A stretch of 64,000 nt of DNA, taken from contig JAQUWU010000018.1 in the NCBI GenBank assembly GCA_028692715.1, forward strand, positions 21,871-85,870, in the 5' to 3' direction. Positions within the stretch are counted from its first letter, which is position 1. Each line of letters opens with the position of its first letter. The translations under genes were made by a program, and so were the position numbers. Under the pieces are notes generated by a model. That model did not search any database and had not been told where the DNA came from. It saw only the letters and a program-made list of their open reading frames with translations. This DNA comes from Paludibacter sp. (GTDB lineage Bacteria; Bacteroidota; Bacteroidia; Bacteroidales; Paludibacteraceae). Shown one piece after another: positions 1 to 64,000 of this stretch.

Positions 1-115
1 AGTCAACGCCAATAAGAATACCCCATACTAATGCAACAAATATTAGTAAAGCTAGAAGTACGTTTTTTAGCACAAATCCGCCAAAAGTTTCTTTCCAAAA
101 ATGTTTAAAGTCCAT
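1..115 (-). CDS. N-terminal fragment of a membrane-anchored protein (possibly PASTA-domain protein)
   Basis: Only the first 38 codons lie in the window, read leftwards from an ATG at 115. The peptide starts MDFKHFWKETFGGFV and continues into one hydrophobic helix (about residues 14-36), so a short cytoplasmic head is followed by a membrane anchor. Single-anchor PASTA proteins of Bacteroidales start in a similar way, but the diagnostic part lies outside the window, so the family is an inference. It lies downstream of rpmH on the same strand with a gap of about 136 bases. Confidence 0.45.
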   Translation of the reverse strand, partial: MDFKHFWKETFGGFVLKNVLLALLIFVALVWGILIGVD

Positions 116-251
116 AATTATAAAGAGAGTTAATAAAGCCCGAAAGTTGGTACAAAAATAGAGAAATTATTGTTTGCTAATGGCATAAAAACAAAAAAAG
201 TAAAAACTTACCAGAAGTCTTTACTTTTTTTATACTGTTTTAGCAAAATGA

Positions 252-410
252 TTAGTGTTTGTGACGACCTTCATCAGCAACACTAAGTTTTGTTCTACCT
301 TTGGCACGACGGGAAGCCAAAACGCGGCGTCCGTTTGCTGTTGCCATTCTTTCACGGAATCCGTGTTTATTTTTTCTTTTTCTCTGCGAAGGTTGGAATG
401 TCCTTTTCAT
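252..410 (-). CDS. rpmH: 50S ribosomal protein L34
   Basis: A 52-residue, very basic protein read on the minus strand from ATG at 410 to TAA at 252. It begins [19 protein letters not shown] and ends [15 protein letters not shown], which is the L34 pattern ([27 protein letters not shown]) at nearly full family length. L34 is a small structural protein of the large ribosomal subunit that binds 23S rRNA. A Bacteroidetes-type promoter lies about 50 bases upstream. The longer plus-strand frames over this region are antisense and have no family features. Confidence 0.97.
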
Positions 411-458
411 TGCTTTCTGTATTTTGCGTTATTATTTTCTCTTTTCGTTTTGGGACTG

Positions 459-489
459 CAAAAATAGATGATTTTTTTGGAACTGCAAA
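459..489 (-). promoter_or_regulatory. Bacteroidetes-type promoter of rpmH
   Basis: On the minus strand a TTTG (-33 box, plus positions 486-489) is followed after 19 bases by TATTTTTG (459-466), a perfect match to the -7 box TAnnTTTG. The site lies about 50 bases before the rpmH start codon. Confidence 0.7.
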
Positions 490-499
490 CTGTTGATAA

Positions 500-865
500 C
501 TTTTTTATTCAATTTTCTTGTTCAAATCAAATAATTTTCACCCAAAACTCCTTTAATTTTATAAATTAATGACCTAATTGGTCTAAAGTATATGTGGAAT
601 TTATTTTATATTTTTGTTCATGAATAGTAAGTAGTAATAGTTTTCCATACTATAAGAACAGAAATACATAAAAAAACCAGTTTATCCTACTCTATACATT
701 TAAATCACCCTGATTCATTTAAATTTAATGACTTATCTTTGAGCCATAGCAAATGAATGAAATAATATTGTATAGGTAACCTTTAGTGCATAGGTAACAT
801 ATAAATAAAATGAAAAACTTCAAAACAAAGTACGAAAACATCGAATTACTATAGAATTTATAAAA
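500..865. other. Non-coding region upstream of the pectate lyase gene
   Basis: About 365 AT-rich bases with no credible gene. The nonamer ATAGGTAAC occurs at 772-780 and again at 790-798, 18 bases apart on the same face of the helix, 68-94 bases before the lyase start. This could be a direct-repeat site for an activator of the pectin genes. No perfect TAnnTTTG box was seen close to the start codon. Confidence 0.35.
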
Positions 866-3001
866 ATGAAAAAAATTACAGCTCAAAACATTTTAATTGC
901 ATTTCTTTTATTATTCTCATTTTTTTCTTTAGCCGAAAACACACCCGCTTTCCCGGGTGCTGAAGGTTTTGGACGTTACACTACCGGTGGCCGTGGAGGA
1001 ACAGTTTATCATGTAACATCACTGGCAGATGATGGCTCAACGGGAACTTTTCGATGGGCAATGGAGCAAGGAGGAAAACGTACCATAGTTTTTGATGTTT
1101 CAGGAACGGTTCATTTAACTTCTGCATTAGCATTACGAAACGGAAATATTACTATTGCCGGCCAAACTGCACCGGGAGATGGAATATGCATAGCCGACTA
1201 TCCTTTTACGATTAATGCAAGCAATGTCATTATCCGATTTATACGTTTCAGACTTGGGAACAAGTTTGTTGCTTATCACGAAGGTGATGGTTTAGGCGGA
1301 ATGGATCAGCAAAATATTATGGTGGACCATTGTTCGATAAGTTGGAGTATTGACGAATGTTGTTCAGTTTACGGGAATAAAAATATGACATTACAATGGT
1401 GTATTGTTTCACAAAGTCTACGTAATTCCGGACATGAAAAAGGAGCTCATGGATATGGTGGCAATTGGGGAGGTTCCGGTGCAAGTTATCATCATAACCT
1501 GCTGGCACATCACGATAGTCGCACTCCTCGCCTTGGACCGCGTGCAAGCACACAAACCGACGAGCGTATGGATTACCGAAATAATGTAATTTACAACTGG
1601 GGTGGAAACGGTTGTTATGGTGGAGAAGGCATGAATGTAAATATTGTAAACAATTATTATAAACCAGGTCCGGGGACAAATACCAGAAGTACATCTATAC
1701 GTTACAGAATTGCTGCCATTGGCATACGTACAAGTTCTTATGTAGCTACATACACTGCTTTTGCACCTATGTTACATGTGTGGGGCGATTATTATGTTAC
1801 TGGTAACAAAATGAATGGTTACAGTGATGTTACTGCCGACAACTGGACGAAAGGCATTTACGAGCAAATCACTAATTCTAGTGTGGATAACACTTTTACT
1901 TCGACAACAAAAGATACTATGAAAATTGATTCTCCAATTGAATATGTTTATACCACCACACAATCTCCTGAAATTGCATACGAAAAAGTGTTGCAATATG
2001 CCGGAGCATCACATTCGCGCGATTGGGTGGATAGCTTAATGGTTTCTGATACACGCAATGGTTTTGCAACTTATACCGGATCTGGAAGTGGAGATATTTC
2101 CGGAATTATTGATTCGCAAGATGATAATAAACCTGCCAATGCGCCTTCAGATTGGGATGCATGGCCAACACTACAAAGTACAACTCCTCTGACCGACACT
2201 GATAAAGATGGGATTCCGGATGCATGGGAAAGTGCAAATGGATTGAATCCGAGTCTTGCAAGCGATGCTAATACCTATAATTTAGATGGTTATACAATGC
2301 TAGAAGTTTATATGAACAGTCTGGTTGCAAATATTATGACGAATGAAAATGAAGGTGGCGTTGTTTCAGGCTATACAGAAGGTTCAACAAACAGCGATTA
2401 TAAATTAATTTCCTTATATCAACAAACATATATTGGTAGTTCAGGAGCATCTTCTCCGTGGTTATTCGATGGTGGATATAATATTAGCAATGGAAATGGG
2501 AAAACATATACAACAGGAAGCGAATTAGGTGTAAAATACTCTTCAGGAGTAAAATTTACGGTGAATTTACCAAATGGTGCTACAGTAGACAGTGTTAAAT
2601 TTAGTGGTTACGATAATTATAGTGGAGCTGATTCATATCTGAGCGAATTAAACGGGACTACTTACAGTGCAACCGACTATGTTTATACTCAGAAAGAGGC
2701 CAACGGGAATTATGTTTTAGGCAGTCATACAATTCCATTTGCAACACCGGTTGCAGGTTCATTTAGTTTTACTTTTGGAGGGAATCAGGTAGTTATGTCA
2801 ATTGAGTTAAGTGTTAAAACTGCTACTGGGATTAAAAATTATTCGGTACTGCCTCTTGACCCCAACAAACTGGTGAATGTTTACACAATAGATGGTCGGA
2901 TACTGAAATCAAATGTATTACGTAGAGAAGCTACTAATCATTTATTAAATGGAATTTATATCATTGATGGACAAAAAATAATGATAAACAATCGATATTA
3001 A
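866..3001 (+). CDS. Secreted pectate lyase (PL1 family) with C-terminal sorting-like domain
   Basis: A 711-residue protein with a signal peptide (about residues 1-23). The parallel beta-helix begins with AFPGAEGFGRYTTGGRGG, the usual start of Bacteroidetes PL1 lyases, followed by VDHCSISWSIDE and the segment RTPRLGPR, which holds the likely catalytic arginine region. The enzyme should cleave polygalacturonate by beta-elimination. A calcium-binding thrombospondin type 3-like motif DTDKDGIPDAWE lies near residue 447. A beta-sandwich (about 500-650) follows, and the last 40 residues (VYTIDGRILKS to NGIYIIDG) resemble a T9SS sorting domain. It heads the pectin cluster and is followed by a strong terminator, so it is probably its own transcription unit. 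Confidence 0.92.
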   Translation: MKKITAQNILIAFLLLFSFFSLAENTPAFPGAEGFGRYTTGGRGGTVYHVTSLADDGSTGTFRWAMEQGGKRTIVFDVSGTVHLTSALALRNGNITIAGQTAPGDGICIADYPFTINASNVIIRFIRFRLGNKFVAYHEGDGLGGMDQQNIMVDHCSISWSIDECCSVYGNKNMTLQWCIVSQSLRNSGHEKGAHGYGGNWGGSGASYHHNLLAHHDSRTPRLGPRASTQTDERMDYRNNVIYNWGGNGCYGGEGMNVNIVNNYYKPGPGTNTRSTSIRYRIAAIGIRTSSYVATYTAFAPMLHVWGDYYVTGNKMNGYSDVTADNWTKGIYEQITNSSVDNTFTSTTKDTMKIDSPIEYVYTTTQSPEIAYEKVLQYAGASHSRDWVDSLMVSDTRNGFATYTGSGSGDISGIIDSQDDNKPANAPSDWDAWPTLQSTTPLTDTDKDGIPDAWESANGLNPSLASDANTYNLDGYTMLEVYMNSLVANIMTNENEGGVVSGYTEGSTNSDYKLISLYQQTYIGSSGASSPWLFDGGYNISNGNGKTYTTGSELGVKYSSGVKFTVNLPNGATVDSVKFSGYDNYSGADSYLSELNGTTYSATDYVYTQKEANGNYVLGSHTIPFATPVAGSFSFTFGGNQVVMSIELSVKTATGIKNYSVLPLDPNKLVNVYTIDGRILKSNVLRREATNHLLNGIYIIDGQKIMINNRY

Positions 3002-3019
3002 AAAAAATAAAAACACTTT

Positions 3020-3059
3020 ACAGTTCGCTTAACAATAGGTTGAGCGAACTGTTTTTTTT
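3020..3059 (+). terminator. Rho-independent terminator after the pectate lyase gene
   Basis: The arms ACAGTTCGCT and AGCGAACTGT pair around an 11-12 base loop and are followed directly by a run of T. It lies 19 bases after the lyase stop codon. Confidence 0.9.
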
Positions 3060-3144
3060 ATGGAGAATTATACAATTATATGTCTATCCATTTCATTTAC
3101 TGTCTTTTCAACAAGCAGACATCAAATCATAAGGAAAAAAATTG

Positions 3145-3152
3145 TAAATTTG
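3145..3152 (+). promoter_or_regulatory. Probable -7 box for the GH28-GH2 operon
   Basis: TAAATTTG matches TAnnTTTG exactly, 38 bases before the GH28 start and after the preceding terminator. No clear TTTG -33 box lies at the expected distance, so an activator may be needed. Confidence 0.5.
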
Positions 3153-3189
3153 AAACTCAAAATACTATCAACACAAAAATTTATACAAA

Positions 3190-4518
3190 ATGAAACACAG
3201 CATTACTTTGACTATTTGTTTGTTGGCAATTATGCAAGTCTCTTGTAGTCAAAAAATAAGGAAAGATTTATTTCCCGATGGAACAAAAATACCTGCATGG
3301 TTTTCAGACACAACGAAAATAAAACCCGAAAATCTTGGTAAACAATATGTTATTACCAACTTTGGAGTTGTAAACGACAGTAACTTACTTCAAACAAAAG
3401 CTATTCAGGCGATTATCGACAAAGCTTCTGAAAATGGAGGTGGTGTTATCATTATCCCCAAAGGAATATTTTTAAGCGGAGCATTATTTTTCAAACCAAA
3501 AACGCATTTGCATGTTTCAGAAGGTGCAGTATTGAAAGGCTCCGACGACATTTCCAATTATCCTTTTATTCCTTCGAGAATGGAAGGGCAAAACCTTGAT
3601 TATTTTGCAGCTTTGGTAAATGCTTATGGAGTTGACGGTTTCACCATTTCCGGAAAAGGAACGATTGATGGCAATGGCAAAAAATACTGGGAAGCTTTTT
3701 GGGAGAGAAGAAAAGAAAATGCTAAGTGTACCAACCTCGAAGTTTCGAGGCCTCGATTGGTTTTTATCCGCAACAGTAACGACGTTCAGGTTCAGGATGT
3801 AAAACTTCATAACTCCGGTTTTTGGACTAGCCATTATTATCAATGTAAAAATGTGAAGATTCTGGATTTACACATTTTCTCACCTCACACCACCTTTAAA
3901 GCTCCAAGTACCGATGCTATCGATCTTGATATCTGTTCAAATGTTCTCGTTAGAGGTTGCTATATGTCGGTAAACGACGATGCCATAGCCCTGAAAGGCG
4001 GAAAAGGACCAACAGCTGATACAGACCCAAATAATGGAGAAAACACCAATGTTATAATTGAAAATTGTGAGTTCGGATTTTGTCACTCGGCTTTGACTTG
4101 CGGAAGCGAATCAATTCACAACAAAAATATTCTAATGCGTAATTGTAAAGTCAACGATGCTTCAAGAGTTTTATGGTTAAAAATGCGTCCTGATACTCCT
4201 CAGAAATACGAATATATCACCGTCGAAAATGTAACCGGACAAGCCAACAGCCTGATTTATGTAAAACCATGGACACAATTTTTTGACCTGAAAGGAAGAA
4301 AAGATGTACCGCTTTCTTATTCAGATCATATCACCTTGAAAAATATTACAATGAAATGCAAGGTTTTTTACGATGTAAAAATTACAGAATATGACAAACT
4401 TTCGAATTTTACTTTCGAAAATTTAAACATTAAGACTGAAAATGATTCCATTGATAAAAGCATTGTGAACAGTTTTATTCTCAAAAATGTGATGCTAAAC
4501 AATAAATTGGTGAATTGA
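3190..4518 (+). CDS. GH28 polygalacturonase-like lipoprotein
   Basis: A 442-residue beta-helix enzyme. The N-terminus MKHSITLTICLLAIMQVSCSQ has a lipobox with Cys at residue 19, so it is probably a lipoprotein of the outer membrane or periplasm. The GH28 Asp motifs appear as STDAIDL (D242, D245) and NDDAIAL (D263, D264). The usual GHG motif is replaced by CGSES and the RIK motif by WLKMRP, so the substrate may not be plain homogalacturonan; a galacturonic-acid or rhamnogalacturonan exo-activity is possible. GH28 enzymes hydrolyse by inversion. It lies 36 bases before the GH2 gene, probably in one operon. Confidence 0.88.
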   Translation: MKHSITLTICLLAIMQVSCSQKIRKDLFPDGTKIPAWFSDTTKIKPENLGKQYVITNFGVVNDSNLLQTKAIQAIIDKASENGGGVIIIPKGIFLSGALFFKPKTHLHVSEGAVLKGSDDISNYPFIPSRMEGQNLDYFAALVNAYGVDGFTISGKGTIDGNGKKYWEAFWERRKENAKCTNLEVSRPRLVFIRNSNDVQVQDVKLHNSGFWTSHYYQCKNVKILDLHIFSPHTTFKAPSTDAIDLDICSNVLVRGCYMSVNDDAIALKGGKGPTADTDPNNGENTNVIIENCEFGFCHSALTCGSESIHNKNILMRNCKVNDASRVLWLKMRPDTPQKYEYITVENVTGQANSLIYVKPWTQFFDLKGRKDVPLSYSDHITLKNITMKCKVFYDVKITEYDKLSNFTFENLNIKTENDSIDKSIVNSFILKNVMLNNKLVN

Positions 4519-4554
4519 AAAAAAATAGTCTGATAACTTTAATCATAAACTATC

Positions 4555-6990
4555 ATGAGTAAAAAATCATTTTCGGTAATTATTCTGATTTTATTGTCAT
4601 TCTCTATTTTCTCTAAAGCAGAAGTCAGAACAGAAATTGTGTTGACCGATTATTGGAAATTTCAAAAAGGGAAAGTTGAGCAAGCCTATCAGAAAGATTT
4701 TGACGATTCGAAATGGGAATCGGTTACAGTTCCTCATGATTGGGCTATCTATGGGCCATTTGACAAAGAAATTGACAAACAATCCGTTGCTATTGAACAA
4801 AACGGTGAAAAAATTGCCCGCGAAAAGACCGGACGCACAGGGGCTTTGCCTTATATTGGCGAAGGTTGGTACCGCAACCAGTTCACACTTCCAGATTATA
4901 AAAAAGGACAAAAAGTTTTGATTATTTTTGATGGAGCAATGAGTGAACCAACAATTTACCTGAACGGCGAAAAAGTGGGAGAATGGGGTTATGGTTATAG
5001 CTATTTCTATTTCGATATTTCTAAAAATATTATCGAAAATGGAAAGAATACACTGGCTGTTCATTTAAACAATCGCCCCATGTCATCACGGTGGTATCCC
5101 GGAGCTGGATTGTATCGTAAAGTTAGACTTATTATAAAAGAAGACGAAAATATTACTCAATGGGGCACTTCTATTACTACGCCGTTAATTACCAAAGACA
5201 TGGCAAGAGTAAACATCAAAACTCGTGTCAACGGAGAAAACCTGCGATTAGAAACAGGTATTTTTGATGCCAATGGGAAAAAAGTTTCTGAAAATTCGTC
5301 CTCAACGCAGTTTGGGAATGAATTTAACCAAAACATAAAGCTGGAAAAACCGAATTTATGGAGTCCTGAAACACCCTATTTGTATACAGCCCTAACAAAA
5401 CTTTTTGCCGGAGAAATTTTGAAAGATGAAGTCACAACAAAGTTTGGAGTGCGGGAAATCAAATACGAAGCAACCAAAGGTTTCAGCCTGAACGGACAGG
5501 TTCGAAAATTCAAAGGTGTATGCTTACATCACGATTTAGGCCCGTTGGGAACAGCCATCAATAAATCCGCATTACGCCGTCAATTGACCATTTTAAAAGA
5601 CATGGGTTGCGATGCTATTCGCAGTTCGCACAATATGCCATCGTTGGAGCAACTGGAATTATGCGACGAAATGGGCTTTATGTTTTTGGCTGAAAGTTTC
5701 GACGAATGGGCAAAACCAAAAGTAAAAAACGGTTATCATTTATTTTTTGATGAATATGCTGAAAAAGATGTTGTGAACTTGGTACAAGCCACCCGAAATC
5801 ATCCATGCATTGTAATGTGGAGTGCTGGAAACGAAGTCCCCGACCAATGGGGCTCCGAAGGTGTAAAACGAGCAAAATGGTTGCAGGAAATTTTCCATCG
5901 CGAAGATCCGACCCGACCCGTAACTGTTGGTATGGATCAGGTAAAAGCAACTATGAGTTCGGGATTTGGCGCATTGCTGGATATTCCCGGACTTAATTAC
6001 CGCGTAAACTTGTACGATGAAGCTTTCAAAGTTTTTCCACAGGGATTTATTTTAGGTTCGGAAACCGCATCAACCATTAGTTCAAGAGGAATTTATAAAT
6101 TTCCAGTCGAGCAGTTTAAAAATAAAAAATACGACGATCATCAATGTTCTTCCTATGATTTGGAAGCTTGCAGTTGGTCGAATGTTCCCGATATTGATTT
6201 CGTGGAGCAGGATGATAAACCTTGGGTTATTGGAGAATTTGTTTGGACAGGATTTGATTATCTGGGCGAACCAACTCCTTACGATGAAGTCTGGCCTTCG
6301 CGCAGTTCATATTTCGGAATCAACGACTTAGCCGGATTACCAAAAGATCGTTTTTATTTATATCGCAGTCGTTGGAATACAAAGGATGCCACCTTGCATA
6401 TTCTTCCCCACTGGAATTGGAAAGGTCGTGAAGGTCAAATAACCCCTGTTTTTGCTTATACAAGCTACAAAAGTGCCGAACTTTTTGTAAACGGAGAAAG
6501 TATGGGTATTCAACATAAAAATGATTCAACCATTCAAAACCGTTATCGATTAATGTGGATGAATGTAAAATACGAACCTGGAACATTGAAAGTTGTAGCT
6601 TACGATAATGACGGAAAAGTTGCAGCAACTGAAGAAATTCGTACAGCAGGAAAACCTTATCGTATCATTCTTCAACCGGATCGTTCGACCATTAAAGCAG
6701 ATGGCAACGATATTTCATTTGTGACAGTCTCGGTAGTGGATAAAAACGGAGTTCCCTGCCCTACCGCCACCAGCCAATTGACTTTTGATGTAACTGGAAA
6801 TGCAAAATACCGTGCAGCTTGTAACGGCGATGCTACTTCGCTTGAACTTTTTCATTTACCAACCATGAAATTGTTCAGTGGAAAACTTGTTGTGCTGGTA
6901 CAATCCGATACGAAAGTTGGTGATATTAAATTAATTGTAAAAGGAAAAGGATTGAAAACGGCTAATCTTAATTTAAAATCAGAAAAGTGA
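4555..6990 (+). CDS. Glycoside hydrolase family 2 (beta-galactosidase-like)
   Basis: An 811-residue protein with an export signal (about residues 1-22). The GH2 order is visible: sugar-binding jelly roll (TVPHDWAIYGPF, EGWYRNQF), immunoglobulin-like domain, TIM barrel and C-terminal accessory domains (about 610-811). The predicted acid/base is E427 in WSAGNEVPDQ and the nucleophile E561 in WVIGEFVWTGFDYLGE. The family retains anomeric configuration; members of this type (with DUF4982-like tails) release terminal beta-galactose or beta-glucuronic residues. Between two GH28 genes it probably trims pectin side chains. The exact sugar cannot be read from the sequence. Confidence 0.88.
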   Translation: MSKKSFSVIILILLSFSIFSKAEVRTEIVLTDYWKFQKGKVEQAYQKDFDDSKWESVTVPHDWAIYGPFDKEIDKQSVAIEQNGEKIAREKTGRTGALPYIGEGWYRNQFTLPDYKKGQKVLIIFDGAMSEPTIYLNGEKVGEWGYGYSYFYFDISKNIIENGKNTLAVHLNNRPMSSRWYPGAGLYRKVRLIIKEDENITQWGTSITTPLITKDMARVNIKTRVNGENLRLETGIFDANGKKVSENSSSTQFGNEFNQNIKLEKPNLWSPETPYLYTALTKLFAGEILKDEVTTKFGVREIKYEATKGFSLNGQVRKFKGVCLHHDLGPLGTAINKSALRRQLTILKDMGCDAIRSSHNMPSLEQLELCDEMGFMFLAESFDEWAKPKVKNGYHLFFDEYAEKDVVNLVQATRNHPCIVMWSAGNEVPDQWGSEGVKRAKWLQEIFHREDPTRPVTVGMDQVKATMSSGFGALLDIPGLNYRVNLYDEAFKVFPQGFILGSETASTISSRGIYKFPVEQFKNKKYDDHQCSSYDLEACSWSNVPDIDFVEQDDKPWVIGEFVWTGFDYLGEPTPYDEVWPSRSSYFGINDLAGLPKDRFYLYRSRWNTKDATLHILPHWNWKGREGQITPVFAYTSYKSAELFVNGESMGIQHKNDSTIQNRYRLMWMNVKYEPGTLKVVAYDNDGKVAATEEIRTAGKPYRIILQPDRSTIKADGNDISFVTVSVVDKNGVPCPTATSQLTFDVTGNAKYRAACNGDATSLELFHLPTMKLFSGKLVVLVQSDTKVGDIKLIVKGKGLKTANLNLKSEK

Positions 6991-7075
6991 TTTAAAAATT
7001 AATACATCTGAATTTCTACGTGTTGCATAAAAAAGAAAACTAACAACCACTTCTAAATGATAAGTCAAAATTTTT

Positions 7076-7982
7076 ATGTAAAATATCATAGTAGGATTAG
7101 GCGAAATTTTATGGGATATATTACCCAATGGGAAAGTGTTAGGTGGTGCTCCGGCTAACTTTGCCTATCATGTTTCTCAGTTTGGGTTTGACGGACGTGT
7201 TATTAGTGCCTTTGACAATGATAAATTAGGTGATGAAATTATTGAGAACCTTGATAATAAAGTATTGAAATACATTGTGGAAAAAACGCCATACCCTACA
7301 GGTAATGTAGTGGTTACATTAGATAGTAAAGGAATTCCCCGGTATGAAATAACACAAAATGTGGCGTGGGATAATATTCCTTTCACACCCGAAATGGAAA
7401 AAATGGCGCGCAAAACAAAAACTGTATGTTTCGGATCGTTGGCACAACGTAGTCAAACATCCCGAATCACAATTCATCATTTTTTAAACCTTTTACCTTC
7501 CGATGTTTAAAAGTTTTCGATATAAATTTACGTCAGCATTTTTATTCCTATGAAGTTATTCATAATTCATTATCTCGCTGTAATATACTGAAAATAAACG
7601 ATGAAGAAGTTGTGCAGGTTGCAAAACTTTTCGGATGGGAAAATAAATCAGAGTTGTAAATTTGTAACCAATTACTCGAAAATTATACACTAAAAAAGGT
7701 TGTGCTGACAAAAGGCACACAGGGTAGTTATGTAATTTCGCAAACTGAAACGTCATTTAAACCAACTCTTGTGGTTGAAGTTGCCGATACAGTAGGAGCT
7801 GGCTATTCTTTTACTGCCGGATTTAATCCTCACTTTTGAAAGGTAAAAGCCTTGCAGAAGCTCACCAAATTGCTGTAGAAGTTGCATCATTTGTTTGTAC
7901 ACAACATGGTGCAATGCCGATATTGCCTGATTCTATTTTAAAAAAACAAATTGAATCTGATGCTTTTACCCTGATTAAATAA
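7076..7982 (+). pseudogene. Decayed PfkB-family sugar kinase (fructokinase-like)
   Basis: Joined frames give a nearly full PfkB kinase: IIVGLGEILWDILPNGK, LGGAPANFAYHVSQFGFDG, then KVFDINLRQHFY, VVLTKGTQGSYV and the C-terminal DTVGAGYSFTAGF. At least five lesions are visible. The ATG at 7076 is followed at once by TAA. A base is lost near 7504-7512, where VLKVFDINLR breaks. TAA stops the frame after KSEL near 7656. The catalytic base Asp of GAGDSF is Tyr. A second frame break comes soon after, near 7825-7840, ahead of KGKSLAEAHQIAVEVASFVC. Conservation in every frame segment shows the decay is recent. It probably phosphorylated a sugar released by the cluster. Confidence 0.9.
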
Positions 7983-8011
7983 AAACCAAAATCAACCAAT
8001 CAAGAAAAATA

Positions 8012-8455
8012 ATGGCAAATAAAACTTCACAACACATTTTAGGAACTTCAGCAAATCTTTTGGGGTTTTGTTTATTTGTAATTACTTCTTTGCACATAGC
8101 AAATAAGTCCGAAGGAAGTTTGATTGATGAATTTACTTCTATTGTTGCATTATTTCTAACAATTTCGTCTGTGTTTTCCTTTATTTCAATCAAGACGGAA
8201 GACAAGCAACGTGAAAAGAAATTTGAACTACTTGCTGACTATTTATTTATTATTTCATTAATAGGCGTTTTTGGAATAATTTTATTTATAATTGTGAATT
8301 TCTGGAGTAAAATAACTGATTCATTCCTTTTACTACATTTTTTTATAATTTATTACCTTTACTCAAAAAGCTGGACAAAAAAACCAATTATCTCTCTAAT
8401 CCAATTTCATAGCATTAATATTCAAGAACTTACAGTTTATCTTGACTCTTTCTGA
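8012..8455 (+). CDS. Small integral membrane protein of unknown function
   Basis: A 147-residue hydrophobic protein with about four membrane segments (near residues 10-28, 40-60, 75-97, 103-118) and a charged loop EDKQREKKFE between the second and third. No enzymatic motif is seen. Short membrane proteins of this kind (start MANKTSQHILGTSANLLGF) are familiar from Bacteroidetes, but I know no function. The last 30 residues look less regular than the rest, so the natural end may have shifted. A minus-strand frame over the same bases looks like its shadow. Confidence 0.65.
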   Translation: MANKTSQHILGTSANLLGFCLFVITSLHIANKSEGSLIDEFTSIVALFLTISSVFSFISIKTEDKQREKKFELLADYLFIISLIGVFGIILFIIVNFWSKITDSFLLLHFFIIYYLYSKSWTKKPIISLIQFHSINIQELTVYLDSF

Positions 8456-8589
8456 TTTCCCTCCTTTATATATACAGATATAAAATTATGTGAATGCCTC
8501 AACAAAATGGCAATTATGTTTTTATCTTTGAAAATTAACAAAAAACTTTTTTGACTAGAATATTACTGTAATTTTCAAAAAACACACAA

Positions 8590-10098
8590 ATGAAATTTAA
8601 AATTCTTCTAATTCTTCTTACGGGATTTTTTACGAATGCTGAAATTGACGCACAAAATGTAGTTTGGGCTGATAAATTAGAAACCAACCTCTCAAAACTA
8701 GCCGATTCGCTTACTACCCATTTAAAACCATGGAAAGTTCCAGCCCGGGTTTTTAAAGTAGAAGATTTTGGCGCAAAAGCTGATAGTGTAACCATAAATA
8801 CTCTTGCTATACAAAACGCCATTAACACTTGTTCTGCATCGGGCGGAGGCGTTGTACTTTTTTCGAAAGGAAATTTTGTGATAGGTACCATTGAGCTTAA
8901 ATCGAACGTTATGTTAGAGATTTCGAAAGGGGCTAAACTACTGGGAAGTACTAATATGATTGATTATCCTGAAAAAATTGAGTCGCTTGTTAGTATTATG
9001 AGCGAAAAGTATGAATTCAAACAATCCCTTATTTTTGCAGAGAAAGTGGAAAATATTGGCATTCGGGGGCAGGGAGAAATTTATTTCAGGGGTGAAAAAA
9101 CAAATTTTCCGGGACCCGAAACCATCACAAAAATAGTAGACAAGCCGCTTGGAATAAGGATTATTGAATGTAAAAACATCGTGCTGGAAAATATTTCATT
9201 ACGAAATTCGGCTGCCTGGATGCAAAATTACTTGCATTGCGAAAATCTGATTTTTGATGGTATAAAAGTCTCCAACCATGCAAACTATAACAACGATGGA
9301 TTAGATCCGGATGGCTGTAAAAATCTTATTGTCAGAAATTGTTTTATCAACGCCGAAGATGACGCCATGTGTTTTAAAGGTGCTAGCAATTGCAGTTCGG
9401 AAAATATTTTAATCGAAAATTCAACTTTTATTTCGACCTGTAACGCATTGAAAATAGGAACTGACACACAGGGTTCATTTAAAAATATTATTGCCCGAAA
9501 CTTAACATTGGGAGGCATTCCCGACACATTGGAATCACTGATGGGGCACGAAGCCAGCACAGGTATAACGCTTTCCACTGTTGATGGTGGAAATGTGGAG
9601 AATATTCTCATTTCAAATATCAAAATTAACCAAGCTCGCTGCCCGATTTTCCTTCGCATTGGCGATAGAGGAAGAGTTATAAAAGAAATTGAAAAACCAG
9701 CGCCGGGAAAACTAAATCGTATCATCATTAAAAATATCAAAGGATCTTCTAATTATATACAAGGCTCTTTTATTTCAGGAATAAAGGGTCATTCAATCCA
9801 AGACATTGTAATTCAAAATATGAAAATTTCGATGATGGGCGGTGGAACAAAAGAGATGGCGAACTCTACAGTAGTAGAAGATGAAGCCGGATATCCCGAT
9901 GCCCATCAATTTTCAAGAAATGGACTCCCTGCTTATGGATTTTTCATCAGACATGCTCGAAATATCCATCTAAAAAACATCAAAATCTCTCCAAAAAATA
10001 AAGACGAAAGAGCAATTATAACATTGGGTGAAAATACTCAAAATGTTTTATTTAATGGAAATACTTTAAACAAACAGGATATTTTTTTAGTAAAATGA
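8590..10098 (+). CDS. Secreted GH28 polygalacturonase-like enzyme
   Basis: A 502-residue protein with a signal peptide ending near ...EIDAQ (residue 22). The right-handed beta-helix starts at VFKVEDFGAKADSVT and has GH28 motifs NNDGLDPDG (D236, D239) and EDDAMCFKG (D257, D258). The region NALKIGTDTQG stands where GHG/RIK motifs lie in classical enzymes. It is clearly different from the GH28 at 3.2 kb, so the two probably attack different linkages of pectin, such as rhamnogalacturonan versus homogalacturonan. It is separated from the other pectin genes by the dead kinase and a membrane protein and followed by about 380 non-coding bases. Confidence 0.88.
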   Translation: MKFKILLILLTGFFTNAEIDAQNVVWADKLETNLSKLADSLTTHLKPWKVPARVFKVEDFGAKADSVTINTLAIQNAINTCSASGGGVVLFSKGNFVIGTIELKSNVMLEISKGAKLLGSTNMIDYPEKIESLVSIMSEKYEFKQSLIFAEKVENIGIRGQGEIYFRGEKTNFPGPETITKIVDKPLGIRIIECKNIVLENISLRNSAAWMQNYLHCENLIFDGIKVSNHANYNNDGLDPDGCKNLIVRNCFINAEDDAMCFKGASNCSSENILIENSTFISTCNALKIGTDTQGSFKNIIARNLTLGGIPDTLESLMGHEASTGITLSTVDGGNVENILISNIKINQARCPIFLRIGDRGRVIKEIEKPAPGKLNRIIIKNIKGSSNYIQGSFISGIKGHSIQDIVIQNMKISMMGGGTKEMANSTVVEDEAGYPDAHQFSRNGLPAYGFFIRHARNIHLKNIKISPKNKDERAIITLGENTQNVLFNGNTLNKQDIFLVK

Positions 10099-10420
10099 AA
10101 TTTAGTACATAACAAAAAAATGATTTGATTTGCAGTAAACCGTTTAACCTATTTCAAAATATTATCAAGCCTTAAAAAGTCTCCGCTTCTATTTTTTCAA
10201 ATAATTGAAAAACCCTGTGTAAATGATTTGACGTTACACATATTGCATTTATCCCAAATTAGTCTCTTATTCATTTAAAATAATAAGGAACAAGCAATTT
10301 GACTACGTCGATTTTCAACTCCCAACAGCTTGATAGAGTAATTCAAGCGACTAGGAAGTCTCTTGTCCCCTACTTCTCACCTTTCTTTAGAAATTAGCAA
10401 AAACATTATCTACAAAATAA
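10099..10420. other. Non-coding stretch between pectin cluster and ABC exporter
   Basis: About 320 bases without a plausible gene. It has stop codons in all frames and no strong hairpin with a T-run. I see no recognisable element. Confidence 0.5.
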
Positions 10421-10452
10421 TTGTTTTCTTAATTCTGTAATTAGTAACTTTG
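10421..10452 (+). promoter_or_regulatory. Promoter of the ABC exporter operon
   Basis: TTG at 10421-10423 and TAACTTTG at 10445-10452 (perfect TAnnTTTG) are separated by 21 bases and lie 26 bases before the start codon of the first exporter gene. Confidence 0.65.
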
Positions 10453-10477
10453 CAGCCTTAAAATTTTCAAATTATAA

Positions 10478-12238
10478 ATGGCAAAAGAAACAATTAAAGA
10501 TAAACCTTCCGAAGCACAATCACCCAAAGCAAATATTTTTGAGGTGTTGAAACCTTATAAATTGATGATCAGCTTTTTGATTTTTTTTGCATTAATGAGC
10601 AATGGCGTCAATCTGATTATTCCAAAACTGATTTCGAGAGGTATTGATGATTTTTCAGCTGGCAACTTTTCATACGAACGATTAGTTATTGAATTTTTAG
10701 GTGCTGCATTTATTATCTTGATTTTCACCTTTTTACAGGGATTGTTACAGACTTATGCTTCAGAAAAAGTCGCGAGAGATTTACGTACAAATCTCGCCAA
10801 CAAAATTTCACGTCAGAGCTACGCTTTTATTCAGGAATCAAATCCTTCAAAGCTACTTACCAATCTGACTTCTGATATCGATTCGGTAAAAATGTTTGTT
10901 TCAATGGCTATTGTATCGCTCGCTTCGTCGGTTTTTATCATTGTAGGAGCGGGAATTTTACTCTTTTCCATCAACTGGGAACTTGCCCTTTCTGTATTAA
11001 CCATAATTCCCATTATCGGTGGAGCATTTTTTATTGTTTTTAGAAAAGTAAGAGTGCTTTTTAAAAAGAGTCGTGAAGTTATTGACTGGCTCAATAAAGT
11101 CATCAACGAAAGTATTATGGGTGCGGCTTTGGTACGAGTACTAAATTCTCAAACACAGGAATACAATAAATTCTTGGATGCTAATACTCAAGCGAAAAGC
11201 CTAGGGATTTCCATTCTGAAATTATTTGCAACACTTATGCCCGTAGTGGTTTTTGTCGGTAACCTCGCAACGCTTATCATTCTTGCCTTAGGTGGACATT
11301 ATGTGATTACAGACGCCATGACCTTGGGTGATTTTGCGGCTTTTAACTCTTACCTCGTTTTACTTATCTTTCCTATTATTGTAATCGGTTTTATCAGTAA
11401 TTTCATTGTACAGGCATCCGTTTCGTATGGTAGGATTTGTCAGGTATTGGATGCTCCCGAAACGGGAATTAGCGGAACAATTAAAGCTGATTTAAAAGGA
11501 AGTATTGAAATGCAGGATATAACAGTAAAATATGGCGACAAACCGGCATTGAAAAACGTTTCGTTCAAAATTACTGCCGGAAGCAAAACTGCCATTATTG
11601 GCCCAACTGCTGCGGGAAAATCACAGTTATTATATTTACTCACCGGATTAATTCAACCTAACGAAGGAAAAATTACTTTTGACAATATCAATATTAATGA
11701 TTATATAAAAGAAAGTTTTCAGTTTCAAATTGGATTCGTTTTTCAGGATAGTGTTATTTTCAATATGAGTTTGCGTGAAAATATTGCATTCAACGAAAAA
11801 GTAACGAATAAATTGATGGAAAAAGCCATTCAAACAGCTGAATTGAATGATTTTATTGATGCGTTACCGCAAGGTCTGGAAACCATTGTGAGCGAGCGGG
11901 GAACAAGTCTTTCGGGCGGTCAGAAACAACGTATTATGCTGGCAAGAGCGTTAGCCTTAAATCCGAAAATTCTGTTGCTCGACGATTTTACAGCACGTGT
12001 CGACTCACAAACGGAAGAAAAGATTTTAGAAAATGTCAAAAATAATTATCCGGGAATAACCTTGCTGTCGGTTACGCAAAAGATCGCTTCTGTACAAAAT
12101 TACGAACAAATTATTTTATTGGAAGAAGGTGAAATTCTCGGAGCAGGAACACACCAACATTTGATGGAAACCAGTCCGGAATATATTCAAATATTTAATT
12201 CTCAGCGTAGCACAAATCATTTACCCCCAACCCCCTAA
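10478..12238 (+). CDS. ABC exporter half-transporter, subunit with degenerate catalytic Walker B and H-loop
   Basis: A 586-residue fusion of a six-helix membrane domain (about 30-320) and an ATPase domain. Walker A is GPTAAGKSQ (from G375) and the signature LSGGQKQR is canonical (478-485). The residue after the Walker B Asp is D503 instead of the catalytic Glu (LLLDDFTARVD), and the H-loop His is Q534 (SVTQKIAS). Such loss is typical of the non-catalytic partner in heterodimeric exporters such as TM287/288 or LmrCD. The next gene has the complementary pattern, so both should form one transporter, probably for drugs or lipids. The last residues HLPPTP and the stop codon are contributed by a repeat element (12223-12350). 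Confidence 0.92.
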   Translation: MAKETIKDKPSEAQSPKANIFEVLKPYKLMISFLIFFALMSNGVNLIIPKLISRGIDDFSAGNFSYERLVIEFLGAAFIILIFTFLQGLLQTYASEKVARDLRTNLANKISRQSYAFIQESNPSKLLTNLTSDIDSVKMFVSMAIVSLASSVFIIVGAGILLFSINWELALSVLTIIPIIGGAFFIVFRKVRVLFKKSREVIDWLNKVINESIMGAALVRVLNSQTQEYNKFLDANTQAKSLGISILKLFATLMPVVVFVGNLATLIILALGGHYVITDAMTLGDFAAFNSYLVLLIFPIIVIGFISNFIVQASVSYGRICQVLDAPETGISGTIKADLKGSIEMQDITVKYGDKPALKNVSFKITAGSKTAIIGPTAAGKSQLLYLLTGLIQPNEGKITFDNININDYIKESFQFQIGFVFQDSVIFNMSLRENIAFNEKVTNKLMEKAIQTAELNDFIDALPQGLETIVSERGTSLSGGQKQRIMLARALALNPKILLLDDFTARVDSQTEEKILENVKNNYPGITLLSVTQKIASVQNYEQIILLEEGEILGAGTHQHLMETSPEYIQIFNSQRSTNHLPPTP

Positions 12239-12350
12239 AGGGGACTTTTGAGTGCAATTAGGGGACTATTTACATAAATCAAAAAAATAATAAATATATA
12301 ACAATATAAAACTCTACTCCGAAAAAATCCCCCTTTAGGGGTTAGGGGTC
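12223..12350. repeat. Paired CCCCTAA/GGGG palindromic element, copy 1
   Basis: ACCCCCAACCCCCTAAAGGGG (12223-12243) and the inverted form CCCCCTTTAGGGGTTAGGGG (12329-12348) flank an AT-rich spacer. The left arm overlaps the 3' end of the upstream ABC gene and supplies its stop codon. The same arms recur near 26.4, 32.7, 41.1-41.3 and 56.5 kb. Confidence 0.85.
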
Positions 12351-12361
12351 TTTAAATTAAT

Positions 12362-14128
12362 ATGTCATATAATTTAAATATAAATAAAGATTCGGTTAAA
12401 AACGAGAAAGTCAGTACGGCAACTACCTTGAAACGGCTCATGACTTTGATGGGAAAGGAACGTAAAAGTCTGTACATTGCCATGATTTTTATTTTCATAA
12501 ATGCCGGACTTAACCTTATCGGACCTTATTTGCTGGGCTACACAGTGGATCATTATGTGGTGACCAAACAATTTGATGGTGTGATAAAATTTTCGCTCAT
12601 CCTACTCGGAATCTATGCCCTGGCATTAGTTAGTGGCTATACACAAGCTCAAATGATGGGACGAGTTGGTCAACGAATGTTGTTTAATCTTCGAAACACC
12701 ATTTTTACAAAACTCCAAGAATTACCCATTGATTTTTTCAACCAAAATAAAGCCGGAGATTTAATTTCGCGTGTAAATAACGATACCGATAAAATAAACC
12801 AGTTTTTTTCGCAATCTCTGGTGCAATTTATGAGTGCCATTTTCAGTATGGTAGGTGCAGGTATCTTTTTGCTTTCTATTAATTTTAAATTGGCATTGGC
12901 AGCACTTGCTCCTGCCCTGTTGCTCTTTTTCTTTACCCGAAGTATTTCGCCCTGGGTAAAAAACTTAAATGCCAATAACATGAAAAGTACAGGCAGCCTG
13001 AGTTCTGAAATTCAGGAAAGTCTGAACAATTTTAAAGTCATTGTAGCATTTAACCGCCGCGATTATTTCCGCAAACGTTTCGACGAAGTGAATACTGAAA
13101 ATTACGGAACATCAATAAAAGCAGGTATTGCTAATAATATTTTTATGCCTGTATTCAGCTTTGTTTCAAGTATTGGACAACTCATTGTGCTGGCTTTTGG
13201 TATTTATTTGATTTCAATAGGAGAATTCTCCATTGGGTTGCTCATAAGTTTTCTGGCATATATTGCACAATTTTACAATCCTCTTCGACAAATAGCTGCA
13301 CTTTGGGCTAATTTTCAGGTTTCGTTGGCAGGTTGGGATCGAATATCACAGATTCTGGTTATGGAAAATAATCTGAATGTGATAAAAAAAGATGAAAAAG
13401 ATGAAAGTGCCGGGTTGCTTTCGTTCCGTGATGTTTCGTTCGAATATGTGGCGGGGAAGCCCATTCTTAAAAATGTAAATATCGATTTGGAACGTGGAAA
13501 AATTTATGCTTTCGTGGGTCCTACAGGTGGTGGAAAAACAACTACGGCTTCACTGATTGCACGACTGTATGACCCAACTGAAGGAAAAATTTTATTGGAC
13601 GGACAGGATATTCGCTCTTATAGTATTGGCGACCGAACTGCAAAAATCGGATTTATTCTTCAAGAACCATTTCTTTTTACGGGAACAGTACGCGATAATA
13701 TTTTATACGGTAATGCCTGTTTTGCTGACCTAACAAACGATGAACTCATTGGAGAAATGAAAGAAGTCGGTTTGGACGGTTTACTCGGTCGTTTCGATGG
13801 TGGTTTGAATGCACAACTACATACCGAAGGTGATAGCATTAGTTTGGGACAAAAACAAATTATTGCCTTTATTCGTGCCATTCTTCGTCGTCCTGATTTA
13901 TTAATTTTAGACGAAGCAACAGCTAATATTGACACGGTAACAGAACAATTGCTCGACGAAATTCTACGAAAATTACCCAAGCAAAGTACTCGAATTGTGA
14001 TTGCTCACCGCTTGAACACAATAGAAAATGCCGACGAAATATATTTTGTCAATTCCGGAGCGGTGACAAAAGCAGGTTCGTTGAACGATGCTGTGGAGTT
14101 GCTGATGAGTGGAAAAAGAGAAAGTTGA
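12362..14128 (+). CDS. ABC exporter half-transporter, catalytic Walker B/H-loop subunit
   Basis: A 588-residue membrane-ATPase fusion of the same type as its neighbour. Here Walker A GPTGGGKTT (from G386), Walker B LLILDEATANID with catalytic E518 and H-loop H549 (IAHRL) are intact, but the signature is ISLGQKQ (493-499) instead of LSGGQ. In a head-to-tail dimer its good Walker motifs meet the good LSGGQ of the upstream subunit (one active site), while its poor signature meets the partner's poor Walker B (one dead site). It lies 123 bases after its partner, the gap being almost wholly a repeat element. The substrate is unknown. Confidence 0.92.
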   Translation: MSYNLNINKDSVKNEKVSTATTLKRLMTLMGKERKSLYIAMIFIFINAGLNLIGPYLLGYTVDHYVVTKQFDGVIKFSLILLGIYALALVSGYTQAQMMGRVGQRMLFNLRNTIFTKLQELPIDFFNQNKAGDLISRVNNDTDKINQFFSQSLVQFMSAIFSMVGAGIFLLSINFKLALAALAPALLLFFFTRSISPWVKNLNANNMKSTGSLSSEIQESLNNFKVIVAFNRRDYFRKRFDEVNTENYGTSIKAGIANNIFMPVFSFVSSIGQLIVLAFGIYLISIGEFSIGLLISFLAYIAQFYNPLRQIAALWANFQVSLAGWDRISQILVMENNLNVIKKDEKDESAGLLSFRDVSFEYVAGKPILKNVNIDLERGKIYAFVGPTGGGKTTTASLIARLYDPTEGKILLDGQDIRSYSIGDRTAKIGFILQEPFLFTGTVRDNILYGNACFADLTNDELIGEMKEVGLDGLLGRFDGGLNAQLHTEGDSISLGQKQIIAFIRAILRRPDLLILDEATANIDTVTEQLLDEILRKLPKQSTRIVIAHRLNTIENADEIYFVNSGAVTKAGSLNDAVELLMSGKRES

Positions 14129-14274
14129 ATGTTTTTCGCAAAAGCGCTAAGTCACAAAATTACTATTTAAATTACTATCTATTCTTTCTTAGCTTCTCTG
14201 CACTTTTGTTTGAGGTTATTTTTTAACTTTCTCAAAGGGACTAAGTAAATGGAACAAATTAATGTACCATTTAG

Positions 14275-14465
14275 AAACATTAATAGAACGCTGATTTTCG
14301 CTGATTTATCGGAAAATGAAGGATAAAACAAAACGGATTTTTCTTGCCATCGGCAAGATGATTAAGACGCAACTATCTGTAAATCATTCCGATTTATCGG
14401 AATTCAAATCCGGTTTTTCAAATCCACTTTATCAGTGAAAATCAGCGTTCTATTCTTAAATGTTT
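14275..14465. repeat. MITE-like inverted-repeat element
   Basis: Arms of 24 bases (14282-14305 and 14431-14454) match in 23 positions as inverted repeats, and outer AAACAT/ATGTTT bases extend the symmetry. The interior holds smaller palindromes such as CCGATTTATCGG and TGCCATCGGCA. There is no open frame inside, so if mobile it would depend on a transposase in trans. It fills most of the gap between two ABC genes. Confidence 0.65.
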
Positions 14466-14592
14466 TCAGGCAAAATACGACATTATTTGTTATCAATTAC
14501 TTAAGATGCAAGTTTTATTTAAAATAATATTTTTTCTGTCTTTGTGTATCTGCACCTTTGTATGAACATTAAAAGAATAATTTATCAATAAA

Positions 14593-15834
14593 ATGCCAAA
14601 AAATATCGCTTTATATCTTTCCAATTCTTCTGATAAAAATTTAATTATCAAACAAATAATGAAGAATGAATTTCTATCCGAACAAACAGATTTAAGTTTG
14701 TTGAAAGGAGTTCTGTATTCAAGCATTACCATCAACCAATTTATTGACGAAGAATTACGTCACGATCGTTACATGATTCAGACGGCTGAGAATGACAGTT
14801 TACAGTCAATGTCAAGCGGTCAAAAAAAGAAGGCACTCCTCTCCTACCTCATTACTCAAAAACCGGAATTTATACTCTTGGACGATATTTACAGCAATAT
14901 TGATAAAGCTACTCAACTTTCAATTACAAAGCAACTAAATGATTTGTCCAATTCGACCCTTTTAATTCAACTGTTTTTCAGAAAAAAGGATATTTTGTCT
15001 TGCATGGATATAGTTTTTTCGGTAGATGAAAATAATAAAATTGTAAAAAAACAGGATCTGAAATCATTTCTATCTTCAGATATTGAACAAAATTCAGTTG
15101 AACAGCATTTCAAACTTCCCGAACTTTATAATGAACATCTTCCTGTTTTCGAACCGTTAATACAATTAAATGATGTTTCGGTTCGTTATCTGGACAAAAA
15201 TGTGTTGGACAAGGTGAACTGGACTATCCGCAATGGAGAATTCTGGCAATTGGTAGGAGCAAACGGAGCAGGGAAAAGTACCTTGGTAACACTTATTACC
15301 GGCGATAATCCGAAAGCTTATGGACAGGACATGTTGCTTTTCGGGCGAAAAAAAGGCTCAGGAGAGACCATTTGGGATATTAAACGACAGATTGGATATT
15401 TTACGCCTTCGATGATTGCTCAATTTACCCGCGACGATTCGATAGAAAATATGATTATCTCAGGATTAATGGATTCCGTAGGATTGTATGTGATTCCTTC
15501 GGATTTACAAAAAGACATTGCAAAAAGCTGGATAGAGATGCTGGGACCTTCGTTCAAAAACAAGTCCTTTCAGAAACTTTCCATTGGTCAGAAACGAATG
15601 GTAATGGTTGCCCGAGCCATGGTAAAACAACCGCCTTTACTTATATTGGACGAGCCAACTATTGAGCTCGATGATGAAAACAGTAAACTATTTATAGAAA
15701 TGGTAAATGCCATAGCAAAAACGAAAAAAATTGCCATCATTTATGTTTCACACCGCGATGAAGACCAATTAAAACCTGAAAAGATTTTCGAATTGATTCC
15801 AACAGGAAAAGGGTATACAGGAATAGTAAATTAA
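14593..15834 (+). CDS. ModF-like tandem ABC ATP-binding protein with truncated first half
   Basis: A 413-residue soluble protein with two ABC halves. The second half is intact: Walker A GANGAGKST (from G222), signature LSIGQKRMVMVARAM (from 329), Walker B LLILDEPTIELDD, H-loop VSHRDED. The first half keeps a signature-like MSSGQKKKALLS and a Walker B-like ILLDDIYSNID but no Walker A, and is about 80 residues shorter than in typical ModF (about 490). ModF/PhrA-type proteins have no membrane partner of their own and are linked with molybdate or regulatory ATPase roles. No transporter gene adjoins it. It follows the exporter pair after a MITE-like element and is probably transcribed separately. 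Confidence 0.8.
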   Translation: MPKNIALYLSNSSDKNLIIKQIMKNEFLSEQTDLSLLKGVLYSSITINQFIDEELRHDRYMIQTAENDSLQSMSSGQKKKALLSYLITQKPEFILLDDIYSNIDKATQLSITKQLNDLSNSTLLIQLFFRKKDILSCMDIVFSVDENNKIVKKQDLKSFLSSDIEQNSVEQHFKLPELYNEHLPVFEPLIQLNDVSVRYLDKNVLDKVNWTIRNGEFWQLVGANGAGKSTLVTLITGDNPKAYGQDMLLFGRKKGSGETIWDIKRQIGYFTPSMIAQFTRDDSIENMIISGLMDSVGLYVIPSDLQKDIAKSWIEMLGPSFKNKSFQKLSIGQKRMVMVARAMVKQPPLLILDEPTIELDDENSKLFIEMVNAIAKTKKIAIIYVSHRDEDQLKPEKIFELIPTGKGYTGIVN

Positions 15835-15955
15835 AAAAGCAAATTAGATTATTAAAATAATGAGAATAATATAATGTCTCATTAATAAACTAATAATATG
15901 CTGTTTATCTTCTATTTAATAAATGGTAAATGGTAAATTGTTTAATGGTAAATAA
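15835..15955. other. AT-rich gap between convergent genes
   Basis: The bases between the ModF-like gene and the convergent phosphoesterase gene include the tandem words AAATGGTAAATGG and TTTAATGGTAAA near 15920-15950. No clear terminator hairpin was found. Confidence 0.3.
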
Positions 15956-16804
15956 TTAATTCAACTCCTGAAACGTATAACCAACTTTATCTTCGGAAAC
16001 CTGAAGTTTTACAAAACTGGCATTAGAAACTCCATCTTTCAAAGCATCCATAGTCAGATAAGTTGTATTACCAAAATCGGTAATTGAACGACTATGATTA
16101 TGACCCATAATTACCATATCGACCTGATATTTAGCAAATAAGGGCAATAAAACTTCCAGTTCTGTTTCTAGAATGTTTGTAGATCTAGTATGATTTTCAC
16201 GGAAAAAATTGACATGAGTAAAGATGATACAATTTCTATAATTTGACAGTTCAGAAGAGAGCAAATTCTTCAGCCAAGCTAATTGTTTAGCACCCAGCAT
16301 CCCGCCACCGGAGTCCAAACAAATAAAAATATCTTTGTTTTGAGGCGTTTGAACAGTAAAATAATAACTAGATGAACCGAAATACTCATAAAACGTTTTC
16401 CAGCCATCGAAATATAAATCGTGATTTCCCACCATCAAGAAATACGGAACTTCATTAATATCGGGCAATGCATTTTTCAATTTATCATAATCTTCTTTTT
16501 GTCCGCTAACAACATCACCAACAAAAACCATTGCCAGATTCTCTGGTTTTCTAGCTTCAACGATCATTTTATTAAGGTTAACTAAGCCCCCGATATGATT
16601 GTCGGCAGCCACTAAAAGCTGATAATTTTCAGAAGAAACCGTTAAATTTCTGTACGAATGAGTTTTATTCCAGCCATCAGATTGTAAAAAACGGTCATCC
16701 ACTCTATCAAAAGAATAAAACATACCGCTTAAATCAGACTGCTGATTGCAACCTGTAAAAATTAAAAGTAGTAAGAAAATTCCTATTTTTAATTGATTTG
16801 CCAT
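15956..16804 (-). CDS. Metallophosphoesterase lipoprotein
   Basis: A 282-residue protein with a lipobox (LLLLIFTGC, Cys 19), so it should be anchored to the envelope. The calcineurin-like metal motifs appear in order: ADNHIGG, VGDVVSG, GNHDLYFDGW, FTHVNF and MGHNHSRS. These bind two metals and hydrolyse phosphoesters; the substrate is not evident. Its start overlaps the end of the upstream gene by 16 bases, indicating translational coupling in a three-gene minus-strand operon with the beta-rich protein and the aspartyl protease. Confidence 0.88.
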   Translation of the reverse strand: MANQLKIGIFLLLLIFTGCNQQSDLSGMFYSFDRVDDRFLQSDGWNKTHSYRNLTVSSENYQLLVAADNHIGGLVNLNKMIVEARKPENLAMVFVGDVVSGQKEDYDKLKNALPDINEVPYFLMVGNHDLYFDGWKTFYEYFGSSSYYFTVQTPQNKDIFICLDSGGGMLGAKQLAWLKNLLSSELSNYRNCIIFTHVNFFRENHTRSTNILETELEVLLPLFAKYQVDMVIMGHNHSRSITDFGNTTYLTMDALKDGVSNASFVKLQVSEDKVGYTFQELN

Positions 16805-17544
16805 ATCATACCTCCTCTTAAAAAAATACCAAAAGCATTGACATGCAAATTCAATAAACCGGCCTGCATATAACCAAGTTCACTATACAATTTCAATTTT
16901 GAATTTACTTTACAACCAAGATTTAACAAAATCATTGGGTTAGTTTCCTGTTGTATAAAATAGCGGTCGAAATTAGTGACGACAGCTTCAATATCCAATT
17001 TTTTACTAAAATCACGAAAATAGGAAATTTTATACATCACATTGGTTGGTTCCCATAGCGTAGTTTGAGTAGTTTCGTCAAAATTATATAGTAGAATTGC
17101 CGCTTTTGTAAAATTATAAAACCGGGTATTCAAACCTAGTTTATAACCAAAATGTGTTGTTCTGTATGCACCAAGTAAACCGAAATTTGTTTCGTACATA
17201 ATATCTGAAAGGGGTTTCCAAAGATAAAAACCGCTAATGGATAGTTTGTTTTTTTTTAGTTGAAAATCATTAGTTGCAGTAAATAAAAAGGCAGACAAAA
17301 CACTTTCACGAGCATTTGAAAAGGATAACAAACCACCAACAGAAGTAGAAAAATTTCCTGTTCGTCCTTCAACTTGAGTAGAAAAATCGCCATAAACACC
17401 TTCTGAAACAGCGTTTGTTCCAATTTCGGCATAGGAATTAAGTGAAACTTGTGAAAAAATTGGTTGTACAGAAAAAAAGGCCCAAATTAGTACTAAAATG
17501 CTTTTATAAAGAAAATTGAACTGAAATTGTGTTTTGAAGGTCAT
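16789..17544 (-). CDS. Exported beta-rich protein, possibly outer-membrane barrel
   Basis: A 251-residue protein with a signal peptide (about residues 13-32, ending in IFSQ). The rest has alternating polar and aromatic residues in short strands (for example FGYKLGLNTRFYNFTKAAILLY), which fits a small outer-membrane beta-barrel. I do not recognise a named family. It is the middle gene of an operon: about 60 bases after the aspartyl protease gene and overlapping the phosphoesterase gene by 16 bases. Confidence 0.7.
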   Translation of the reverse strand: MTFKTQFQFNFLYKSILVLIWAFFSVQPIFSQVSLNSYAEIGTNAVSEGVYGDFSTQVEGRTGNFSTSVGGLLSFSNARESVLSAFLFTATNDFQLKKNKLSISGFYLWKPLSDIMYETNFGLLGAYRTTHFGYKLGLNTRFYNFTKAAILLYNFDETTQTTLWEPTNVMYKISYFRDFSKKLDIEAVVTNFDRYFIQQETNPMILLNLGCKVNSKLKLYSELGYMQAGLLNLHVNAFGIFLRGGMIWQIN

Positions 17545-17604
17545 TCCTTTAAGATAATTGATTTTATAGGATTTTAAACGAGGAAAATATATAATTTGTT
17601 CAGT

Positions 17605-18810
17605 TTAAATTTTTGATTTCATCTCAATTTCGAATTTCAACTGTGTCTTATCACGTAAAACAGTTATTTTCAACGGTTTATTCGCTAGAGTTTCAAAAAT
17701 TTTCTTGAGTTCATTCACCGTCATATTAAATGCTTTTTCGCCATTAATTTCAAGAATTTGGTCACCTACTTTAATTCCTGCAGCTTCTGCAGGCGAATCT
17801 TCCCATACCATCCACACTTCAGTTTGTGGGATAAAAGGCAGTATTTGAGTTACTTCAATGCCGGCAATATTGTATCCAAATGTTTTATCAAAGTTTGCAT
17901 TTGGTTTAAAATAAAATTGCTTGTTTTGATAATCAATAAAACTATTAAAACGGCTCAACAACTGACTTCCCACTGTGCCATCACGATCTGACTTATCAAT
18001 AATTTGATTTATACAGGACGAATCAGGAAAAGCAACAATTGGATTTTCGATACAATATTTCCCAAAACAAATACTTTGCAGGCGGTTAATTTTACCAACA
18101 ATTTCACCATTCAAACCCTGCCCTATTGTTGCATGAACGCCATTTTCGGGCATTTTCAACGAATTTGATTTAAAGGTTTGGAACCATGCTGCAAGTTCTG
18201 CTCCTGTATCAATGAGCATGTTCATTTTTCTTTTTGTACTGTCCGCTTCTTGAACAATTAAGTTGATAAACATTTTTTCCCATTCGATGCTTATCGGAAG
18301 TTTTTCATACCCAAGAGGATCGGTAAAAGTTTTGCTATCATAAAATTTCACACGGTTTGTGTTGTAATTAATTTCAATAACATAATCCTGAAAAAAATCA
18401 ACTCCTACTAATCCATTTAATTTATATCCAGTATGTTTGCTCAAGTTGAAAACATCCTCTTTCAGCACAAAAACAGTTTTCGATTCAAGTTTTATTTTCC
18501 CGATATTCAATGAGTTACAACTACTTGTATAAGCCTCTAAATGATCACCACCACCCAGACCCATCAGTTCTTTTACATCCGAATAATTTAAGGTAATGTT
18601 ATCGCCGGGCATTAATTCGGTGATTAAGGTATTTCGAATACCCGAATCCAAAATTAAATTCAAAGGCGAAGAATTATTGACTTTTACTTTAATTACCACA
18701 TAAGTTCCCACCATTTCGAACGGAATAGTGGCTACCGGTTTTATTCGTTTCGAAATGGCACAACTCTGCAATAACAAACAACAGAAAAAGAGAAGAAGAT
18801 ACTTTCTCAT
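17605..18810 (-). CDS. Retropepsin-like aspartyl protease with PDZ domain, lipoprotein
   Basis: I choose the ATG at 18810 because it gives MRKYLLLFFCCLLLQSC, a clean lipoprotein signal with Cys 17; an upstream ATG at 18855 would add 15 residues before it. The 401-residue protein has two aspartyl protease-like half-sites, LILDSGIRNTLIT and MLIDTGAELAAWF, and a C-terminal PDZ domain (SPAEAAGIKVGDQILEING, about 320-400). Proteins of this layout are common in Bacteroidetes, but natural substrates are unknown. It is first in an operon with a beta-rich exported protein and a phosphoesterase, which suggests an envelope role. Confidence 0.85.
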   Translation of the reverse strand: MRKYLLLFFCCLLLQSCAISKRIKPVATIPFEMVGTYVVIKVKVNNSSPLNLILDSGIRNTLITELMPGDNITLNYSDVKELMGLGGGDHLEAYTSSCNSLNIGKIKLESKTVFVLKEDVFNLSKHTGYKLNGLVGVDFFQDYVIEINYNTNRVKFYDSKTFTDPLGYEKLPISIEWEKMFINLIVQEADSTKRKMNMLIDTGAELAAWFQTFKSNSLKMPENGVHATIGQGLNGEIVGKINRLQSICFGKYCIENPIVAFPDSSCINQIIDKSDRDGTVGSQLLSRFNSFIDYQNKQFYFKPNANFDKTFGYNIAGIEVTQILPFIPQTEVWMVWEDSPAEAAGIKVGDQILEINGEKAFNMTVNELKKIFETLANKPLKITVLRDKTQLKFEIEMKSKI

Positions 18811-18920
18811 AACCCCATCATTTTTCAATATGCGAAGATATGTTTTTTTTGCCATTTTTTATATAAACTCTATAAATTATTGATGAATGCGAATATTATG
18901 ATAAATATGTGAAAATGCAC

Positions 18921-18928
18921 TATTTTTG
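18921..18928 (+). promoter_or_regulatory. Probable -7 box for the TonB receptor operon
   Basis: TATTTTTG (TAnnTTTG) lies 57 bases before the receptor start in the divergent intergenic region. A TTTG -33 box is not clear. Confidence 0.5.
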
Positions 18929-18984
18929 TAAACAAAACGACCTACTTTTACTTTTAATAAGCGTTAAATCATATCTCATTCAAA

Positions 18985-21300
18985 ATGAACCGAACTATTT
19001 TTATCCTGTTTTTATTTCTAACAACAAGTATTTTAGTTGCTGCTAAACATTCCATTAGCGGAACAATTACAGATGCCAGTACAGGAGAAAGCATGATTGG
19101 TGCCAGCATAAGTGTAAAAGAATTGCCCGGAACAGGTGTTACAACAAATGGTTACGGTTATTACTCACTTACACTTCCTGATGCAAAATACACTTTTGAA
19201 GTAACCTATCTTGGTTATAAAACCATTGTTTTGCCATTAAATTTAAAGGAGAACAAATCAATCAATTTTAAGTTAGAAGCTGATTCCAAACAATTAAATG
19301 ATATAGAAATTACGGCACAACGTAAAAATCACAATATTACTTCCAACGAAATGGGGATGGAAAAGTTAAATGTGAAGGAAATAAGTAAAATTCCTGTACT
19401 TTTTGGCGAAGCTGATATTATGAAAACTCTGAAATTGACACCTGGAATAAAATCGGCTGGCGAGGGGAGTGGTGGAATGTTTGTTCGCGGTGGCAATAAC
19501 TCTCAAAACCTTATTTTACTGGACGAAGCTACCGTATATAATGCCGATCATTTACTCGGATTCTTTTCTACTTTCAACAGCGATGCCATTAAAGATATTC
19601 AAATGTTTAAAGGTACTGCTCCGGCAGAATATGGCGGCAGAATTTCGTCGGTGCTGGACATAAAAATGAACGATGGTAATAATCAGGATTATCACGTAGG
19701 AGGAGGCATTGGACTTATTTCGTCACGATTGAATGTGGAAGGACCCATTGTAAAAGATAAAAGTTCGTTTCTAATTACCGGAAGACGGACGTATGCCGAT
19801 TTGTTTCTAAAGCTTTCGCCTGATACACTGATAAATAATAACAAATTGTATTTCTACGATTTAAATGCAAAAATGAATTTTATCATCAACGATAAAAATC
19901 GCATTTATCTATCGGGTTATTATGGACGCGATGTGTTTGCTTTTCAGGATCGTTTTGGTATTAATTGGGGAAATATTACCGGAACCACGCGCTGGAATCA
20001 TATCTGGAATGAGAAACTTTTCAGTAATACTTCGATTATTTATTCCGATTACAATTATAAGATTGACATTATGCAGGATGCTGGATTCAGTCTGACTTCA
20101 ATTATTAATAACTGGAATTTCAAACATGAATTTCAATATTTTTCCAACAGTAAAAATACCATGTCATTTGGTATAAATTCTATATATCACAACATTATTC
20201 CGGGGCAATTGGAGTACTCCGACGATACAGATAGTATACCTATCAAACTCCAGAAAAAACACGCCATCGACAATTCAATATATTTCAGCAATGTATGGAA
20301 ACCAACTTATAATCTAAATATTAACTACGGATTACGTGTTTCCGCCTATCAACTTTTTGGTCCGGGAGATTTTTACACTTACAATTCCGATGGAGATGTT
20401 AATGATACTACTACTTACAAAAAAGGAGAGATTGTAAAATCTTTTTTTAACATAGAACCCCGAATAAATATAGCTTATGTAATTGATGAAAGAAATTCAT
20501 TAAAAGCAAGTTATACACGCAACACCCAAAATTTACATCTCATATCCAATTCCACGGCTTCTATGCCAACCGATATTTGGATTTCGTCTAGCAACAATGT
20601 AAAACCCGAAATCGGTGATCAGGTTTCATTCGGATATTTTAGCAATTTCTTAGATGATATGTTTCAATTCAGTTCCGAAATTTATTACCGTTGGATGCAA
20701 AATCAAATCGATTTAAAAAATGGTGCAAACATTAACGCAAACGATAAAATTGAAGGCGAATTGCTTTTCGGAAAAGGGAGGGCGTATGGTCTCGAAGTGT
20801 TATTGAAGAAAAAACAAGGGAAACTAACCGGTTGGATTGGGTACACTTTTTCGCGCACCGAACGACTGATTGATGGTATTAATAACAACAATTGGTATCC
20901 TGCAAAACAGGATATTACACACGATCTATCAGTTGTTGGTATTTACGATTTAAATAAAAAATGGTCTTTCTCGGCTTCATGGGTTTTCAATACCGGAAAT
21001 GCTGTTACTTTCCCCAGTGGAAAATATCTTATTAACGGCAATGTGCAATATTATTACACCGAACGAAACGGCTACCGAATGCCCGATTATCATCGACTGG
21101 ATATAGGAGCAACCTGGATGTTGAAAAAATCGAAAAAGTTCGAAAGTAGCCTTAATTTCTCAGTTTATAATGTCTACGGAAATAAAAATCCATTCTCTAT
21201 TGACTTTGAACAAAATGAAGATGACCCAACAAAAACGGATGCAGTAATGACTTATCTGTTTACCTATGTGCCATCAATAACCTATAATTTTAAATTCTAA
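18985..21300 (+). CDS. TonB-dependent outer-membrane receptor with carboxypeptidase-like N-terminal domain
   Basis: A 771-residue receptor with signal peptide (1-20), a CarboxypepD-reg-like beta-sandwich (ISGTITDASTGESMIGASI to FKLEAD, about 23-110), a plug domain (LKLTPGIKSAGEGSGGMFVRGG, about 120-235) and a long beta-barrel. It should import a ligand across the outer membrane using the TonB motor. It is shorter than SusC proteins and lies only 2 bases before a DUF4249 lipoprotein gene rather than a SusD gene. This pairing is common in Bacteroidetes and has been suggested for non-glycan ligands. The ligand cannot be read from the sequence. Confidence 0.9.
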   Translation: MNRTIFILFLFLTTSILVAAKHSISGTITDASTGESMIGASISVKELPGTGVTTNGYGYYSLTLPDAKYTFEVTYLGYKTIVLPLNLKENKSINFKLEADSKQLNDIEITAQRKNHNITSNEMGMEKLNVKEISKIPVLFGEADIMKTLKLTPGIKSAGEGSGGMFVRGGNNSQNLILLDEATVYNADHLLGFFSTFNSDAIKDIQMFKGTAPAEYGGRISSVLDIKMNDGNNQDYHVGGGIGLISSRLNVEGPIVKDKSSFLITGRRTYADLFLKLSPDTLINNNKLYFYDLNAKMNFIINDKNRIYLSGYYGRDVFAFQDRFGINWGNITGTTRWNHIWNEKLFSNTSIIYSDYNYKIDIMQDAGFSLTSIINNWNFKHEFQYFSNSKNTMSFGINSIYHNIIPGQLEYSDDTDSIPIKLQKKHAIDNSIYFSNVWKPTYNLNINYGLRVSAYQLFGPGDFYTYNSDGDVNDTTTYKKGEIVKSFFNIEPRINIAYVIDERNSLKASYTRNTQNLHLISNSTASMPTDIWISSSNNVKPEIGDQVSFGYFSNFLDDMFQFSSEIYYRWMQNQIDLKNGANINANDKIEGELLFGKGRAYGLEVLLKKKQGKLTGWIGYTFSRTERLIDGINNNNWYPAKQDITHDLSVVGIYDLNKKWSFSASWVFNTGNAVTFPSGKYLINGNVQYYYTERNGYRMPDYHRLDIGATWMLKKSKKFESSLNFSVYNVYGNKNPFSIDFEQNEDDPTKTDAVMTYLFTYVPSITYNFKF

Positions 21301-21302
21301 AA

Positions 21303-22115
21303 ATGAAAAATTATATATTCTTCATACTAGTCACCTTATCAATTATATATCTATTATCCTCATGTACCGAAATAATAGATGTAAATATTAATGCTTCGAA
21401 CCCACAAATTGTAGTCGAAGCAACTATTGGTACGAATGAACAACCATTCGTACTAATTACAAAAACCAATGATTTAAATGGAAGCGATCAAATTCAACAG
21501 GTGGAAAATGCTCAGGTCAGCATTTCTGATAACGATGGAAATGTAGTGAATTTATATGAAATTGCGCCTGGCCAATATCTGAACCCAACTTCAACTTTTA
21601 CAGGTCAAATAGGAAAAACGTATCATTTAAACATACTGGTGGAAGATAAAACAATTAGTTCAACTTCTACAATTCCTAGTTTTGTTCCCATTGATTCAGT
21701 TACAGTTATTAATTCAATTTATCCGGGAGGTGGACCTCCTGTGGGAGATCAATCTGCGTCTTTTTATGAAGTAAGTATTCATTATTCCGATCCGGAAAAT
21801 GTAATAAATTATTATCGTATTTTACTTTTTGTAAATGGTTTAGCACAGAGTGGAAACCATGTTTATACCGATAATTTTAATAACGGAAAAAATGTAATGC
21901 AAACCCTTTTCATGTACAATACAAAACTAAAATCGGGTGATATTATTTCCATTGAGATGGAATGCATTGATAAAAATGTGTACAACTATTTCCAAAGCAT
22001 GGATAACAGTGCTATGGGGTCAAGTCCTGCTAACCCTTATACAAATCTCACCGGAGCTATTTTAGGTTATTTTAGTGCGCATACGGTGGAAAAGGTAGAT
22101 TATGTTTTGAAATAA
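21303..22115 (+). CDS. DUF4249 lipoprotein, partner of the TonB receptor
   Basis: A 270-residue protein with lipobox LLSSC (Cys 21), then the DUF4249 opening EIIDVNINASNPQIVVEATI and an all-beta body. It starts 2 bases after the receptor stop, so the two genes are certainly co-transcribed. Members of the family probably sit on the outer membrane and assist the adjacent receptor, as SusD does for SusC, but this is inferred. A dense array of hairpin repeats begins 8 bases after its stop codon. Confidence 0.85.
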   Translation: MKNYIFFILVTLSIIYLLSSCTEIIDVNINASNPQIVVEATIGTNEQPFVLITKTNDLNGSDQIQQVENAQVSISDNDGNVVNLYEIAPGQYLNPTSTFTGQIGKTYHLNILVEDKTISSTSTIPSFVPIDSVTVINSIYPGGGPPVGDQSASFYEVSIHYSDPENVINYYRILLFVNGLAQSGNHVYTDNFNNGKNVMQTLFMYNTKLKSGDIISIEMECIDKNVYNYFQSMDNSAMGSSPANPYTNLTGAILGYFSAHTVEKVDYVLK

Positions 22116-22122
22116 GGTCATC

Positions 22123-22755
22123 AAAGAAATCGCGCCTACTGTGCTACAAAGAAATCTCAACTACGTGGTTCAAAACCAATATAAATTCAATTTTTATAAT
22201 AAAAATCAAACTTACGTGCTCAATATGAGGCACGGAGTGCTGATTTCTTTGTAATAAACAGTTTGACGTTCTAATTTTGAGCACCGTAGGTGTGATTTCT
22301 TTATGAGATTACGTTTGTTTTTTAGAAATTAGGTATATGACTATCAAATAAACCACATTTTAATTCGTTTTTAGAAATCACCGCTACGCGGCTCAAAACC
22401 TATATTAAAAACTGCTTCTACAAAGAAATCGCACCTACAGTGCTCAATACATAACTTCTAGAGTTGTTTCCTTTACATAAAACATATAAGCCAATTCTCA
22501 TTATGAGGCACTGAGTGCTAATTTCTTTGTAATAAACTGTTTAACTCTACAATTTGGGAGCACGTAGGTGTGATTTCTTAATAAGATTACGTTTTTTTTA
22601 GAAATCAGGTCTACGACCCTCAAATATAAATACACATTTTTTCTACAAAGAAATCACCGCTACGCGGCTCAAAAGACAATATATATTCATTTTCAACTAC
22701 AAAGAAATCGCACCTACAGTGCTCAATATAAGACATGCGGTGCTGATTATTTTGT
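22123..22755. repeat. REP hairpin array, upstream half (about 14 copies)
   Basis: Each copy is AAAGAAATC, then a 3-4 bp hairpin, then CTCAA. Copies in plus orientation start near 22123, 22148, 22201 (decayed), 22323 (decayed), 22372, 22422, 22599, 22647 and 22701. Copies in minus orientation lie at 22226-22250, 22277-22302, 22504-22528, 22555-22579 and 22733-22755 (decayed). Stem sequences differ but stay paired, for example GCAC/GTGC, CCGC/GCGG, GGT/ACC and CACC/GGTG. Five hairpins in the order A-,B-,C+,D+,E+ form a higher unit of about 277 bases, present at 22226-22446 and 22504-22725. Confidence 0.9.
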
Positions 22756-22831
22756 AACAAAAATAACAATCAAATATTTTTTTTATTTTTGCAATTACAG
22801 ACATCTAATAATCAACTTAAAAACTACAACT

Positions 22832-23293
22832 ATGGCAAACACTTACACACAATTGTACGTCCAAATTGTATTTGCAGTAAAAGGTCGTGAAAATTTAATC
22901 GGTGAAAAATTTCGTGAGGAATTAGAAAAAATTATGTGCACTATCGTAACAGATAATAAATCGAAACCTATTGCTGTTTATTGTAACCCCGACCACACGC
23001 ATATTTTTGTCGGTTTACACCCAAGTATTTCAGTATCAAAAATGGCAGAAGCAATCAAATCTGGCTCGTCTGGCTGGATAAATAGGGAAAAGAAAATAGT
23101 AGGAAATTTTAGTTGGCAAGAAGGTTATGGAGCTTTTAGTTATTCAAAATCGCATATTGATGCTGTTGTAAAATACATTCTCAATCAACCGGAACATCAT
23201 AAACGTAAATCATTTAAAGAGGAATATTTAGATTATTTGAAGAAATTTGATATTCCGTATGACGATCAATATTTGTTTGATTGGATGGATTAA
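22832..23293 (+). CDS. REP-associated tyrosine transposase (IS200/IS605 TnpA-like, Y1 HUH nuclease)
   Basis: A 153-residue single-domain protein with the Y1 transposase fold: the HUH motif H55-T56-H57 (NPDHTHIFVG) and a catalytic tyrosine, most likely Y115 in VVKYILNQPEHH. Such enzymes nick single-stranded DNA beside hairpins and bind 5'-phosphotyrosine. The gene is not bounded by IS200-type ends but sits within 23 short hairpin repeats with conserved flanks, the arrangement of RAYT genes and their REP sequences. It is therefore probably a domesticated enzyme that made, or still acts on, these repeats. Its length is typical and no frame defect is visible. Confidence 0.92.
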   Translation: MANTYTQLYVQIVFAVKGRENLIGEKFREELEKIMCTIVTDNKSKPIAVYCNPDHTHIFVGLHPSISVSKMAEAIKSGSSGWINREKKIVGNFSWQEGYGAFSYSKSHIDAVVKYILNQPEHHKRKSFKEEYLDYLKKFDIPYDDQYLFDWMD

Positions 23294-23321
23294 GAAAATG
23301 TGTGGATAATCTCAATTCTAC

Positions 23322-23854
23322 AAAGGATTCGCACCTACATTGCTCAATACAAGTATAGCTAATTAATTTGTTTCTAGATAAAAACCAAAAATTTTATGGT
23401 AGTTCGTATTGCCGATTTATTTGTAACTCGATGACAACCACCAATCCAATGGAGGCACGGAGTGCTGATTTCTTTGTAATAAACTGTTTAACTCTACAAT
23501 TTGGGAGCACCGTAGGTGTGATTTCTTAATAAGATTACGTTTTATTTAGAAATCAGGTCTACGACCCTCAAATATAAATACACTTTTTTCTACAAAGAAA
23601 TCACCGCTACGCGGCTCAAAACCTATATTAAAAACTTCTTCTACAAAGAAATCGCACCTACAGTGCTCAATACATAACTTCTAGAGTTGTTTCCTTTACA
23701 TAAAACATATAAGCCAATTCTCATTATGAGGCACGGAGTGCTGATTTCTTTGTAATAAACAGTTTGACGTTCTAATTTTGAGCACCATAGGTGTGATTTC
23801 TTTATGAGATTATGGCTTTATTTTTCTAAAAAGAAATCGCACTTAAAGTGCTAA
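23322..23854. repeat. REP hairpin array, downstream half (about 9 copies)
   Basis: Plus copies lie at 23322-23346 (decayed), 23547-23571, 23594-23619, 23645-23670 and 23829-23854. Minus copies lie at 23451-23475, 23502-23527, 23727-23751 and 23779-23803. The order A-,B-,C+,D+,E+ again appears at 23451-23670, followed by a partial unit. The spacer after hairpin E (about 23671-23726) is nearly identical to that at 22447-22503, so the array grew by duplication of whole units and not only of single hairpins. Confidence 0.9.
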
Positions 23855-23884
23855 ATATATTTTGATTTCTTCTTGCATAAAATT

Positions 23885-24862
23885 TTAAATTTTCCCATGT
23901 TTCTTATACCAATCAATCGCCTCTTTGATGGCCATTTTCAAATTGGTTTCAGGCATTTCCAGTTCATTTTTAGCTTTCGTATTATTATAGTATTCACGAA
24001 TTAATAACTGGTTGATATTCATACTGCACACATCAGTTTTTATTCTAAACAGTCTTACTAGATCACCAAATTTCCCTAGTATTTCTAAAAATATTGAAGG
24101 AATTTCTATCAAAATTTGTTGGTAACCAGCAATTTCACTTTGTAGGTTATAAAATTCTGAAAAAGATAGATTTACACCTGATGCAAGGTATTTTTCTCCA
24201 TTATTTCCCATCATTAATGCATTACAAACAGCAATAGCGACGCTTTTAACTGCCACAAAATTTTTTCCCCCTTTGGGCGCGCTCATAACTGATTTTTTAT
24301 AGCCCATCAACATTAATTTTCCGGAACTTGGCTTTGTATCCATAGATCCTATCATAAAAGTTGGATTAATCATCACAAAATGACGATTGGGCTTTTTGGA
24401 TGCTTCTAGTATGAGCTTTTCCGATTCAATTTTACTTTGCGCATAAAACGATTTTGTAAAGGGAAATTCTATTGGTGACAGTTCATCTGAAGATTTTTTT
24501 ATTGTTCCGTAACCAATCGTGTTTGCAGTGCTTATATAAACTAACTTATTAATATTCAATTCGTCTGCAACTTTCAAAATTATTTTTGTTCCTTCCACAT
24601 TAATTTTTCGGTAGTCATTATAATACAATAAATCGGTTGCGGTAATGGCAGCAATATGTATAATTGCATCACAATTAGTAGCTCCTTTTTTTAATGTGGA
24701 GTAATCGTCGAAGTTTCCTTCCAGAACATCAATTTTTGATAAATCGAAATAAATATTCTTTTTACTACGCACTATTATCTTAACCGAATGATTTCGTTTT
24801 AAAAGTTCAGGTACAACATGATGCCCCAATAAACCATTTGCTCCGGTCACTAATATGTTCAT
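23885..24862 (-). CDS. NAD(P)-dependent epimerase/reductase (extended SDR)
   Basis: A 325-residue Rossmann-fold enzyme with the nucleotide motif VTGANGLLGHHVV at the N-terminus and an active-site-like SFYAQSKIESEKLI with the YxxxK arrangement. It resembles dihydroflavonol reductase or 3-beta-hydroxysteroid dehydrogenase-type extended SDRs, which oxidise or reduce hydroxyl groups. The substrate is unknown. The gene is divergent from a classical SDR gene, and its 3' end lies about 30 bases from the last REP hairpin. Confidence 0.85.
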   Translation of the reverse strand: MNILVTGANGLLGHHVVPELLKRNHSVKIIVRSKKNIYFDLSKIDVLEGNFDDYSTLKKGATNCDAIIHIAAITATDLLYYNDYRKINVEGTKIILKVADELNINKLVYISTANTIGYGTIKKSSDELSPIEFPFTKSFYAQSKIESEKLILEASKKPNRHFVMINPTFMIGSMDTKPSSGKLMLMGYKKSVMSAPKGGKNFVAVKSVAIAVCNALMMGNNGEKYLASGVNLSFSEFYNLQSEIAGYQQILIEIPSIFLEILGKFGDLVRLFRIKTDVCSMNINQLLIREYYNNTKAKNELEMPETNLKMAIKEAIDWYKKHGKI

Positions 24863-24887
24863 TTAATTGCAATTAAAAATAATTGTA

Positions 24888-24895
24888 CAAAAGTA
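24888..24895 (-). promoter_or_regulatory. Probable -7 box for the epimerase gene
   Basis: On the minus strand TACTTTTG fits TAnnTTTG, 25 bases before the ATG. No TTTG stands at normal -33 spacing. Confidence 0.45.
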
Positions 24896-24930
24896 ACTAT
24901 TCTTTCAGTCAAATTAATCTTTTGAAAAAA

Positions 24931-24960
24931 TTTGTATTACGTTAATAATCTGTATATTTG
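24931..24960 (+). promoter_or_regulatory. Promoter of the short-chain dehydrogenase gene
   Basis: TTTG (24931-24934) and TATATTTG (24953-24960) are separated by 18 bases and end 26 bases before the ATG, a good Bacteroidetes -33/-7 promoter. Confidence 0.7.
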
Positions 24961-24986
24961 CAATAATAAAATTTTATCTAAATAAG

Positions 24987-25808
24987 ATGGAAAATAAAGT
25001 AGTTTTGATTACCGGTGCTAGTACTGGTATTGGTTTATCTGCAGCCGAACAATTAATGAATCGGGGTGCAAAAGTTTATGCAGCTTCGAGGCATGGTGAA
25101 AATTTAAAAACCGTTGAAAATAGTTTAGGAAAACTCATTCATGTAAAAATGGATGTAAACAAACAAGAGGAAATTGATGCTGTTATTGCACGGATTTTAA
25201 AAGAAAATAACCGACTTGACGCTGTAATTTCAAATGCCGGAAATGGCATTGCAGGTTCTGTTGAAGACACATCAGAAGAAGAAATGCGTTATCAGTTTGA
25301 AACAAATTTTTTTGGAGCGGTAAAAGTAATTAATGCTTGTATTCCTATTTTCAGAAAACAAGGTTCCGGAAAAATTATTGTTACATCATCTGTTGCAGCC
25401 ATTGTACCTATTCCTTTTCAAGCCTTTTATTCATCTGTAAAAGCTGCTTTACTGCTTTATATTCAAGCTTTATCTATCGAATTAAAACCTTTTGGCATAC
25501 AATGTTGCTCAATACTTCCAGGTGATACCAAAACTGGATTTACGGCAGCACGAAAATATACAGAAAAGTCAAAACTTCCTGAATCGGTTTATTTAGAAAA
25601 GATGAATAAATCCGTACAAAAAATGGAATACGATGAACAAAACGGAATGGATGCATTTGTAGTTGCCCAAAAATTAGTCAATCAGGTGTATAAAAAAAAC
25701 ATGAAAGTATCAGTTGTTCCTGGAATTCAATATAAACTTATTTGTTTTTTATTTAATAGGTTACCTGCCGGAATAAGACTTTGGTTGGTGGGGTTAATTT
25801 ATGGATAA
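24987..25808 (+). CDS. Short-chain dehydrogenase/reductase (classical SDR)
   Basis: A 273-residue enzyme with the cofactor motif LITGASTGIGLSAAEQL, NAGNG in the fourth strand, the serine of VTSSVAA and the catalytic pair in YSSVKAALL (YxxxK). Classical SDRs reduce carbonyls or oxidise alcohols with NAD(P)H. The C-terminus has a hydrophobic segment (LICFLFNRLPAGIRLWLVGLI) that may touch the membrane, as in SDRs acting on lipids. A terminator follows about 80 bases downstream. It is divergent from another reductase and the two may be functionally linked. Confidence 0.88.
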   Translation: MENKVVLITGASTGIGLSAAEQLMNRGAKVYAASRHGENLKTVENSLGKLIHVKMDVNKQEEIDAVIARILKENNRLDAVISNAGNGIAGSVEDTSEEEMRYQFETNFFGAVKVINACIPIFRKQGSGKIIVTSSVAAIVPIPFQAFYSSVKAALLLYIQALSIELKPFGIQCCSILPGDTKTGFTAARKYTEKSKLPESVYLEKMNKSVQKMEYDEQNGMDAFVVAQKLVNQVYKKNMKVSVVPGIQYKLICFLFNRLPAGIRLWLVGLIYG

Positions 25809-25891
25809 AATAAGTAATTCAACTTTCGCATATATATAAACTACTATTATTTAGTTATTTAATAATTTAATAGTAATGAAAATAAATACTG

Positions 25892-25927
25892 AACCCCACA
25901 AGTTATTATTGACTTTTGGGGTTTTCA
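25892..25927 (+). terminator. Terminator after the SDR gene
   Basis: AACCCCA and TGGGGTT pair around an 18-base interval, with extra CAAG/CTTT pairing inside, and are followed by TTTTC. Confidence 0.6.
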
Positions 25928-25929
25928 AA

Positions 25930-26384
25930 TTAATGATATTTTATCATTTTAAAGAATAAAACTCAGTATGAATAAAACATTCATAAACTGTTGATAACTG
26001 TTGAAAAGTACCTGAAAGAAATATTGAAAATTAATTTGCATAATTCAAAAACAATCATATTAATTAGTTGTTTTTAAAAAACCAAAATAGTTAGCACTTT
26101 TTTTATAGCTATTTTTAAACTTCATTTTAGTACTTATCATCATAGGGGTAAACAAAAAATTTATAACTTTGCAGTTATTAACAGGATGTTGATAAAGTTC
26201 CTATTTTATTGATATTCATCTAAATTTTAAAATTTTTGTTGTTGAAAATAATCTTTCTATAAACAATAACTTATTATACAAGTTATTCTCAATATTTTTA
26301 TCAACCTTATGAACACTCTATTATTATCTTTATAAAGTTTTTTTTAAAAATTAAAAAGAATAATATTAATGTTTTGTTTGAAAA
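25930..26384. other. Very AT-rich non-coding region before nadA
   Basis: About 450 bases with no gene. It holds TGTTGATAA at 25989-25997 and 26188-26196 (one mismatch to the DnaA box TGTGGATAA) and a possible promoter box TAACTTTG at 26164-26171. That would give nadA a leader of about 260 bases. I see no known riboswitch. Confidence 0.35.
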
Positions 26385-26490
26385 GACCCCTAACCCCTAA
26401 AGGGGAATATTTTTGGGGAATTAAAAAAAAGTAAATATGAATTCAAATAATCAATTTTCAAATCTTAACTCTCCTTTAGGGGTTGGGGGC
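26385..26490. repeat. Paired CCCCTAA/GGGG palindromic element, copy 2, overlapping the nadA start
   Basis: GACCCCTAACCCCTAAAGGGG (first arm, 26385-26405) and the inverted CTCCTTTAGGGGTTGGGGGC (26471-26490) flank a spacer that contains the nadA ATG (26437). The second arm is translated as SPLGVGG. Confidence 0.85.
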
Positions 26491-27414
26491 CACGATTTTT
26501 TTATTTCGGAAATCAACCGACTCAAAAAAGAAAAGAATGCTATAATAATGGCTCACTATTATCAAATGAGCGATATACAAGATATTGCTGACGTTATTGG
26601 TGATAGTTTAGTTCTGGCACAAAAAGCAGCTAAAACGGATGCTGATATTATTGTACTTTGTGGTGTACATTTTATGGGTGAAACCGCTAAAATTCTATCG
26701 CCAACCAAAAAAGTATTAGTTCCCGACATAAATGCCGGATGCTCGTTGGCCGACAGTTGTCCTGCGGACGAGTTTGAAGCATTTACTAAAGCACACCCTG
26801 ATCATACAGTTATTTCGTATGTAAATACAACAGCAGCTGTAAAAGCGCTTACTGACGTAGTGGTGACATCTACAAATGCAAAAAAAATTGTCGATCAGTT
26901 TCCCAAAGATGCAAAATTAATTTTTGGACCAGACAGAAATTTGGGAAATTATATCAACAGTGTAACAGGTCGCGAGATGTTATTATGGGACGGAGCATGC
27001 CATGTTCACGAGAAATTCTCTGTTGAAAAGTTGGTGAAATTAAAATTAGAACATCCAAAAGCTGAATTGCTTGCTCACCCAGAATGTAAGAAAACAGTTT
27101 TACTGATGGCAGATTTCATAGGTTCTACTCAGGCTTTATTAAATTACGCTACAAATTCCGACAAAAAGACATTTTTGGTTGCAACCGAAAGTGGAATTTT
27201 GCACGAAATGCAAAAACAAAATCCGGATAAAGAATTTATACCTGTACCTCCCAATGACAGTACTTGTGCCTGCAACGAATGTAATTTTATGCGGTTAAAT
27301 ACCCTGGAAAAACTTTATCAGTGTTTGTTGACAGAAACTCCGGAAATTTTGGTGGATGAAGAAATAAGAGTAAAAGCGGTAAAACCTATTTTGAGAATGT
27401 TGGAAATGAGTTAA
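26437..27414 (+). CDS. nadA: Quinolinate synthase A
   Basis: A 325-residue enzyme of de novo NAD synthesis that condenses iminoaspartate with dihydroxyacetone phosphate to quinolinate, using a [4Fe-4S] cluster. Visible motifs include [33 protein letters not shown] (C75), [12 protein letters not shown] (C102), HPECKKTVL (C217) and the C-terminal [18 protein letters not shown]. The cluster ligands are probably one cysteine from each of the first, third and last motifs. The first 20 residues ([20 protein letters not shown]) come from a repeat element and have no role in the fold as known. No nadB or nadC lies beside it. Confidence 0.95.
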
Positions 27415-27482
27415 AATAAAATCACTTTATGTAAATTTTATACCGCTTTTGGTATAGGTTTTTCATTTAAAATTTTAATGAT

Positions 27483-27490
27483 TATATTTG
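27483..27490 (+). promoter_or_regulatory. -7 box of the methylase operon
   Basis: TATATTTG fits TAnnTTTG and lies 30 bases before the methylase ATG and 69 bases after the nadA stop, so the two-gene island has its own promoter. Confidence 0.6.
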
Positions 27491-27519
27491 CAAAGTATTA
27501 AAATAATAATTTTTTAAGT

Positions 27520-29850
27520 ATGAGAAATTTATCTGAAATAGATATTTGGAAAAGAAGTTTTGGACTTCTACCTATTCATTTGAATTCCATTACCATGGAA
27601 GATAAGTTCCTTATGCTTAATGGAGGTCAGGGTGATTTTTGTTTACAAACTAACAATTTAGAGGAAGATAAAACTGTTTATTTTTCACAATCTTGGTCTA
27701 CTAATACAAAAAATTATGTTGTAGTTGAAAAAAATGAAGTTAAAGTAATTAATTGGTTAAATGAAAGCCAAGAGTCAATACCAAAAATTCAGATTGAAAA
27801 CAAATTTGAAAAGTTTTATAGTTACCTTCTTTCAAAAAGTTATAAAACTGAAAATGATGTTATTCCTTTTATTGTTGATATATTTAGAAAATTTAGAAAT
27901 ATTACAAAAGAAAAAGACAATCCATCAGAAGCTCTAAATTTACTTTTTAGATTACTCATTAGCCTTGAAGATGATTATAATAAAATTGATTCTATTAAGT
28001 GGAATATAGACGATTGTGCAATACCTTATCAATTTGATTATTTTGTGGAACTTTTAAAACAAGGTATAAATTCAATAAGTCCACAATTAGATTTAATTTT
28101 AAGGCATTCTGCTGGTGCATTGTTTCAGGAAGCTCATAAAGAAGCTTTATATTTTAATTCACAGAGAGATTTATTTGGTAATGTTTCAAGTAATTTAATA
28201 ACTAAAAAGGAACTATATACAAGTATTCATTATACGCCACAGTATTTAGCGAGATCAATTGTTGAAAATAGTATAAATTTACTAGATTTATCCAAAGAGA
28301 TTATTAAAATTTTTGACCCAGCTTGTGGATCATCTGAATTTTTAATTGAAGCATTAAAACAAATTAAAAATAAAGGATATGAGGGAAAAATTTTAATAGA
28401 AGGATGGGATACATCAGAAAATGCTATAAGTACATCTAAATTTTTATTAAAATATGAACAAAGGTCCCAGTGGAATAATAAAAATTTAGAATTTAATATA
28501 AAGATAGTTGAAGATTCATTAACTGAAAATTGGGGTAATGATTATGATTTGATTTTAATGAATCCTCCGTTTGTATCTTGGGAATTATTAAAAGAAAAAT
28601 GTTCAAGAGATGCTGTTTTAGAAACCTTAGGAAGCAGCTTTAAAAAAGGTAAGCCAAATCAAGCAAGTGCTTTTTTTTACAAAGCAGTTAAGTCTTTAAA
28701 TGACAATGGAGTAATAGGATGTGTTCTTCCAACTTCAATATTTACTTTTGAGTCTTATTCATTATTAAGAAAACAAGTTAATGATATTTTATCTATCAAT
28801 ATAATTGGAAAATTAGGAAATTTTGTATTTGAAAATGCATTAACTGATGTTAGCTTTTTTATAGGTCAAAAACCAAAATCATCAAACATTCCTACTTTAT
28901 TATGGTGTAAAAATGAAAGAGGAATTGTTCAAGATGCTTTGAGAGATTTAAGAAAAATGAATGCCAATAATTTATCGACCGTTGAAGAAAAATATTATAG
29001 TATTTATACTCCATCTCTTTTTCCAGTAATTTCTGAGAATTGGAAACTAATATCATTAAAAGAAGAAAAGCAATTAAAAAATATAGATTTATATTTATCG
29101 ATAGGAAAGCTTATAAAAGCTGGTGATATTTTTAGTTTTAATCAGGGAATGTTGGTTGGAATAAAGAATATCTTTAATATTTCAATTAATGATTATAAAG
29201 ATTTACCAAAAAATGAACAAAAATATTTTAGACCTCTTGCAACTAGTTCTTCAATTAAAGATGGGCAGTTGAATGTATCTGAATACATATGGTTTCCTTA
29301 CAATAATAAAGGTATCATAATAAAAACAGAAGAAGATTTAAAAGAATTATCATTTTATAAAAATGTATTAGAACCCAATAAAAATTTATTAAAATCACGT
29401 AAAGGTATCAAAGATTGGTGGGGGTTGACAAGACCGAGGAATTGGCAATTTGAAAGTTCTAATAGACTTTTTTCAAATAGATTTGGAAATTCTTCTTCTT
29501 TTGCTTTCGATAATGAAGGAAATACTATAATCGAAGAGGGAAATGCATGTATTCCTAAGAAAAATTTTGATTTAGATGATTACTATTTTTATCTAGCATG
29601 TTTTTCAAGTAATTTATTTGACCAGTTATTGTCAATTTATTCAAAGCAATTAGCTGGAGGAAATTGGTATGATTTAGGTGCAAAATACACTAGAAATATT
29701 CCTATTCCTAATATTCATCAGGTAGAAGTAAAAGAATCAGAAGCATATTCAAAGCTCGTAGAATTAGGAAAAGAGTTAGAAATGGGTAATTCTTTTGTTA
29801 AGTCAGTTATTGATGAAATATTATTGAGTTTCTTCTATCCCAAAATGTAG
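27520..29850 (+). CDS. N6-adenine DNA methyltransferase, type II/IIG-like
   Basis: A 776-residue protein. SAM-binding motif I is DPACGSSEFLIEAL (from D266) and catalytic motif IV is LMNPPFVSW (N348-F351), typical of adenine-N6 methylases. The C-terminal half looks like a target-recognition region, and the tail GGNWYDLGAKYTRNIPIPNI is like that of Eco57I/type IIG enzymes. The N-terminal 230 residues (KFEKFYSYLLSKSYKTEND, FIVDIFRKFRN) are not recognised, and I see no PD-(D/E)xK nuclease motif. Codon use is much more AT-rich than in neighbouring genes, which suggests transfer. A small gene follows after 4 bases. A role in phage defence or DNA marking is likely but not shown. Confidence 0.87.
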   Translation: MRNLSEIDIWKRSFGLLPIHLNSITMEDKFLMLNGGQGDFCLQTNNLEEDKTVYFSQSWSTNTKNYVVVEKNEVKVINWLNESQESIPKIQIENKFEKFYSYLLSKSYKTENDVIPFIVDIFRKFRNITKEKDNPSEALNLLFRLLISLEDDYNKIDSIKWNIDDCAIPYQFDYFVELLKQGINSISPQLDLILRHSAGALFQEAHKEALYFNSQRDLFGNVSSNLITKKELYTSIHYTPQYLARSIVENSINLLDLSKEIIKIFDPACGSSEFLIEALKQIKNKGYEGKILIEGWDTSENAISTSKFLLKYEQRSQWNNKNLEFNIKIVEDSLTENWGNDYDLILMNPPFVSWELLKEKCSRDAVLETLGSSFKKGKPNQASAFFYKAVKSLNDNGVIGCVLPTSIFTFESYSLLRKQVNDILSINIIGKLGNFVFENALTDVSFFIGQKPKSSNIPTLLWCKNERGIVQDALRDLRKMNANNLSTVEEKYYSIYTPSLFPVISENWKLISLKEEKQLKNIDLYLSIGKLIKAGDIFSFNQGMLVGIKNIFNISINDYKDLPKNEQKYFRPLATSSSIKDGQLNVSEYIWFPYNNKGIIIKTEEDLKELSFYKNVLEPNKNLLKSRKGIKDWWGLTRPRNWQFESSNRLFSNRFGNSSSFAFDNEGNTIIEEGNACIPKKNFDLDDYYFYLACFSSNLFDQLLSIYSKQLAGGNWYDLGAKYTRNIPIPNIHQVEVKESEAYSKLVELGKELEMGNSFVKSVIDEILLSFFYPKM

Positions 29851-29854
29851 TTCT

Positions 29855-30460
29855 ATGCTCAATGCTAATCAACTCATTAAAGAAATTAACAATAAATGCA
29901 AGAATTATTTTCAGAATTCTCATTTTGAGTTAAAACCCTTTCCCAAAAATAATCTCTTCATTTATCGCATTGAAGGTTTTTCCTTTGCCTTAAATCGGAA
30001 CAAAAATAATTCTGAGAAAATTAAAGTTTTACATTGGTTTGATGATTTTTGGTTATTTATAGAAATGAGATTTATTGGTAATAATACATTTATTTCTTTA
30101 TCAATATTTCAAGGAAATGAACATGATGAAATTAAATATCAATTATTTAGAGCTGAATGGGATGATCATAATAATCCATATGAAAAACATCCACAACCTC
30201 ATTGGCATATAACTTCTGAATATACAATTGAGGAAAACTTTAAAGATTTTTCAAATAGTTTTGATGATGGTTCTTCGTTTTCAACATTTGAAACTGTTAA
30301 ATCAAAAATTATTGATGTAAAAAATATGCATTTTGCTATGAATGGAAACTGGCAAAACGGAGAATCTCATACACATATAATTGATGATAATAACAAGATA
30401 GTGAAATGGTTTCAAGGAATACTCAATCATTTAAGGGAAGAACTCGAATATGTTAAATAA
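29855..30460 (+). CDS. Unrecognised His-rich protein coupled to the methylase
   Basis: A 201-residue soluble protein starting 4 bases after the methylase stop, so expression must be coupled. I do not recognise a family. Two histidine clusters stand out: HPQPHWH (H112, H116, H118) and ESHTH (H172, H174) after HFAMNGNWQNG. Such clusters could bind a metal or form a nuclease- or phosphodiesterase-like site, but this is inference. The rest has alternating strands and helices and a C-terminal helix. It is as AT-rich as the methylase and was probably acquired with it. It may be an effector, specificity or modulator subunit. Confidence 0.75.
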   Translation: MLNANQLIKEINNKCKNYFQNSHFELKPFPKNNLFIYRIEGFSFALNRNKNNSEKIKVLHWFDDFWLFIEMRFIGNNTFISLSIFQGNEHDEIKYQLFRAEWDDHNNPYEKHPQPHWHITSEYTIEENFKDFSNSFDDGSSFSTFETVKSKIIDVKNMHFAMNGNWQNGESHTHIIDDNNKIVKWFQGILNHLREELEYVK

Positions 30461-30520
30461 AATTTTATTATATTGAAATTATTATAAAAACTACATCTTT
30501 TCTTTATAGTTAAAGTACAA

Positions 30521-30937
30521 ATGAAACCATCCACTATTTTAATCACATTTCTTTTTTTTATCTGCCCTTTAGTTTCCTTTTCTCAATATACATTAACCAT
30601 TGAAATTGCGGATTTGCGGAACAATAATGGAAATGTATTGTACGAGCTTTTTGACAAAGATCATAAAAGTTTAAAGCTTGGTACAGAAACCATTAAAAAT
30701 AAAAAATCTGTAATAGTTATAGAAAATTTAAAACCCGATAAATATGGTTTTAATTATATTCATGATGAAAATAAAAACAGAAAATTAGATACAAAAATGG
30801 TAATTATACCCAAAGAAGGTTATGGCTATTCCAACAATGTAGAAGCAAAATTTGGTCCTCCGGCTTTTGAAAAATGGATTTTTGAATTAAAGGATAATAT
30901 GAAAATGTTCTGTACTCCTACCTATCTTAATTATTAA
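30521..30937 (+). CDS. DUF2141 exported protein
   Basis: A 138-residue protein with signal peptide (1-21, ending SFSQ) and the DUF2141 pattern: LTIEIADLRNNNGNVLYELF, then LKPDKYGFNYIHDENKNRKLDT and the end FGPPAFEKWIFEL. It forms a small beta-sandwich in the periplasm or at the surface. No function is known. It is transcribed after the methylase pair with a 60-base gap and ahead of an FNR-type regulator. Confidence 0.8.
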   Translation: MKPSTILITFLFFICPLVSFSQYTLTIEIADLRNNNGNVLYELFDKDHKSLKLGTETIKNKKSVIVIENLKPDKYGFNYIHDENKNRKLDTKMVIIPKEGYGYSNNVEAKFGPPAFEKWIFELKDNMKMFCTPTYLNY

Positions 30938-31094
30938 TTTTATCAGGTTTCCTTATTTCTATTGGTCCATCTTTATAAGCTCTTGTAATTTCAGCAACAT
31001 TTAAAATTTCATTCCTTACTTCAATATTGAGTTTTATTATTTATCTAACATTCAAATATTTCTTATTTATTAAGTTTTTCTATTAAATAGTATC

Positions 31095-31102
31095 TATCTT
31101 TG
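31095..31102 (+). promoter_or_regulatory. -7 box of the FNR-type regulator gene
   Basis: TATCTTTG fits TAnnTTTG and ends 24 bases before the ATG. Confidence 0.55.
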
Positions 31103-31126
31103 TAAAAACGTATAAGATTTAAAGGC

Positions 31127-31858
31127 ATGACAAATAACACTTTACATTCAAAACAATTTCCCGAGATGGAAGGTTTTTCAGCAAAAACTGATTGCAATGT
31201 ATGTAAAGAAGCTTCAAAATGTTTTGTAAGAAAATTAGAAAAAAAAGAAGATTTTAATAATAAGAACAAATTTCATATTAGCTATAATAAGGGTGAAACT
31301 ATAATTAAGGAAGGTTCACATGTATCTAGAATTTTGTATGTTATCGATGGTTTAGTTAAAATTTATATTGAAGGACCCGATAAAAACATTATTATACGAT
31401 TATTGAAATCGGATGATTTTATAGAACTAACTTCTTTATTTGGTGATGATACTTATTATTTTTCTGCTACTGCACTAAAAGAAACAGTGGTATGTTCAAT
31501 TGAACCCAAAGATTTAAAAGAATTAATGATTCATTGTTGCAATTTTTCGCGTGAATTATCGAACTGGTATTGTACAAATTACAATACTATGCTTTCAAAA
31601 TGTCTGAATTTAGGGCTAAGACAGCTAAATGGAAAACTTGCAAATGTTTTATTATACTTAAACAGAGATGAATTTAAAGAAATTGATATTTTTTCGTATA
31701 TCAGTAGAAAAGATTTGGCCGAATTATCCGGAATGTCTCAGGAAAGTGTTGCGCGCATTTTGACTGAATTCAGCAAAGAAAATATTATTGAATTAAAAGG
31801 GAAAAAAATAGAAATTACGAATATGGAAATGCTTAAAATGATAAACCAAAAGGGCTAA
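31127..31858 (+). CDS. FNR-type transcription regulator with four-cysteine Fe-S signature
   Basis: A 243-residue Crp/Fnr protein: cyclic-nucleotide-like beta-roll (about 45-130), dimer helix (about 133-165) and winged helix (ISRKDLAELSGMSQESVARILTEF, about 187-210). Cysteines C23, C26 and C32 have the spacing C-x2-C-x5-C of the E. coli FNR cluster ligands, and C123 stands where FNR has C122. The recognition helix SQESVAR keeps the Glu and Arg that read TTGAT. It should therefore hold an oxygen-sensitive [4Fe-4S] cluster. A perfect FNR box lies 166 bases after its stop codon, before the next gene. Confidence 0.88.
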   Translation: MTNNTLHSKQFPEMEGFSAKTDCNVCKEASKCFVRKLEKKEDFNNKNKFHISYNKGETIIKEGSHVSRILYVIDGLVKIYIEGPDKNIIIRLLKSDDFIELTSLFGDDTYYFSATALKETVVCSIEPKDLKELMIHCCNFSRELSNWYCTNYNTMLSKCLNLGLRQLNGKLANVLLYLNRDEFKEIDIFSYISRKDLAELSGMSQESVARILTEFSKENIIELKGKKIEITNMEMLKMINQKG

Positions 31859-32016
31859 TTATTGATTATTCAAAATAATATATTGGAATTGTTGAAAATG
31901 AAAAAATATACTTACAAATCATATTATTATATTTAAATACTTATATATCAGATTAATATTATTATTTTAATAAATATATAAACCATTATTATAATTTTAA
32001 TTTCATAATCACTCAA

Positions 32017-32046
32017 AGAATAGTTTGATATATATCAAATTATTCT
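32017..32046. promoter_or_regulatory. FNR-box palindrome
   Basis: TTGATATATATCAA (32025-32038) matches the FNR consensus TTGATnnnnATCAA at all ten fixed positions. The symmetry continues outwards to AGAATAG and ATTATTCT with a single mismatched pair, giving a 30-base palindrome. It is about 90 bases before the start of the helical protein and would lie near -72 if TTACTTTG (about 32094-32101) is the -7 box. Confidence 0.8.
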
Positions 32047-32137
32047 TTCTTGTAATATAAGAGGATCAAGCTTAATTTCATATTTATTTCTGCTTACTTT
32101 GAATACCAATAAACTTATTTAAAGAAAGAACCGAAAA

Positions 32138-32629
32138 ATGTATAAACAAAAAAGTGAAATTATCCAATCAATTCAAACTTATCACATTCAGGTAGCTCAA
32201 TTATATCATAAAATTTACGAAAAGTTAGAAGAGGGTGAAATGAAAGAAATCATTCATGATCTTTACGAACACGAAATTTTTCGTAAAAATTATCTCGAAA
32301 GACATGTAATTATTGCAAAAGCAATGAATTGTTATTTAGAATTTCCCTGCGAAATATTACAAGATCAAATCACCTCATGTTTCAATAATGTAAATTTTAA
32401 TTCATCTTTAATGATGGATGAATTAATCAATTTAGAACTGCATTTTGATGATTGTCTGATAAAAATGTATAATATTTTGTCAGCAGAGAATGCATTGAGT
32501 GGGGAAATGGCAAATATTTTTTATTATATGCTCAAAAAGACTAAAAAAGAAGAAGCTATTTTTACTAAATTATTCACTAAATCAAATGCTAATATCCAAT
32601 TTGAACTTAAAAGTTTACATTGTGTTTAA
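32138..32629 (+). CDS. Helical, possibly ferritin-like protein under FNR control
   Basis: A 163-residue all-helical protein. Regular Glu/His spacing (SIQTYHIQVAQLYHKIYEKL, DLYEHEIFRKNYLERH, LINLELHFDDC) suggests a four-helix bundle such as the rubrerythrin/ferritin-like group, but I cannot assign a family with confidence. It also carries five scattered cysteines. The only upstream regulatory feature is the FNR-type palindrome, so it is probably switched by oxygen or nitric oxide through the neighbouring regulator. An iron, haem or oxygen-stress role would fit. Confidence 0.7.
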   Translation: MYKQKSEIIQSIQTYHIQVAQLYHKIYEKLEEGEMKEIIHDLYEHEIFRKNYLERHVIIAKAMNCYLEFPCEILQDQITSCFNNVNFNSSLMMDELINLELHFDDCLIKMYNILSAENALSGEMANIFYYMLKKTKKEEAIFTKLFTKSNANIQFELKSLHCV

Positions 32630-32708
32630 TAATGATTTTACTTATTGTTTATGTGACTTAAACAATTGTTATATAAATAATTAGAGAAATTATTTATATA
32701 TTTTTGTA

Positions 32709-32866
32709 ACTACTCAGCCCCCCAACCCCCTAAAGGGGGAGTTCTGGAGCGACATTCATCATTTATGCGCTTTAATTTGGCTGTTTTTTTGTGAAAATTA
32801 CATTTTTTTATTCTGCAATTTTCCCTAAAAACTTCAAATGAAGTACTTCTTGAAGTGCTGAGTAGT
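32709..32866. repeat. Inverted repeat enclosing one CCCCTAA/GGGG palindrome
   Basis: ACTACTCAGC (32709-32718) and GCTGAGTAGT (32857-32866) are perfect inverted repeats about 140 bases apart. Just inside the left arm is the palindrome CCCCCAACCCCCTAAAGGGGG (32718-32740). The second palindrome usually paired with it is missing here. Confidence 0.6.
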
Positions 32867-32940
32867 CACATATTTTTGCATATTATGTGTTTTATACAGG
32901 AATGAATAAATAGAAGAATATTTTTTTACAAAAATTACCA

Positions 32941-32990
32941 TTAATACCAACAGTACATTTTAAATTATTAAAATGTACTGTTGGTATTAA
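32941..32990. repeat. Perfect 22-bp stem-loop
   Basis: The arms 32941-32962 (starting TTAATACCAACAGTACA) and 32969-32990 pair without mismatch around a 6-base loop. It is followed by TTTTTGAG and stands alone about 180 bases before mnmH. It could be a terminator, a processed RNA or a remnant of transposon ends. Confidence 0.85.
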
Positions 32991-33129
32991 TTTTTGAGCG
33001 GTATGACAATCCGTTTTATAGCTGGAAAATTGAAATTAAAAATTTTGGTGTTTTTACTATCATTCCTTAATTTATAATTTTGATGTAGACTTAAAGTATG
33101 TTTCAATGCTGGAATTTATTTTATTAAAT

Positions 33130-33137
33130 TACTTTTG
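33130..33137 (+). promoter_or_regulatory. -7 box of the mnmH-selD operon
   Basis: TACTTTTG fits TAnnTTTG, 32 bases before the mnmH start. Confidence 0.5.
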
Positions 33138-33169
33138 TTGTTTCAATTATTTTATCAGAATTTTCAACA

Positions 33170-34180
33170 ATGGTCACAGAAATAAATATTGAAAATGTAT
33201 TTTCGCTTACTTGGCCTATAATTGATGTTCGTTCACCTGCTGAATTTGCAAAAGGACATATTCCGGGTGCAATAAATATTGCTCTTTTCGACAATGATGA
33301 GCGAGCTCATGTAGGTACTGTTTATGTTCAACAATCTAAAGAAGAGGCTACTAAACTCGGGTATGAATATGTAACTCCAAAACTTCAGAATTTTATAAAT
33401 GATGCTTTGAGTATTGCTCCCAATAGGAAAGTTATTGTTCATTGTTGGAGAGGAGGGATGCGTAGCCAAGCTTTTGCACAACATTTATCAGATAATGGTT
33501 TTGATGAAGTTAAAGTGATATTGGGAGGTTATAAAGCATACCGAAATTATGTTTTGGATAATTTGGCAACACCCGCAAAACTGAATATATTAGGTGGATA
33601 TACCGGTAGTGGTAAAACACCTATTTTGACTGAATTAAGTAAACTTGGGCATCAGGTAATTGATTTAGAAGGCTTGGCAAATCATAAGGGTTCTGCATTC
33701 GGTGGTATTGGTCAGCAAGAACAACCTACCGTGGAACAATTTGAAAATAATCTCAATAAAGAATTTCAGAAATTTGATACAAATAAGGTAATTTGGGTTG
33801 AAGATGAAAGTATTGATATTGGAAAAGTACAAATTCCAATGCCTTTTTATAAGCAAATGCAAAATTCTAACTTATATTTTATCGATATACCAAAAACAGA
33901 AAGAGCAAAAAAATTAGTTGCCGAATATGGCGTTTGTGATAAGCAAGAATTAGCTGACTCAATTCAGCGCATTTCAAAAAGACTCGGTGGTTTAAACGTA
34001 AAAAATGCTATTGAGAATTTAGAAATTGAAAACTATTTTGAAGTGGCAATGATAGTATTAATATATTATGATAAATTATATTTAAAAGCGAAAAATAATT
34101 CGAATTGGAAAAAAGTAATTCAAATTGATTTTCCTACAACAAATCACATTGAAAATGCATTTATAATTCATAATTTATAA
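33170..34180 (+). CDS. mnmH: tRNA 2-selenouridine synthase
   Basis: A 336-residue protein with an N-terminal rhodanese domain (about 10-130) whose catalytic Cys is C92 in IVHCWRGGMRSQAF, and a C-terminal P-loop domain with GGYTGSGKT (K149). MnmH replaces sulphur by selenium at position 2 of the wobble uridine in tRNAs for Lys, Glu and Gln via a geranylated intermediate, using selenophosphate. The gene lies 57 bases before selD, which makes that donor. Together with mnmG at 58.6 kb the window encodes both modifications of the same uridine. Confidence 0.95.
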   Translation: MVTEINIENVFSLTWPIIDVRSPAEFAKGHIPGAINIALFDNDERAHVGTVYVQQSKEEATKLGYEYVTPKLQNFINDALSIAPNRKVIVHCWRGGMRSQAFAQHLSDNGFDEVKVILGGYKAYRNYVLDNLATPAKLNILGGYTGSGKTPILTELSKLGHQVIDLEGLANHKGSAFGGIGQQEQPTVEQFENNLNKEFQKFDTNKVIWVEDESIDIGKVQIPMPFYKQMQNSNLYFIDIPKTERAKKLVAEYGVCDKQELADSIQRISKRLGGLNVKNAIENLEIENYFEVAMIVLIYYDKLYLKAKNNSNWKKVIQIDFPTTNHIENAFIIHNL

Positions 34181-34237
34181 AAGCAGATTCATTCATAAAA
34201 TAATTTTTATTCCATAACAAAACTTTATTCTTAATCA

Positions 34238-35269
34238 ATGAACGAAATTAAACTTACACAATACAGTCATGGTGCTGGATGTGGCTGCAAAATATCACCC
34301 AAGGTTTTAACTACTATCCTTCATACAAAACTTACTCCACTTATTGATCCTCAATTAATTGTAGGGAATGACAGCAGAGATGATGCAGCTGTTTATGATA
34401 TGGGAGATGGAACGGCAATAATTAGTACCACCGATTTTTTTATGCCCATTGTTGACGATCCTTTTACTTTTGGAAAAATAGCTGCCACCAATGCTATAAG
34501 CGATGTGTATGCAATGGGCGGAAAACCTATTTTGGCGATTGCAATTTTAGGCTGGCCTATTGATAAACTTGCACCGGAAATTGCGCAACAAGTACTCGAA
34601 GGAGGAAGATCAATCTGCACCGAAGCCGGTATTACTTTAGCAGGTGGGCACAGCATTGATAGTCCTGAACCAATATTTGGACTTGCAGTGACTGGAACCG
34701 TTGATCTTACAAAATTAAAACGTAACGATACTGCAACTGAAGGTTGTAAGCTTTACCTTACCAAACCATTGGGTGTTGGTATTTTTACAACTGCTCAGAA
34801 GCAAGGAAAATTATTGCCGGAACATGCTCATATTGCGCCTAATTCTATGTCGAAATTGAATAAAATAGGATTAGAATTAGCCAATATTTCGGGTATTAAA
34901 GCCATGACCGATGTGACTGGTTTTGGATTATTGGGTCATTTGACCGAAATGTGTGAAGGTAGTAAACTAACTGCTATCATAGAATTAGATAAAATTCCAA
35001 CTTTTGCAGATGTTCAACAATATATAAATCAAGGTTGTATTCCTGGAGGAACACATAGAAACTGGGATAGTTATGGGCATCATGTGCAACTGAAATCCGA
35101 CAGCGATAAATTGATTCTTTGTGATCCTCAAACCAGTGGTGGATTATTGATTGCTGTTGAAAATCAATCAGTTCCTGAATTAGAGGCATTGTTACGGGCA
35201 AATGATATAGAAACTATTTCGTTCGGAGAATTACAAAAACATTCAGACTATTTTATAAAAGTAGTTTAA
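34238..35269 (+). CDS. selD: Selenide, water dikinase (selenophosphate synthase)
   Basis: A 343-residue enzyme that makes selenophosphate from selenide and ATP. The N-terminal active-site loop is GAGCGCK with C15 and C17 as ordinary cysteines, so no in-frame UGA is used. Typical motifs follow: [46 protein letters not shown] and [13 protein letters not shown]. No selA, selB or tRNA-Sec gene is nearby. The selenium is probably used for tRNA by the adjacent mnmH rather than for selenoproteins, though genes outside the window could change that. Confidence 0.96.
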
Positions 35270-35368
35270 ATTTTAAAGCATTTAATTTTTTAATGAAGTA
35301 AAAACAAAATAGATAGAACATTGTTGTAAATTAAAACAATAAAAGTAACTAATATTTAAAATAAAATT

Positions 35369-35836
35369 ATGAGTAAATCGTATATTTATCCCGGTGCGAA
35401 TTCATTAAATGCCTATTTAACAATTAAAGATTGTAGTAAAGCCATTGAATTTTATAAAAAAGCATTTGATGCAAAAGAATTAGGCAGATTATTAATGCCC
35501 AATGGATTAATTGGTCATGCCGAAATAGAAATTGAAGGAACAATGTTAATGATTGCTGACGAAAATATAGACTGGGGAAACAAAGGACCATTGACAATTG
35601 GTGGAAATCCAATTACAATAGGTTTATATGTTAAGGATGTAGATTCATCTTTTCAAAAAGCAATTGATGCTGGTGCTAAAGAAGTTATGCCAGTTAAGAA
35701 TGAATTTTATGGTGACAGAGTTGGTCAGGTAATGGATCCATTTGGTTATAAATGGATGATTGGAACTCACATAAAAGATGTAAGTTATGAGGAAATGCAG
35801 CAACTTTCTGATCAAATGTTTGCACCAAAAGAATAA
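35369..35836 (+). CDS. VOC/glyoxalase-family protein (PhnB-like)
   Basis: A 155-residue protein of the vicinal-oxygen-chelate fold with two beta-alpha-beta-beta-beta repeats: AYLTIKDCSKAIEFYKKAF, GHAEIEIEGTMLMIAD, then IGLYVKDVDSSFQKAIDAGA and VGQVMDPFGYKWMIGTH. PhnB-like members (DUF1338-free, about 150 residues) have no agreed activity. It follows selD by 100 bases and is closed by a good terminator. Confidence 0.85.
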   Translation: MSKSYIYPGANSLNAYLTIKDCSKAIEFYKKAFDAKELGRLLMPNGLIGHAEIEIEGTMLMIADENIDWGNKGPLTIGGNPITIGLYVKDVDSSFQKAIDAGAKEVMPVKNEFYGDRVGQVMDPFGYKWMIGTHIKDVSYEEMQQLSDQMFAPKE

Positions 35837-35859
35837 CATTAAAATTTTAAATTTATTAT

Positions 35860-35886
35860 AAAGCGGATTTTTTCCGCTTTTTTCTT
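35860..35886 (+). terminator. Terminator after the VOC gene
   Basis: AAAGCGGA and TCCGCTTT form an 8-bp stem with a short T-loop, followed by more T. Confidence 0.85.
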
Positions 35887-35921
35887 TATCTAATTTATAG
35901 GATTTTTAATTAAAGTAATCT

Positions 35922-35929
35922 TATATTTG
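35922..35929 (+). promoter_or_regulatory. -7 box of the potassium uptake operon
   Basis: TATATTTG fits TAnnTTTG and lies 61 bases before the trkH-like start. Confidence 0.5.
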
Positions 35930-35989
35930 CAGAAACAATTATTTTAATATGATGATTTATTTCTGTACTTTGTCCCTTTTTCTTTTCAA

Positions 35990-37750
35990 ATGAAAAATAA
36001 GATCTTCTTATTAAAACAACTTTCTTTTTTTGTGAGCATTATAGCTATGCTTGGGGTTGTTTATGATTTAGGTTTTAATCATCTGTCGTACCAAGTACAA
36101 ATACTCCAATCGGTTTATCTTTTTGCAATGATAGTTGGATTTTTTTCAATTATTATCAGTTATCTCTTTAAAAAAACACGACCTCAACTGAAAGTTTTAC
36201 CCTTTGATTTATTGTTTGCAGTATTTATATTAGTATTGATTTTTTTAGATTTTGAGCTACTATTTGAAAGTAACTTTTCCTTTTTGTATTTTCTGAAAGA
36301 TAAAATTTGGGTTTACATTGCTTTAGTTTTTATTTTCATACGGGAACTGTCATACAGTAATTTTGATTTCAAGCGAATATATCTTAATCCGGCACAACTT
36401 TTTATCCTGAGTTTTTTATTTATCATTTTTGCTGGCACAGTCATACTTTTATTGCCCAAAGCTACCTATACTCACATTTCAATCATAGATGCCTTGTTTA
36501 CTTCCACCAGTGCAGTTTGCGTAACCGGATTGGTTGTGGTTGATACGGGTACTTATTTTACTGAATTTGGACGGTTTGCCATTCTTATATTGATTCAATT
36601 AGGTGGACTGGGAATAATGACTTTTACCAGTTACTTCAGCTATTTTTTTAAAGCAGGTTCATCGTACGAAAACCAGTTGATGATAAGTGCCATGAATAAT
36701 ACTGAAAAAATAGGAGAGGTTTTTAGTACCTTAAAACGAATTATATTGATTACTTTTATTATCGAAGGTGTTGGCGCATTGCTCATTTTACAAAGCCTAG
36801 ACCTTACTATAATTCCGGCATTTACTGACAGGGTATTTTTCTCTGTTTTTCATTCGGTTTCCGGATTTTGTAATGCTGGATTTTCAACGCTTCAAAATAG
36901 TTTTTACGAACCGGCTTATCGTTTTAATTATCCGCTTCATTTAATTATCGCCTTTCTGATTATTATGGGAGGAATTGGATTTCCGATTGTTTTCAATTTA
37001 CTGAGTTTTATTAAGAATAGTATAAAAAATCTTTTTTTTAAAATGGTCGGAAGACGAGATCACATTCGTATTCAACAGATTATTAATGTAAACACACGTA
37101 TTGTATTGGTCACATCGTTGATACTGATAGTTTTGGGAACGATTCTGTTTTTTATTTTTGAATATAATAATACGCTAACCGAACACGGATTTTTTGGAAA
37201 ATTGGTGACTGCATTTTTCGAATCGGTAACCACCCGAACTGCAGGATTTAATACTGTTGATACTTCGGTAATGACAATTCCTACCGTTATGATGATGATT
37301 TTTTTAATGTGGGTAGGAGCTTCTCCCGGTTCAACCGGAGGCGGTATTAAAACCAGTACGCTGGCCATTGCTTTTCTCAATTTTCTCAGTTTGGCTCACG
37401 GGAAACCAACTATTGAAGTGTTCAAGCGTGAGATAGCACAAAAATCTGTAAATAGAGCTTTTGCGACTATTATACTTTCCATAATGGTTATCTTCCTGTC
37501 CGTTTTTAGTATTAGTTTGTTCGATATGGATAAGGGTTTACTGAATATTGGTTTTGAATGTGTATCTGCATTTGGCACGGTAGGACTTAGTCGAGGAATT
37601 ACTGCTAGTTTGAGTGATCCGAGCAAATTTGTTTTAATTATAACCATGTTTATAGGTAGAGTGAGCATGTTGAGTATATTTATTGCTTTATTTAAAAAGT
37701 TCTCCATGCATGAATATCGTTATCCAACAGAAGAAGTCTTAATTAATTAA
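35990..37750 (+). CDS. TrkH/KtrB-type potassium channel subunit
   Basis: A 586-residue membrane protein with about 13-14 helices. The four selectivity-filter loops are visible: SAVCVTGLVV, SGFCNAGFST, TRTAGFNTVD and FGTVGLSRG. An N-terminal block of about four extra helices (1-140) precedes the channel, as in several Bacteroidetes TrkH proteins. It moves K+ (or Na+/K+) into the cell with an NAD/ATP-binding TrkA/KtrA ring. Its partner gene follows after 97 bases. Confidence 0.93.
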   Translation: MKNKIFLLKQLSFFVSIIAMLGVVYDLGFNHLSYQVQILQSVYLFAMIVGFFSIIISYLFKKTRPQLKVLPFDLLFAVFILVLIFLDFELLFESNFSFLYFLKDKIWVYIALVFIFIRELSYSNFDFKRIYLNPAQLFILSFLFIIFAGTVILLLPKATYTHISIIDALFTSTSAVCVTGLVVVDTGTYFTEFGRFAILILIQLGGLGIMTFTSYFSYFFKAGSSYENQLMISAMNNTEKIGEVFSTLKRIILITFIIEGVGALLILQSLDLTIIPAFTDRVFFSVFHSVSGFCNAGFSTLQNSFYEPAYRFNYPLHLIIAFLIIMGGIGFPIVFNLLSFIKNSIKNLFFKMVGRRDHIRIQQIINVNTRIVLVTSLILIVLGTILFFIFEYNNTLTEHGFFGKLVTAFFESVTTRTAGFNTVDTSVMTIPTVMMMIFLMWVGASPGSTGGGIKTSTLAIAFLNFLSLAHGKPTIEVFKREIAQKSVNRAFATIILSIMVIFLSVFSISLFDMDKGLLNIGFECVSAFGTVGLSRGITASLSDPSKFVLIITMFIGRVSMLSIFIALFKKFSMHEYRYPTEEVLIN

Positions 37751-37847
37751 AATCAATAATTCTATGAAACGAGCATTAAGACAGATGTTTAAACCATAAA
37801 CTCTGTTTATTGTGAGTTTCAGGTTTCAATTATAAAAAACTAAACAG

Positions 37848-38531
37848 ATGAAATACATTATCATTGGTCTGGGAAATTTCGGGTCGTCCATAGCAGAAAA
37901 GCTAACTAATCTTGGACATGAAGTTATTGGTGTAGATCAGAATATGCACAAGGTGGAAGCTGTAAAAGAGAAGGTATCGTATGCTGTTTGTCTGAACAGT
38001 TCAGATCCTCAGGCAGTATCAAATTTGCCTCTGAAAAATACCGATGTGGTTATGGTTTGTATTGGCGAAGATATTGCAGCCAACATTATGACAACTGCTT
38101 TGATGAAGAAAATGAAAGTGCCACGCTTAATCAGCCGGTCAGTTTCAGCCTTGCACGAAACAGTGTTGGAAGCCATGGGGATTGAAGAAATTGTACGTCC
38201 GGAAGTGGAATCGGCTGAGCGATGGGTGAAAAAACTTACTAATAGTCAATTAGTTGATTCGTTTGAATTATCAAAAGGTCACAGCATTATTGAGGTGATT
38301 GTTCCTGATAAATTTGTAGGGAAAACGCTTGAACAAATAGCTTTAATTAAAAATTATAATGTTTTGGTACTAACTAAAATAAATCAAACTACTGAACGAA
38401 ATCTAATTGGCATTTCTCATAAAACTTCAAAAGTTCAAGGTGTAATAACGGCTGATACCGTTTTCGAAAAAGGAGATATTATGGTGTTGTATGGAAAGGA
38501 TACTGATATTCAAAATGTGTTGAAGAAATAA
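37848..38531 (+). CDS. TrkA/KtrA-type regulatory subunit
   Basis: A 227-residue protein with an RCK_N Rossmann domain (YIIIGLGNFGSSIAEKL, about 1-135) and an RCK_C domain (about 140-227). It has a single RCK pair, like KtrA, not the double one of E. coli TrkA (458 residues). It gates the adjacent channel by binding nucleotides. Confidence 0.92.
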   Translation: MKYIIIGLGNFGSSIAEKLTNLGHEVIGVDQNMHKVEAVKEKVSYAVCLNSSDPQAVSNLPLKNTDVVMVCIGEDIAANIMTTALMKKMKVPRLISRSVSALHETVLEAMGIEEIVRPEVESAERWVKKLTNSQLVDSFELSKGHSIIEVIVPDKFVGKTLEQIALIKNYNVLVLTKINQTTERNLIGISHKTSKVQGVITADTVFEKGDIMVLYGKDTDIQNVLKK

Positions 38532-38700
38532 GGTTTTGCGTGTACAGTGGGTACTTACTTGAATAAAATAAATTTCAATTAATTCTTTGTTATTACATAT
38601 TCTAAGAATCCAATGTATTTAATTATTATTTTGTTCATTTTTAAAACCATTAAAATCGTTAGCTCAATTTATAAGATTTTGGAAGCTATTTTATAAAAAA
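38532..38700. other. Gap before the acyltransferase gene
   Basis: AT-rich, with no element or clear promoter recognised. Confidence 0.3.
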
Positions 38701-39825
38701 ATGAAAATTTTAGATAAGTTTTTAATTCATCACCGGAAGAGAATTGTAGGATTGGACATTTTACGAAGTTTTGCTATTTTCTTTGTAGTTTATTATCATG
38801 GTCGGTTTTTAATTCCCCCTGAAAACAGGATTCTGTACGATAGAATTCAACTTTTTAAAATAGATGGAGTTTCCATTTTTTTTGTTCTGAGTGGTTTTTT
38901 AATTGGGGGCATTTTATTAAAAATCATCAATAAAACGGATTTTAAAAGAAAAGACTTGCTTAATTTTTGGATCAGAAGATGGTTCAGAACTATTCCTAAT
39001 TATTTATTTGTTTTGTCGTTGTTATTAATAAGCAGCTATATTGCAAGAAATAATTTTGGAGATTTTAATCTTAAATATTTCATTTTCTCTCAAAATTTAT
39101 TCAGTCCACATCCCAATTTTTTTCCAGAAGCCTGGAGTTTGGCAATTGAAGAATGGTTTTATTTATTATTCCCTTTATCTTGCTATATTATTCATGAATT
39201 ATTAAAAAACAAAACCAAATCAATTTTAATTTCAGCTATAATTTTTATTTTAATTCCTCTAATAATAAGGATTATAAAATTCGAAAATGGAATTATTATT
39301 AATGATTTTGATGCAGAATTCAGAAAAGTAGTAATCTACAGGTTAGATAGCATTATGTATGGTGTTATTGCTGCGTATGTACTTTACAAATATCCTGAAT
39401 TTTGGGAAAAATCAAAATTATATTTTTTATTTAGCGGGATATTTTTAATTCTCTTATTAAATATAGAAGTTCTAAATTTGAAATATTTATATGAACCGCT
39501 TTTTTTTAATATAGAATCAATAACTACCTTTTGTTTTATACCTTTTTTATCCACCTATAAATCCACTAAATATAAATTTTTAGATTCTTTTTTTATATTT
39601 ATAAGTATTATTTCTTATTCCATGTATTTATTGAATCTTACACCGGTTCAAAGGGTTTTACTACCAACTTTGAATAAATTATTGGGTAGGACAGAACTAT
39701 TTTCAACTGATGTTTATATCACAAATTATATTGCTTTTTGGTTCTTTACAATTGTTGGCTCGTATGTTTTGTATACTATTTTTGAGAATCCAGTAACAAA
39801 GTTTAGGGATAGAATTAAGCTGTAA
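38701..39825 (+). CDS. Acyltransferase 3 family membrane protein (OafA/YrhL-like)
   Basis: A 374-residue protein with about ten membrane helices. The family markers are GLDILRSFAIFFVVYYHGRF (His in the first helix), IFFVLSGFLIGGILL and WSLAIEEWFYLLFPL. Such proteins transfer acyl groups, often acetyl, to surface polysaccharides or peptidoglycan from the cytoplasmic side. No glycan synthesis genes are close, so the acceptor is unknown. It is transcribed towards the U32 gene and shares a terminator with it. Confidence 0.9.
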   Translation: MKILDKFLIHHRKRIVGLDILRSFAIFFVVYYHGRFLIPPENRILYDRIQLFKIDGVSIFFVLSGFLIGGILLKIINKTDFKRKDLLNFWIRRWFRTIPNYLFVLSLLLISSYIARNNFGDFNLKYFIFSQNLFSPHPNFFPEAWSLAIEEWFYLLFPLSCYIIHELLKNKTKSILISAIIFILIPLIIRIIKFENGIIINDFDAEFRKVVIYRLDSIMYGVIAAYVLYKYPEFWEKSKLYFLFSGIFLILLLNIEVLNLKYLYEPLFFNIESITTFCFIPFLSTYKSTKYKFLDSFFIFISIISYSMYLLNLTPVQRVLLPTLNKLLGRTELFSTDVYITNYIAFWFFTIVGSYVLYTIFENPVTKFRDRIKL

Positions 39826-39857
39826 ATAATAACAATAAATGAGAAATTTATAAATTT

Positions 39858-39883
39858 AAAAAGCGGAATTTACTCCGCTTTTT
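39858..39883. terminator. Bidirectional terminator between convergent genes
   Basis: AAAAAGCGGA and TCCGCTTTTT form a 10-bp stem with A and T runs on both sides. The stop codon of the minus-strand U32 gene lies in the loop, so its last codons are part of the terminator. Confidence 0.85.
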
Positions 39884-41180
39884 GTTTTCCATGTTCGGTG
39901 GGTACAATTTTAAATAATTTATCGTTCCGTCGAATCAATTCATTTGTTTTCATTGAGAAATAAGTTCCTTTTTCTACTTTATCTGTTGGTTTCTGTTTTA
40001 CACGCATTTCTTTTACCACATCTTCGTAGGCTCCCGTTGTTTCACCGGTAATCAGAATTTCATCACCCACTTCAAGGTATTGTGCTTCTAGTAAAAATTC
40101 AGCTACGCCCAATTTATTAAAGAAGTTGGTACATTTGCCTACATAAATCTTTTTATGTGTAGCTTCCGAACCATAGTTAGCACTCCATTCGCCAAGACGC
40201 TGTCCGAGGTAATAGCCGTTCCAAAAACCACGATTAAACACCTTGGCAAGGCGAGTGTCCCATTCAGCTACTTTCGTTTCGGAAAACGTCCCGGAAAGGC
40301 ATGATTCAATAGCTTCTTTGTAGCAGGATACAACTGTTTTTACATATTCAGCTCCCCGGGCCCGACCTTCAATTTTGAAAACATGCACACCAGCTTTTAG
40401 CATTTCGTCCACAAAACCGATTGTTTTCAGATCTTTTGGTGACATGATATATTCGTTGTCTATTTCCAGTTCAATTTCTGAATCTTTATCTTTTACCACG
40501 TACTCACGGCGGCAGATTTGATTGCAGGCGCCCCTATTCGCAGATAGATTTTTCTCGTGTAGGCTTAGATAACATTTTCCTGAAACAGCCATGCAAAGTG
40601 CTCCGTGACAGAACATTTCAATGCGAATCAGTTCGCCATTTTTACCTCGAATATTATCGTTTATAATAGATTGATAGATTTCTGAAACCTGTTGCATATT
40701 TAGTTCCCGTGCCAGCACTACTACATCGGCAAATTGAGCATAAAATTTCAATGCTTCCACATTTGAAATGTTCAATTGTGTGGATAGATGAATTTCTACA
40801 CCAATGGAATTAGCATACATTAAAGCCGCTACATCGGCTGCGATTATGGCAGAAACATTTGATTCTTTTGCTACATCAATTATTTCGCGCATTAACGTCA
40901 AATCACCATCGTAAAGTATGGTATTGACTGTCAAGTAGCTTTTTACATTATTTTCTTTACAAATGCGTACTATTTCGCGTAAATCGTCGGTAGTAAAATT
41001 ACTGCTCGACTTACTACGCATATTTAATTTTTCAATGCCAAAATACACCGAATCTGCTCCGGCTTTAATAGCAGCCGAAAGGCTTTCCCACGAACCAGCA
41101 GGAGCCATGATTTCGTAAGCCCCCCTCCCCCTGAAGGGGGTGTTGAAGTTAGTTTCTTTTTGTATGTTTTCTTTATTCAT
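39870..41180 (-). CDS. U32 family protein (TrhP/YegQ-like, possible tRNA hydroxylation)
   Basis: A 436-residue protein of peptidase family U32: MAPAGSWESLSAAIKAGADSV, the radical/metal-site region HGALCMAVSGKCYLS and NRGACNQICRREY with four conserved cysteines for an Fe-S cluster, and KIEGRARG. Its length fits TrhP (about 450), which hydroxylates U34 of tRNA, better than RlhA (about 650). The label collagenase is historical. The first 24 residues (including TNFNTPFRGRGAYE) derive from a CCCCTAA/GGGG element. The ancestral start was probably near MAPAGS (residue 25). Confidence 0.88.
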   Translation of the reverse strand: MNKENIQKETNFNTPFRGRGAYEIMAPAGSWESLSAAIKAGADSVYFGIEKLNMRSKSSSNFTTDDLREIVRICKENNVKSYLTVNTILYDGDLTLMREIIDVAKESNVSAIIAADVAALMYANSIGVEIHLSTQLNISNVEALKFYAQFADVVVLARELNMQQVSEIYQSIINDNIRGKNGELIRIEMFCHGALCMAVSGKCYLSLHEKNLSANRGACNQICRREYVVKDKDSEIELEIDNEYIMSPKDLKTIGFVDEMLKAGVHVFKIEGRARGAEYVKTVVSCYKEAIESCLSGTFSETKVAEWDTRLAKVFNRGFWNGYYLGQRLGEWSANYGSEATHKKIYVGKCTNFFNKLGVAEFLLEAQYLEVGDEILITGETTGAYEDVVKEMRVKQKPTDKVEKGTYFSMKTNELIRRNDKLFKIVPTEHGKQKAE

Positions 41181-41281
41181 TTTTTGAAATTCTAAAATAT
41201 TTTTTCAAATTTGCACTTATCTAAAAGCCCCCTTCAGGGGGTTGGGGGTTCTTTCTTGTTCCCCTTTAGGGGTTAGGGGTA
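41119..41281. repeat. CCCCTAA/GGGG element cluster, three arms
   Basis: Arms lie at 41119-41142 (CCCCCTGAAGGGGG core, inside the U32 reading frame), 41227-41250 (CCCCCTTCAGGGGGTTGGGGG, 41228-41248) and 41258-41281 (CCCCTTTAGGGGTTAGGGG, 41261-41279). The first two are inverted and have the C-G compensating change CTGAAG/CTTCAG instead of CTAAAG/CTTTAG. The third overlaps the end of the next minus-strand gene and provides its stop codon. Confidence 0.85.
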
Positions 41282-42151
41282 TTTTGGCGTAAGCTTTTCA
41301 ATTGGAAAACTTATTCCCACCCTAATTTGATGATACGGAAAATCCTTTATTCCATATTGATATTGGGCAAAATAATCCATATATCCTTTCATAATGGAGA
41401 ATTTGGCTGCATAAACCAACGGAGTGTCGCCATAATCGTGTAAAGGACTTAATCCATTGTGAGTATAAATCCATCCCGAATACCCTGAAAGGGTATTTTC
41501 TAATTTCCAGTTAGTATTACCCAGAATAATTTTAGCTCCATACATAGGTGCATCATCCTGTGTGCTGTTAGTTGTTTCCCAACACATAAAACCCACATTT
41601 GCCACTCCACGTATTTCACTGATAAATCTACTTTTGGTAAAGATGGATTTTCCCACTTCCAAATCGAAATAATAGCCTGGCGTGTCAAAGTAGCGTCTAT
41701 CATAGTTATTTAATGCTGAAGCTGTCTTTAAAGTAGAGTTAAGAATTACAGCAGGTGCAAATATCTTCTCTTTTAATATTGAAATTCGTGTCTGAATATA
41801 GAAATCTCCGGCTGCTTTTCCCGATGTGTTTCCATTTGCCATATCACGTTGTAAACTAACTTGTTCTGAAACTTTATATGTTTCGAATAGGCTTGTCCAT
41901 ATTTTTAAAGATACCCGTTCGGACAATAATGGAATTTCTATTTTGAAATATCCGTTTTTTGTTTGGTCACCAAATCCAAAATAGTAATCCCCCATTAAAC
42001 TAATGGTTGTTTTTGTCGGAATTCTGGCATCGGTAAATTCAGGAACCGGATTAGCATTAGGTCCAAACCATGCGGTGGAGTATTTAGCCTGCGCAAAAAT
42101 GGATGGTTGAATGATAATAAAAAGGATGATATAAATGATTTTTTTTCTCAT
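41273..42151 (-). CDS. Exported beta-rich protein of unknown function
   Basis: A 292-residue protein with signal peptide (1-20, ending SIFAQ) and a body rich in aromatic beta-strands, such as ISLMGDYYFGFGDQTKNGYF and YMDYFAQYQYGIKDFPYHQI, consistent with an outer-membrane barrel or a surface protein. I do not recognise a family. The final residues KYP and the stop codon read through a CCCCTAA repeat arm, so the natural C-terminus may have been trimmed. Confidence 0.75.
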   Translation of the reverse strand: MRKKIIYIILFIIIQPSIFAQAKYSTAWFGPNANPVPEFTDARIPTKTTISLMGDYYFGFGDQTKNGYFKIEIPLLSERVSLKIWTSLFETYKVSEQVSLQRDMANGNTSGKAAGDFYIQTRISILKEKIFAPAVILNSTLKTASALNNYDRRYFDTPGYYFDLEVGKSIFTKSRFISEIRGVANVGFMCWETTNSTQDDAPMYGAKIILGNTNWKLENTLSGYSGWIYTHNGLSPLHDYGDTPLVYAAKFSIMKGYMDYFAQYQYGIKDFPYHQIRVGISFPIEKLTPKYP

Positions 42152-42174
42152 TTAATTTTTGATTAATGCGACTG

Positions 42175-42182
42175 CAAAGATA
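42175..42182 (-). promoter_or_regulatory. -7 box for the exported protein gene
   Basis: Minus-strand TATCTTTG (TAnnTTTG), 24 bases before the ATG at 42151. Confidence 0.55.
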
Positions 42183-42273
42183 AGGAAATGAATTGATTTT
42201 GAAATTTTCGGTTAGGACTGGTTCAACTTTTCTAACTGAACCATTAGTATAAGTGATTTGAAATTTCTTCTTA

Positions 42274-43188
42274 TTAATGCATGGGACGTTTTTTAATCAT
42301 ACCGCCTTTTACATCCTTTACACTATGCATGATAATAAAAGCATCTTTATCAATATTATCAATTTCCGTCCTTAATTTCGTTAGTTCCAAGCGGGTAATT
42401 AAAGTGTAAACAATATCTGTTTTTTTTAAGACTTCGCCTCTTTTTGCAAATCCTTTTTTACCATAATAAACAGTACATCCTCTTCCTAATTTTTCAATTA
42501 TTGCCAATCTGATTTCTTCATTTTTTTCCGAAATTATTGTAACTCCTATATATTCTTCAATACCTGAGACTATAAAATCAACCGTTTTAGATGCAGCAAG
42601 GTACGTAAGCATGGCGTATAAGGCAATTTCTATTGAAAAAACATAAGCTGAAACTGAAAAAATAATTACATTAAACACCATAATAACATCACCAATTGTA
42701 AAAGATGTTTTTCGCCCCAGATACACTGCCAATACTTCAGTTCCGTCTATTACAGCACCACCACGCATAGCTAATCCAATACCCAAACCCAAAAAGAAAC
42801 CACCAAAAACCGCAATTAGCAATTTATCGTGCGTAATGATTGGAAATGGAATAAAGTGAACAGTGAGTGCTAACAATATAATTGCAATTAAACTTCTAAA
42901 GGCAAATCTTTTGCTAACAGTAGAATATGCCAAAATTATGAATGGAATATTTATGGCTATTAAAAGTATTGAAAAAGATATATTTGTTAAATCGGTAAGT
43001 ATAAGCGATATTCCGGTTACACCACCATCAATAAAGGAATTTGGTAATAAAAACCCTCTTAACCCAAATCCAGCCGATACAATCCCTAAACCTATAATAA
43101 ACCAATTTTGTAAAAAACGGATAAATTGTTTTAAAGTATAAACATTCTTTATAGCTTGATTTTTAACTTGTTTTGCAGTATGTTTCAT
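42274..43188 (-). CDS. YitT family membrane protein (DUF2179)
   Basis: A 304-residue protein with five to six membrane helices (about 25-205; GLRGFLLPNSFIDGGVTGISL, LGLGIGLAMRGGAVIDGTEVLA) and a C-terminal cytosolic DUF2179 domain (YIGVTIISEKNEEIRLAIIEKLGRG, about 220-300). This is the YitT/UPF0750 layout. The function is unsettled. A -7 box TATTTTTG (plus 43212-43219) lies 24 bases upstream. Confidence 0.9.
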   Translation of the reverse strand: MKHTAKQVKNQAIKNVYTLKQFIRFLQNWFIIGLGIVSAGFGLRGFLLPNSFIDGGVTGISLILTDLTNISFSILLIAINIPFIILAYSTVSKRFAFRSLIAIILLALTVHFIPFPIITHDKLLIAVFGGFFLGLGIGLAMRGGAVIDGTEVLAVYLGRKTSFTIGDVIMVFNVIIFSVSAYVFSIEIALYAMLTYLAASKTVDFIVSGIEEYIGVTIISEKNEEIRLAIIEKLGRGCTVYYGKKGFAKRGEVLKKTDIVYTLITRLELTKLRTEIDNIDKDAFIIMHSVKDVKGGMIKKRPMH

Positions 43189-43268
43189 GAAAAATTATTT
43201 TTAAATTTTTACAAAAATAATGAATATAGTTGATAACAGTTGTTTCAAATGATAATTGAAACTTGTTT

Positions 43269-43300
43269 TTTGTTCTGTATCAATTAAATATTTACCTTTG
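43269..43300 (+). promoter_or_regulatory. Promoter of the dus gene
   Basis: TTTG (43269-43272) and TACCTTTG (43293-43300) are 20 bases apart and end 20 bases before the ATG, which is a good match to the Bacteroidetes consensus. Confidence 0.7.
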
Positions 43301-43320
43301 CACTCCAATTTTGTATAAAT

Positions 43321-44334
43321 ATGAAGATTTCAAACATAGAATTTCCTGATAAGCCATTATTTCTTGCTCCTATGGAGGATGTTACTGATCCTGCATTTCG
43401 CTTGTTGTGTAAACGTTTCGGAGTGGATATGGTTTACACTGAATTTATTTCGGCGGATGCCTTGATACGAAATGTCAACCGAACTACCCAGAAACTGACT
43501 ATTTACGATGAGGAACGTCCGGTAGCTATTCAACTGTACGGTCGTGAAGCTGATGCGATGGCCGAAGCAGCGATAATTGCTGCCGAAGCAAATCCAGAGA
43601 TTATTGACTTGAATTTTGGATGTCCTGTAAAGAAAGTTGCAGGAAAAGGAGCAGGAGCGGGGCTGTTAAGGGATATTCCAAAAATGCTTGAAATCACTTC
43701 AGCCGTTGTTAAAGCTGTAAATCTTCCTGTGACCGTAAAAACACGATTAGGTTGGGACGAAGACAATAAAATCATAGTCGATTTAGCCGAACAACTACAG
43801 GATTGTGGAATTGCAGCCTTGGCCATTCATGGTCGCACGCGATCGCAAATGTATAAAGGGGAAGCTGACTGGACGTTGATTGGTGAGGTAAAAAATAATC
43901 AGCGAATGCACATTCCCATTATTGGAAATGGCGATGTTACTACGCCTGAACGTGCTGCCGAATGTTTTGATAAATATGGTGTGGATGCTGTTATGGTTGG
44001 TCGTGCTGCTATTGGTCGCCCTTGGATTTTTGGGGAAATGAAAGAATATTTTAAAACAGGCGAATCGCTCAACTTGCTTTCTTTTGATGAACAAAAATCC
44101 ATTTTAAAAGAACACATAATTTCTTCTGTAAAATGGCTGGATATTGATGATACAACCGATATCGAAAGTGTTTCGAACCAGCGTTTAAAAGGAATTATTC
44201 ACAGTCGCCGTCATTTAGCAGCAACTCCCGTTTTTAAAGGCATTCCAAATTTTAAAGAGACGCGAATTGCCATGTTAAGAGCCGAGACTTTAAATGAACT
44301 TTTTAGAATAATTGATTCAGTAGAAGTCCCTTAA
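43321..44334 (+). CDS. dusB: tRNA-dihydrouridine synthase (DusB-like)
   Basis: A 337-residue FMN enzyme that reduces uridines in the tRNA D-loop. Motifs: APMEDVTDPAFRLLC, INFGCPVKKVAGKGAGAGLL with catalytic C101, VKTRLGWD, AIHGRTRSQMYKGEADW and VMVGRAAIGRPWIF. The C-terminal helical domain (about 240-337) binds tRNA. It is DusB-like by length and motifs, and the only dus gene in the window. The M13 peptidase gene follows after 78 bases. Confidence 0.92.
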   Translation: MKISNIEFPDKPLFLAPMEDVTDPAFRLLCKRFGVDMVYTEFISADALIRNVNRTTQKLTIYDEERPVAIQLYGREADAMAEAAIIAAEANPEIIDLNFGCPVKKVAGKGAGAGLLRDIPKMLEITSAVVKAVNLPVTVKTRLGWDEDNKIIVDLAEQLQDCGIAALAIHGRTRSQMYKGEADWTLIGEVKNNQRMHIPIIGNGDVTTPERAAECFDKYGVDAVMVGRAAIGRPWIFGEMKEYFKTGESLNLLSFDEQKSILKEHIISSVKWLDIDDTTDIESVSNQRLKGIIHSRRHLAATPVFKGIPNFKETRIAMLRAETLNELFRIIDSVEVP

Positions 44335-44412
44335 AATTCAAAATAGTATATTTCTTAAAACATTAATTATAAAAAATTGTTATATAATACAGTTCTCTAA
44401 AAAAATTAAACA

Positions 44413-46476
44413 ATGAAACAAAATTCTAAAACCCGCTTCTTTACTCCATTAATGGTTGTTTGGGGGCTCTTAATTTCATTTATGCTTATGACAACAGCTT
44501 GCAATACTAAAGATGCTGCAGTGACATCTGGTATCGACTTAGCAAATCTCGACACTACCGCTCTTCCTGGAACAGATTTTTACCAATATGCCTGTGGTGG
44601 TTGGATGAAAAACAATCCGCTTACGGGTGAGTATTCCCGTTTCGGTAGTTTCGACAAACTAGCAGAAAACAACCGTGAACAATTGAAAGGCTTAATTGAA
44701 GAAATTGCTTCAAAACCGGCAGATAAAGGTACGGTAGCTCAGAAAATTGCCGATATGTATAATTTGGCAATGGACAGTGTAAAATTAAATGCTGATGGTA
44801 TCGAACCCATTAAAGTTGATTTGCAAAACATTGGTAATATCAAAAATGTTTCAGATATTCTAAAAATAATACCTACACTATCGGTTGAAGGATTGGATAC
44901 TTACTTTGCAGTTTATGTGGCTGCCGATCCAATGAATAGTACTATGAATATAGTTCAAACTTACCAAAGTGGGATTAGTCTTGGTCAACGCGATTATTAT
45001 TTAGATAACGATGAACACACAAAAATGATCCGCGAAAAATACAAAGAACATGTGCTGAAAATGTTTAAATTGGTTGGATTTTCAGAGGAGATTGCTCAAA
45101 AGGACATGGCATCGGTTATGAAAATAGAAACCCGTTTGGCAAAAGCGGCATATGATAAGGTGAAATTACGTGATCCTCATGCCAACTACAATTTAATGAC
45201 AGTAGCTGACTTGCAAAAACTGGTTCCTGAAATTAATTGGAATGATTATTTGGTTTCATTAGGATTGAAAGATATTAAACAAATTAGTGTTTCTCAAAAG
45301 GAATCTTTGGTTGAAGTAGGAAAAATTATTGCTACGGAGCCAATAGCTGACCAAATTGCCTATTTGCAATGGAAATTGATTGATAGTGCTGCCGAATATT
45401 TAAGTGACGAGATTTACGCTCAAAACTTCGATTTTTACGGGAAAACACTTTCCGGTAAAAAAGAACAGTCACCACGCTGGAAACGTGCGGTAAGCAATGT
45501 TGATGGTGTGTTAGGTGAAGCAGTTGGACAAATGTATGTAAAAAAATATTTTCCTCCTGCAGCGAAAGAACGTATGTTGAAACTGGTGACAAATCTTCAA
45601 ACTTCTTTAGGAGACAGAATCAATGCATTGACCTGGATGGGTGATTCAACCAAAATAAAAGCAAATGAAAAACTCAAAGCATTTATTGTGAAAATTGGTT
45701 ATCCTGATAAATGGAGAGATTATTCTTCATTGGAAATTGATAAAAAATCATATTATGGAAATATTAAACGCGCCAACAAGTTTGAAACAGATTATCTTTT
45801 TGCTAAAGCCGGAAAAAAGGTAGATAAAACCGAATGGCAAATGACACCTCAAACGGTAAATGCATATTACGATCCATCTACCAACGAAATCTGTTTCCCT
45901 GCTGGAATTTTGCAATATCCATTCTTCGATATGAATGCTGATGATGCCTTCAATTATGGTGCTATTGGTGTGGTAATTGGACATGAAATGACCCATGGAT
46001 TTGATGATCAGGGTTGTCAATATGATAAAGAAGGTAATTTAAAAAACTGGTGGACTGCTGACGATAAAAAACATTTTGATGAAAGAACAGCAGGATTAGC
46101 AACCTTTTTCGATTCGATAGAAGTAGCTCCCGGAGTTTATGGAAATGGTAAATTCACCTTGGGAGAAAATATCGCCGATCAGGGTGGCTTACATGTTTCA
46201 TTTCAGGCATTCAAAAAAGCGACAGAAGCTTCGCCACTTGAAACAAAAGATGGTTTTACGCCAGAACAACGTTTCTTCCTTGCCTATTCTAATGTTTGGG
46301 CAGGCAATATTCGTCCCGAAGAAATTTTACAGCGTACTAAATCTGATCCTCATTCGTTGGGAAAATGGCGAGTAGATGGTGCATTACCTCAAGTAGATGC
46401 ATGGTATGATGCTTTTGGAATTAAAAAATCAGATCCCATGTTTGTGGCACCTGAAAAAAGAGTAAGTATTTGGTAA
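44413..46476 (+). CDS. M13 family zinc metalloendopeptidase, lipoprotein
   Basis: A 687-residue neprilysin-type peptidase. The N-terminus is a lipoprotein signal with lipobox TTAC (Cys 30). The zinc site is VIGHEMTHGFDDQG (H524, E525, H528) with third ligand E585 in ENIADQGG, and the substrate-binding NAYYDP precedes it. It cleaves small peptides, probably in the periplasm or on the surface (PepO-like). It is followed by a clear terminator. Confidence 0.95.
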   Translation: MKQNSKTRFFTPLMVVWGLLISFMLMTTACNTKDAAVTSGIDLANLDTTALPGTDFYQYACGGWMKNNPLTGEYSRFGSFDKLAENNREQLKGLIEEIASKPADKGTVAQKIADMYNLAMDSVKLNADGIEPIKVDLQNIGNIKNVSDILKIIPTLSVEGLDTYFAVYVAADPMNSTMNIVQTYQSGISLGQRDYYLDNDEHTKMIREKYKEHVLKMFKLVGFSEEIAQKDMASVMKIETRLAKAAYDKVKLRDPHANYNLMTVADLQKLVPEINWNDYLVSLGLKDIKQISVSQKESLVEVGKIIATEPIADQIAYLQWKLIDSAAEYLSDEIYAQNFDFYGKTLSGKKEQSPRWKRAVSNVDGVLGEAVGQMYVKKYFPPAAKERMLKLVTNLQTSLGDRINALTWMGDSTKIKANEKLKAFIVKIGYPDKWRDYSSLEIDKKSYYGNIKRANKFETDYLFAKAGKKVDKTEWQMTPQTVNAYYDPSTNEICFPAGILQYPFFDMNADDAFNYGAIGVVIGHEMTHGFDDQGCQYDKEGNLKNWWTADDKKHFDERTAGLATFFDSIEVAPGVYGNGKFTLGENIADQGGLHVSFQAFKKATEASPLETKDGFTPEQRFFLAYSNVWAGNIRPEEILQRTKSDPHSLGKWRVDGALPQVDAWYDAFGIKKSDPMFVAPEKRVSIW

Positions 46477-46494
46477 TAGTTTATCGTATTGTAT

Positions 46495-46532
46495 AAAAAC
46501 AGGCTGTTACTCAATTGTAGCAGCCTGTTTTT
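46495..46532 (+). terminator. Terminator after the M13 peptidase gene
   Basis: AAAAACAGGCTG and CAGCCTGTTTTT form a 12-bp stem with a T-run. Confidence 0.92.
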
Positions 46533-46587
46533 ATTTAGTAAAAAATGTATTCTTTTTCTTTCTAATTATACCATCTGTACAATATAC

Positions 46588-46749
46588 TACCATCTGTACG
46601 TATAAAATAGCCTAAAGCTCTTTTATACGTCTACTGTGGTTAATGCCGATGCATATCGAGTATTTCGAGATTCCGTTTTTTCGGAACAAACAAATAGGGC
46701 AATGAGACAAAGTCGAAATTGGACTGTATTGTTTGTGCTATCGGTATTA
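46588..46749. repeat. Large inverted repeat, left copy
   Basis: 162 bases that reappear inverted at 48777-48907 with high identity. It contains its own hairpin (GTATAAAATAGC paired with GCTCTTTTATAC). About 31 bases in the middle (near 46656-46686, with a TTCGA/TCGGAA hairpin) are absent from the right copy. Confidence 0.8.
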
Positions 46750-46848
46750 CTTCCTACCCAAGTCCGACAAAGTTAAATCACCAAATCTTATTTTTACCGT
46801 ATTCCATAAATTGGAATACTGATTATAAATTTTTGATTGAAAAGTAAA

Positions 46849-47220
46849 TCAATTTGTATATAACCATTCAAGTGCATCATCTCTTTTTCTGAATAATTTT
46901 ATTCTGATACCACTATTTATACAGGTGGTTTCAAAAAAATTGAAAAAGACAAAATCTTCTTCATTTGTGATATGTGCTGTAGGAATATATCTATATTTAA
47001 TATCTATATTATCGTAATGTTCCCGAAACCAATAATATGCTTTAGTATATGAAATACGGTTTATTGACTGAGAAAAATCATATAGTATTTTATAATTCAG
47101 CTCAATCGCTTTTTTTCGAATCATTTTTCCCATTATAACAGCATCATTTTCTTCAAAAATGCTAAAAACCTTCACTTCAATAATTTTAAAATCATTAATT
47201 AATTCAAATGTATACTCCAT
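46849..47220 (-). CDS. Small unrecognised protein, STAS/SpoIIAA-like in pattern
   Basis: A 123-residue protein beginning MEYTFELINDFKIIEVKVFS and showing alternating strand and helix with a C-terminal helix (RDDALEWLYTN). The pattern recalls SpoIIAA/STAS-like single-domain proteins of Bacteroidetes, but similarity is only in shape. It lies inside the large inverted repeat, on the same strand and downstream of a membrane regulator gene. Confidence 0.6.
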   Translation of the reverse strand: MEYTFELINDFKIIEVKVFSIFEENDAVIMGKMIRKKAIELNYKILYDFSQSINRISYTKAYYWFREHYDNIDIKYRYIPTAHITNEEDFVFFNFFETTCINSGIRIKLFRKRDDALEWLYTN

Positions 47221-47469
47221 ACTAAGTAATTTATTAACCGTGAAAACCTTATTTTAGTAGTCAAAATATAATGTCGTATTAATCATTTAGGATAGAACTG
47301 ACTTAAAGCCTGGTCTATCAGTTTTAAATATATCTAATAATTAAGCAGCAAAAATATATTTAAACTATCACCTAAAATTAAAAACACACACGTATATGTA
47401 CGCATGTGTATAAGTGAGTATCTAAAATTTATATATTAGTAATTGCAACGAAGTTAATGCAAAGAGTAA
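47221..47469. other. Non-coding gap
   Basis: AT-rich. ACACACACGTATATGTACGCATGTGT near 47384-47409 is a short imperfect palindrome of alternating purine and pyrimidine. No gene seen. Confidence 0.3.
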
Positions 47470-48384
47470 TTATAATTCAGAGAAAAATAGATTCATATCC
47501 GTATCAGAAGGTATATTGATTTTTTTTCTGATTCTGTATTTTTTAGATTCTATTGCTCTGACGGAGGAGTTTGTTATACAAGCAATTTCTTTTGTAGAAA
47601 AATTAAGTTTTAATAGAGCAATCACTTCAAATTCCGAAATTACAATACATGGAATTAAATCCTTAATTTTATTTGTAAATAATGGATAGTATTCTTCAAA
47701 TAATACAACAAAATTTAAATGATTTTTATATGCTAGTGTCACTAATTCCTGCAATTTTTGCTCATCAATTTTTTGCTCATCAATTTCTTTTTTTTCTTCA
47801 ACCTTTTGAGAATACTTTATTAATAAATCGTTTTTCTTTGCAGAGAAATACAGTTGTGTTATAATTAAAAATGCAGCAATTATACTATTGAAATTATTTA
47901 TTAATTTCCGAAGAATTGGACATATATTTCCACCAAAAATTTTATTATCTGAAATGTGATTTAATAAAGGGACAACAATAATGACAAAAACAATGACAAA
48001 AACAAAAATTTTATTTTTAGTTTTATTATAAACTACTCCCAATAAAATTTCCATACCTATTAAAAATAGATAGATGGAATTCAAATGATAAAACGAAGCT
48101 AAATAACATAGAGAAAATGTGGTGAAAAGTATTATAAATAGGAGAATTACAATATTTTTTTTGGGTAGTAAATAATAAATCAAGTATATATTAAATAATA
48201 AAATATATATTATGAGTGTTTGATATTCTTTAAAAATACTATCTCTGATAATACTTAATATAGATAAGATTATTATTGATAGAATGTATATATTATATTG
48301 TCGATTCTTTATATTATTTAGTTCGTTATTGTATTTATTAAATAGCATAAATATTTTTTTAACTCCAGATTTAAAACTTTGCAA
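47470..48384 (-). CDS. Membrane-bound LuxR-type regulator
   Basis: A 304-residue protein with about six hydrophobic helices in the first 190 residues (ILSIIILSILSII, LIIYILLFNIYLIYYLL, IFVFVIVFVIIVVPLL and others), a charged linker with a tandem EQKIDEQK, and a C-terminal LuxR/GerE-type helix-turn-helix (LLKLNFSTKEIACITNSSVR then AIESKKYRIRKKI). Such membrane LuxR proteins of Bacteroidetes sense unknown envelope signals. It is very AT-rich and lies in the inverted-repeat-bounded segment. Confidence 0.75.
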   Translation of the reverse strand: MQSFKSGVKKIFMLFNKYNNELNNIKNRQYNIYILSIIILSILSIIRDSIFKEYQTLIIYILLFNIYLIYYLLPKKNIVILLFIILFTTFSLCYLASFYHLNSIYLFLIGMEILLGVVYNKTKNKIFVFVIVFVIIVVPLLNHISDNKIFGGNICPILRKLINNFNSIIAAFLIITQLYFSAKKNDLLIKYSQKVEEKKEIDEQKIDEQKLQELVTLAYKNHLNFVVLFEEYYPLFTNKIKDLIPCIVISEFEVIALLKLNFSTKEIACITNSSVRAIESKKYRIRKKINIPSDTDMNLFFSEL

Positions 48385-48674
48385 AATAAATCATATTTTT
48401 CTGTTCAACCATCTGAAATTATACTCACATATACTCATTGATTTGGTGTAGCTAATATTAATACTACTCATTATTGATTTATTAACGAAACATTTATTTA
48501 ATGGCTATACTTATTTTATTACTTAATGATAAATCCATTTATTATAGGAGAAATAACACAATGTATATATATCCCTGTTTATCGAATCTATTTACATTTA
48601 TTTTCAATATTGTACTATAAATAATTTAATAAATGAAAAAAATCAGGGCACTAACATTCAGCTATTACCTAACG
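48385..48674. other. AT-rich non-coding region
   Basis: About 290 bases with stops in all frames. I see no element except the hairpin module that follows. Confidence 0.4.
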
Positions 48675-48743
48675 CTGCCGCACGATTTTATCGTGTGGCA
48701 TTACTAACTGATTTACTTGTTTCCACAGGCGATACAATCGCGA
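48675..48743. repeat. 48-nt hairpin module, copy 1
   Basis: 48675-48722 is identical to 51631-51678. It holds the palindrome GCCGCACGAT-TTT-ATCGTGTGGC and is followed by a second small hairpin (GGCGATACAATCGCG). The plus-strand frame through this segment is a by-product of repeats. Confidence 0.85.
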
Positions 48744-48776
48744 AAGAGCAATGGGAAGGGGACAGGATACAATTTC

Positions 48777-48907
48777 TAATACCGATAGTACAAACAATAC
48801 AGTCCAATTTCGACTTTGTCTCATTGCCCTATTTGTTTGTATACATCGGCATTAACCACAGTAGACATATAAAATAGCTTTGGGCTATTTTATATGTACA
48901 GATGGTA
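48777..48907. repeat. Large inverted repeat, right copy
   Basis: 131 bases, the reverse complement of 46588-46749 apart from a few substitutions and a missing block of about 31 bases. Its hairpin ATATAAAATAGC/GCTATTTTATAT keeps pairing where the left copy differs, which suggests selection or gene conversion for the structure. Confidence 0.8.
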
Positions 48908-48935
48908 TAACATATACTAATGCTTTTTTATAACA

Positions 48936-48973
48936 AAAAAGCAACGGCAAATTTAATCAATTGCCGTTGCTTT
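48936..48973 (-). terminator. Terminator of the first T9SS protein gene
   Basis: AAAGCAACGGCAA and TTGCCGTTGCTTT form a 13-bp stem. A nearly identical hairpin ends the second T9SS gene (51740-51777), showing a duplicated 3' region. Confidence 0.88.
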
Positions 48974-49003
48974 AAGTTGAAATTTAACAAAATGTTTTTT
49001 TTC

Positions 49004-50125
49004 TTATTTCTTCATTAGTTTAGCAACCAATCCATTTACTTTTACCATATACACTCCTTGCTGTAAAGAGTTCATGTTGATATAAGTTTCCCCCTTAGCC
49101 TGTTGTGTAAGCATCAAAGCTCCACTTAAATCATAGATGGCAACAGTGGCTGTTTGTTCGCCTGCAGCAATTGTAAAGCCATCAGTGGTGGGATTTGGAT
49201 ACAGGGCAAACATTGATTTCGGATTATCTAGACCTGCCAAGGGATCAGAAGCAGTAGTAAAACTATAAATATCACCGGTTTGAGTAGTAGAACCATCGGC
49301 AACAGATGTCCTATAATAATAAGTTGTACTTGGAATTAAGTCACTTAAAGTAGCCGAAACCTGTGTTGAACCCGATGTTGTTACGGGACTTTGATCTGCG
49401 TTTATGATTGTACCTAATGAAGCACTTGTTCCATATTCGAATGTAACAGGTTTGTTGCCTGCTTCTTGGGTATATAAGAAGCCATTTAGGTTTGCCGAAG
49501 AGCTTAGTATATCTGTTGCGTTATTGGTAATTATTTCAAAAAATGATGCTTCAGAGCTTACTAAGTAAACATAAGCATCATCGAAATCCGGACCGTAATC
49601 TCCACCCCAACTGAGCGTACCATTACCCGAGAAAGAAAAACGTATTTTTCTGACACCAGAGCCATAACCATTTATGCAGGCATTTTTCAATGTCCATGGT
49701 AAATTTATTTCAAGAGTGGCGTTATTGGCTATATTTTCTGTATAAATTACATCGTCAGAGCTGTTTAACAATTCCACTGTAATACTAATTGTTCCTCCAT
49801 TAAAACAATTGGTCTGTACATATAAGCCTGCCGAAATAACAGGGGCAAGGTCGAGTTGGGCAACTGTATAACCCTTCGTTAAAAGATCTATGGTCTGTGT
49901 CAAAGCACAGCTTGAATAAGAGGAAGCCCAACACTGTGATCCAGTATGTGGAATTGTTGTAAATGCCAAACCCTCTCCTCCACCAAATCCCCAACCGCTT
50001 CCACCATCGGTTTTGGTCCAACTATCGTAATCACTTTCTGCTCCCGGATTGGTAAGCAGGTTTTGCGCGTTTGTCCACTGGACAAATAGCATAAATACAA
50101 TAAAAAAGCATAAGTTTTTTTTCAT
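49004..50125 (-). CDS. T9SS-exported surface protein with fibronectin-like domain
   Basis: I choose the ATG at 50125 (MKKNLCFFIVFMLFVQWTNAQ, a clean signal peptide) and not the one at 50152. The 373-residue protein has a jelly-roll-like N-terminal domain (NLLTNPGAESDYDSWTKTD, about 20-190, carbohydrate-binding in similar proteins), a fibronectin-like domain (about 195-290, with IPSTTYYYRTSVADG) and a type A T9SS sorting domain at the end (LYPNPTTDGF, LQQGVYMVKVNG). It should be secreted and attached to the surface. Its promoter region is shared with a divergent AraC-type regulator. Confidence 0.88.
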   Translation of the reverse strand: MKKNLCFFIVFMLFVQWTNAQNLLTNPGAESDYDSWTKTDGGSGWGFGGGEGLAFTTIPHTGSQCWASSYSSCALTQTIDLLTKGYTVAQLDLAPVISAGLYVQTNCFNGGTISITVELLNSSDDVIYTENIANNATLEINLPWTLKNACINGYGSGVRKIRFSFSGNGTLSWGGDYGPDFDDAYVYLVSSEASFFEIITNNATDILSSSANLNGFLYTQEAGNKPVTFEYGTSASLGTIINADQSPVTTSGSTQVSATLSDLIPSTTYYYRTSVADGSTTQTGDIYSFTTASDPLAGLDNPKSMFALYPNPTTDGFTIAAGEQTATVAIYDLSGALMLTQQAKGETYINMNSLQQGVYMVKVNGLVAKLMKK

Positions 50126-50172
50126 TTTTTCATTTTTTAAAAATTTGAGCACAAAGGAACTGGAAATAGGCT

Positions 50173-50211
50173 AGATTGTGGGTGCAAATCGTAAAAATAG
50201 ATTTACAATCT
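50173..50211. promoter_or_regulatory. Possible operator between divergent genes
   Basis: AGATTGT (50173-50179) and ACAATCT (50205-50211) are inverted 25 bases apart in the 166-base divergent region between the T9SS gene and the AraC-type gene. It may bind the regulator. This is inferred from position only. Confidence 0.35.
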
Positions 50212-50291
50212 GTGCTAAATTAGATAAAAAACAGGCGTATTTTAAATAAAATTAATTGTAATTTTGTTGCTCAAAAATATTCTGGCTTTAT

Positions 50292-51431
50292 ATGATTACT
50301 TTATCTTTATTGTATTCCATAGGAATCCTTCTGTCACTTGTTTTTACCTATCTTGTAATCATCCTTATTTTAAGCCTCGATTCATTGAAATCATCCCGAA
50401 TCGAATGGCAGGTTAAGTCAAAAGTCATTATGTATTTCGCCTGCTCTTTGGTAAATTTAATTTCGCTGCTCTTTTATTACTTTTATCCGACCGTATTTGT
50501 TTATCTTAATTGGTTTATTTTCTTCACTTTTATGCTGGTGCCGGTTTTTTTTTATAGTTTTCTATTCTATATAACCCGTATCGATTTTAACGAACATTTT
50601 TCGCATTATCATTATGTTCTCCCGGCATTCCTCTCTTTGGTACTTCTCTCCGTATCATTGATAACCCCTTTTGATGGTCAGTTACAAATTATAAAAGCCC
50701 GGGGCATCTGTACAAACGATGCATACAAATTGTTTTTCATGGTATCTAACAATAAAATACCGATCCGTACTGGATTTAGTACTGTTTATCTCCTGTTAGC
50801 TTTTTATCGGCTGAACCGTCATCGGAAATTTATTGTCAATTATTCGGGTAATGACGAAAAAAATCGACTTGGATGGTTGCAAGTATATCTGTTTCTGGCT
50901 GTGGGGCTAACTCCATTATCAATTGCAGCGTTTTTTTATGCAGACCGTTCTTTTCTGATTTCCTCATCATTAATGTTAGGATATAATTTCTTGACTATTA
51001 TTCAATCTGTTTATTTGTGCTATTATATAGTGAAGGGAAAATACACAGTGCTTCACGAGCACGAAGAGCTTAAGCCTGTCTTGACTGTGAATGAAGTTGA
51101 CAATAAAGTTATAAAGAAGAGTTTGTTGAACCGTGAGAATTTTGAAGAATATATACTTACTAATAAACCTTACTTAAACCCGGACTTGAAGATTACTGAT
51201 TTGGTAACTGAGCTGGGTGTAAATCGCACTTATATATCAGGGTTTATCAATGCTGAATATCAGATGAATTTTAGTAATTACATAAATAAGTGCAGAATAG
51301 CCGAGTTTAACCTATTAATGAATGACCCGGCCTATAAGGAAACAAGCCGCAAAGAGCTGGCTGAGTTGGTGGGTTTTAGTAGTTACAAAAGCCTTAAACG
51401 TTTTTATGGAAAAGAAGAAGCGGAGCGTTGA
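50292..51431 (+). CDS. AraC-type regulator with seven-helix membrane sensor
   Basis: A 379-residue protein with about seven membrane helices (residues 5-245) and a C-terminal AraC helix-turn-helix pair (LKITDLVTELGVNRTYISGF and RKELAELVGFSSYKSLKRFY, about 300-375). Membrane-bound AraC proteins of this layout are common in Bacteroidetes and control nearby surface genes. It stands divergent from one T9SS gene and before a second, so it is a good candidate for their control. Confidence 0.85.
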   Translation: MITLSLLYSIGILLSLVFTYLVIILILSLDSLKSSRIEWQVKSKVIMYFACSLVNLISLLFYYFYPTVFVYLNWFIFFTFMLVPVFFYSFLFYITRIDFNEHFSHYHYVLPAFLSLVLLSVSLITPFDGQLQIIKARGICTNDAYKLFFMVSNNKIPIRTGFSTVYLLLAFYRLNRHRKFIVNYSGNDEKNRLGWLQVYLFLAVGLTPLSIAAFFYADRSFLISSSLMLGYNFLTIIQSVYLCYYIVKGKYTVLHEHEELKPVLTVNEVDNKVIKKSLLNRENFEEYILTNKPYLNPDLKITDLVTELGVNRTYISGFINAEYQMNFSNYINKCRIAEFNLLMNDPAYKETSRKELAELVGFSSYKSLKRFYGKEEAER

Positions 51432-51525
51432 ATTGTTCCATTCATGTCGTCACCGAAGTCAAAAAGCAGTAAAATTTCTTGTTTCTTCATTTAAATTAGA
51501 GAAAGTTCTGTCCCAATATATTACG

Positions 51526-51627
51526 TTATGAAGCTTTACAATTAGCCGGATAAGTTTTTGAACCATCAGTAGCAACTCCTGTATTTGCTGTTATCGCAGC
51601 TCCACTTAAATCTAATACCACCAATCC
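51526..51627 (-). pseudogene. Remnant of the C-terminal end of a lost protein
   Basis: On the minus strand an open frame ends at TAA (51526-51528) and reads LGLVVLDLSGAAITANTGVA followed by TDGSKTYPANCKAS. The composition is that of an exported protein, not of random non-coding DNA. It has no start and is cut at about 51630 by the 48-nt hairpin module. I cannot name the parent gene. Confidence 0.5.
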
Positions 51628-51630
51628 AAG

Positions 51631-51699
51631 CTGCCGCACGATTTTATCGTGTGGCATTACTAACTGATTTACTTGTTTACCCCACGCGATAAAATCGCG
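51631..51699. repeat. 48-nt hairpin module, copy 2
   Basis: Identical in 48 bases to 48675-48722, followed by a companion hairpin CGCGATAAAATCGCG (51685-51699) whose stem differs from that of copy 1 but still pairs. Confidence 0.85.
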
Positions 51700-51739
51700 C
51701 TAGAGCAAGTTGTAGATACTAATGTTTTATTGTATAAGA

Positions 51740-51777
51740 AAAAAGCAACGGCAAATACAATTAATTGCCGTTGCTTT
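51740..51777 (-). terminator. Terminator of the second T9SS protein gene
   Basis: The AAAGCAACGGCAA/TTGCCGTTGCTTT stem, as at 48936-48973, placed 33 bases after the stop codon of the minus-strand gene. Confidence 0.88.
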
Positions 51778-51810
51778 AAGGTGCAGTTAACCTCTGAAAG
51801 CCTCTTTTTT

Positions 51811-54465
51811 TTATTTCTTCAGCAGTTTAGCAACTAATCCATTTACTTTTACAATATAAACACCTTGTTGTAAAGAACTAATATTAATCTCTGTTTTTCC
51901 CATAGCTTGTTGTGTAAGCACTAAAGCACCACTTAAATCGTAGATAGAAACAGTAGTTGTATTTTCTCTCAAATCGATTGTAAATCCACTGACAGTAGGA
52001 TTTGGATAAATTGACAAAGTATTTAACGTTGTGTAACTTAGATTTGTCTCCAGGTTTGTTTTAAAACTAACTTCAGCTCCATAGTTTGTACCGACACTAT
52101 TCGTTGCATAAGCACGTACATAATAAGTAGTATTAGCCGACAAACCGGTTATTGAACTTGTAAAAGCACCGGTTGTAGATTTTGCTCCTTGCGTTGTTTT
52201 TGTACTTAATGCCACTGTTGGATTTGTTGATGTATTCCAAACCATTCCAAATTGTGTTGGATTTGGTACTCCCAAATAAGTTACATTTCCGTTTCCTGTT
52301 GCGGTGGTTGTTGTAATGTTAGAAACTGTTTGGGTGGTTACCGCTGCCTTTACAACACCATTACCTTGAATGCTAAAGTTGTAACTGCTTTCATCGGCAT
52401 CGGTATTAGCTATAGATACAATTGCATTTCGCACACCAGTGGTGGTAGGGGCGAACCTCACTACAAATTGTGTGTTACCAGCAGGTGTTAAGGTACTAGA
52501 GCTTGGTTGGCTTGTAATCGTAAAGTCACTTGCGTGGGTTCCACTTATACTCACCAATGGATTTCCTGTTAGATATAAGCTACCAGAACCAGTGTTTTTT
52601 ATGGTAAATGTTATATCAACAAAGCTGGAACTTACAACTTGCTCGCCAAAATTTGTTTTGTCAGAAATACTAGGTGTATTATCTCCATTTACTATCTCTA
52701 CCGCATTGCCCTCAACACGTATCTCAGGTTCACTAACTGTAATAATTGGATTTCCAGCACCAGTGGTTTCTATGGTCCACTCAATTGAGCTAGGAAATGT
52801 TTTTTCAGATTTGGACTGAAAATAAGCATCGTCGTTGTCTAATAAATCAGTATCTATATTCCAAAATCGTCCTACTGTTCTGTATTGGTCGTTGTAGATA
52901 TAGTAGTTTATTGTGGCATGTTTCCAATATGGCATTTCATAGATTAAACCTTGATACACATAAGTGCCATTAGCCTCAGAGGGAGTTGTGATACCTGTTA
53001 CGTTTATATCTTTGGGCGAAACGGCATCTCCCTGTATTTTAAAATTGTAAACGGCTTCATCTCTATCGTTAGTATTAAGTGTAACAATGGCTGTCTTTGT
53101 ACCAATGGTTGTTGGGTCAAAGCTAATTTCGAATGTTGTAGTATTGTTTGATGAAATTGTAGTACTACCTGGCTGCGCACTCACGTAAAAATCAGCTGCA
53201 TCTACACCACTAATTGTAACAAGGGGACTGCCCGACAATGTCAAATTAGCATTTCCTGAGTTTTCTATGGTGAAAGTACGAGTTCTATTACCTGTTGTTT
53301 GCACATCGATAGCACCAAAGTTGGTATAATTATCAAATGTGGCTGTAGCACTTTCATCAGCAATTGATGCTGTATTAGCTTTAATATCTATCTCAGGAAT
53401 AGGGGCACCGGCAGTTATAAATGGCGTACCAGTCGACACATTGCCAATGTTTGAGTTATTTGTCCACCCGGTTAAACTAATTGGAGTGAAATTTTCGGAG
53501 CTGATATAAAATTGAAAATCATTATCTGTATCAATAAGGTTAGCATCAATGTTCCAAAATCTACCTCCAGGTATCTGGTTTTGATTGAAAAGGTAATAGT
53601 TTTGAGTTTCGTGTTTCCAATATTCAAAATTATTTAATACACCTTGGTGGATGTATAAGCCATTGGCTGCTGCCGGAGTGCTAATGCCTGAAACCGTTAA
53701 ATTGCTAGGCGTAAATCCATAACCATGAATCCAAAACGTTGTACTGCCCTCATCCAAATCATTATTGGTAATAGTTACTATAGCCTTGCGTTCGCCTATG
53801 GCAGAGGGATTAAAATCGATGGTAAACACGGTACTTCCTGCACTAGCTACGGTTGCACTTGGCGAAGTACTGATGCTAAAATCAGCAGCATTAACACCAC
53901 TAAGACTTACGTTACTAATAGATAAAGGTGCACCACCAAGATTTTGAATGGTATAAGTGCGTGAGGTGGTACCTGAGCTAACATTAACAGAGCCAAATTT
54001 AGTATGGTCTGTAAAAGTAGGGGTAATGTCACCACTTACAATTTCTAAACCATTACCTTTTAGTACAATTTCGTTCACAAGGGGTGCAGCGGCCTCTGTA
54101 ATAACAGGTGTACCTATACCTCCATTAAAAACGAACCAGTCGGTTATTCCAACCGGAGATGCTGCGGCTGTTGGTACAGAACAGATAAAAAATGCATCAT
54201 TCATGTCATCTGTGTCATCATCAATATTCCAATAGCGCTCACCATTATAATCATCGTTATAGATATAGTAAATATTTCCGCCATTAATAAGCTTCCACGA
54301 TTTGTAGCTGTATAAATCAGTTTGCTCAATGTATGTGCCATTGGCGGTAATGGGGTAGGTAATTCCAGCCACATGCAAATCAGAAGCTGTGGCGGTACTC
54401 GTATAAGTTACAAACAGCAATAAAATACCGATGTAACTCCAATTCTTATTAAATATATGTTTCAT
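51811..54465 (-). CDS. T9SS surface protein with three repeats of an unnamed module plus HYDIN-like domains
   Basis: An 884-residue protein with signal peptide (1-27). An 80-95-residue module (NGxYxxQ, YWKHxxxNYYIYN, GRFWNIDxDLxDxDDAYF) occurs three times, at about 28-122, 254-350 and 485-573. Each is followed by a choice-of-anchor D/HYDIN-like domain (about 132-250, 357-480, 580-703; for example FTIDFNPSAIGERKAIVTITN). Then come a fibronectin-like domain (about 710-800) and a type A T9SS domain (LSIYPNPTVSGF, LQQGVYIVKVNG). It should be an extracellular, surface-attached adhesin-like protein. The repeat module is not one I can name. Confidence 0.88.
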   Translation of the reverse strand: MKHIFNKNWSYIGILLLFVTYTSTATASDLHVAGITYPITANGTYIEQTDLYSYKSWKLINGGNIYYIYNDDYNGERYWNIDDDTDDMNDAFFICSVPTAAASPVGITDWFVFNGGIGTPVITEAAAPLVNEIVLKGNGLEIVSGDITPTFTDHTKFGSVNVSSGTTSRTYTIQNLGGAPLSISNVSLSGVNAADFSISTSPSATVASAGSTVFTIDFNPSAIGERKAIVTITNNDLDEGSTTFWIHGYGFTPSNLTVSGISTPAAANGLYIHQGVLNNFEYWKHETQNYYLFNQNQIPGGRFWNIDANLIDTDNDFQFYISSENFTPISLTGWTNNSNIGNVSTGTPFITAGAPIPEIDIKANTASIADESATATFDNYTNFGAIDVQTTGNRTRTFTIENSGNANLTLSGSPLVTISGVDAADFYVSAQPGSTTISSNNTTTFEISFDPTTIGTKTAIVTLNTNDRDEAVYNFKIQGDAVSPKDINVTGITTPSEANGTYVYQGLIYEMPYWKHATINYYIYNDQYRTVGRFWNIDTDLLDNDDAYFQSKSEKTFPSSIEWTIETTGAGNPIITVSEPEIRVEGNAVEIVNGDNTPSISDKTNFGEQVVSSSFVDITFTIKNTGSGSLYLTGNPLVSISGTHASDFTITSQPSSSTLTPAGNTQFVVRFAPTTTGVRNAIVSIANTDADESSYNFSIQGNGVVKAAVTTQTVSNITTTTATGNGNVTYLGVPNPTQFGMVWNTSTNPTVALSTKTTQGAKSTTGAFTSSITGLSANTTYYVRAYATNSVGTNYGAEVSFKTNLETNLSYTTLNTLSIYPNPTVSGFTIDLRENTTTVSIYDLSGALVLTQQAMGKTEINISSLQQGVYIVKVNGLVAKLLKK

Positions 54466-54573
54466 GATTCAATTTAGTATGTTAAATGCAATGATACGTA
54501 TAAATTTTCGCCTTCTATACAAGGTTGCAAGATACTAGTAATGTATAAGTACATCATTTACCAACCTTTTATT

Positions 54574-55248
54574 TTAGTTCCGAGATGGATAGATGCCATT
54601 AAGACAAATGATGTAATTGATACCTATAACTGGCTGTACAATATTTATTGGTTGATTTCCACCGGTATTACCCACTACTATTTGGCCACTTACATTGGTT
54701 TCTGTTTCGCCCGTTTTAAGGGTGATATCTGGTGTGGCGTTATTGTATAATACTGGTCCGCCACTACGGCCAGTGCCTGTTGCAGCGAGTGTGGTGGCGC
54801 CACCTTGTCCGGCTACAGATGAAGTGCCAACTGTAGAACTGGCTTTAAGAGTTGCTGTTGCGTTGTCTAAAGTTGCTGTATGGGTGTGCACCGGCAATTG
54901 AGTTGTTGAGAGAACAATATTTTCACTCCCTGCTTTTTGTCCCAGTTGATAAGTTGATAAACCGGGTGCGGTGCCCGGTTGTACTACTGCACGACCTCTT
55001 AAATCGGGTAGAGCAAAGGTAGTTCTTCCATCTCCACCGTAAGTCGTGCCTAGGATTGAGAAAAGCGATTGGTATTGTTGAATGGGCATTAGCTGACCTT
55101 CGCAAAACGCCCAGTCTCTAGGTGCAAAATTACCTGCAAAAAGGCGTATTTCACCAATATAACCCTCTTGTGCTTTTGTGGTGTTTGGTATTAAAAAAAG
55201 CAAAGTCAGGGCAAACATTATTTTAAGAAGTTTATTATTTTTCATCAT
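54574..55248 (-). CDS. Phage tail-collar domain protein (MdpB/microcystin-dependent protein-like)
   Basis: A 224-residue protein with an export signal (about 2-26, ending NTTKAQ) then the tail-collar domain: GYIGEIRLFAGNFAPRDWAFCEGQ, IQQYQSLFSILGTTYGGDG and FALPDLRGRAVVQPG, with a Thr/Ala/Gly-rich shaft and the C-terminal INIVQPVIGINYIICLNGIYP. The fold is that of short phage tail fibres, but isolated exported forms are frequent in Bacteroidetes and are not prophage markers. It lies 108 bases upstream of the large T9SS gene on the same strand, so the two may form an operon of surface proteins. Confidence 0.9.
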   Translation of the reverse strand: MMKNNKLLKIMFALTLLFLIPNTTKAQEGYIGEIRLFAGNFAPRDWAFCEGQLMPIQQYQSLFSILGTTYGGDGRTTFALPDLRGRAVVQPGTAPGLSTYQLGQKAGSENIVLSTTQLPVHTHTATLDNATATLKASSTVGTSSVAGQGGATTLAATGTGRSGGPVLYNNATPDITLKTGETETNVSGQIVVGNTGGNQPINIVQPVIGINYIICLNGIYPSRN

Positions 55249-55363
55249 GCTTATTTTTAATGAATTTATTATTCTGTTTTTTTTTTGGCATTGTCCAACT
55301 TATTGATATATATAAAAGGATTAATTTCCGGTTGGGAATGATCCCTGGGTACAACAGATGTAA

Positions 55364-55459
55364 TTAAGGAGCTTGTATTTTCACATTCGTTAAGGCTATT
55401 AGAAGTAAAGCTAAAATCCATACTCGCTTTAGATGAATAACCCATAGATTTTTTTTCAT
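55364..55459 (-). CDS. Orphan signal-peptide-like short ORF
   Basis: A 31-residue frame from ATG at 55459: MKKNLWVIHLKRVWILALLL then IALTNVKIQAP and TAA. It has a lysine-rich head, a hydrophobic core and an Ala-x-Ala-like end, like a complete signal peptide with nothing after it. It may be the head of a decayed exported protein or a short leader. It lies about 115 bases before the tail-collar gene. Confidence 0.35.
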   Translation of the reverse strand: MKKNLWVIHLKRVWILALLLIALTNVKIQAP

Positions 55460-55616
55460 TGTTGAAATTAATTTATAGGTTTATATCGTAACACAATTCA
55501 TTATGATAGTTTGTTTATGAATTTAATATGAAAACGGGTAGTTGTTTTGTAACTACAGACTCTCTTTAAGCATCCCATTATTATTGCTATATATTTTAAT
55601 ATTGATGCATTACATA
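55460..55616. other. Non-coding gap
   Basis: AT-rich, no gene or element recognised. Confidence 0.3.
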
Positions 55617-55880
55617 TCATTGAGTGGATACAGTAATCAAAATTATTCTATGATAATTAAATCTAATATAATAACTAATAATGCTAATGAATGCAAATAT
55701 AAACAAAAAAGGCAGAACCTCATCGTCTGCCTTATTTTTTTTGCGGTTATATTGCTTTTTGCTTTCCATAACCTTTCGATAGTTAATCGATTTCCCATGT
55801 GTTTGAATTTCTTCTTCCCGGCTTTGCTTTCGAGCTGCTTTTACCTGCTCCACAACGGAGTTTTTCTTTTTTTGTTTCAT
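55617..55880 (-). CDS. Small basic Bacteroidetes protein with a probable read-through tail
   Basis: From ATG at 55880 (MKQKKKNSVVEQVKAARKQS) the first 50 residues are highly charged (SREEEIQTHGKSINYRKVME, SKKQYNRKKNKADD), the style of a short conserved basic protein of Bacteroidetes of about 50-60 residues. The frame then continues through a terminator hairpin as EVLPFLFIFAFISIISYY, a hydrophobic run encoded by terminator and AT-rich DNA. The ancestral stop codon was probably lost. An upstream in-frame ATG at 55925 would add 15 unlikely residues. Confidence 0.55.
   Translation of the reverse strand: MKQKKKNSVVEQVKAARKQSREEEIQTHGKSINYRKVMESKKQYNRKKNKADDEVLPFLFIFAFISIISYYIRFNYHRIILITVSTQ
55706..55740. 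terminator. Terminator hairpin inside the small basic gene
   Basis: AAGGCAGA (55709-55716) pairs with TCTGCCTT (55726-55733) around a 9-base loop. Read leftwards it is followed by TTTTTTG, read rightwards by ATTTTTTT, so it works on either strand. Confidence 0.75.
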
Positions 55881-55920
55881 TTGTTTTAGAACTAAGATAT
55901 TAGAATCAAGATTTTTAATT

Positions 55921-56078
55921 ATCACATCATCACATTACCACATCATCACATCATCACATCAACACATCATCACATCATCACATCATCACATCAACACATC
56001 ATCACATCATCACATCATCACATCAACACATCAACACATCAACACATCAACACATCAACACATCAACACATCATCACC
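55921..56078. repeat. 9-nt tandem repeat overlapping the 3' end of tsaE
   Basis: About 17 copies of CACATCATC or CACATCAAC, with one degenerate unit near 55933. The two variants are mixed and the right part is uniform CACATCAAC. The last 16 bases overlap tsaE and supply its final codons (VMMC) and the TGA stop. Copy number is likely to vary between strains. Confidence 0.9.
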
Positions 56079-56476
56079 TTTCTTTTCCCATTCTCCATTT
56101 CTTCAATATCCACATTTACGATTGAATCGGGTAGGATAGAAGCTATATTTTCTGACCATTCGATAAAACAAAGATTACCGCTGTATAAATATTCTTCTGC
56201 TCCTAAATCCAGCGCTTCTTGAATTTTATTAATTCTGTAACAATCGAAATGATATATGATCCTGCCATCCGCAGCCTCGTATTCATTAACTATTGAGAAA
56301 GTGGGTGAGTTAACAGTTTCCTGTACACCCATTGTTTCACAAATAGCTTTTATAAAAGTAGTTTTGCCGGCACCCATTTTTCCGTTAAAGGCAAAAACTG
56401 TTCGATCGCTAATTTGGTCGATAAATTGTTGGGCAGCCTCCTGAATAGTTTTTATTGATTTAATTTCTAAAATCAT
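56063..56476 (-). CDS. tsaE: tRNA threonylcarbamoyladenosine biosynthesis ATPase TsaE
   Basis: A 137-residue protein with P-loop NGKMGAGKTTFIKAI, TVNSPTFSIVNEYEA and YHFDCYRIN, then LGAEEYLYSGNLCFIEWSENI. TsaE binds the TsaBD complex and its ATPase activity resets the enzyme that makes t6A37 in ANN-decoding tRNAs. The last residues are encoded by the adjoining 9-nt repeat, so the C-terminus may differ from that of relatives. It is followed upstream by uvrC on the same strand. Confidence 0.94.
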   Translation of the reverse strand: MILEIKSIKTIQEAAQQFIDQISDRTVFAFNGKMGAGKTTFIKAICETMGVQETVNSPTFSIVNEYEAADGRIIYHFDCYRINKIQEALDLGAEEYLYSGNLCFIEWSENIASILPDSIVNVDIEEMENGKRKVMMC

Positions 56477-56482
56477 AATATT

Positions 56483-56574
56483 TACCCCTATCCCCTAAAG
56501 GGGAATTGAATTAGTTAATTTGTTTTTATCTCTAAGATTTTATTTTAAGTCCCCTTTAGGGGATTTAGGGGTTC
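56483..56574. repeat. Paired CCCCTAA/GGGG palindromic element, copy 4
   Basis: CCCCTATCCCCTAAAGGGG (56485-56503) and the inverted CCCCTTTAGGGGATTTAGGGG (56551-56571) flank a short AT-rich spacer. It fills the gap between tsaE and uvrC. Confidence 0.85.
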
Positions 56575-56618
56575 TCTATTTACCTGCAAAGATACAGTTA
56601 TTTTTAAATATTCAATTC

Positions 56619-58436
56619 TCAGGGCTTCAAATCCACATTAAAATGCTTGTAAATTATTGATCCTCTGTTACTTCCAGCAATATCAACTAGTTCATCTAAT
56701 TGAGCATTTCGAATACGTTTTACGCTCTTAAAATGCATAATTAAGTCCTTTTTCGTTTTTTCACCAATTCCTGGGATTGCATCGAGTTCCGATGCTACTT
56801 GCGTCTTACTTCTTTTGTCGCGATGGAAGGTGATGGCAAAACGATGAACTTCATCCTGCATAGATGCCAAAAGTCTAAATAATGGATCGTTAATTTTCAA
56901 ACCAATTTCTTTAGGAGGAAAACCAAAGAGTAATTCGCGTGTATGATGCTTGCTATCTTTTGCTAATCCTGCAATTGGAATGTTAATTTGTAATTCATCC
57001 TCTATTACCTGACGAATAACTTCCATTTGTCCGATTCCACCGTCGGCAATAATTAAATCAGGCAAAACTGTTTCTTCTGATAACATTCTTGAATATCTCC
57101 TGCGAACTACTTCTTTCATGGATGCATAATCGTCAGGACCAACCACAGTTTTAATATTGTATTTTCTATAGTCTTTCTTCGATGGTTTGGCTTTTTTGAA
57201 AACGACACATGCAGCTACTGCATCGGTGCCTGAGATATTCGAATTATCAAAGCATTCGATATTCATGGGTGGTTTTTCCATGTGTAAAGCCTCCTGAATA
57301 CTTTTTAATAATTGTATAGCACGTTGATCCGGATTAAGTTTTTCTGCTTGTTTTAGTTTGTCTAGTTTATATTGTCTGACATTTTGCAGGGCTAAATCAA
57401 GTAATTTCTTTCGATCACCCCGCTGAGGAATGACAATAGTAGCATCTTTAAAAGTGTAATTAATTTCAAAAGGAACTACTATTTCTTTCGAATTACTTTT
57501 CAACTTTTCACGGAGTTCAACAATAGCTAAAGCCAGAATGTCAGACTTTTCTTCCTCTAATCGTTTTTTATATTCAATGGTGTAACCCTGAATTATCGAT
57601 CCCTTTGAAATGCGTAAAATATTTACAAATGCTGCATTATCGTTTTCATCATAAGCAAATACATCAGTGTTTGCAACAACGGTGTTAGCAACTATTGATT
57701 TTGATTTGTAATTTTCTATTAAATCATATTTTATTTTTATTTGATGCGCTTCTTCAAATTTATATTCAGTAGCTAATTGTTGCATTTGCTGAAGCAAAAC
57801 TTTGCTTATTTCGTTCGCATCTCCTTGAATTATTTGGCGAACTTGTTCAATAATCATTTTATATTCTTCTTCACTTTGCTTGTTTTCACAAGGTCCATAA
57901 CACTTATGAATATGATATTGCAAACAAACTTTGAATTTTCCTGTATTAATATTCTCTTTTGTCAAAGGTAACCGACAAGTTCGAATAGGGAATAGATCGT
58001 GAATAATTTCCAGTAAAGAATTAATCGTATAATTTGAACTATAGGGTCCAAAATATGTTCCACCATTTTTATAAATATTTCTAGTTTTGAAAATACGTGG
58101 AAATGGTTCATTAGTAATACAGATACTCGGATAGGTTTTTCCATCCTTTAATAATACATTGTAACGAGGTTGATATTGTTTAATTAGATTGTTTTCTAAA
58201 AGAAGTGCATCTTCTTCAGTTTCTACAACAATATATTTCAAGGAAGCAATGTTTTTTACAAGAACATTTGTTTTAGTTTGCTCGTGTGTTTTATTAAAAT
58301 AGGAGGCAACTCTTTTTTTTAAATTTTTAGCTTTACCTACATAAATGATTTCATCATTTACATTATAGTACTGATAAACCCCTGGCTTGTCCGGAAGTGA
58401 ATCCACTTGATCTTTTAATGTACTTGAAGTTTTCAT
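56619..58436 (-). CDS. uvrC: UvrABC system protein C (excinuclease subunit)
   Basis: A 605-residue protein with all UvrC domains: GIY-YIG nuclease (KPGVYQYYNVNDEIIYVGKA, 16-95), Cys-rich segment (CLQYHIHKCYGPC), UVR motif (EYKFEEAHQIKIKYDLI, about 215), RNase H-like nuclease (IECFDNSNISGTDAVAACVV and IADGGIGQM) and C-terminal helix-hairpin-helix pair (AIPGIGEKTKKDLIMHF). It makes the two incisions of nucleotide excision repair with UvrA and UvrB. Length and motifs are complete. Confidence 0.97.
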   Translation of the reverse strand: MKTSSTLKDQVDSLPDKPGVYQYYNVNDEIIYVGKAKNLKKRVASYFNKTHEQTKTNVLVKNIASLKYIVVETEEDALLLENNLIKQYQPRYNVLLKDGKTYPSICITNEPFPRIFKTRNIYKNGGTYFGPYSSNYTINSLLEIIHDLFPIRTCRLPLTKENINTGKFKVCLQYHIHKCYGPCENKQSEEEYKMIIEQVRQIIQGDANEISKVLLQQMQQLATEYKFEEAHQIKIKYDLIENYKSKSIVANTVVANTDVFAYDENDNAAFVNILRISKGSIIQGYTIEYKKRLEEEKSDILALAIVELREKLKSNSKEIVVPFEINYTFKDATIVIPQRGDRKKLLDLALQNVRQYKLDKLKQAEKLNPDQRAIQLLKSIQEALHMEKPPMNIECFDNSNISGTDAVAACVVFKKAKPSKKDYRKYNIKTVVGPDDYASMKEVVRRRYSRMLSEETVLPDLIIADGGIGQMEVIRQVIEDELQINIPIAGLAKDSKHHTRELLFGFPPKEIGLKINDPLFRLLASMQDEVHRFAITFHRDKRSKTQVASELDAIPGIGEKTKKDLIMHFKSVKRIRNAQLDELVDIAGSNRGSIIYKHFNVDLKP

Positions 58437-58486
58437 AGTGTCTGCTAACCCTCCTGTAGTAATTAGTTTGTGGGTTTATTCTCTTT

Positions 58487-58605
58487 TGTTCCAAGTGGAA
58501 CGTGTAGCTTTTGTTTGATAACTAATATAGATTGTTTCACGTGGAACAATTGGTCTCTTGTCTTGAAAGTGCGTAATCTAAAACGGTAATGTTCCACATG
58601 GAACA
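58487..58605. promoter_or_regulatory. Cluster of three parS-like palindromes
   Basis: Three 16-base sites lie between uvrC and mnmG: TGTTCCAAGTGGAACG (58487-58502), TGTTTCACGTGGAACA (58533-58548) and TGTTCCACATGGAACA (58590-58605). The middle one matches the common ParB site TGTTTCACGTGAAACA in 15 of 16 positions. They may load ParB for chromosome segregation, or may be an operator for mnmG. Confidence 0.75.
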
Positions 58606-58636
58606 TTCTTATTTCCATTTATGCGATAGAGGTATT

Positions 58637-60511
58637 TTACCTCCCCATCATTACCAATAAGATGTTTACATCACTGGGAGAAATACCCGGTATACGGCTT
58701 GCCTGTCCAATTGTTTCGGGAGCAATCCGAGTTAGTTTTTGACGAGCTTCAGTCGAAAGTGAATGCATCGAATTGTAATCTATATGCTTATTGATTGGAA
58801 TATGTTCCAACCGAAGCAGTTTTTCTGCAATTAATTTCTCCCGTTCAATGTACCCTTCGTATTTTAAAAGTACTTCTGAAGCTTCAATAATTTCTTCTTT
58901 TCGACTGGAAATAGCTTCTATTTTCTGTTTTAGAGCAGGGACAACTTCGGCTAAATCAGAAATGCCAATTTGTGGACGAAGAATTAAATCACTTAATTTG
59001 CTGCCTTGTTTTAATTCGGAAGAATCTTTTGAAGCTAAAAAGTCATTTATGTTTGCGGGTTTAATGGAATAACTTTTGATGAAATCAGTAAGAATAGCCT
59101 GATTGTCTTTTTTCCTATTGAGTTGATTGTATCGGTTTTTGGTTGCTAAACCAAGATTATATCCTTTTTCAGTCAAACGTAAATCAGCATCATCTTGTCG
59201 AAGCAGTAATCTGTATTCTGCACGAGAAGTAAACATTCGGTAAGGCTCGTCTACTCCCTTAGTAACTAAATCGTCGATAAGAACGCCAATATATGCTTCA
59301 TTGCGCGCCAGAGTAAAAGCTTCGCCGCCGTGACAATTTATATGCGCATTTACACCCGCAACCAATCCTTGTCCTCCAGCTTCTTCATATCCGGTAGTTC
59401 CATTTACCTGCCCTGCAAAGAAAAGATTTTTAATTCGTTTCGTTTCGAGCGTATGTTTTAATTGTGTTGGATCAAAAAAGTCATACTCAATAGCATAACC
59501 AGGACGATAAAGTTGTGCTTTTTCTAATCCGATTATGGTATGAATTGCATCAATCTGAACTTGAAGTGGGAGAGAGGATGAAAAACCATTTAAATAGTAT
59601 TCCTGAGAATTGACTCCTTCTGGTTCGAGGAATAATTGGTGTGAAATCTTATCGGCGAAAGTTATAATTTTAGTCTCAATACTTGGACAGTATCGTGGTC
59701 CTATACTTTGAATCTGTCCGTTGAAAAGAGGAGAAAATTTCAATCCCTTCCGTAATTCATCATGTGTGATTTCGTTGGTAAAAGTAATCCAACAACTTTT
59801 CTGTTCTAACTCGCGTTTAGATTCTTCGAGAAAAGAAAATTTATGAAAGTCATCTTCCCCGATTTGTTCGGACATTTTATTGAAATCAATTGTCCTTCCA
59901 TCAATTCTGCAGGGAGTACCCGTTTTCATTCTATCGGTGATGAAACCGATAGATTTTAATTGTTCTGTAATTCCTAAAGATGCCGGTTCTGAAACCCTAC
60001 CGCCTTTCAATTGTTTATTACCAAAATGCATTAAACCGCCCAGGAAAGTTCCTGCGGTGAGAATGACACATTTTGCTTTCATTTCTACTCCAAGAGCCGT
60101 AATAACTCCTGTAACGGTACCATTTTCAATGATTAGTTGATTAACCGTGTCCTGCCAAATATAAAGATTTGGCGTATTGGATAGCGTATGAATCCATTGT
60201 TTGATAAATTCCTGTCGGTCACTTTGAGAACGTGGACTCCACATGGCAGGTCCTTTTGATCGGTTGAGCATGCGAAATTGAATGGCAGATCTATCAGTTA
60301 CAATTCCCATTTGACCGCCAAGAGCATCAATTTCACGCACAATTTGTCCTTTTGCAATGCCACCCACTGCGGGGTTGCAGCTCATCTGACCAATTTTATT
60401 CATGTCCATGGTAATGAGCAGCGTTTTTGAACCCATATTTGCTGCAGCAGCAGCAGCTTCGTTACCGGCATGTCCTGCACCAATTACTATTACGTCGTAT
60501 TTAAAATCCAT
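58637..60511 (-). CDS. mnmG: tRNA uridine 5-carboxymethylaminomethyl modification enzyme MnmG (GidA)
   Basis: A 624-residue FAD enzyme: VIVIGAGHAGNEAAAAAANM at the N-terminus, MSCNPAVGGIAKGQIVREID, TGTFLGGLMHFG, GYEEAGGQGLVAGVNA and the helical C-terminus (ALSTEARQKLTRI-type, about 540-624). With MnmE it installs cmnm5 at U34 of several tRNAs. No mnmE lies next to it. The MnmH/SelD genes at 33-35 kb act on the same nucleotide. The parS-like cluster lies just after its stop codon. Confidence 0.97.
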   Translation of the reverse strand: MDFKYDVIVIGAGHAGNEAAAAAANMGSKTLLITMDMNKIGQMSCNPAVGGIAKGQIVREIDALGGQMGIVTDRSAIQFRMLNRSKGPAMWSPRSQSDRQEFIKQWIHTLSNTPNLYIWQDTVNQLIIENGTVTGVITALGVEMKAKCVILTAGTFLGGLMHFGNKQLKGGRVSEPASLGITEQLKSIGFITDRMKTGTPCRIDGRTIDFNKMSEQIGEDDFHKFSFLEESKRELEQKSCWITFTNEITHDELRKGLKFSPLFNGQIQSIGPRYCPSIETKIITFADKISHQLFLEPEGVNSQEYYLNGFSSSLPLQVQIDAIHTIIGLEKAQLYRPGYAIEYDFFDPTQLKHTLETKRIKNLFFAGQVNGTTGYEEAGGQGLVAGVNAHINCHGGEAFTLARNEAYIGVLIDDLVTKGVDEPYRMFTSRAEYRLLLRQDDADLRLTEKGYNLGLATKNRYNQLNRKKDNQAILTDFIKSYSIKPANINDFLASKDSSELKQGSKLSDLILRPQIGISDLAEVVPALKQKIEAISSRKEEIIEASEVLLKYEGYIEREKLIAEKLLRLEHIPINKHIDYNSMHSLSTEARQKLTRIAPETIGQASRIPGISPSDVNILLVMMGR

Positions 60512-60661
60512 TTTTTTTTATTTACAATATAGAAATTTACGATTTACGATGGCGTAAACCGAACCATAATAACACCAACCTTGCAACTAATGTTTTGGGC
60601 TGCAAAGTTATAAAATTGTAAGGACATTTAAAGCCAAGGTGAGAAAGAATGTGTAGTATTA

Positions 60662-60695
60662 CAAAAAAGGGTGACAATTTTAATTGTCACCCTTT
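60662..60695 (-). terminator. Terminator after the LacZ-type gene
   Basis: AAAGGGTGACAATT and AATTGTCACCCTTT form a perfect 14-bp stem with a 2-base centre (60666-60695). On the minus strand it is followed by TTTTGT, directly after the GH2 stop codon. Confidence 0.9.
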
Positions 60696-60702
60696 CAATT
60701 TA

Positions 60703-64000
<3,298 letters not shown>

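Follow-up and report, generated by a model that had tools for sequence, protein, structure and literature searches.

Tagged hairpins around an IS200-like Y1 HUH gene: candidate substrates of a single-strand transposase in a REPtron-like locus

The described systems closest to the locus analysed here are the REPs and the Y1 enzymes of the TnpAY1 family. According to PMC8266576, E. coli REPs are cut at CT on the 5' or the 3' side of the structure; in one member of group 3, a GTAG tetranucleotide helps to choose the cut site. Complementary changes in the stems are already on record for classical REPs in the part of PMC3733652 cited here. TnpAY1 subclass 1.2 is characterised by the signatures Y---Q--HH and DH[IV]H, and the portion of Quentin et al. 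2018 (PMC6006769) that we cite records this subclass with REP "no".

We analysed a 64-kb stretch of Paludibacter DNA (the window, here always meaning this whole stretch), in which about 23 short hairpins at positions 22123-23855 surround one Y1 HUH gene (22832-23293). What appears to be new is a tag and a fixed distance shared across the family of an enzyme group recorded without repeats, for which we found no earlier report in searches of one open-licence library.

The array and the class of its enzyme

The array lies between the end of a DUF4249 gene (21303-22115) and an epimerase-like gene on the minus strand (23885-24862). A lenient scan finds 21 hairpin copies between 22123 and 23803, and three further weak or partial copies lie at 22199, at 23830 and at about 22730 (the last read by eye), so that the initial annotation's count of at least 23 was fair. 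Hairpin coordinates are given without the 4-nt tag that precedes them in the element on the 5' side. All three arm pairs are formed in 17 of the 21 copies when G-T is allowed, and the other four have 2, 2, 1 and 0. The tag, YTAY, stands directly before a AAAGAAATC-like word in 15 of these copies (CTAC 7, TTAC 5, TTAT 3) and has decayed in the remaining 6. Variation among the window hairpins is found in the three arm pairs and at one outer R/Y position.

A multi-hairpin unit of 276-278 bases recurs within the array, with starts at 22225, 22503, 23450 and 23726 (spacings 278, 947 and 276). The order and orientation A-,B-,C+,D+,E+ is followed from the first three starts, and A-,B- with a decayed E from the fourth; three units of about 277 bases and a partial fourth, as first described, are seen, with a degenerate C in unit 1. 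The array opens with two copies in direct tandem on the plus strand, 25 nt apart and joined at CTAC (22123-22173), and a degenerate plus-strand copy (22199-22223). Unit 1 is made of hairpin A (22225-22250, minus; GCA/TGC stem, TCC loop, TTAC tag), B (22277-22302, minus; CAC/GTG, TAC loop, tag decayed to TCAT), the degenerate C (22322-22347, plus; GGT/ACT), D (22371-22396, plus; CCG/CGG, TAC loop, decayed tag) and E (22422-22447, plus; CAC/GTG with a CTACA apex, CTAC tag). Unit 2 repeats this with A (22503-22528, minus; TTAC tag), B (22554-22580, minus; 1-nt stem deletion, TTAT tag), C (22598-22623, plus; GGT/ACC, decayed tag), D (22647-22672, plus; CCG/CGG, CTAC tag) and E (22701-22726, plus; CAC/GTG, CTAC tag). 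On the 3' side of the gene are an E-type hairpin (23322-23347, plus; two of three arm pairs, CTAC tag) and a degenerate copy (23397-23422, minus; one of three arm pairs, TTAC tag), followed by unit 3 with A (23450-23475, minus; TTAC tag), B (23501-23528, minus; TTAT tag), C (23546-23571, plus; GGT/ACC, TTAT tag), D (23594-23619, plus; CCG/CGG, CTAC tag) and E (23645-23670, plus; CTAC tag). Partial unit 4 has A (23726-23751, minus; TTAC tag) and B (23778-23803, minus; tag decayed to TCAT), and a decayed E-type hairpin (23830-23855, plus) ends the array. The paired stem changes noted in the initial annotation hold, and its list of stem types is amended here: types B and E have a common CAC/GTG stem, and AAC/GTT is a single imperfect copy.

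Elsewhere in the window, the gene of an Eco57I/N6 DNA methylase-like protein (27520-29850, plus; 776 aa) is followed by that of a 201-aa protein with no Pfam or PADLOC match (29855-30460, plus), and the two (27520-30460) form a possible restriction-modification pair.

The gene inside the array (22832-23293, plus) is tnpA-like and encodes 153 aa with H55-T-H57, W95-Q96 and Y115-I-L-N-Q119-P-E-H122-H123. The catalytic residues H55, H57 and Y115 had been named correctly, and they are invariant, together with W95-Q96, Q119 and H122-H123, in all 22 aligned proteins (window protein included). The label RAYT has to be given up. The protein matches Pfam Y1_Tnp with 90.1 bits and passes the NCBIfam IS200 model NF033573 (72.3 bits, cut-off 55), but it stays below the cut-off of the NCBIfam model for REP-associated transposases, NF047646 (23 bits vs 80). 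The RAYT signature Y---NP is absent from the window protein, which reads YILNQPEHH at that place, and both Y---Q--HH and WQ, the marks of TnpAY1 subclass 1.2, are present. Its HUH motif is DHTH, a departure by one residue from the DH[IV]H consensus of the subclass, and several relatives have DHIH or DHVH. The fold predicted with AlphaFold2 (pLDDT 87) has IS200-type TnpA chains as its 29 best Foldseek matches, ISDra2 and IS608 leading (E 1.3e-9 to 4.8e-7); the RAYT 4er8 comes 30th by E, yet has the lowest rmsd of the 30 (3.2, TM 0.60). By its model scores and motifs, the window enzyme is IS200-like, of TnpAY1 subclass 1.2 type, and no canonical RAYT. Two cyanobacterial candidates from a plasmid search (L211 and L212) were rejected as members of subclass 1.2; they have no Y---Q--HH and look like subclass 1.1.

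Conserved structure, tag and distance

To follow the stems over the 4.85-Mb genome we used a flank-and-loop pattern that does not demand pairing, GAAATCNNNNCTACGNNNCTCAA, which gives 92 matches at up to 3 mismatches vs 33 for the reversed pattern. The pairing test was made on the 54 matches with at most 2 mismatches, excluding the 38 with 3. All three arm pairs are Watson-Crick in 45 of the 54, compared with 0-4 after a shift of the 3' arm by 1-4 nt; with 0, 1 and 2 mismatches the fully paired arms number 9/10, 19/20 and 17/24. Many of the 54 are array copies, hence distinct arm pairs were counted separately, and 8 of 17 are perfect (CAC, CCG, GCA, GAG, GGA, GCG, GGT and CAG) against a shuffled mean of 0.93 and a maximum of 6 in 10,000. 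These controls bear out that structure is kept rather than stem sequence, and the co-variation over the genomic copies is beyond chance. Pair counts on the A2 alignment were discarded as independent evidence, because its rows (57 of 102 listed) had been chosen for pairing.

For the anatomy of the element we compared related loci, taken as the best 80 of 584 confirmed places, with genes 49-69% identical to the window protein. They are mostly from Bacteroidota, with Ignavibacteria, Verrucomicrobia, Neomarinimicrobiota and Desulfonema magnum also among them. Close to the gene, at up to 600 bp (91 kb in all), there are 208 perfect 4-bp triloop hairpins with GTA/TAC loops, and more than 1.5 kb away (330 kb) there are 77, a 9.7-fold difference per base. 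Among 32 loop classes, enrichment is highest for GTA, GAA and GGA. When cTACg, cTTCg and cTCCg hairpins (from 42, 15 and 8 loci) are aligned on the loop, conservation is found mainly from -18 to +8, in the order Y T A Y, AAW, a spacer ending near C, R, stem, loop, stem, Y, T.

To assess the distance between tag and loop, we took every hairpin with a stem of at least 5 bp and a loop of 3-4 nt and counted YTAY at offsets of 6-30 nt ahead of the loop. A single main peak emerges, at 14 nt. At the 80 loci, the 922 oriented hairpins that lie within 600 bp of the gene include 231 with YTAY at this offset, the other 24 offsets having 6-30 each. A strict copy near the gene is present in 71 of the 80 loci, and two or more in 59. 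Two non-overlapping sets, from which the overlapping loci L190, L040, L041 and L055 were dropped, give 54 at 14 nt vs a mean of 4.4 (maximum 12) for 19 loci, 18 of them with a copy, and 56 vs a mean of 7.2 (maximum 15) for 26 further loci, 17 with a copy; the offset was derived from the 80 loci and the hairpins of both sets had been viewed by eye earlier, so neither set is blind. The extension of the 14-nt rule to other loops was first noticed in the hairpins of these two sets. Far from the gene there are 28 at 14 nt vs 4-19 at other offsets (80 loci) and 11 vs a mean of 5.8 (19 loci). No 14-nt peak is seen at the control loci around other Y1 genes, which have 3 at 14 nt and 0-9 at other offsets. 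There are 16 of these loci (L005 and L006 partly overlap): 4 belong to this genome, and 12 come from 7 genomes out of 20 searched.

The distance from tag to loop remains constant while the stem changes between 5 and 9 bp and the loop between 3 and 4 nt. At the 14-nt offset the commonest loops of the 80 loci are TAC 87, TTC 40, TCC 20, GAT 15, TAT 13, GCT 12 and TAAC 9. Near the gene, 189 of 300 CTACG pentamers are flanked by complementary 3-nt arms, and far from it 22 of 257. For three loop classes, we ran a flank profile built on the 80 loci against 20 loci of 14-20 kb. Its matches number 21 at up to 600 bp from the gene, 3 between 600 and 1200 bp and 4 between 1.2 and 10 kb; one of the 20 test loci, L190 (2 matches), overlaps the training locus L102. 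The matches within 800 bp stem from 9 of the 20 loci, L180 alone giving 9, and the 16 control loci of other Y1 genes give 0 matches. That the hairpins are an artefact of chance or low complexity, for which one could point to the A+T-rich intergenic DNA, is hardly credible, as the slide, shuffle, distance, non-overlapping-set and other-Y1 controls all fail to reproduce the pattern.

Of the outer words at first taken as shared, AAAGAAATC is valid locally, as the spacer of this array; the 5' mark of the whole family is the YTAY just before it, 14 nt from the loop, and the element does not start at AAAGAAATC. A strict copy near the gene is absent in 9/80, 1/19 and 9/26 loci of the three sets, the last nine being mostly loci of divergent or fragmentary genes. 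Repeated hairpins of another format, with other tags and no YTAY at 14 nt, accompany divergent Y1 genes at L056, L059, L060 and L001 (G000 C79:103295); examples of such hairpins are GCACC-ttt-GGTGC and TTGGC-taaa-GCCAA.

Two further regularities were considered and set aside. A GNA-triloop rule (cGNAg opposite the tag strand) was rejected, since TAT, TCT, GAT, GCT and 4-nt loops also stand at the fixed distance, and the predicted DNA folding of four window elements, in which the two strands are nearly equal in energy, also argues against it. Of 242 elements, 27 have a YTAY at the 3' end of the stem, a number close to that expected from the conserved Y and T at +7 and +8, and only 1 of these 27 has another hairpin next; a right-hand YTAY boundary thus rests on a few tandem arrays, and outside those it is no commoner than YT predicts. 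Across loci, the fourth base of the tag is correlated with the first pair of the stem, which a guide model might predict and which common descent explains equally.

Linkage to the gene, array growth and dispersal

Across genomes we searched with R1, a covariance model of 57 elements, scoring 150 candidates in each genome and accepting matches at E 0.1. On the window, R1 performs weakly: its best E there is 0.035, and of its 13 matches up to E 5 three lie outside the array, one of them at E 0.15. The presence counts are for this reason rough lower bounds. Matches are found in 23 of 31 genomes with the gene (its own included) vs 1 of 9 without (Fisher 0.0012, uncorrected for kinship), so the hairpins are not equally frequent in genomes that lack it. 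When two genomes with only weak gene matches (25-27% identity) are moved to those without, the counts become 23/29 vs 1/11 (Fisher 0.000085, again uncorrected for kinship). The only positive genome without the gene, G008, is 76% complete. Profile matches to the enzyme family occur in 104 of 198 sampled genomes of the phylum, and the weak ones may include other Y1 genes.

The elements have a preferred arrangement around the gene. Among 242 elements, minus-strand copies 5' of the gene and plus-strand copies 3' of it number 89 each, with 26 and 38 otherwise, which means that the tag side mostly faces the gene on either side. Neighbour distances of up to 200 nt fall within 50-54 nt in 42 of 116 cases, mostly between copies of the same orientation. 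If the hairpins acted as RNA, in the form of terminators, mRNA stabilisers or a guide-like RNA of the transposase, their place near gene ends would be expected and the complementary changes would fit as well as they fit DNA. We regard this as very unlikely, given the copies on both strands and both gene sides with the tag mostly facing the gene, the dispersed copies, and the absence of any Rfam match at gathering score within the window; YTAY 14 nt before a loop has, to our knowledge, no terminator role.

Another reading takes the hairpins as the decayed ends of a former IS200/IS605 element and not as independent repeats. The protein is indeed of IS200 type, and the order of tag, spacer and hairpin is like that of an IS200/IS605 left end; however, the GTA-loop hairpins, of which as many as 16 crowd within 600 bp around a single gene, their regular spacing and the gene-free arrays are unlike two ends, and TnpB is not among the five neighbouring ORFs scanned in Pfam. 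We therefore consider decayed ends unlikely, if somewhat less so than a role as RNA. The locus with 16 such hairpins within 600 bp is L110 of Desulfonema magnum, which is outside Bacteroidota, and gene and hairpins may have been transferred there together.

In this genome, other hairpin clusters are found at C29:7484-8535, C115:42657-43492 and on C79, and copies distant from any family gene on C29, C82, C103 and C115. None of the seven PF01797 matches of the genome is on C29 and one is on C115, 35 kb from the array there. The C29 copies repeat every 25 nt, CTAC to CTAC or CTAT, within larger repeats of 299-376 bases. The C115 array has a period of 127-128 bases and CCG-stem hairpins, and the 35-kb distance is to the nearest PF01797 match of its contig. 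The 277-base unit of the window is a local amplification; C29 and C115 have other repeated multi-hairpin stretches. The genome has one copy of the window gene and two relatives, only 47% and 32% identical, and thus no near-identical gene copies of the kind found for an IS200/IS605 insertion sequence. The more similar relative (C113, L002) has repeated TAC-loop hairpins with no YTAY at 14 nt. In other genomes, dispersed copies are found at many places in G005, G007, G014 and G016.

The 25-nt tandem form, CTAC to CTAC, is found on C29 of this genome and in one other lineage (L098). Around 4580-4830 of L090, about five near-identical copies some 53 nt apart are absent in the close relatives L088 and L089, indicating recent growth of the array. 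Five sets of close loci, when aligned, reveal growth of arrays only, and no precise empty site of a single element. The Y1 gene itself occupies one conserved place in Flavobacterium (L088-L090) and Chryseobacterium (L086, L093 and L096), where the nucleotide alignment spans both flanks; in L089 and L093 it lies in a beta-oxidation cluster between 3-hydroxyacyl-CoA dehydrogenase and thiolase genes (Pfam for L089 only). Such a conserved site points to a gene inherited vertically over a long time more than to one that moves often.

These patterns bear on the strongest alternative, a domesticated, non-mobile locus with a host function (chromosome structure, repair or control of neighbouring genes) whose arrays grow by ordinary slippage and recombination. 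The conserved place with aligned flanks and the near-identical tandem repeats added in L090 speak for it. The copies far from family genes, on four contigs here and in the four genomes just named, nevertheless need some past dispersal, and a 14-nt distance kept over a phylum argues for an active pair of enzyme and substrate. We consider domestication a real possibility, but not the probable one.

A possible mechanism and known systems

We prefer to read the locus as REPtron-like and its hairpins as non-autonomous substrates of a resident, low-copy single-strand transposase that is IS200-like and of subclass 1.2, and we give this reading a probability of about 65%. The outline of the first interpretation stands, in that the hairpins go with the gene family and their structure is kept, and its enzyme class and element start are replaced. 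As we would delimit it, the element begins with a 5' YTAY, followed by a spacer usually of 9 nt and often beginning AAW, a stem of free sequence and a loop of 3-4 nt exactly 14 nt after the tag; the stem has mostly 5 bp, 4 in many window copies and up to 9 elsewhere. Most likely, the enzyme would bind the hairpin, folded on single-stranded DNA, through shape, loop and foot, and would bring the tag, which stands 14 nt from the loop, into the HUH/Tyr115 site to be cut and rejoined there, by analogy with what the TnpA of IS608 and ISDra2 does at the ends of those elements. If such a mobile unit, once cut, were joined beside an existing copy, head-to-tail 25-nt copies could result, and slippage or recombination between copies may then have produced the 277-base unit and the arrays with 50-nt spacing. 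At its end the stem usually has Y, followed by T, and in the tandem arrays this YT becomes a full YTAY.

More tentatively, and with the odds somewhat against it, the "YTAY-14" elements and the subclass 1.2 enzymes may be a separate REP class, with a mobile unit of about 25 nt, an enzyme that reads geometry, and insertion at YTAY; where this YTAY is the tag of another copy, head-to-tail arrays would result. Reading of geometry is suggested here because the stem is free and the loop varied.

A widespread group of single-strand DNA enzymes listed without REPs now gains a candidate DNA substrate for each enzyme. The element predicts a tag for cutting and a distance to measure, with natural variants of stem, loop and tag at hand, and the spread of REP-like repeats becomes a testable question in a new lineage.

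Compared with TnpAY1 subclass 1.2 as described in the cited part of PMC6006769, the window enzyme is alike in its length of about 150 aa, DHxH, WQ and Y---Q--HH, a stretch after the core, low copy number and occurrence in Bacteroidetes. It differs in the T in the middle of its HUH motif; and the subclass is entered there with REP "no", the absence reported by one study, whereas tagged hairpins flank most of the members examined here (71/80, 18/19 and 17/26). With the REPs and REPtrons of TnpAREP (RAYT), subclasses 2.2, 2.4, 2.5, 2.7 and 2.8, in the passages of PMC6006769, PMC8266576 and PMC3733652 cited, the locus shares several short hairpins around one Y1 gene, some dispersed or inverted. 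A conserved tetranucleotide 5' of the hairpin and complementary stem changes are also described for classical REPs in these passages, and the palindromic repeat that defines a REP, in several copies around the Y1 gene and elsewhere in the genome, is found here. On the same accounts, the classical REP tag is GT[AG]G at 0-2 nt from the stem, whereas YTAY is here usually at 9-10 nt (less with longer stems) and 14 nt from the loop, and the RAYT enzyme has Y---NP where the window enzyme has Y---Q--HH.

IS608 and ISDra2 are alike in that they rank best in the comparison of predicted fold and, on the proposed mechanism, in the recognition of a hairpin on single-stranded DNA and in a tetranucleotide cleavage site away from the hairpin, which in IS608 is TTAC. 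Unlike an IS200/IS605 insertion sequence, the window gene has no two-ended element visible around it; it is a low-copy gene, in places syntenic, accompanied by many single hairpins.
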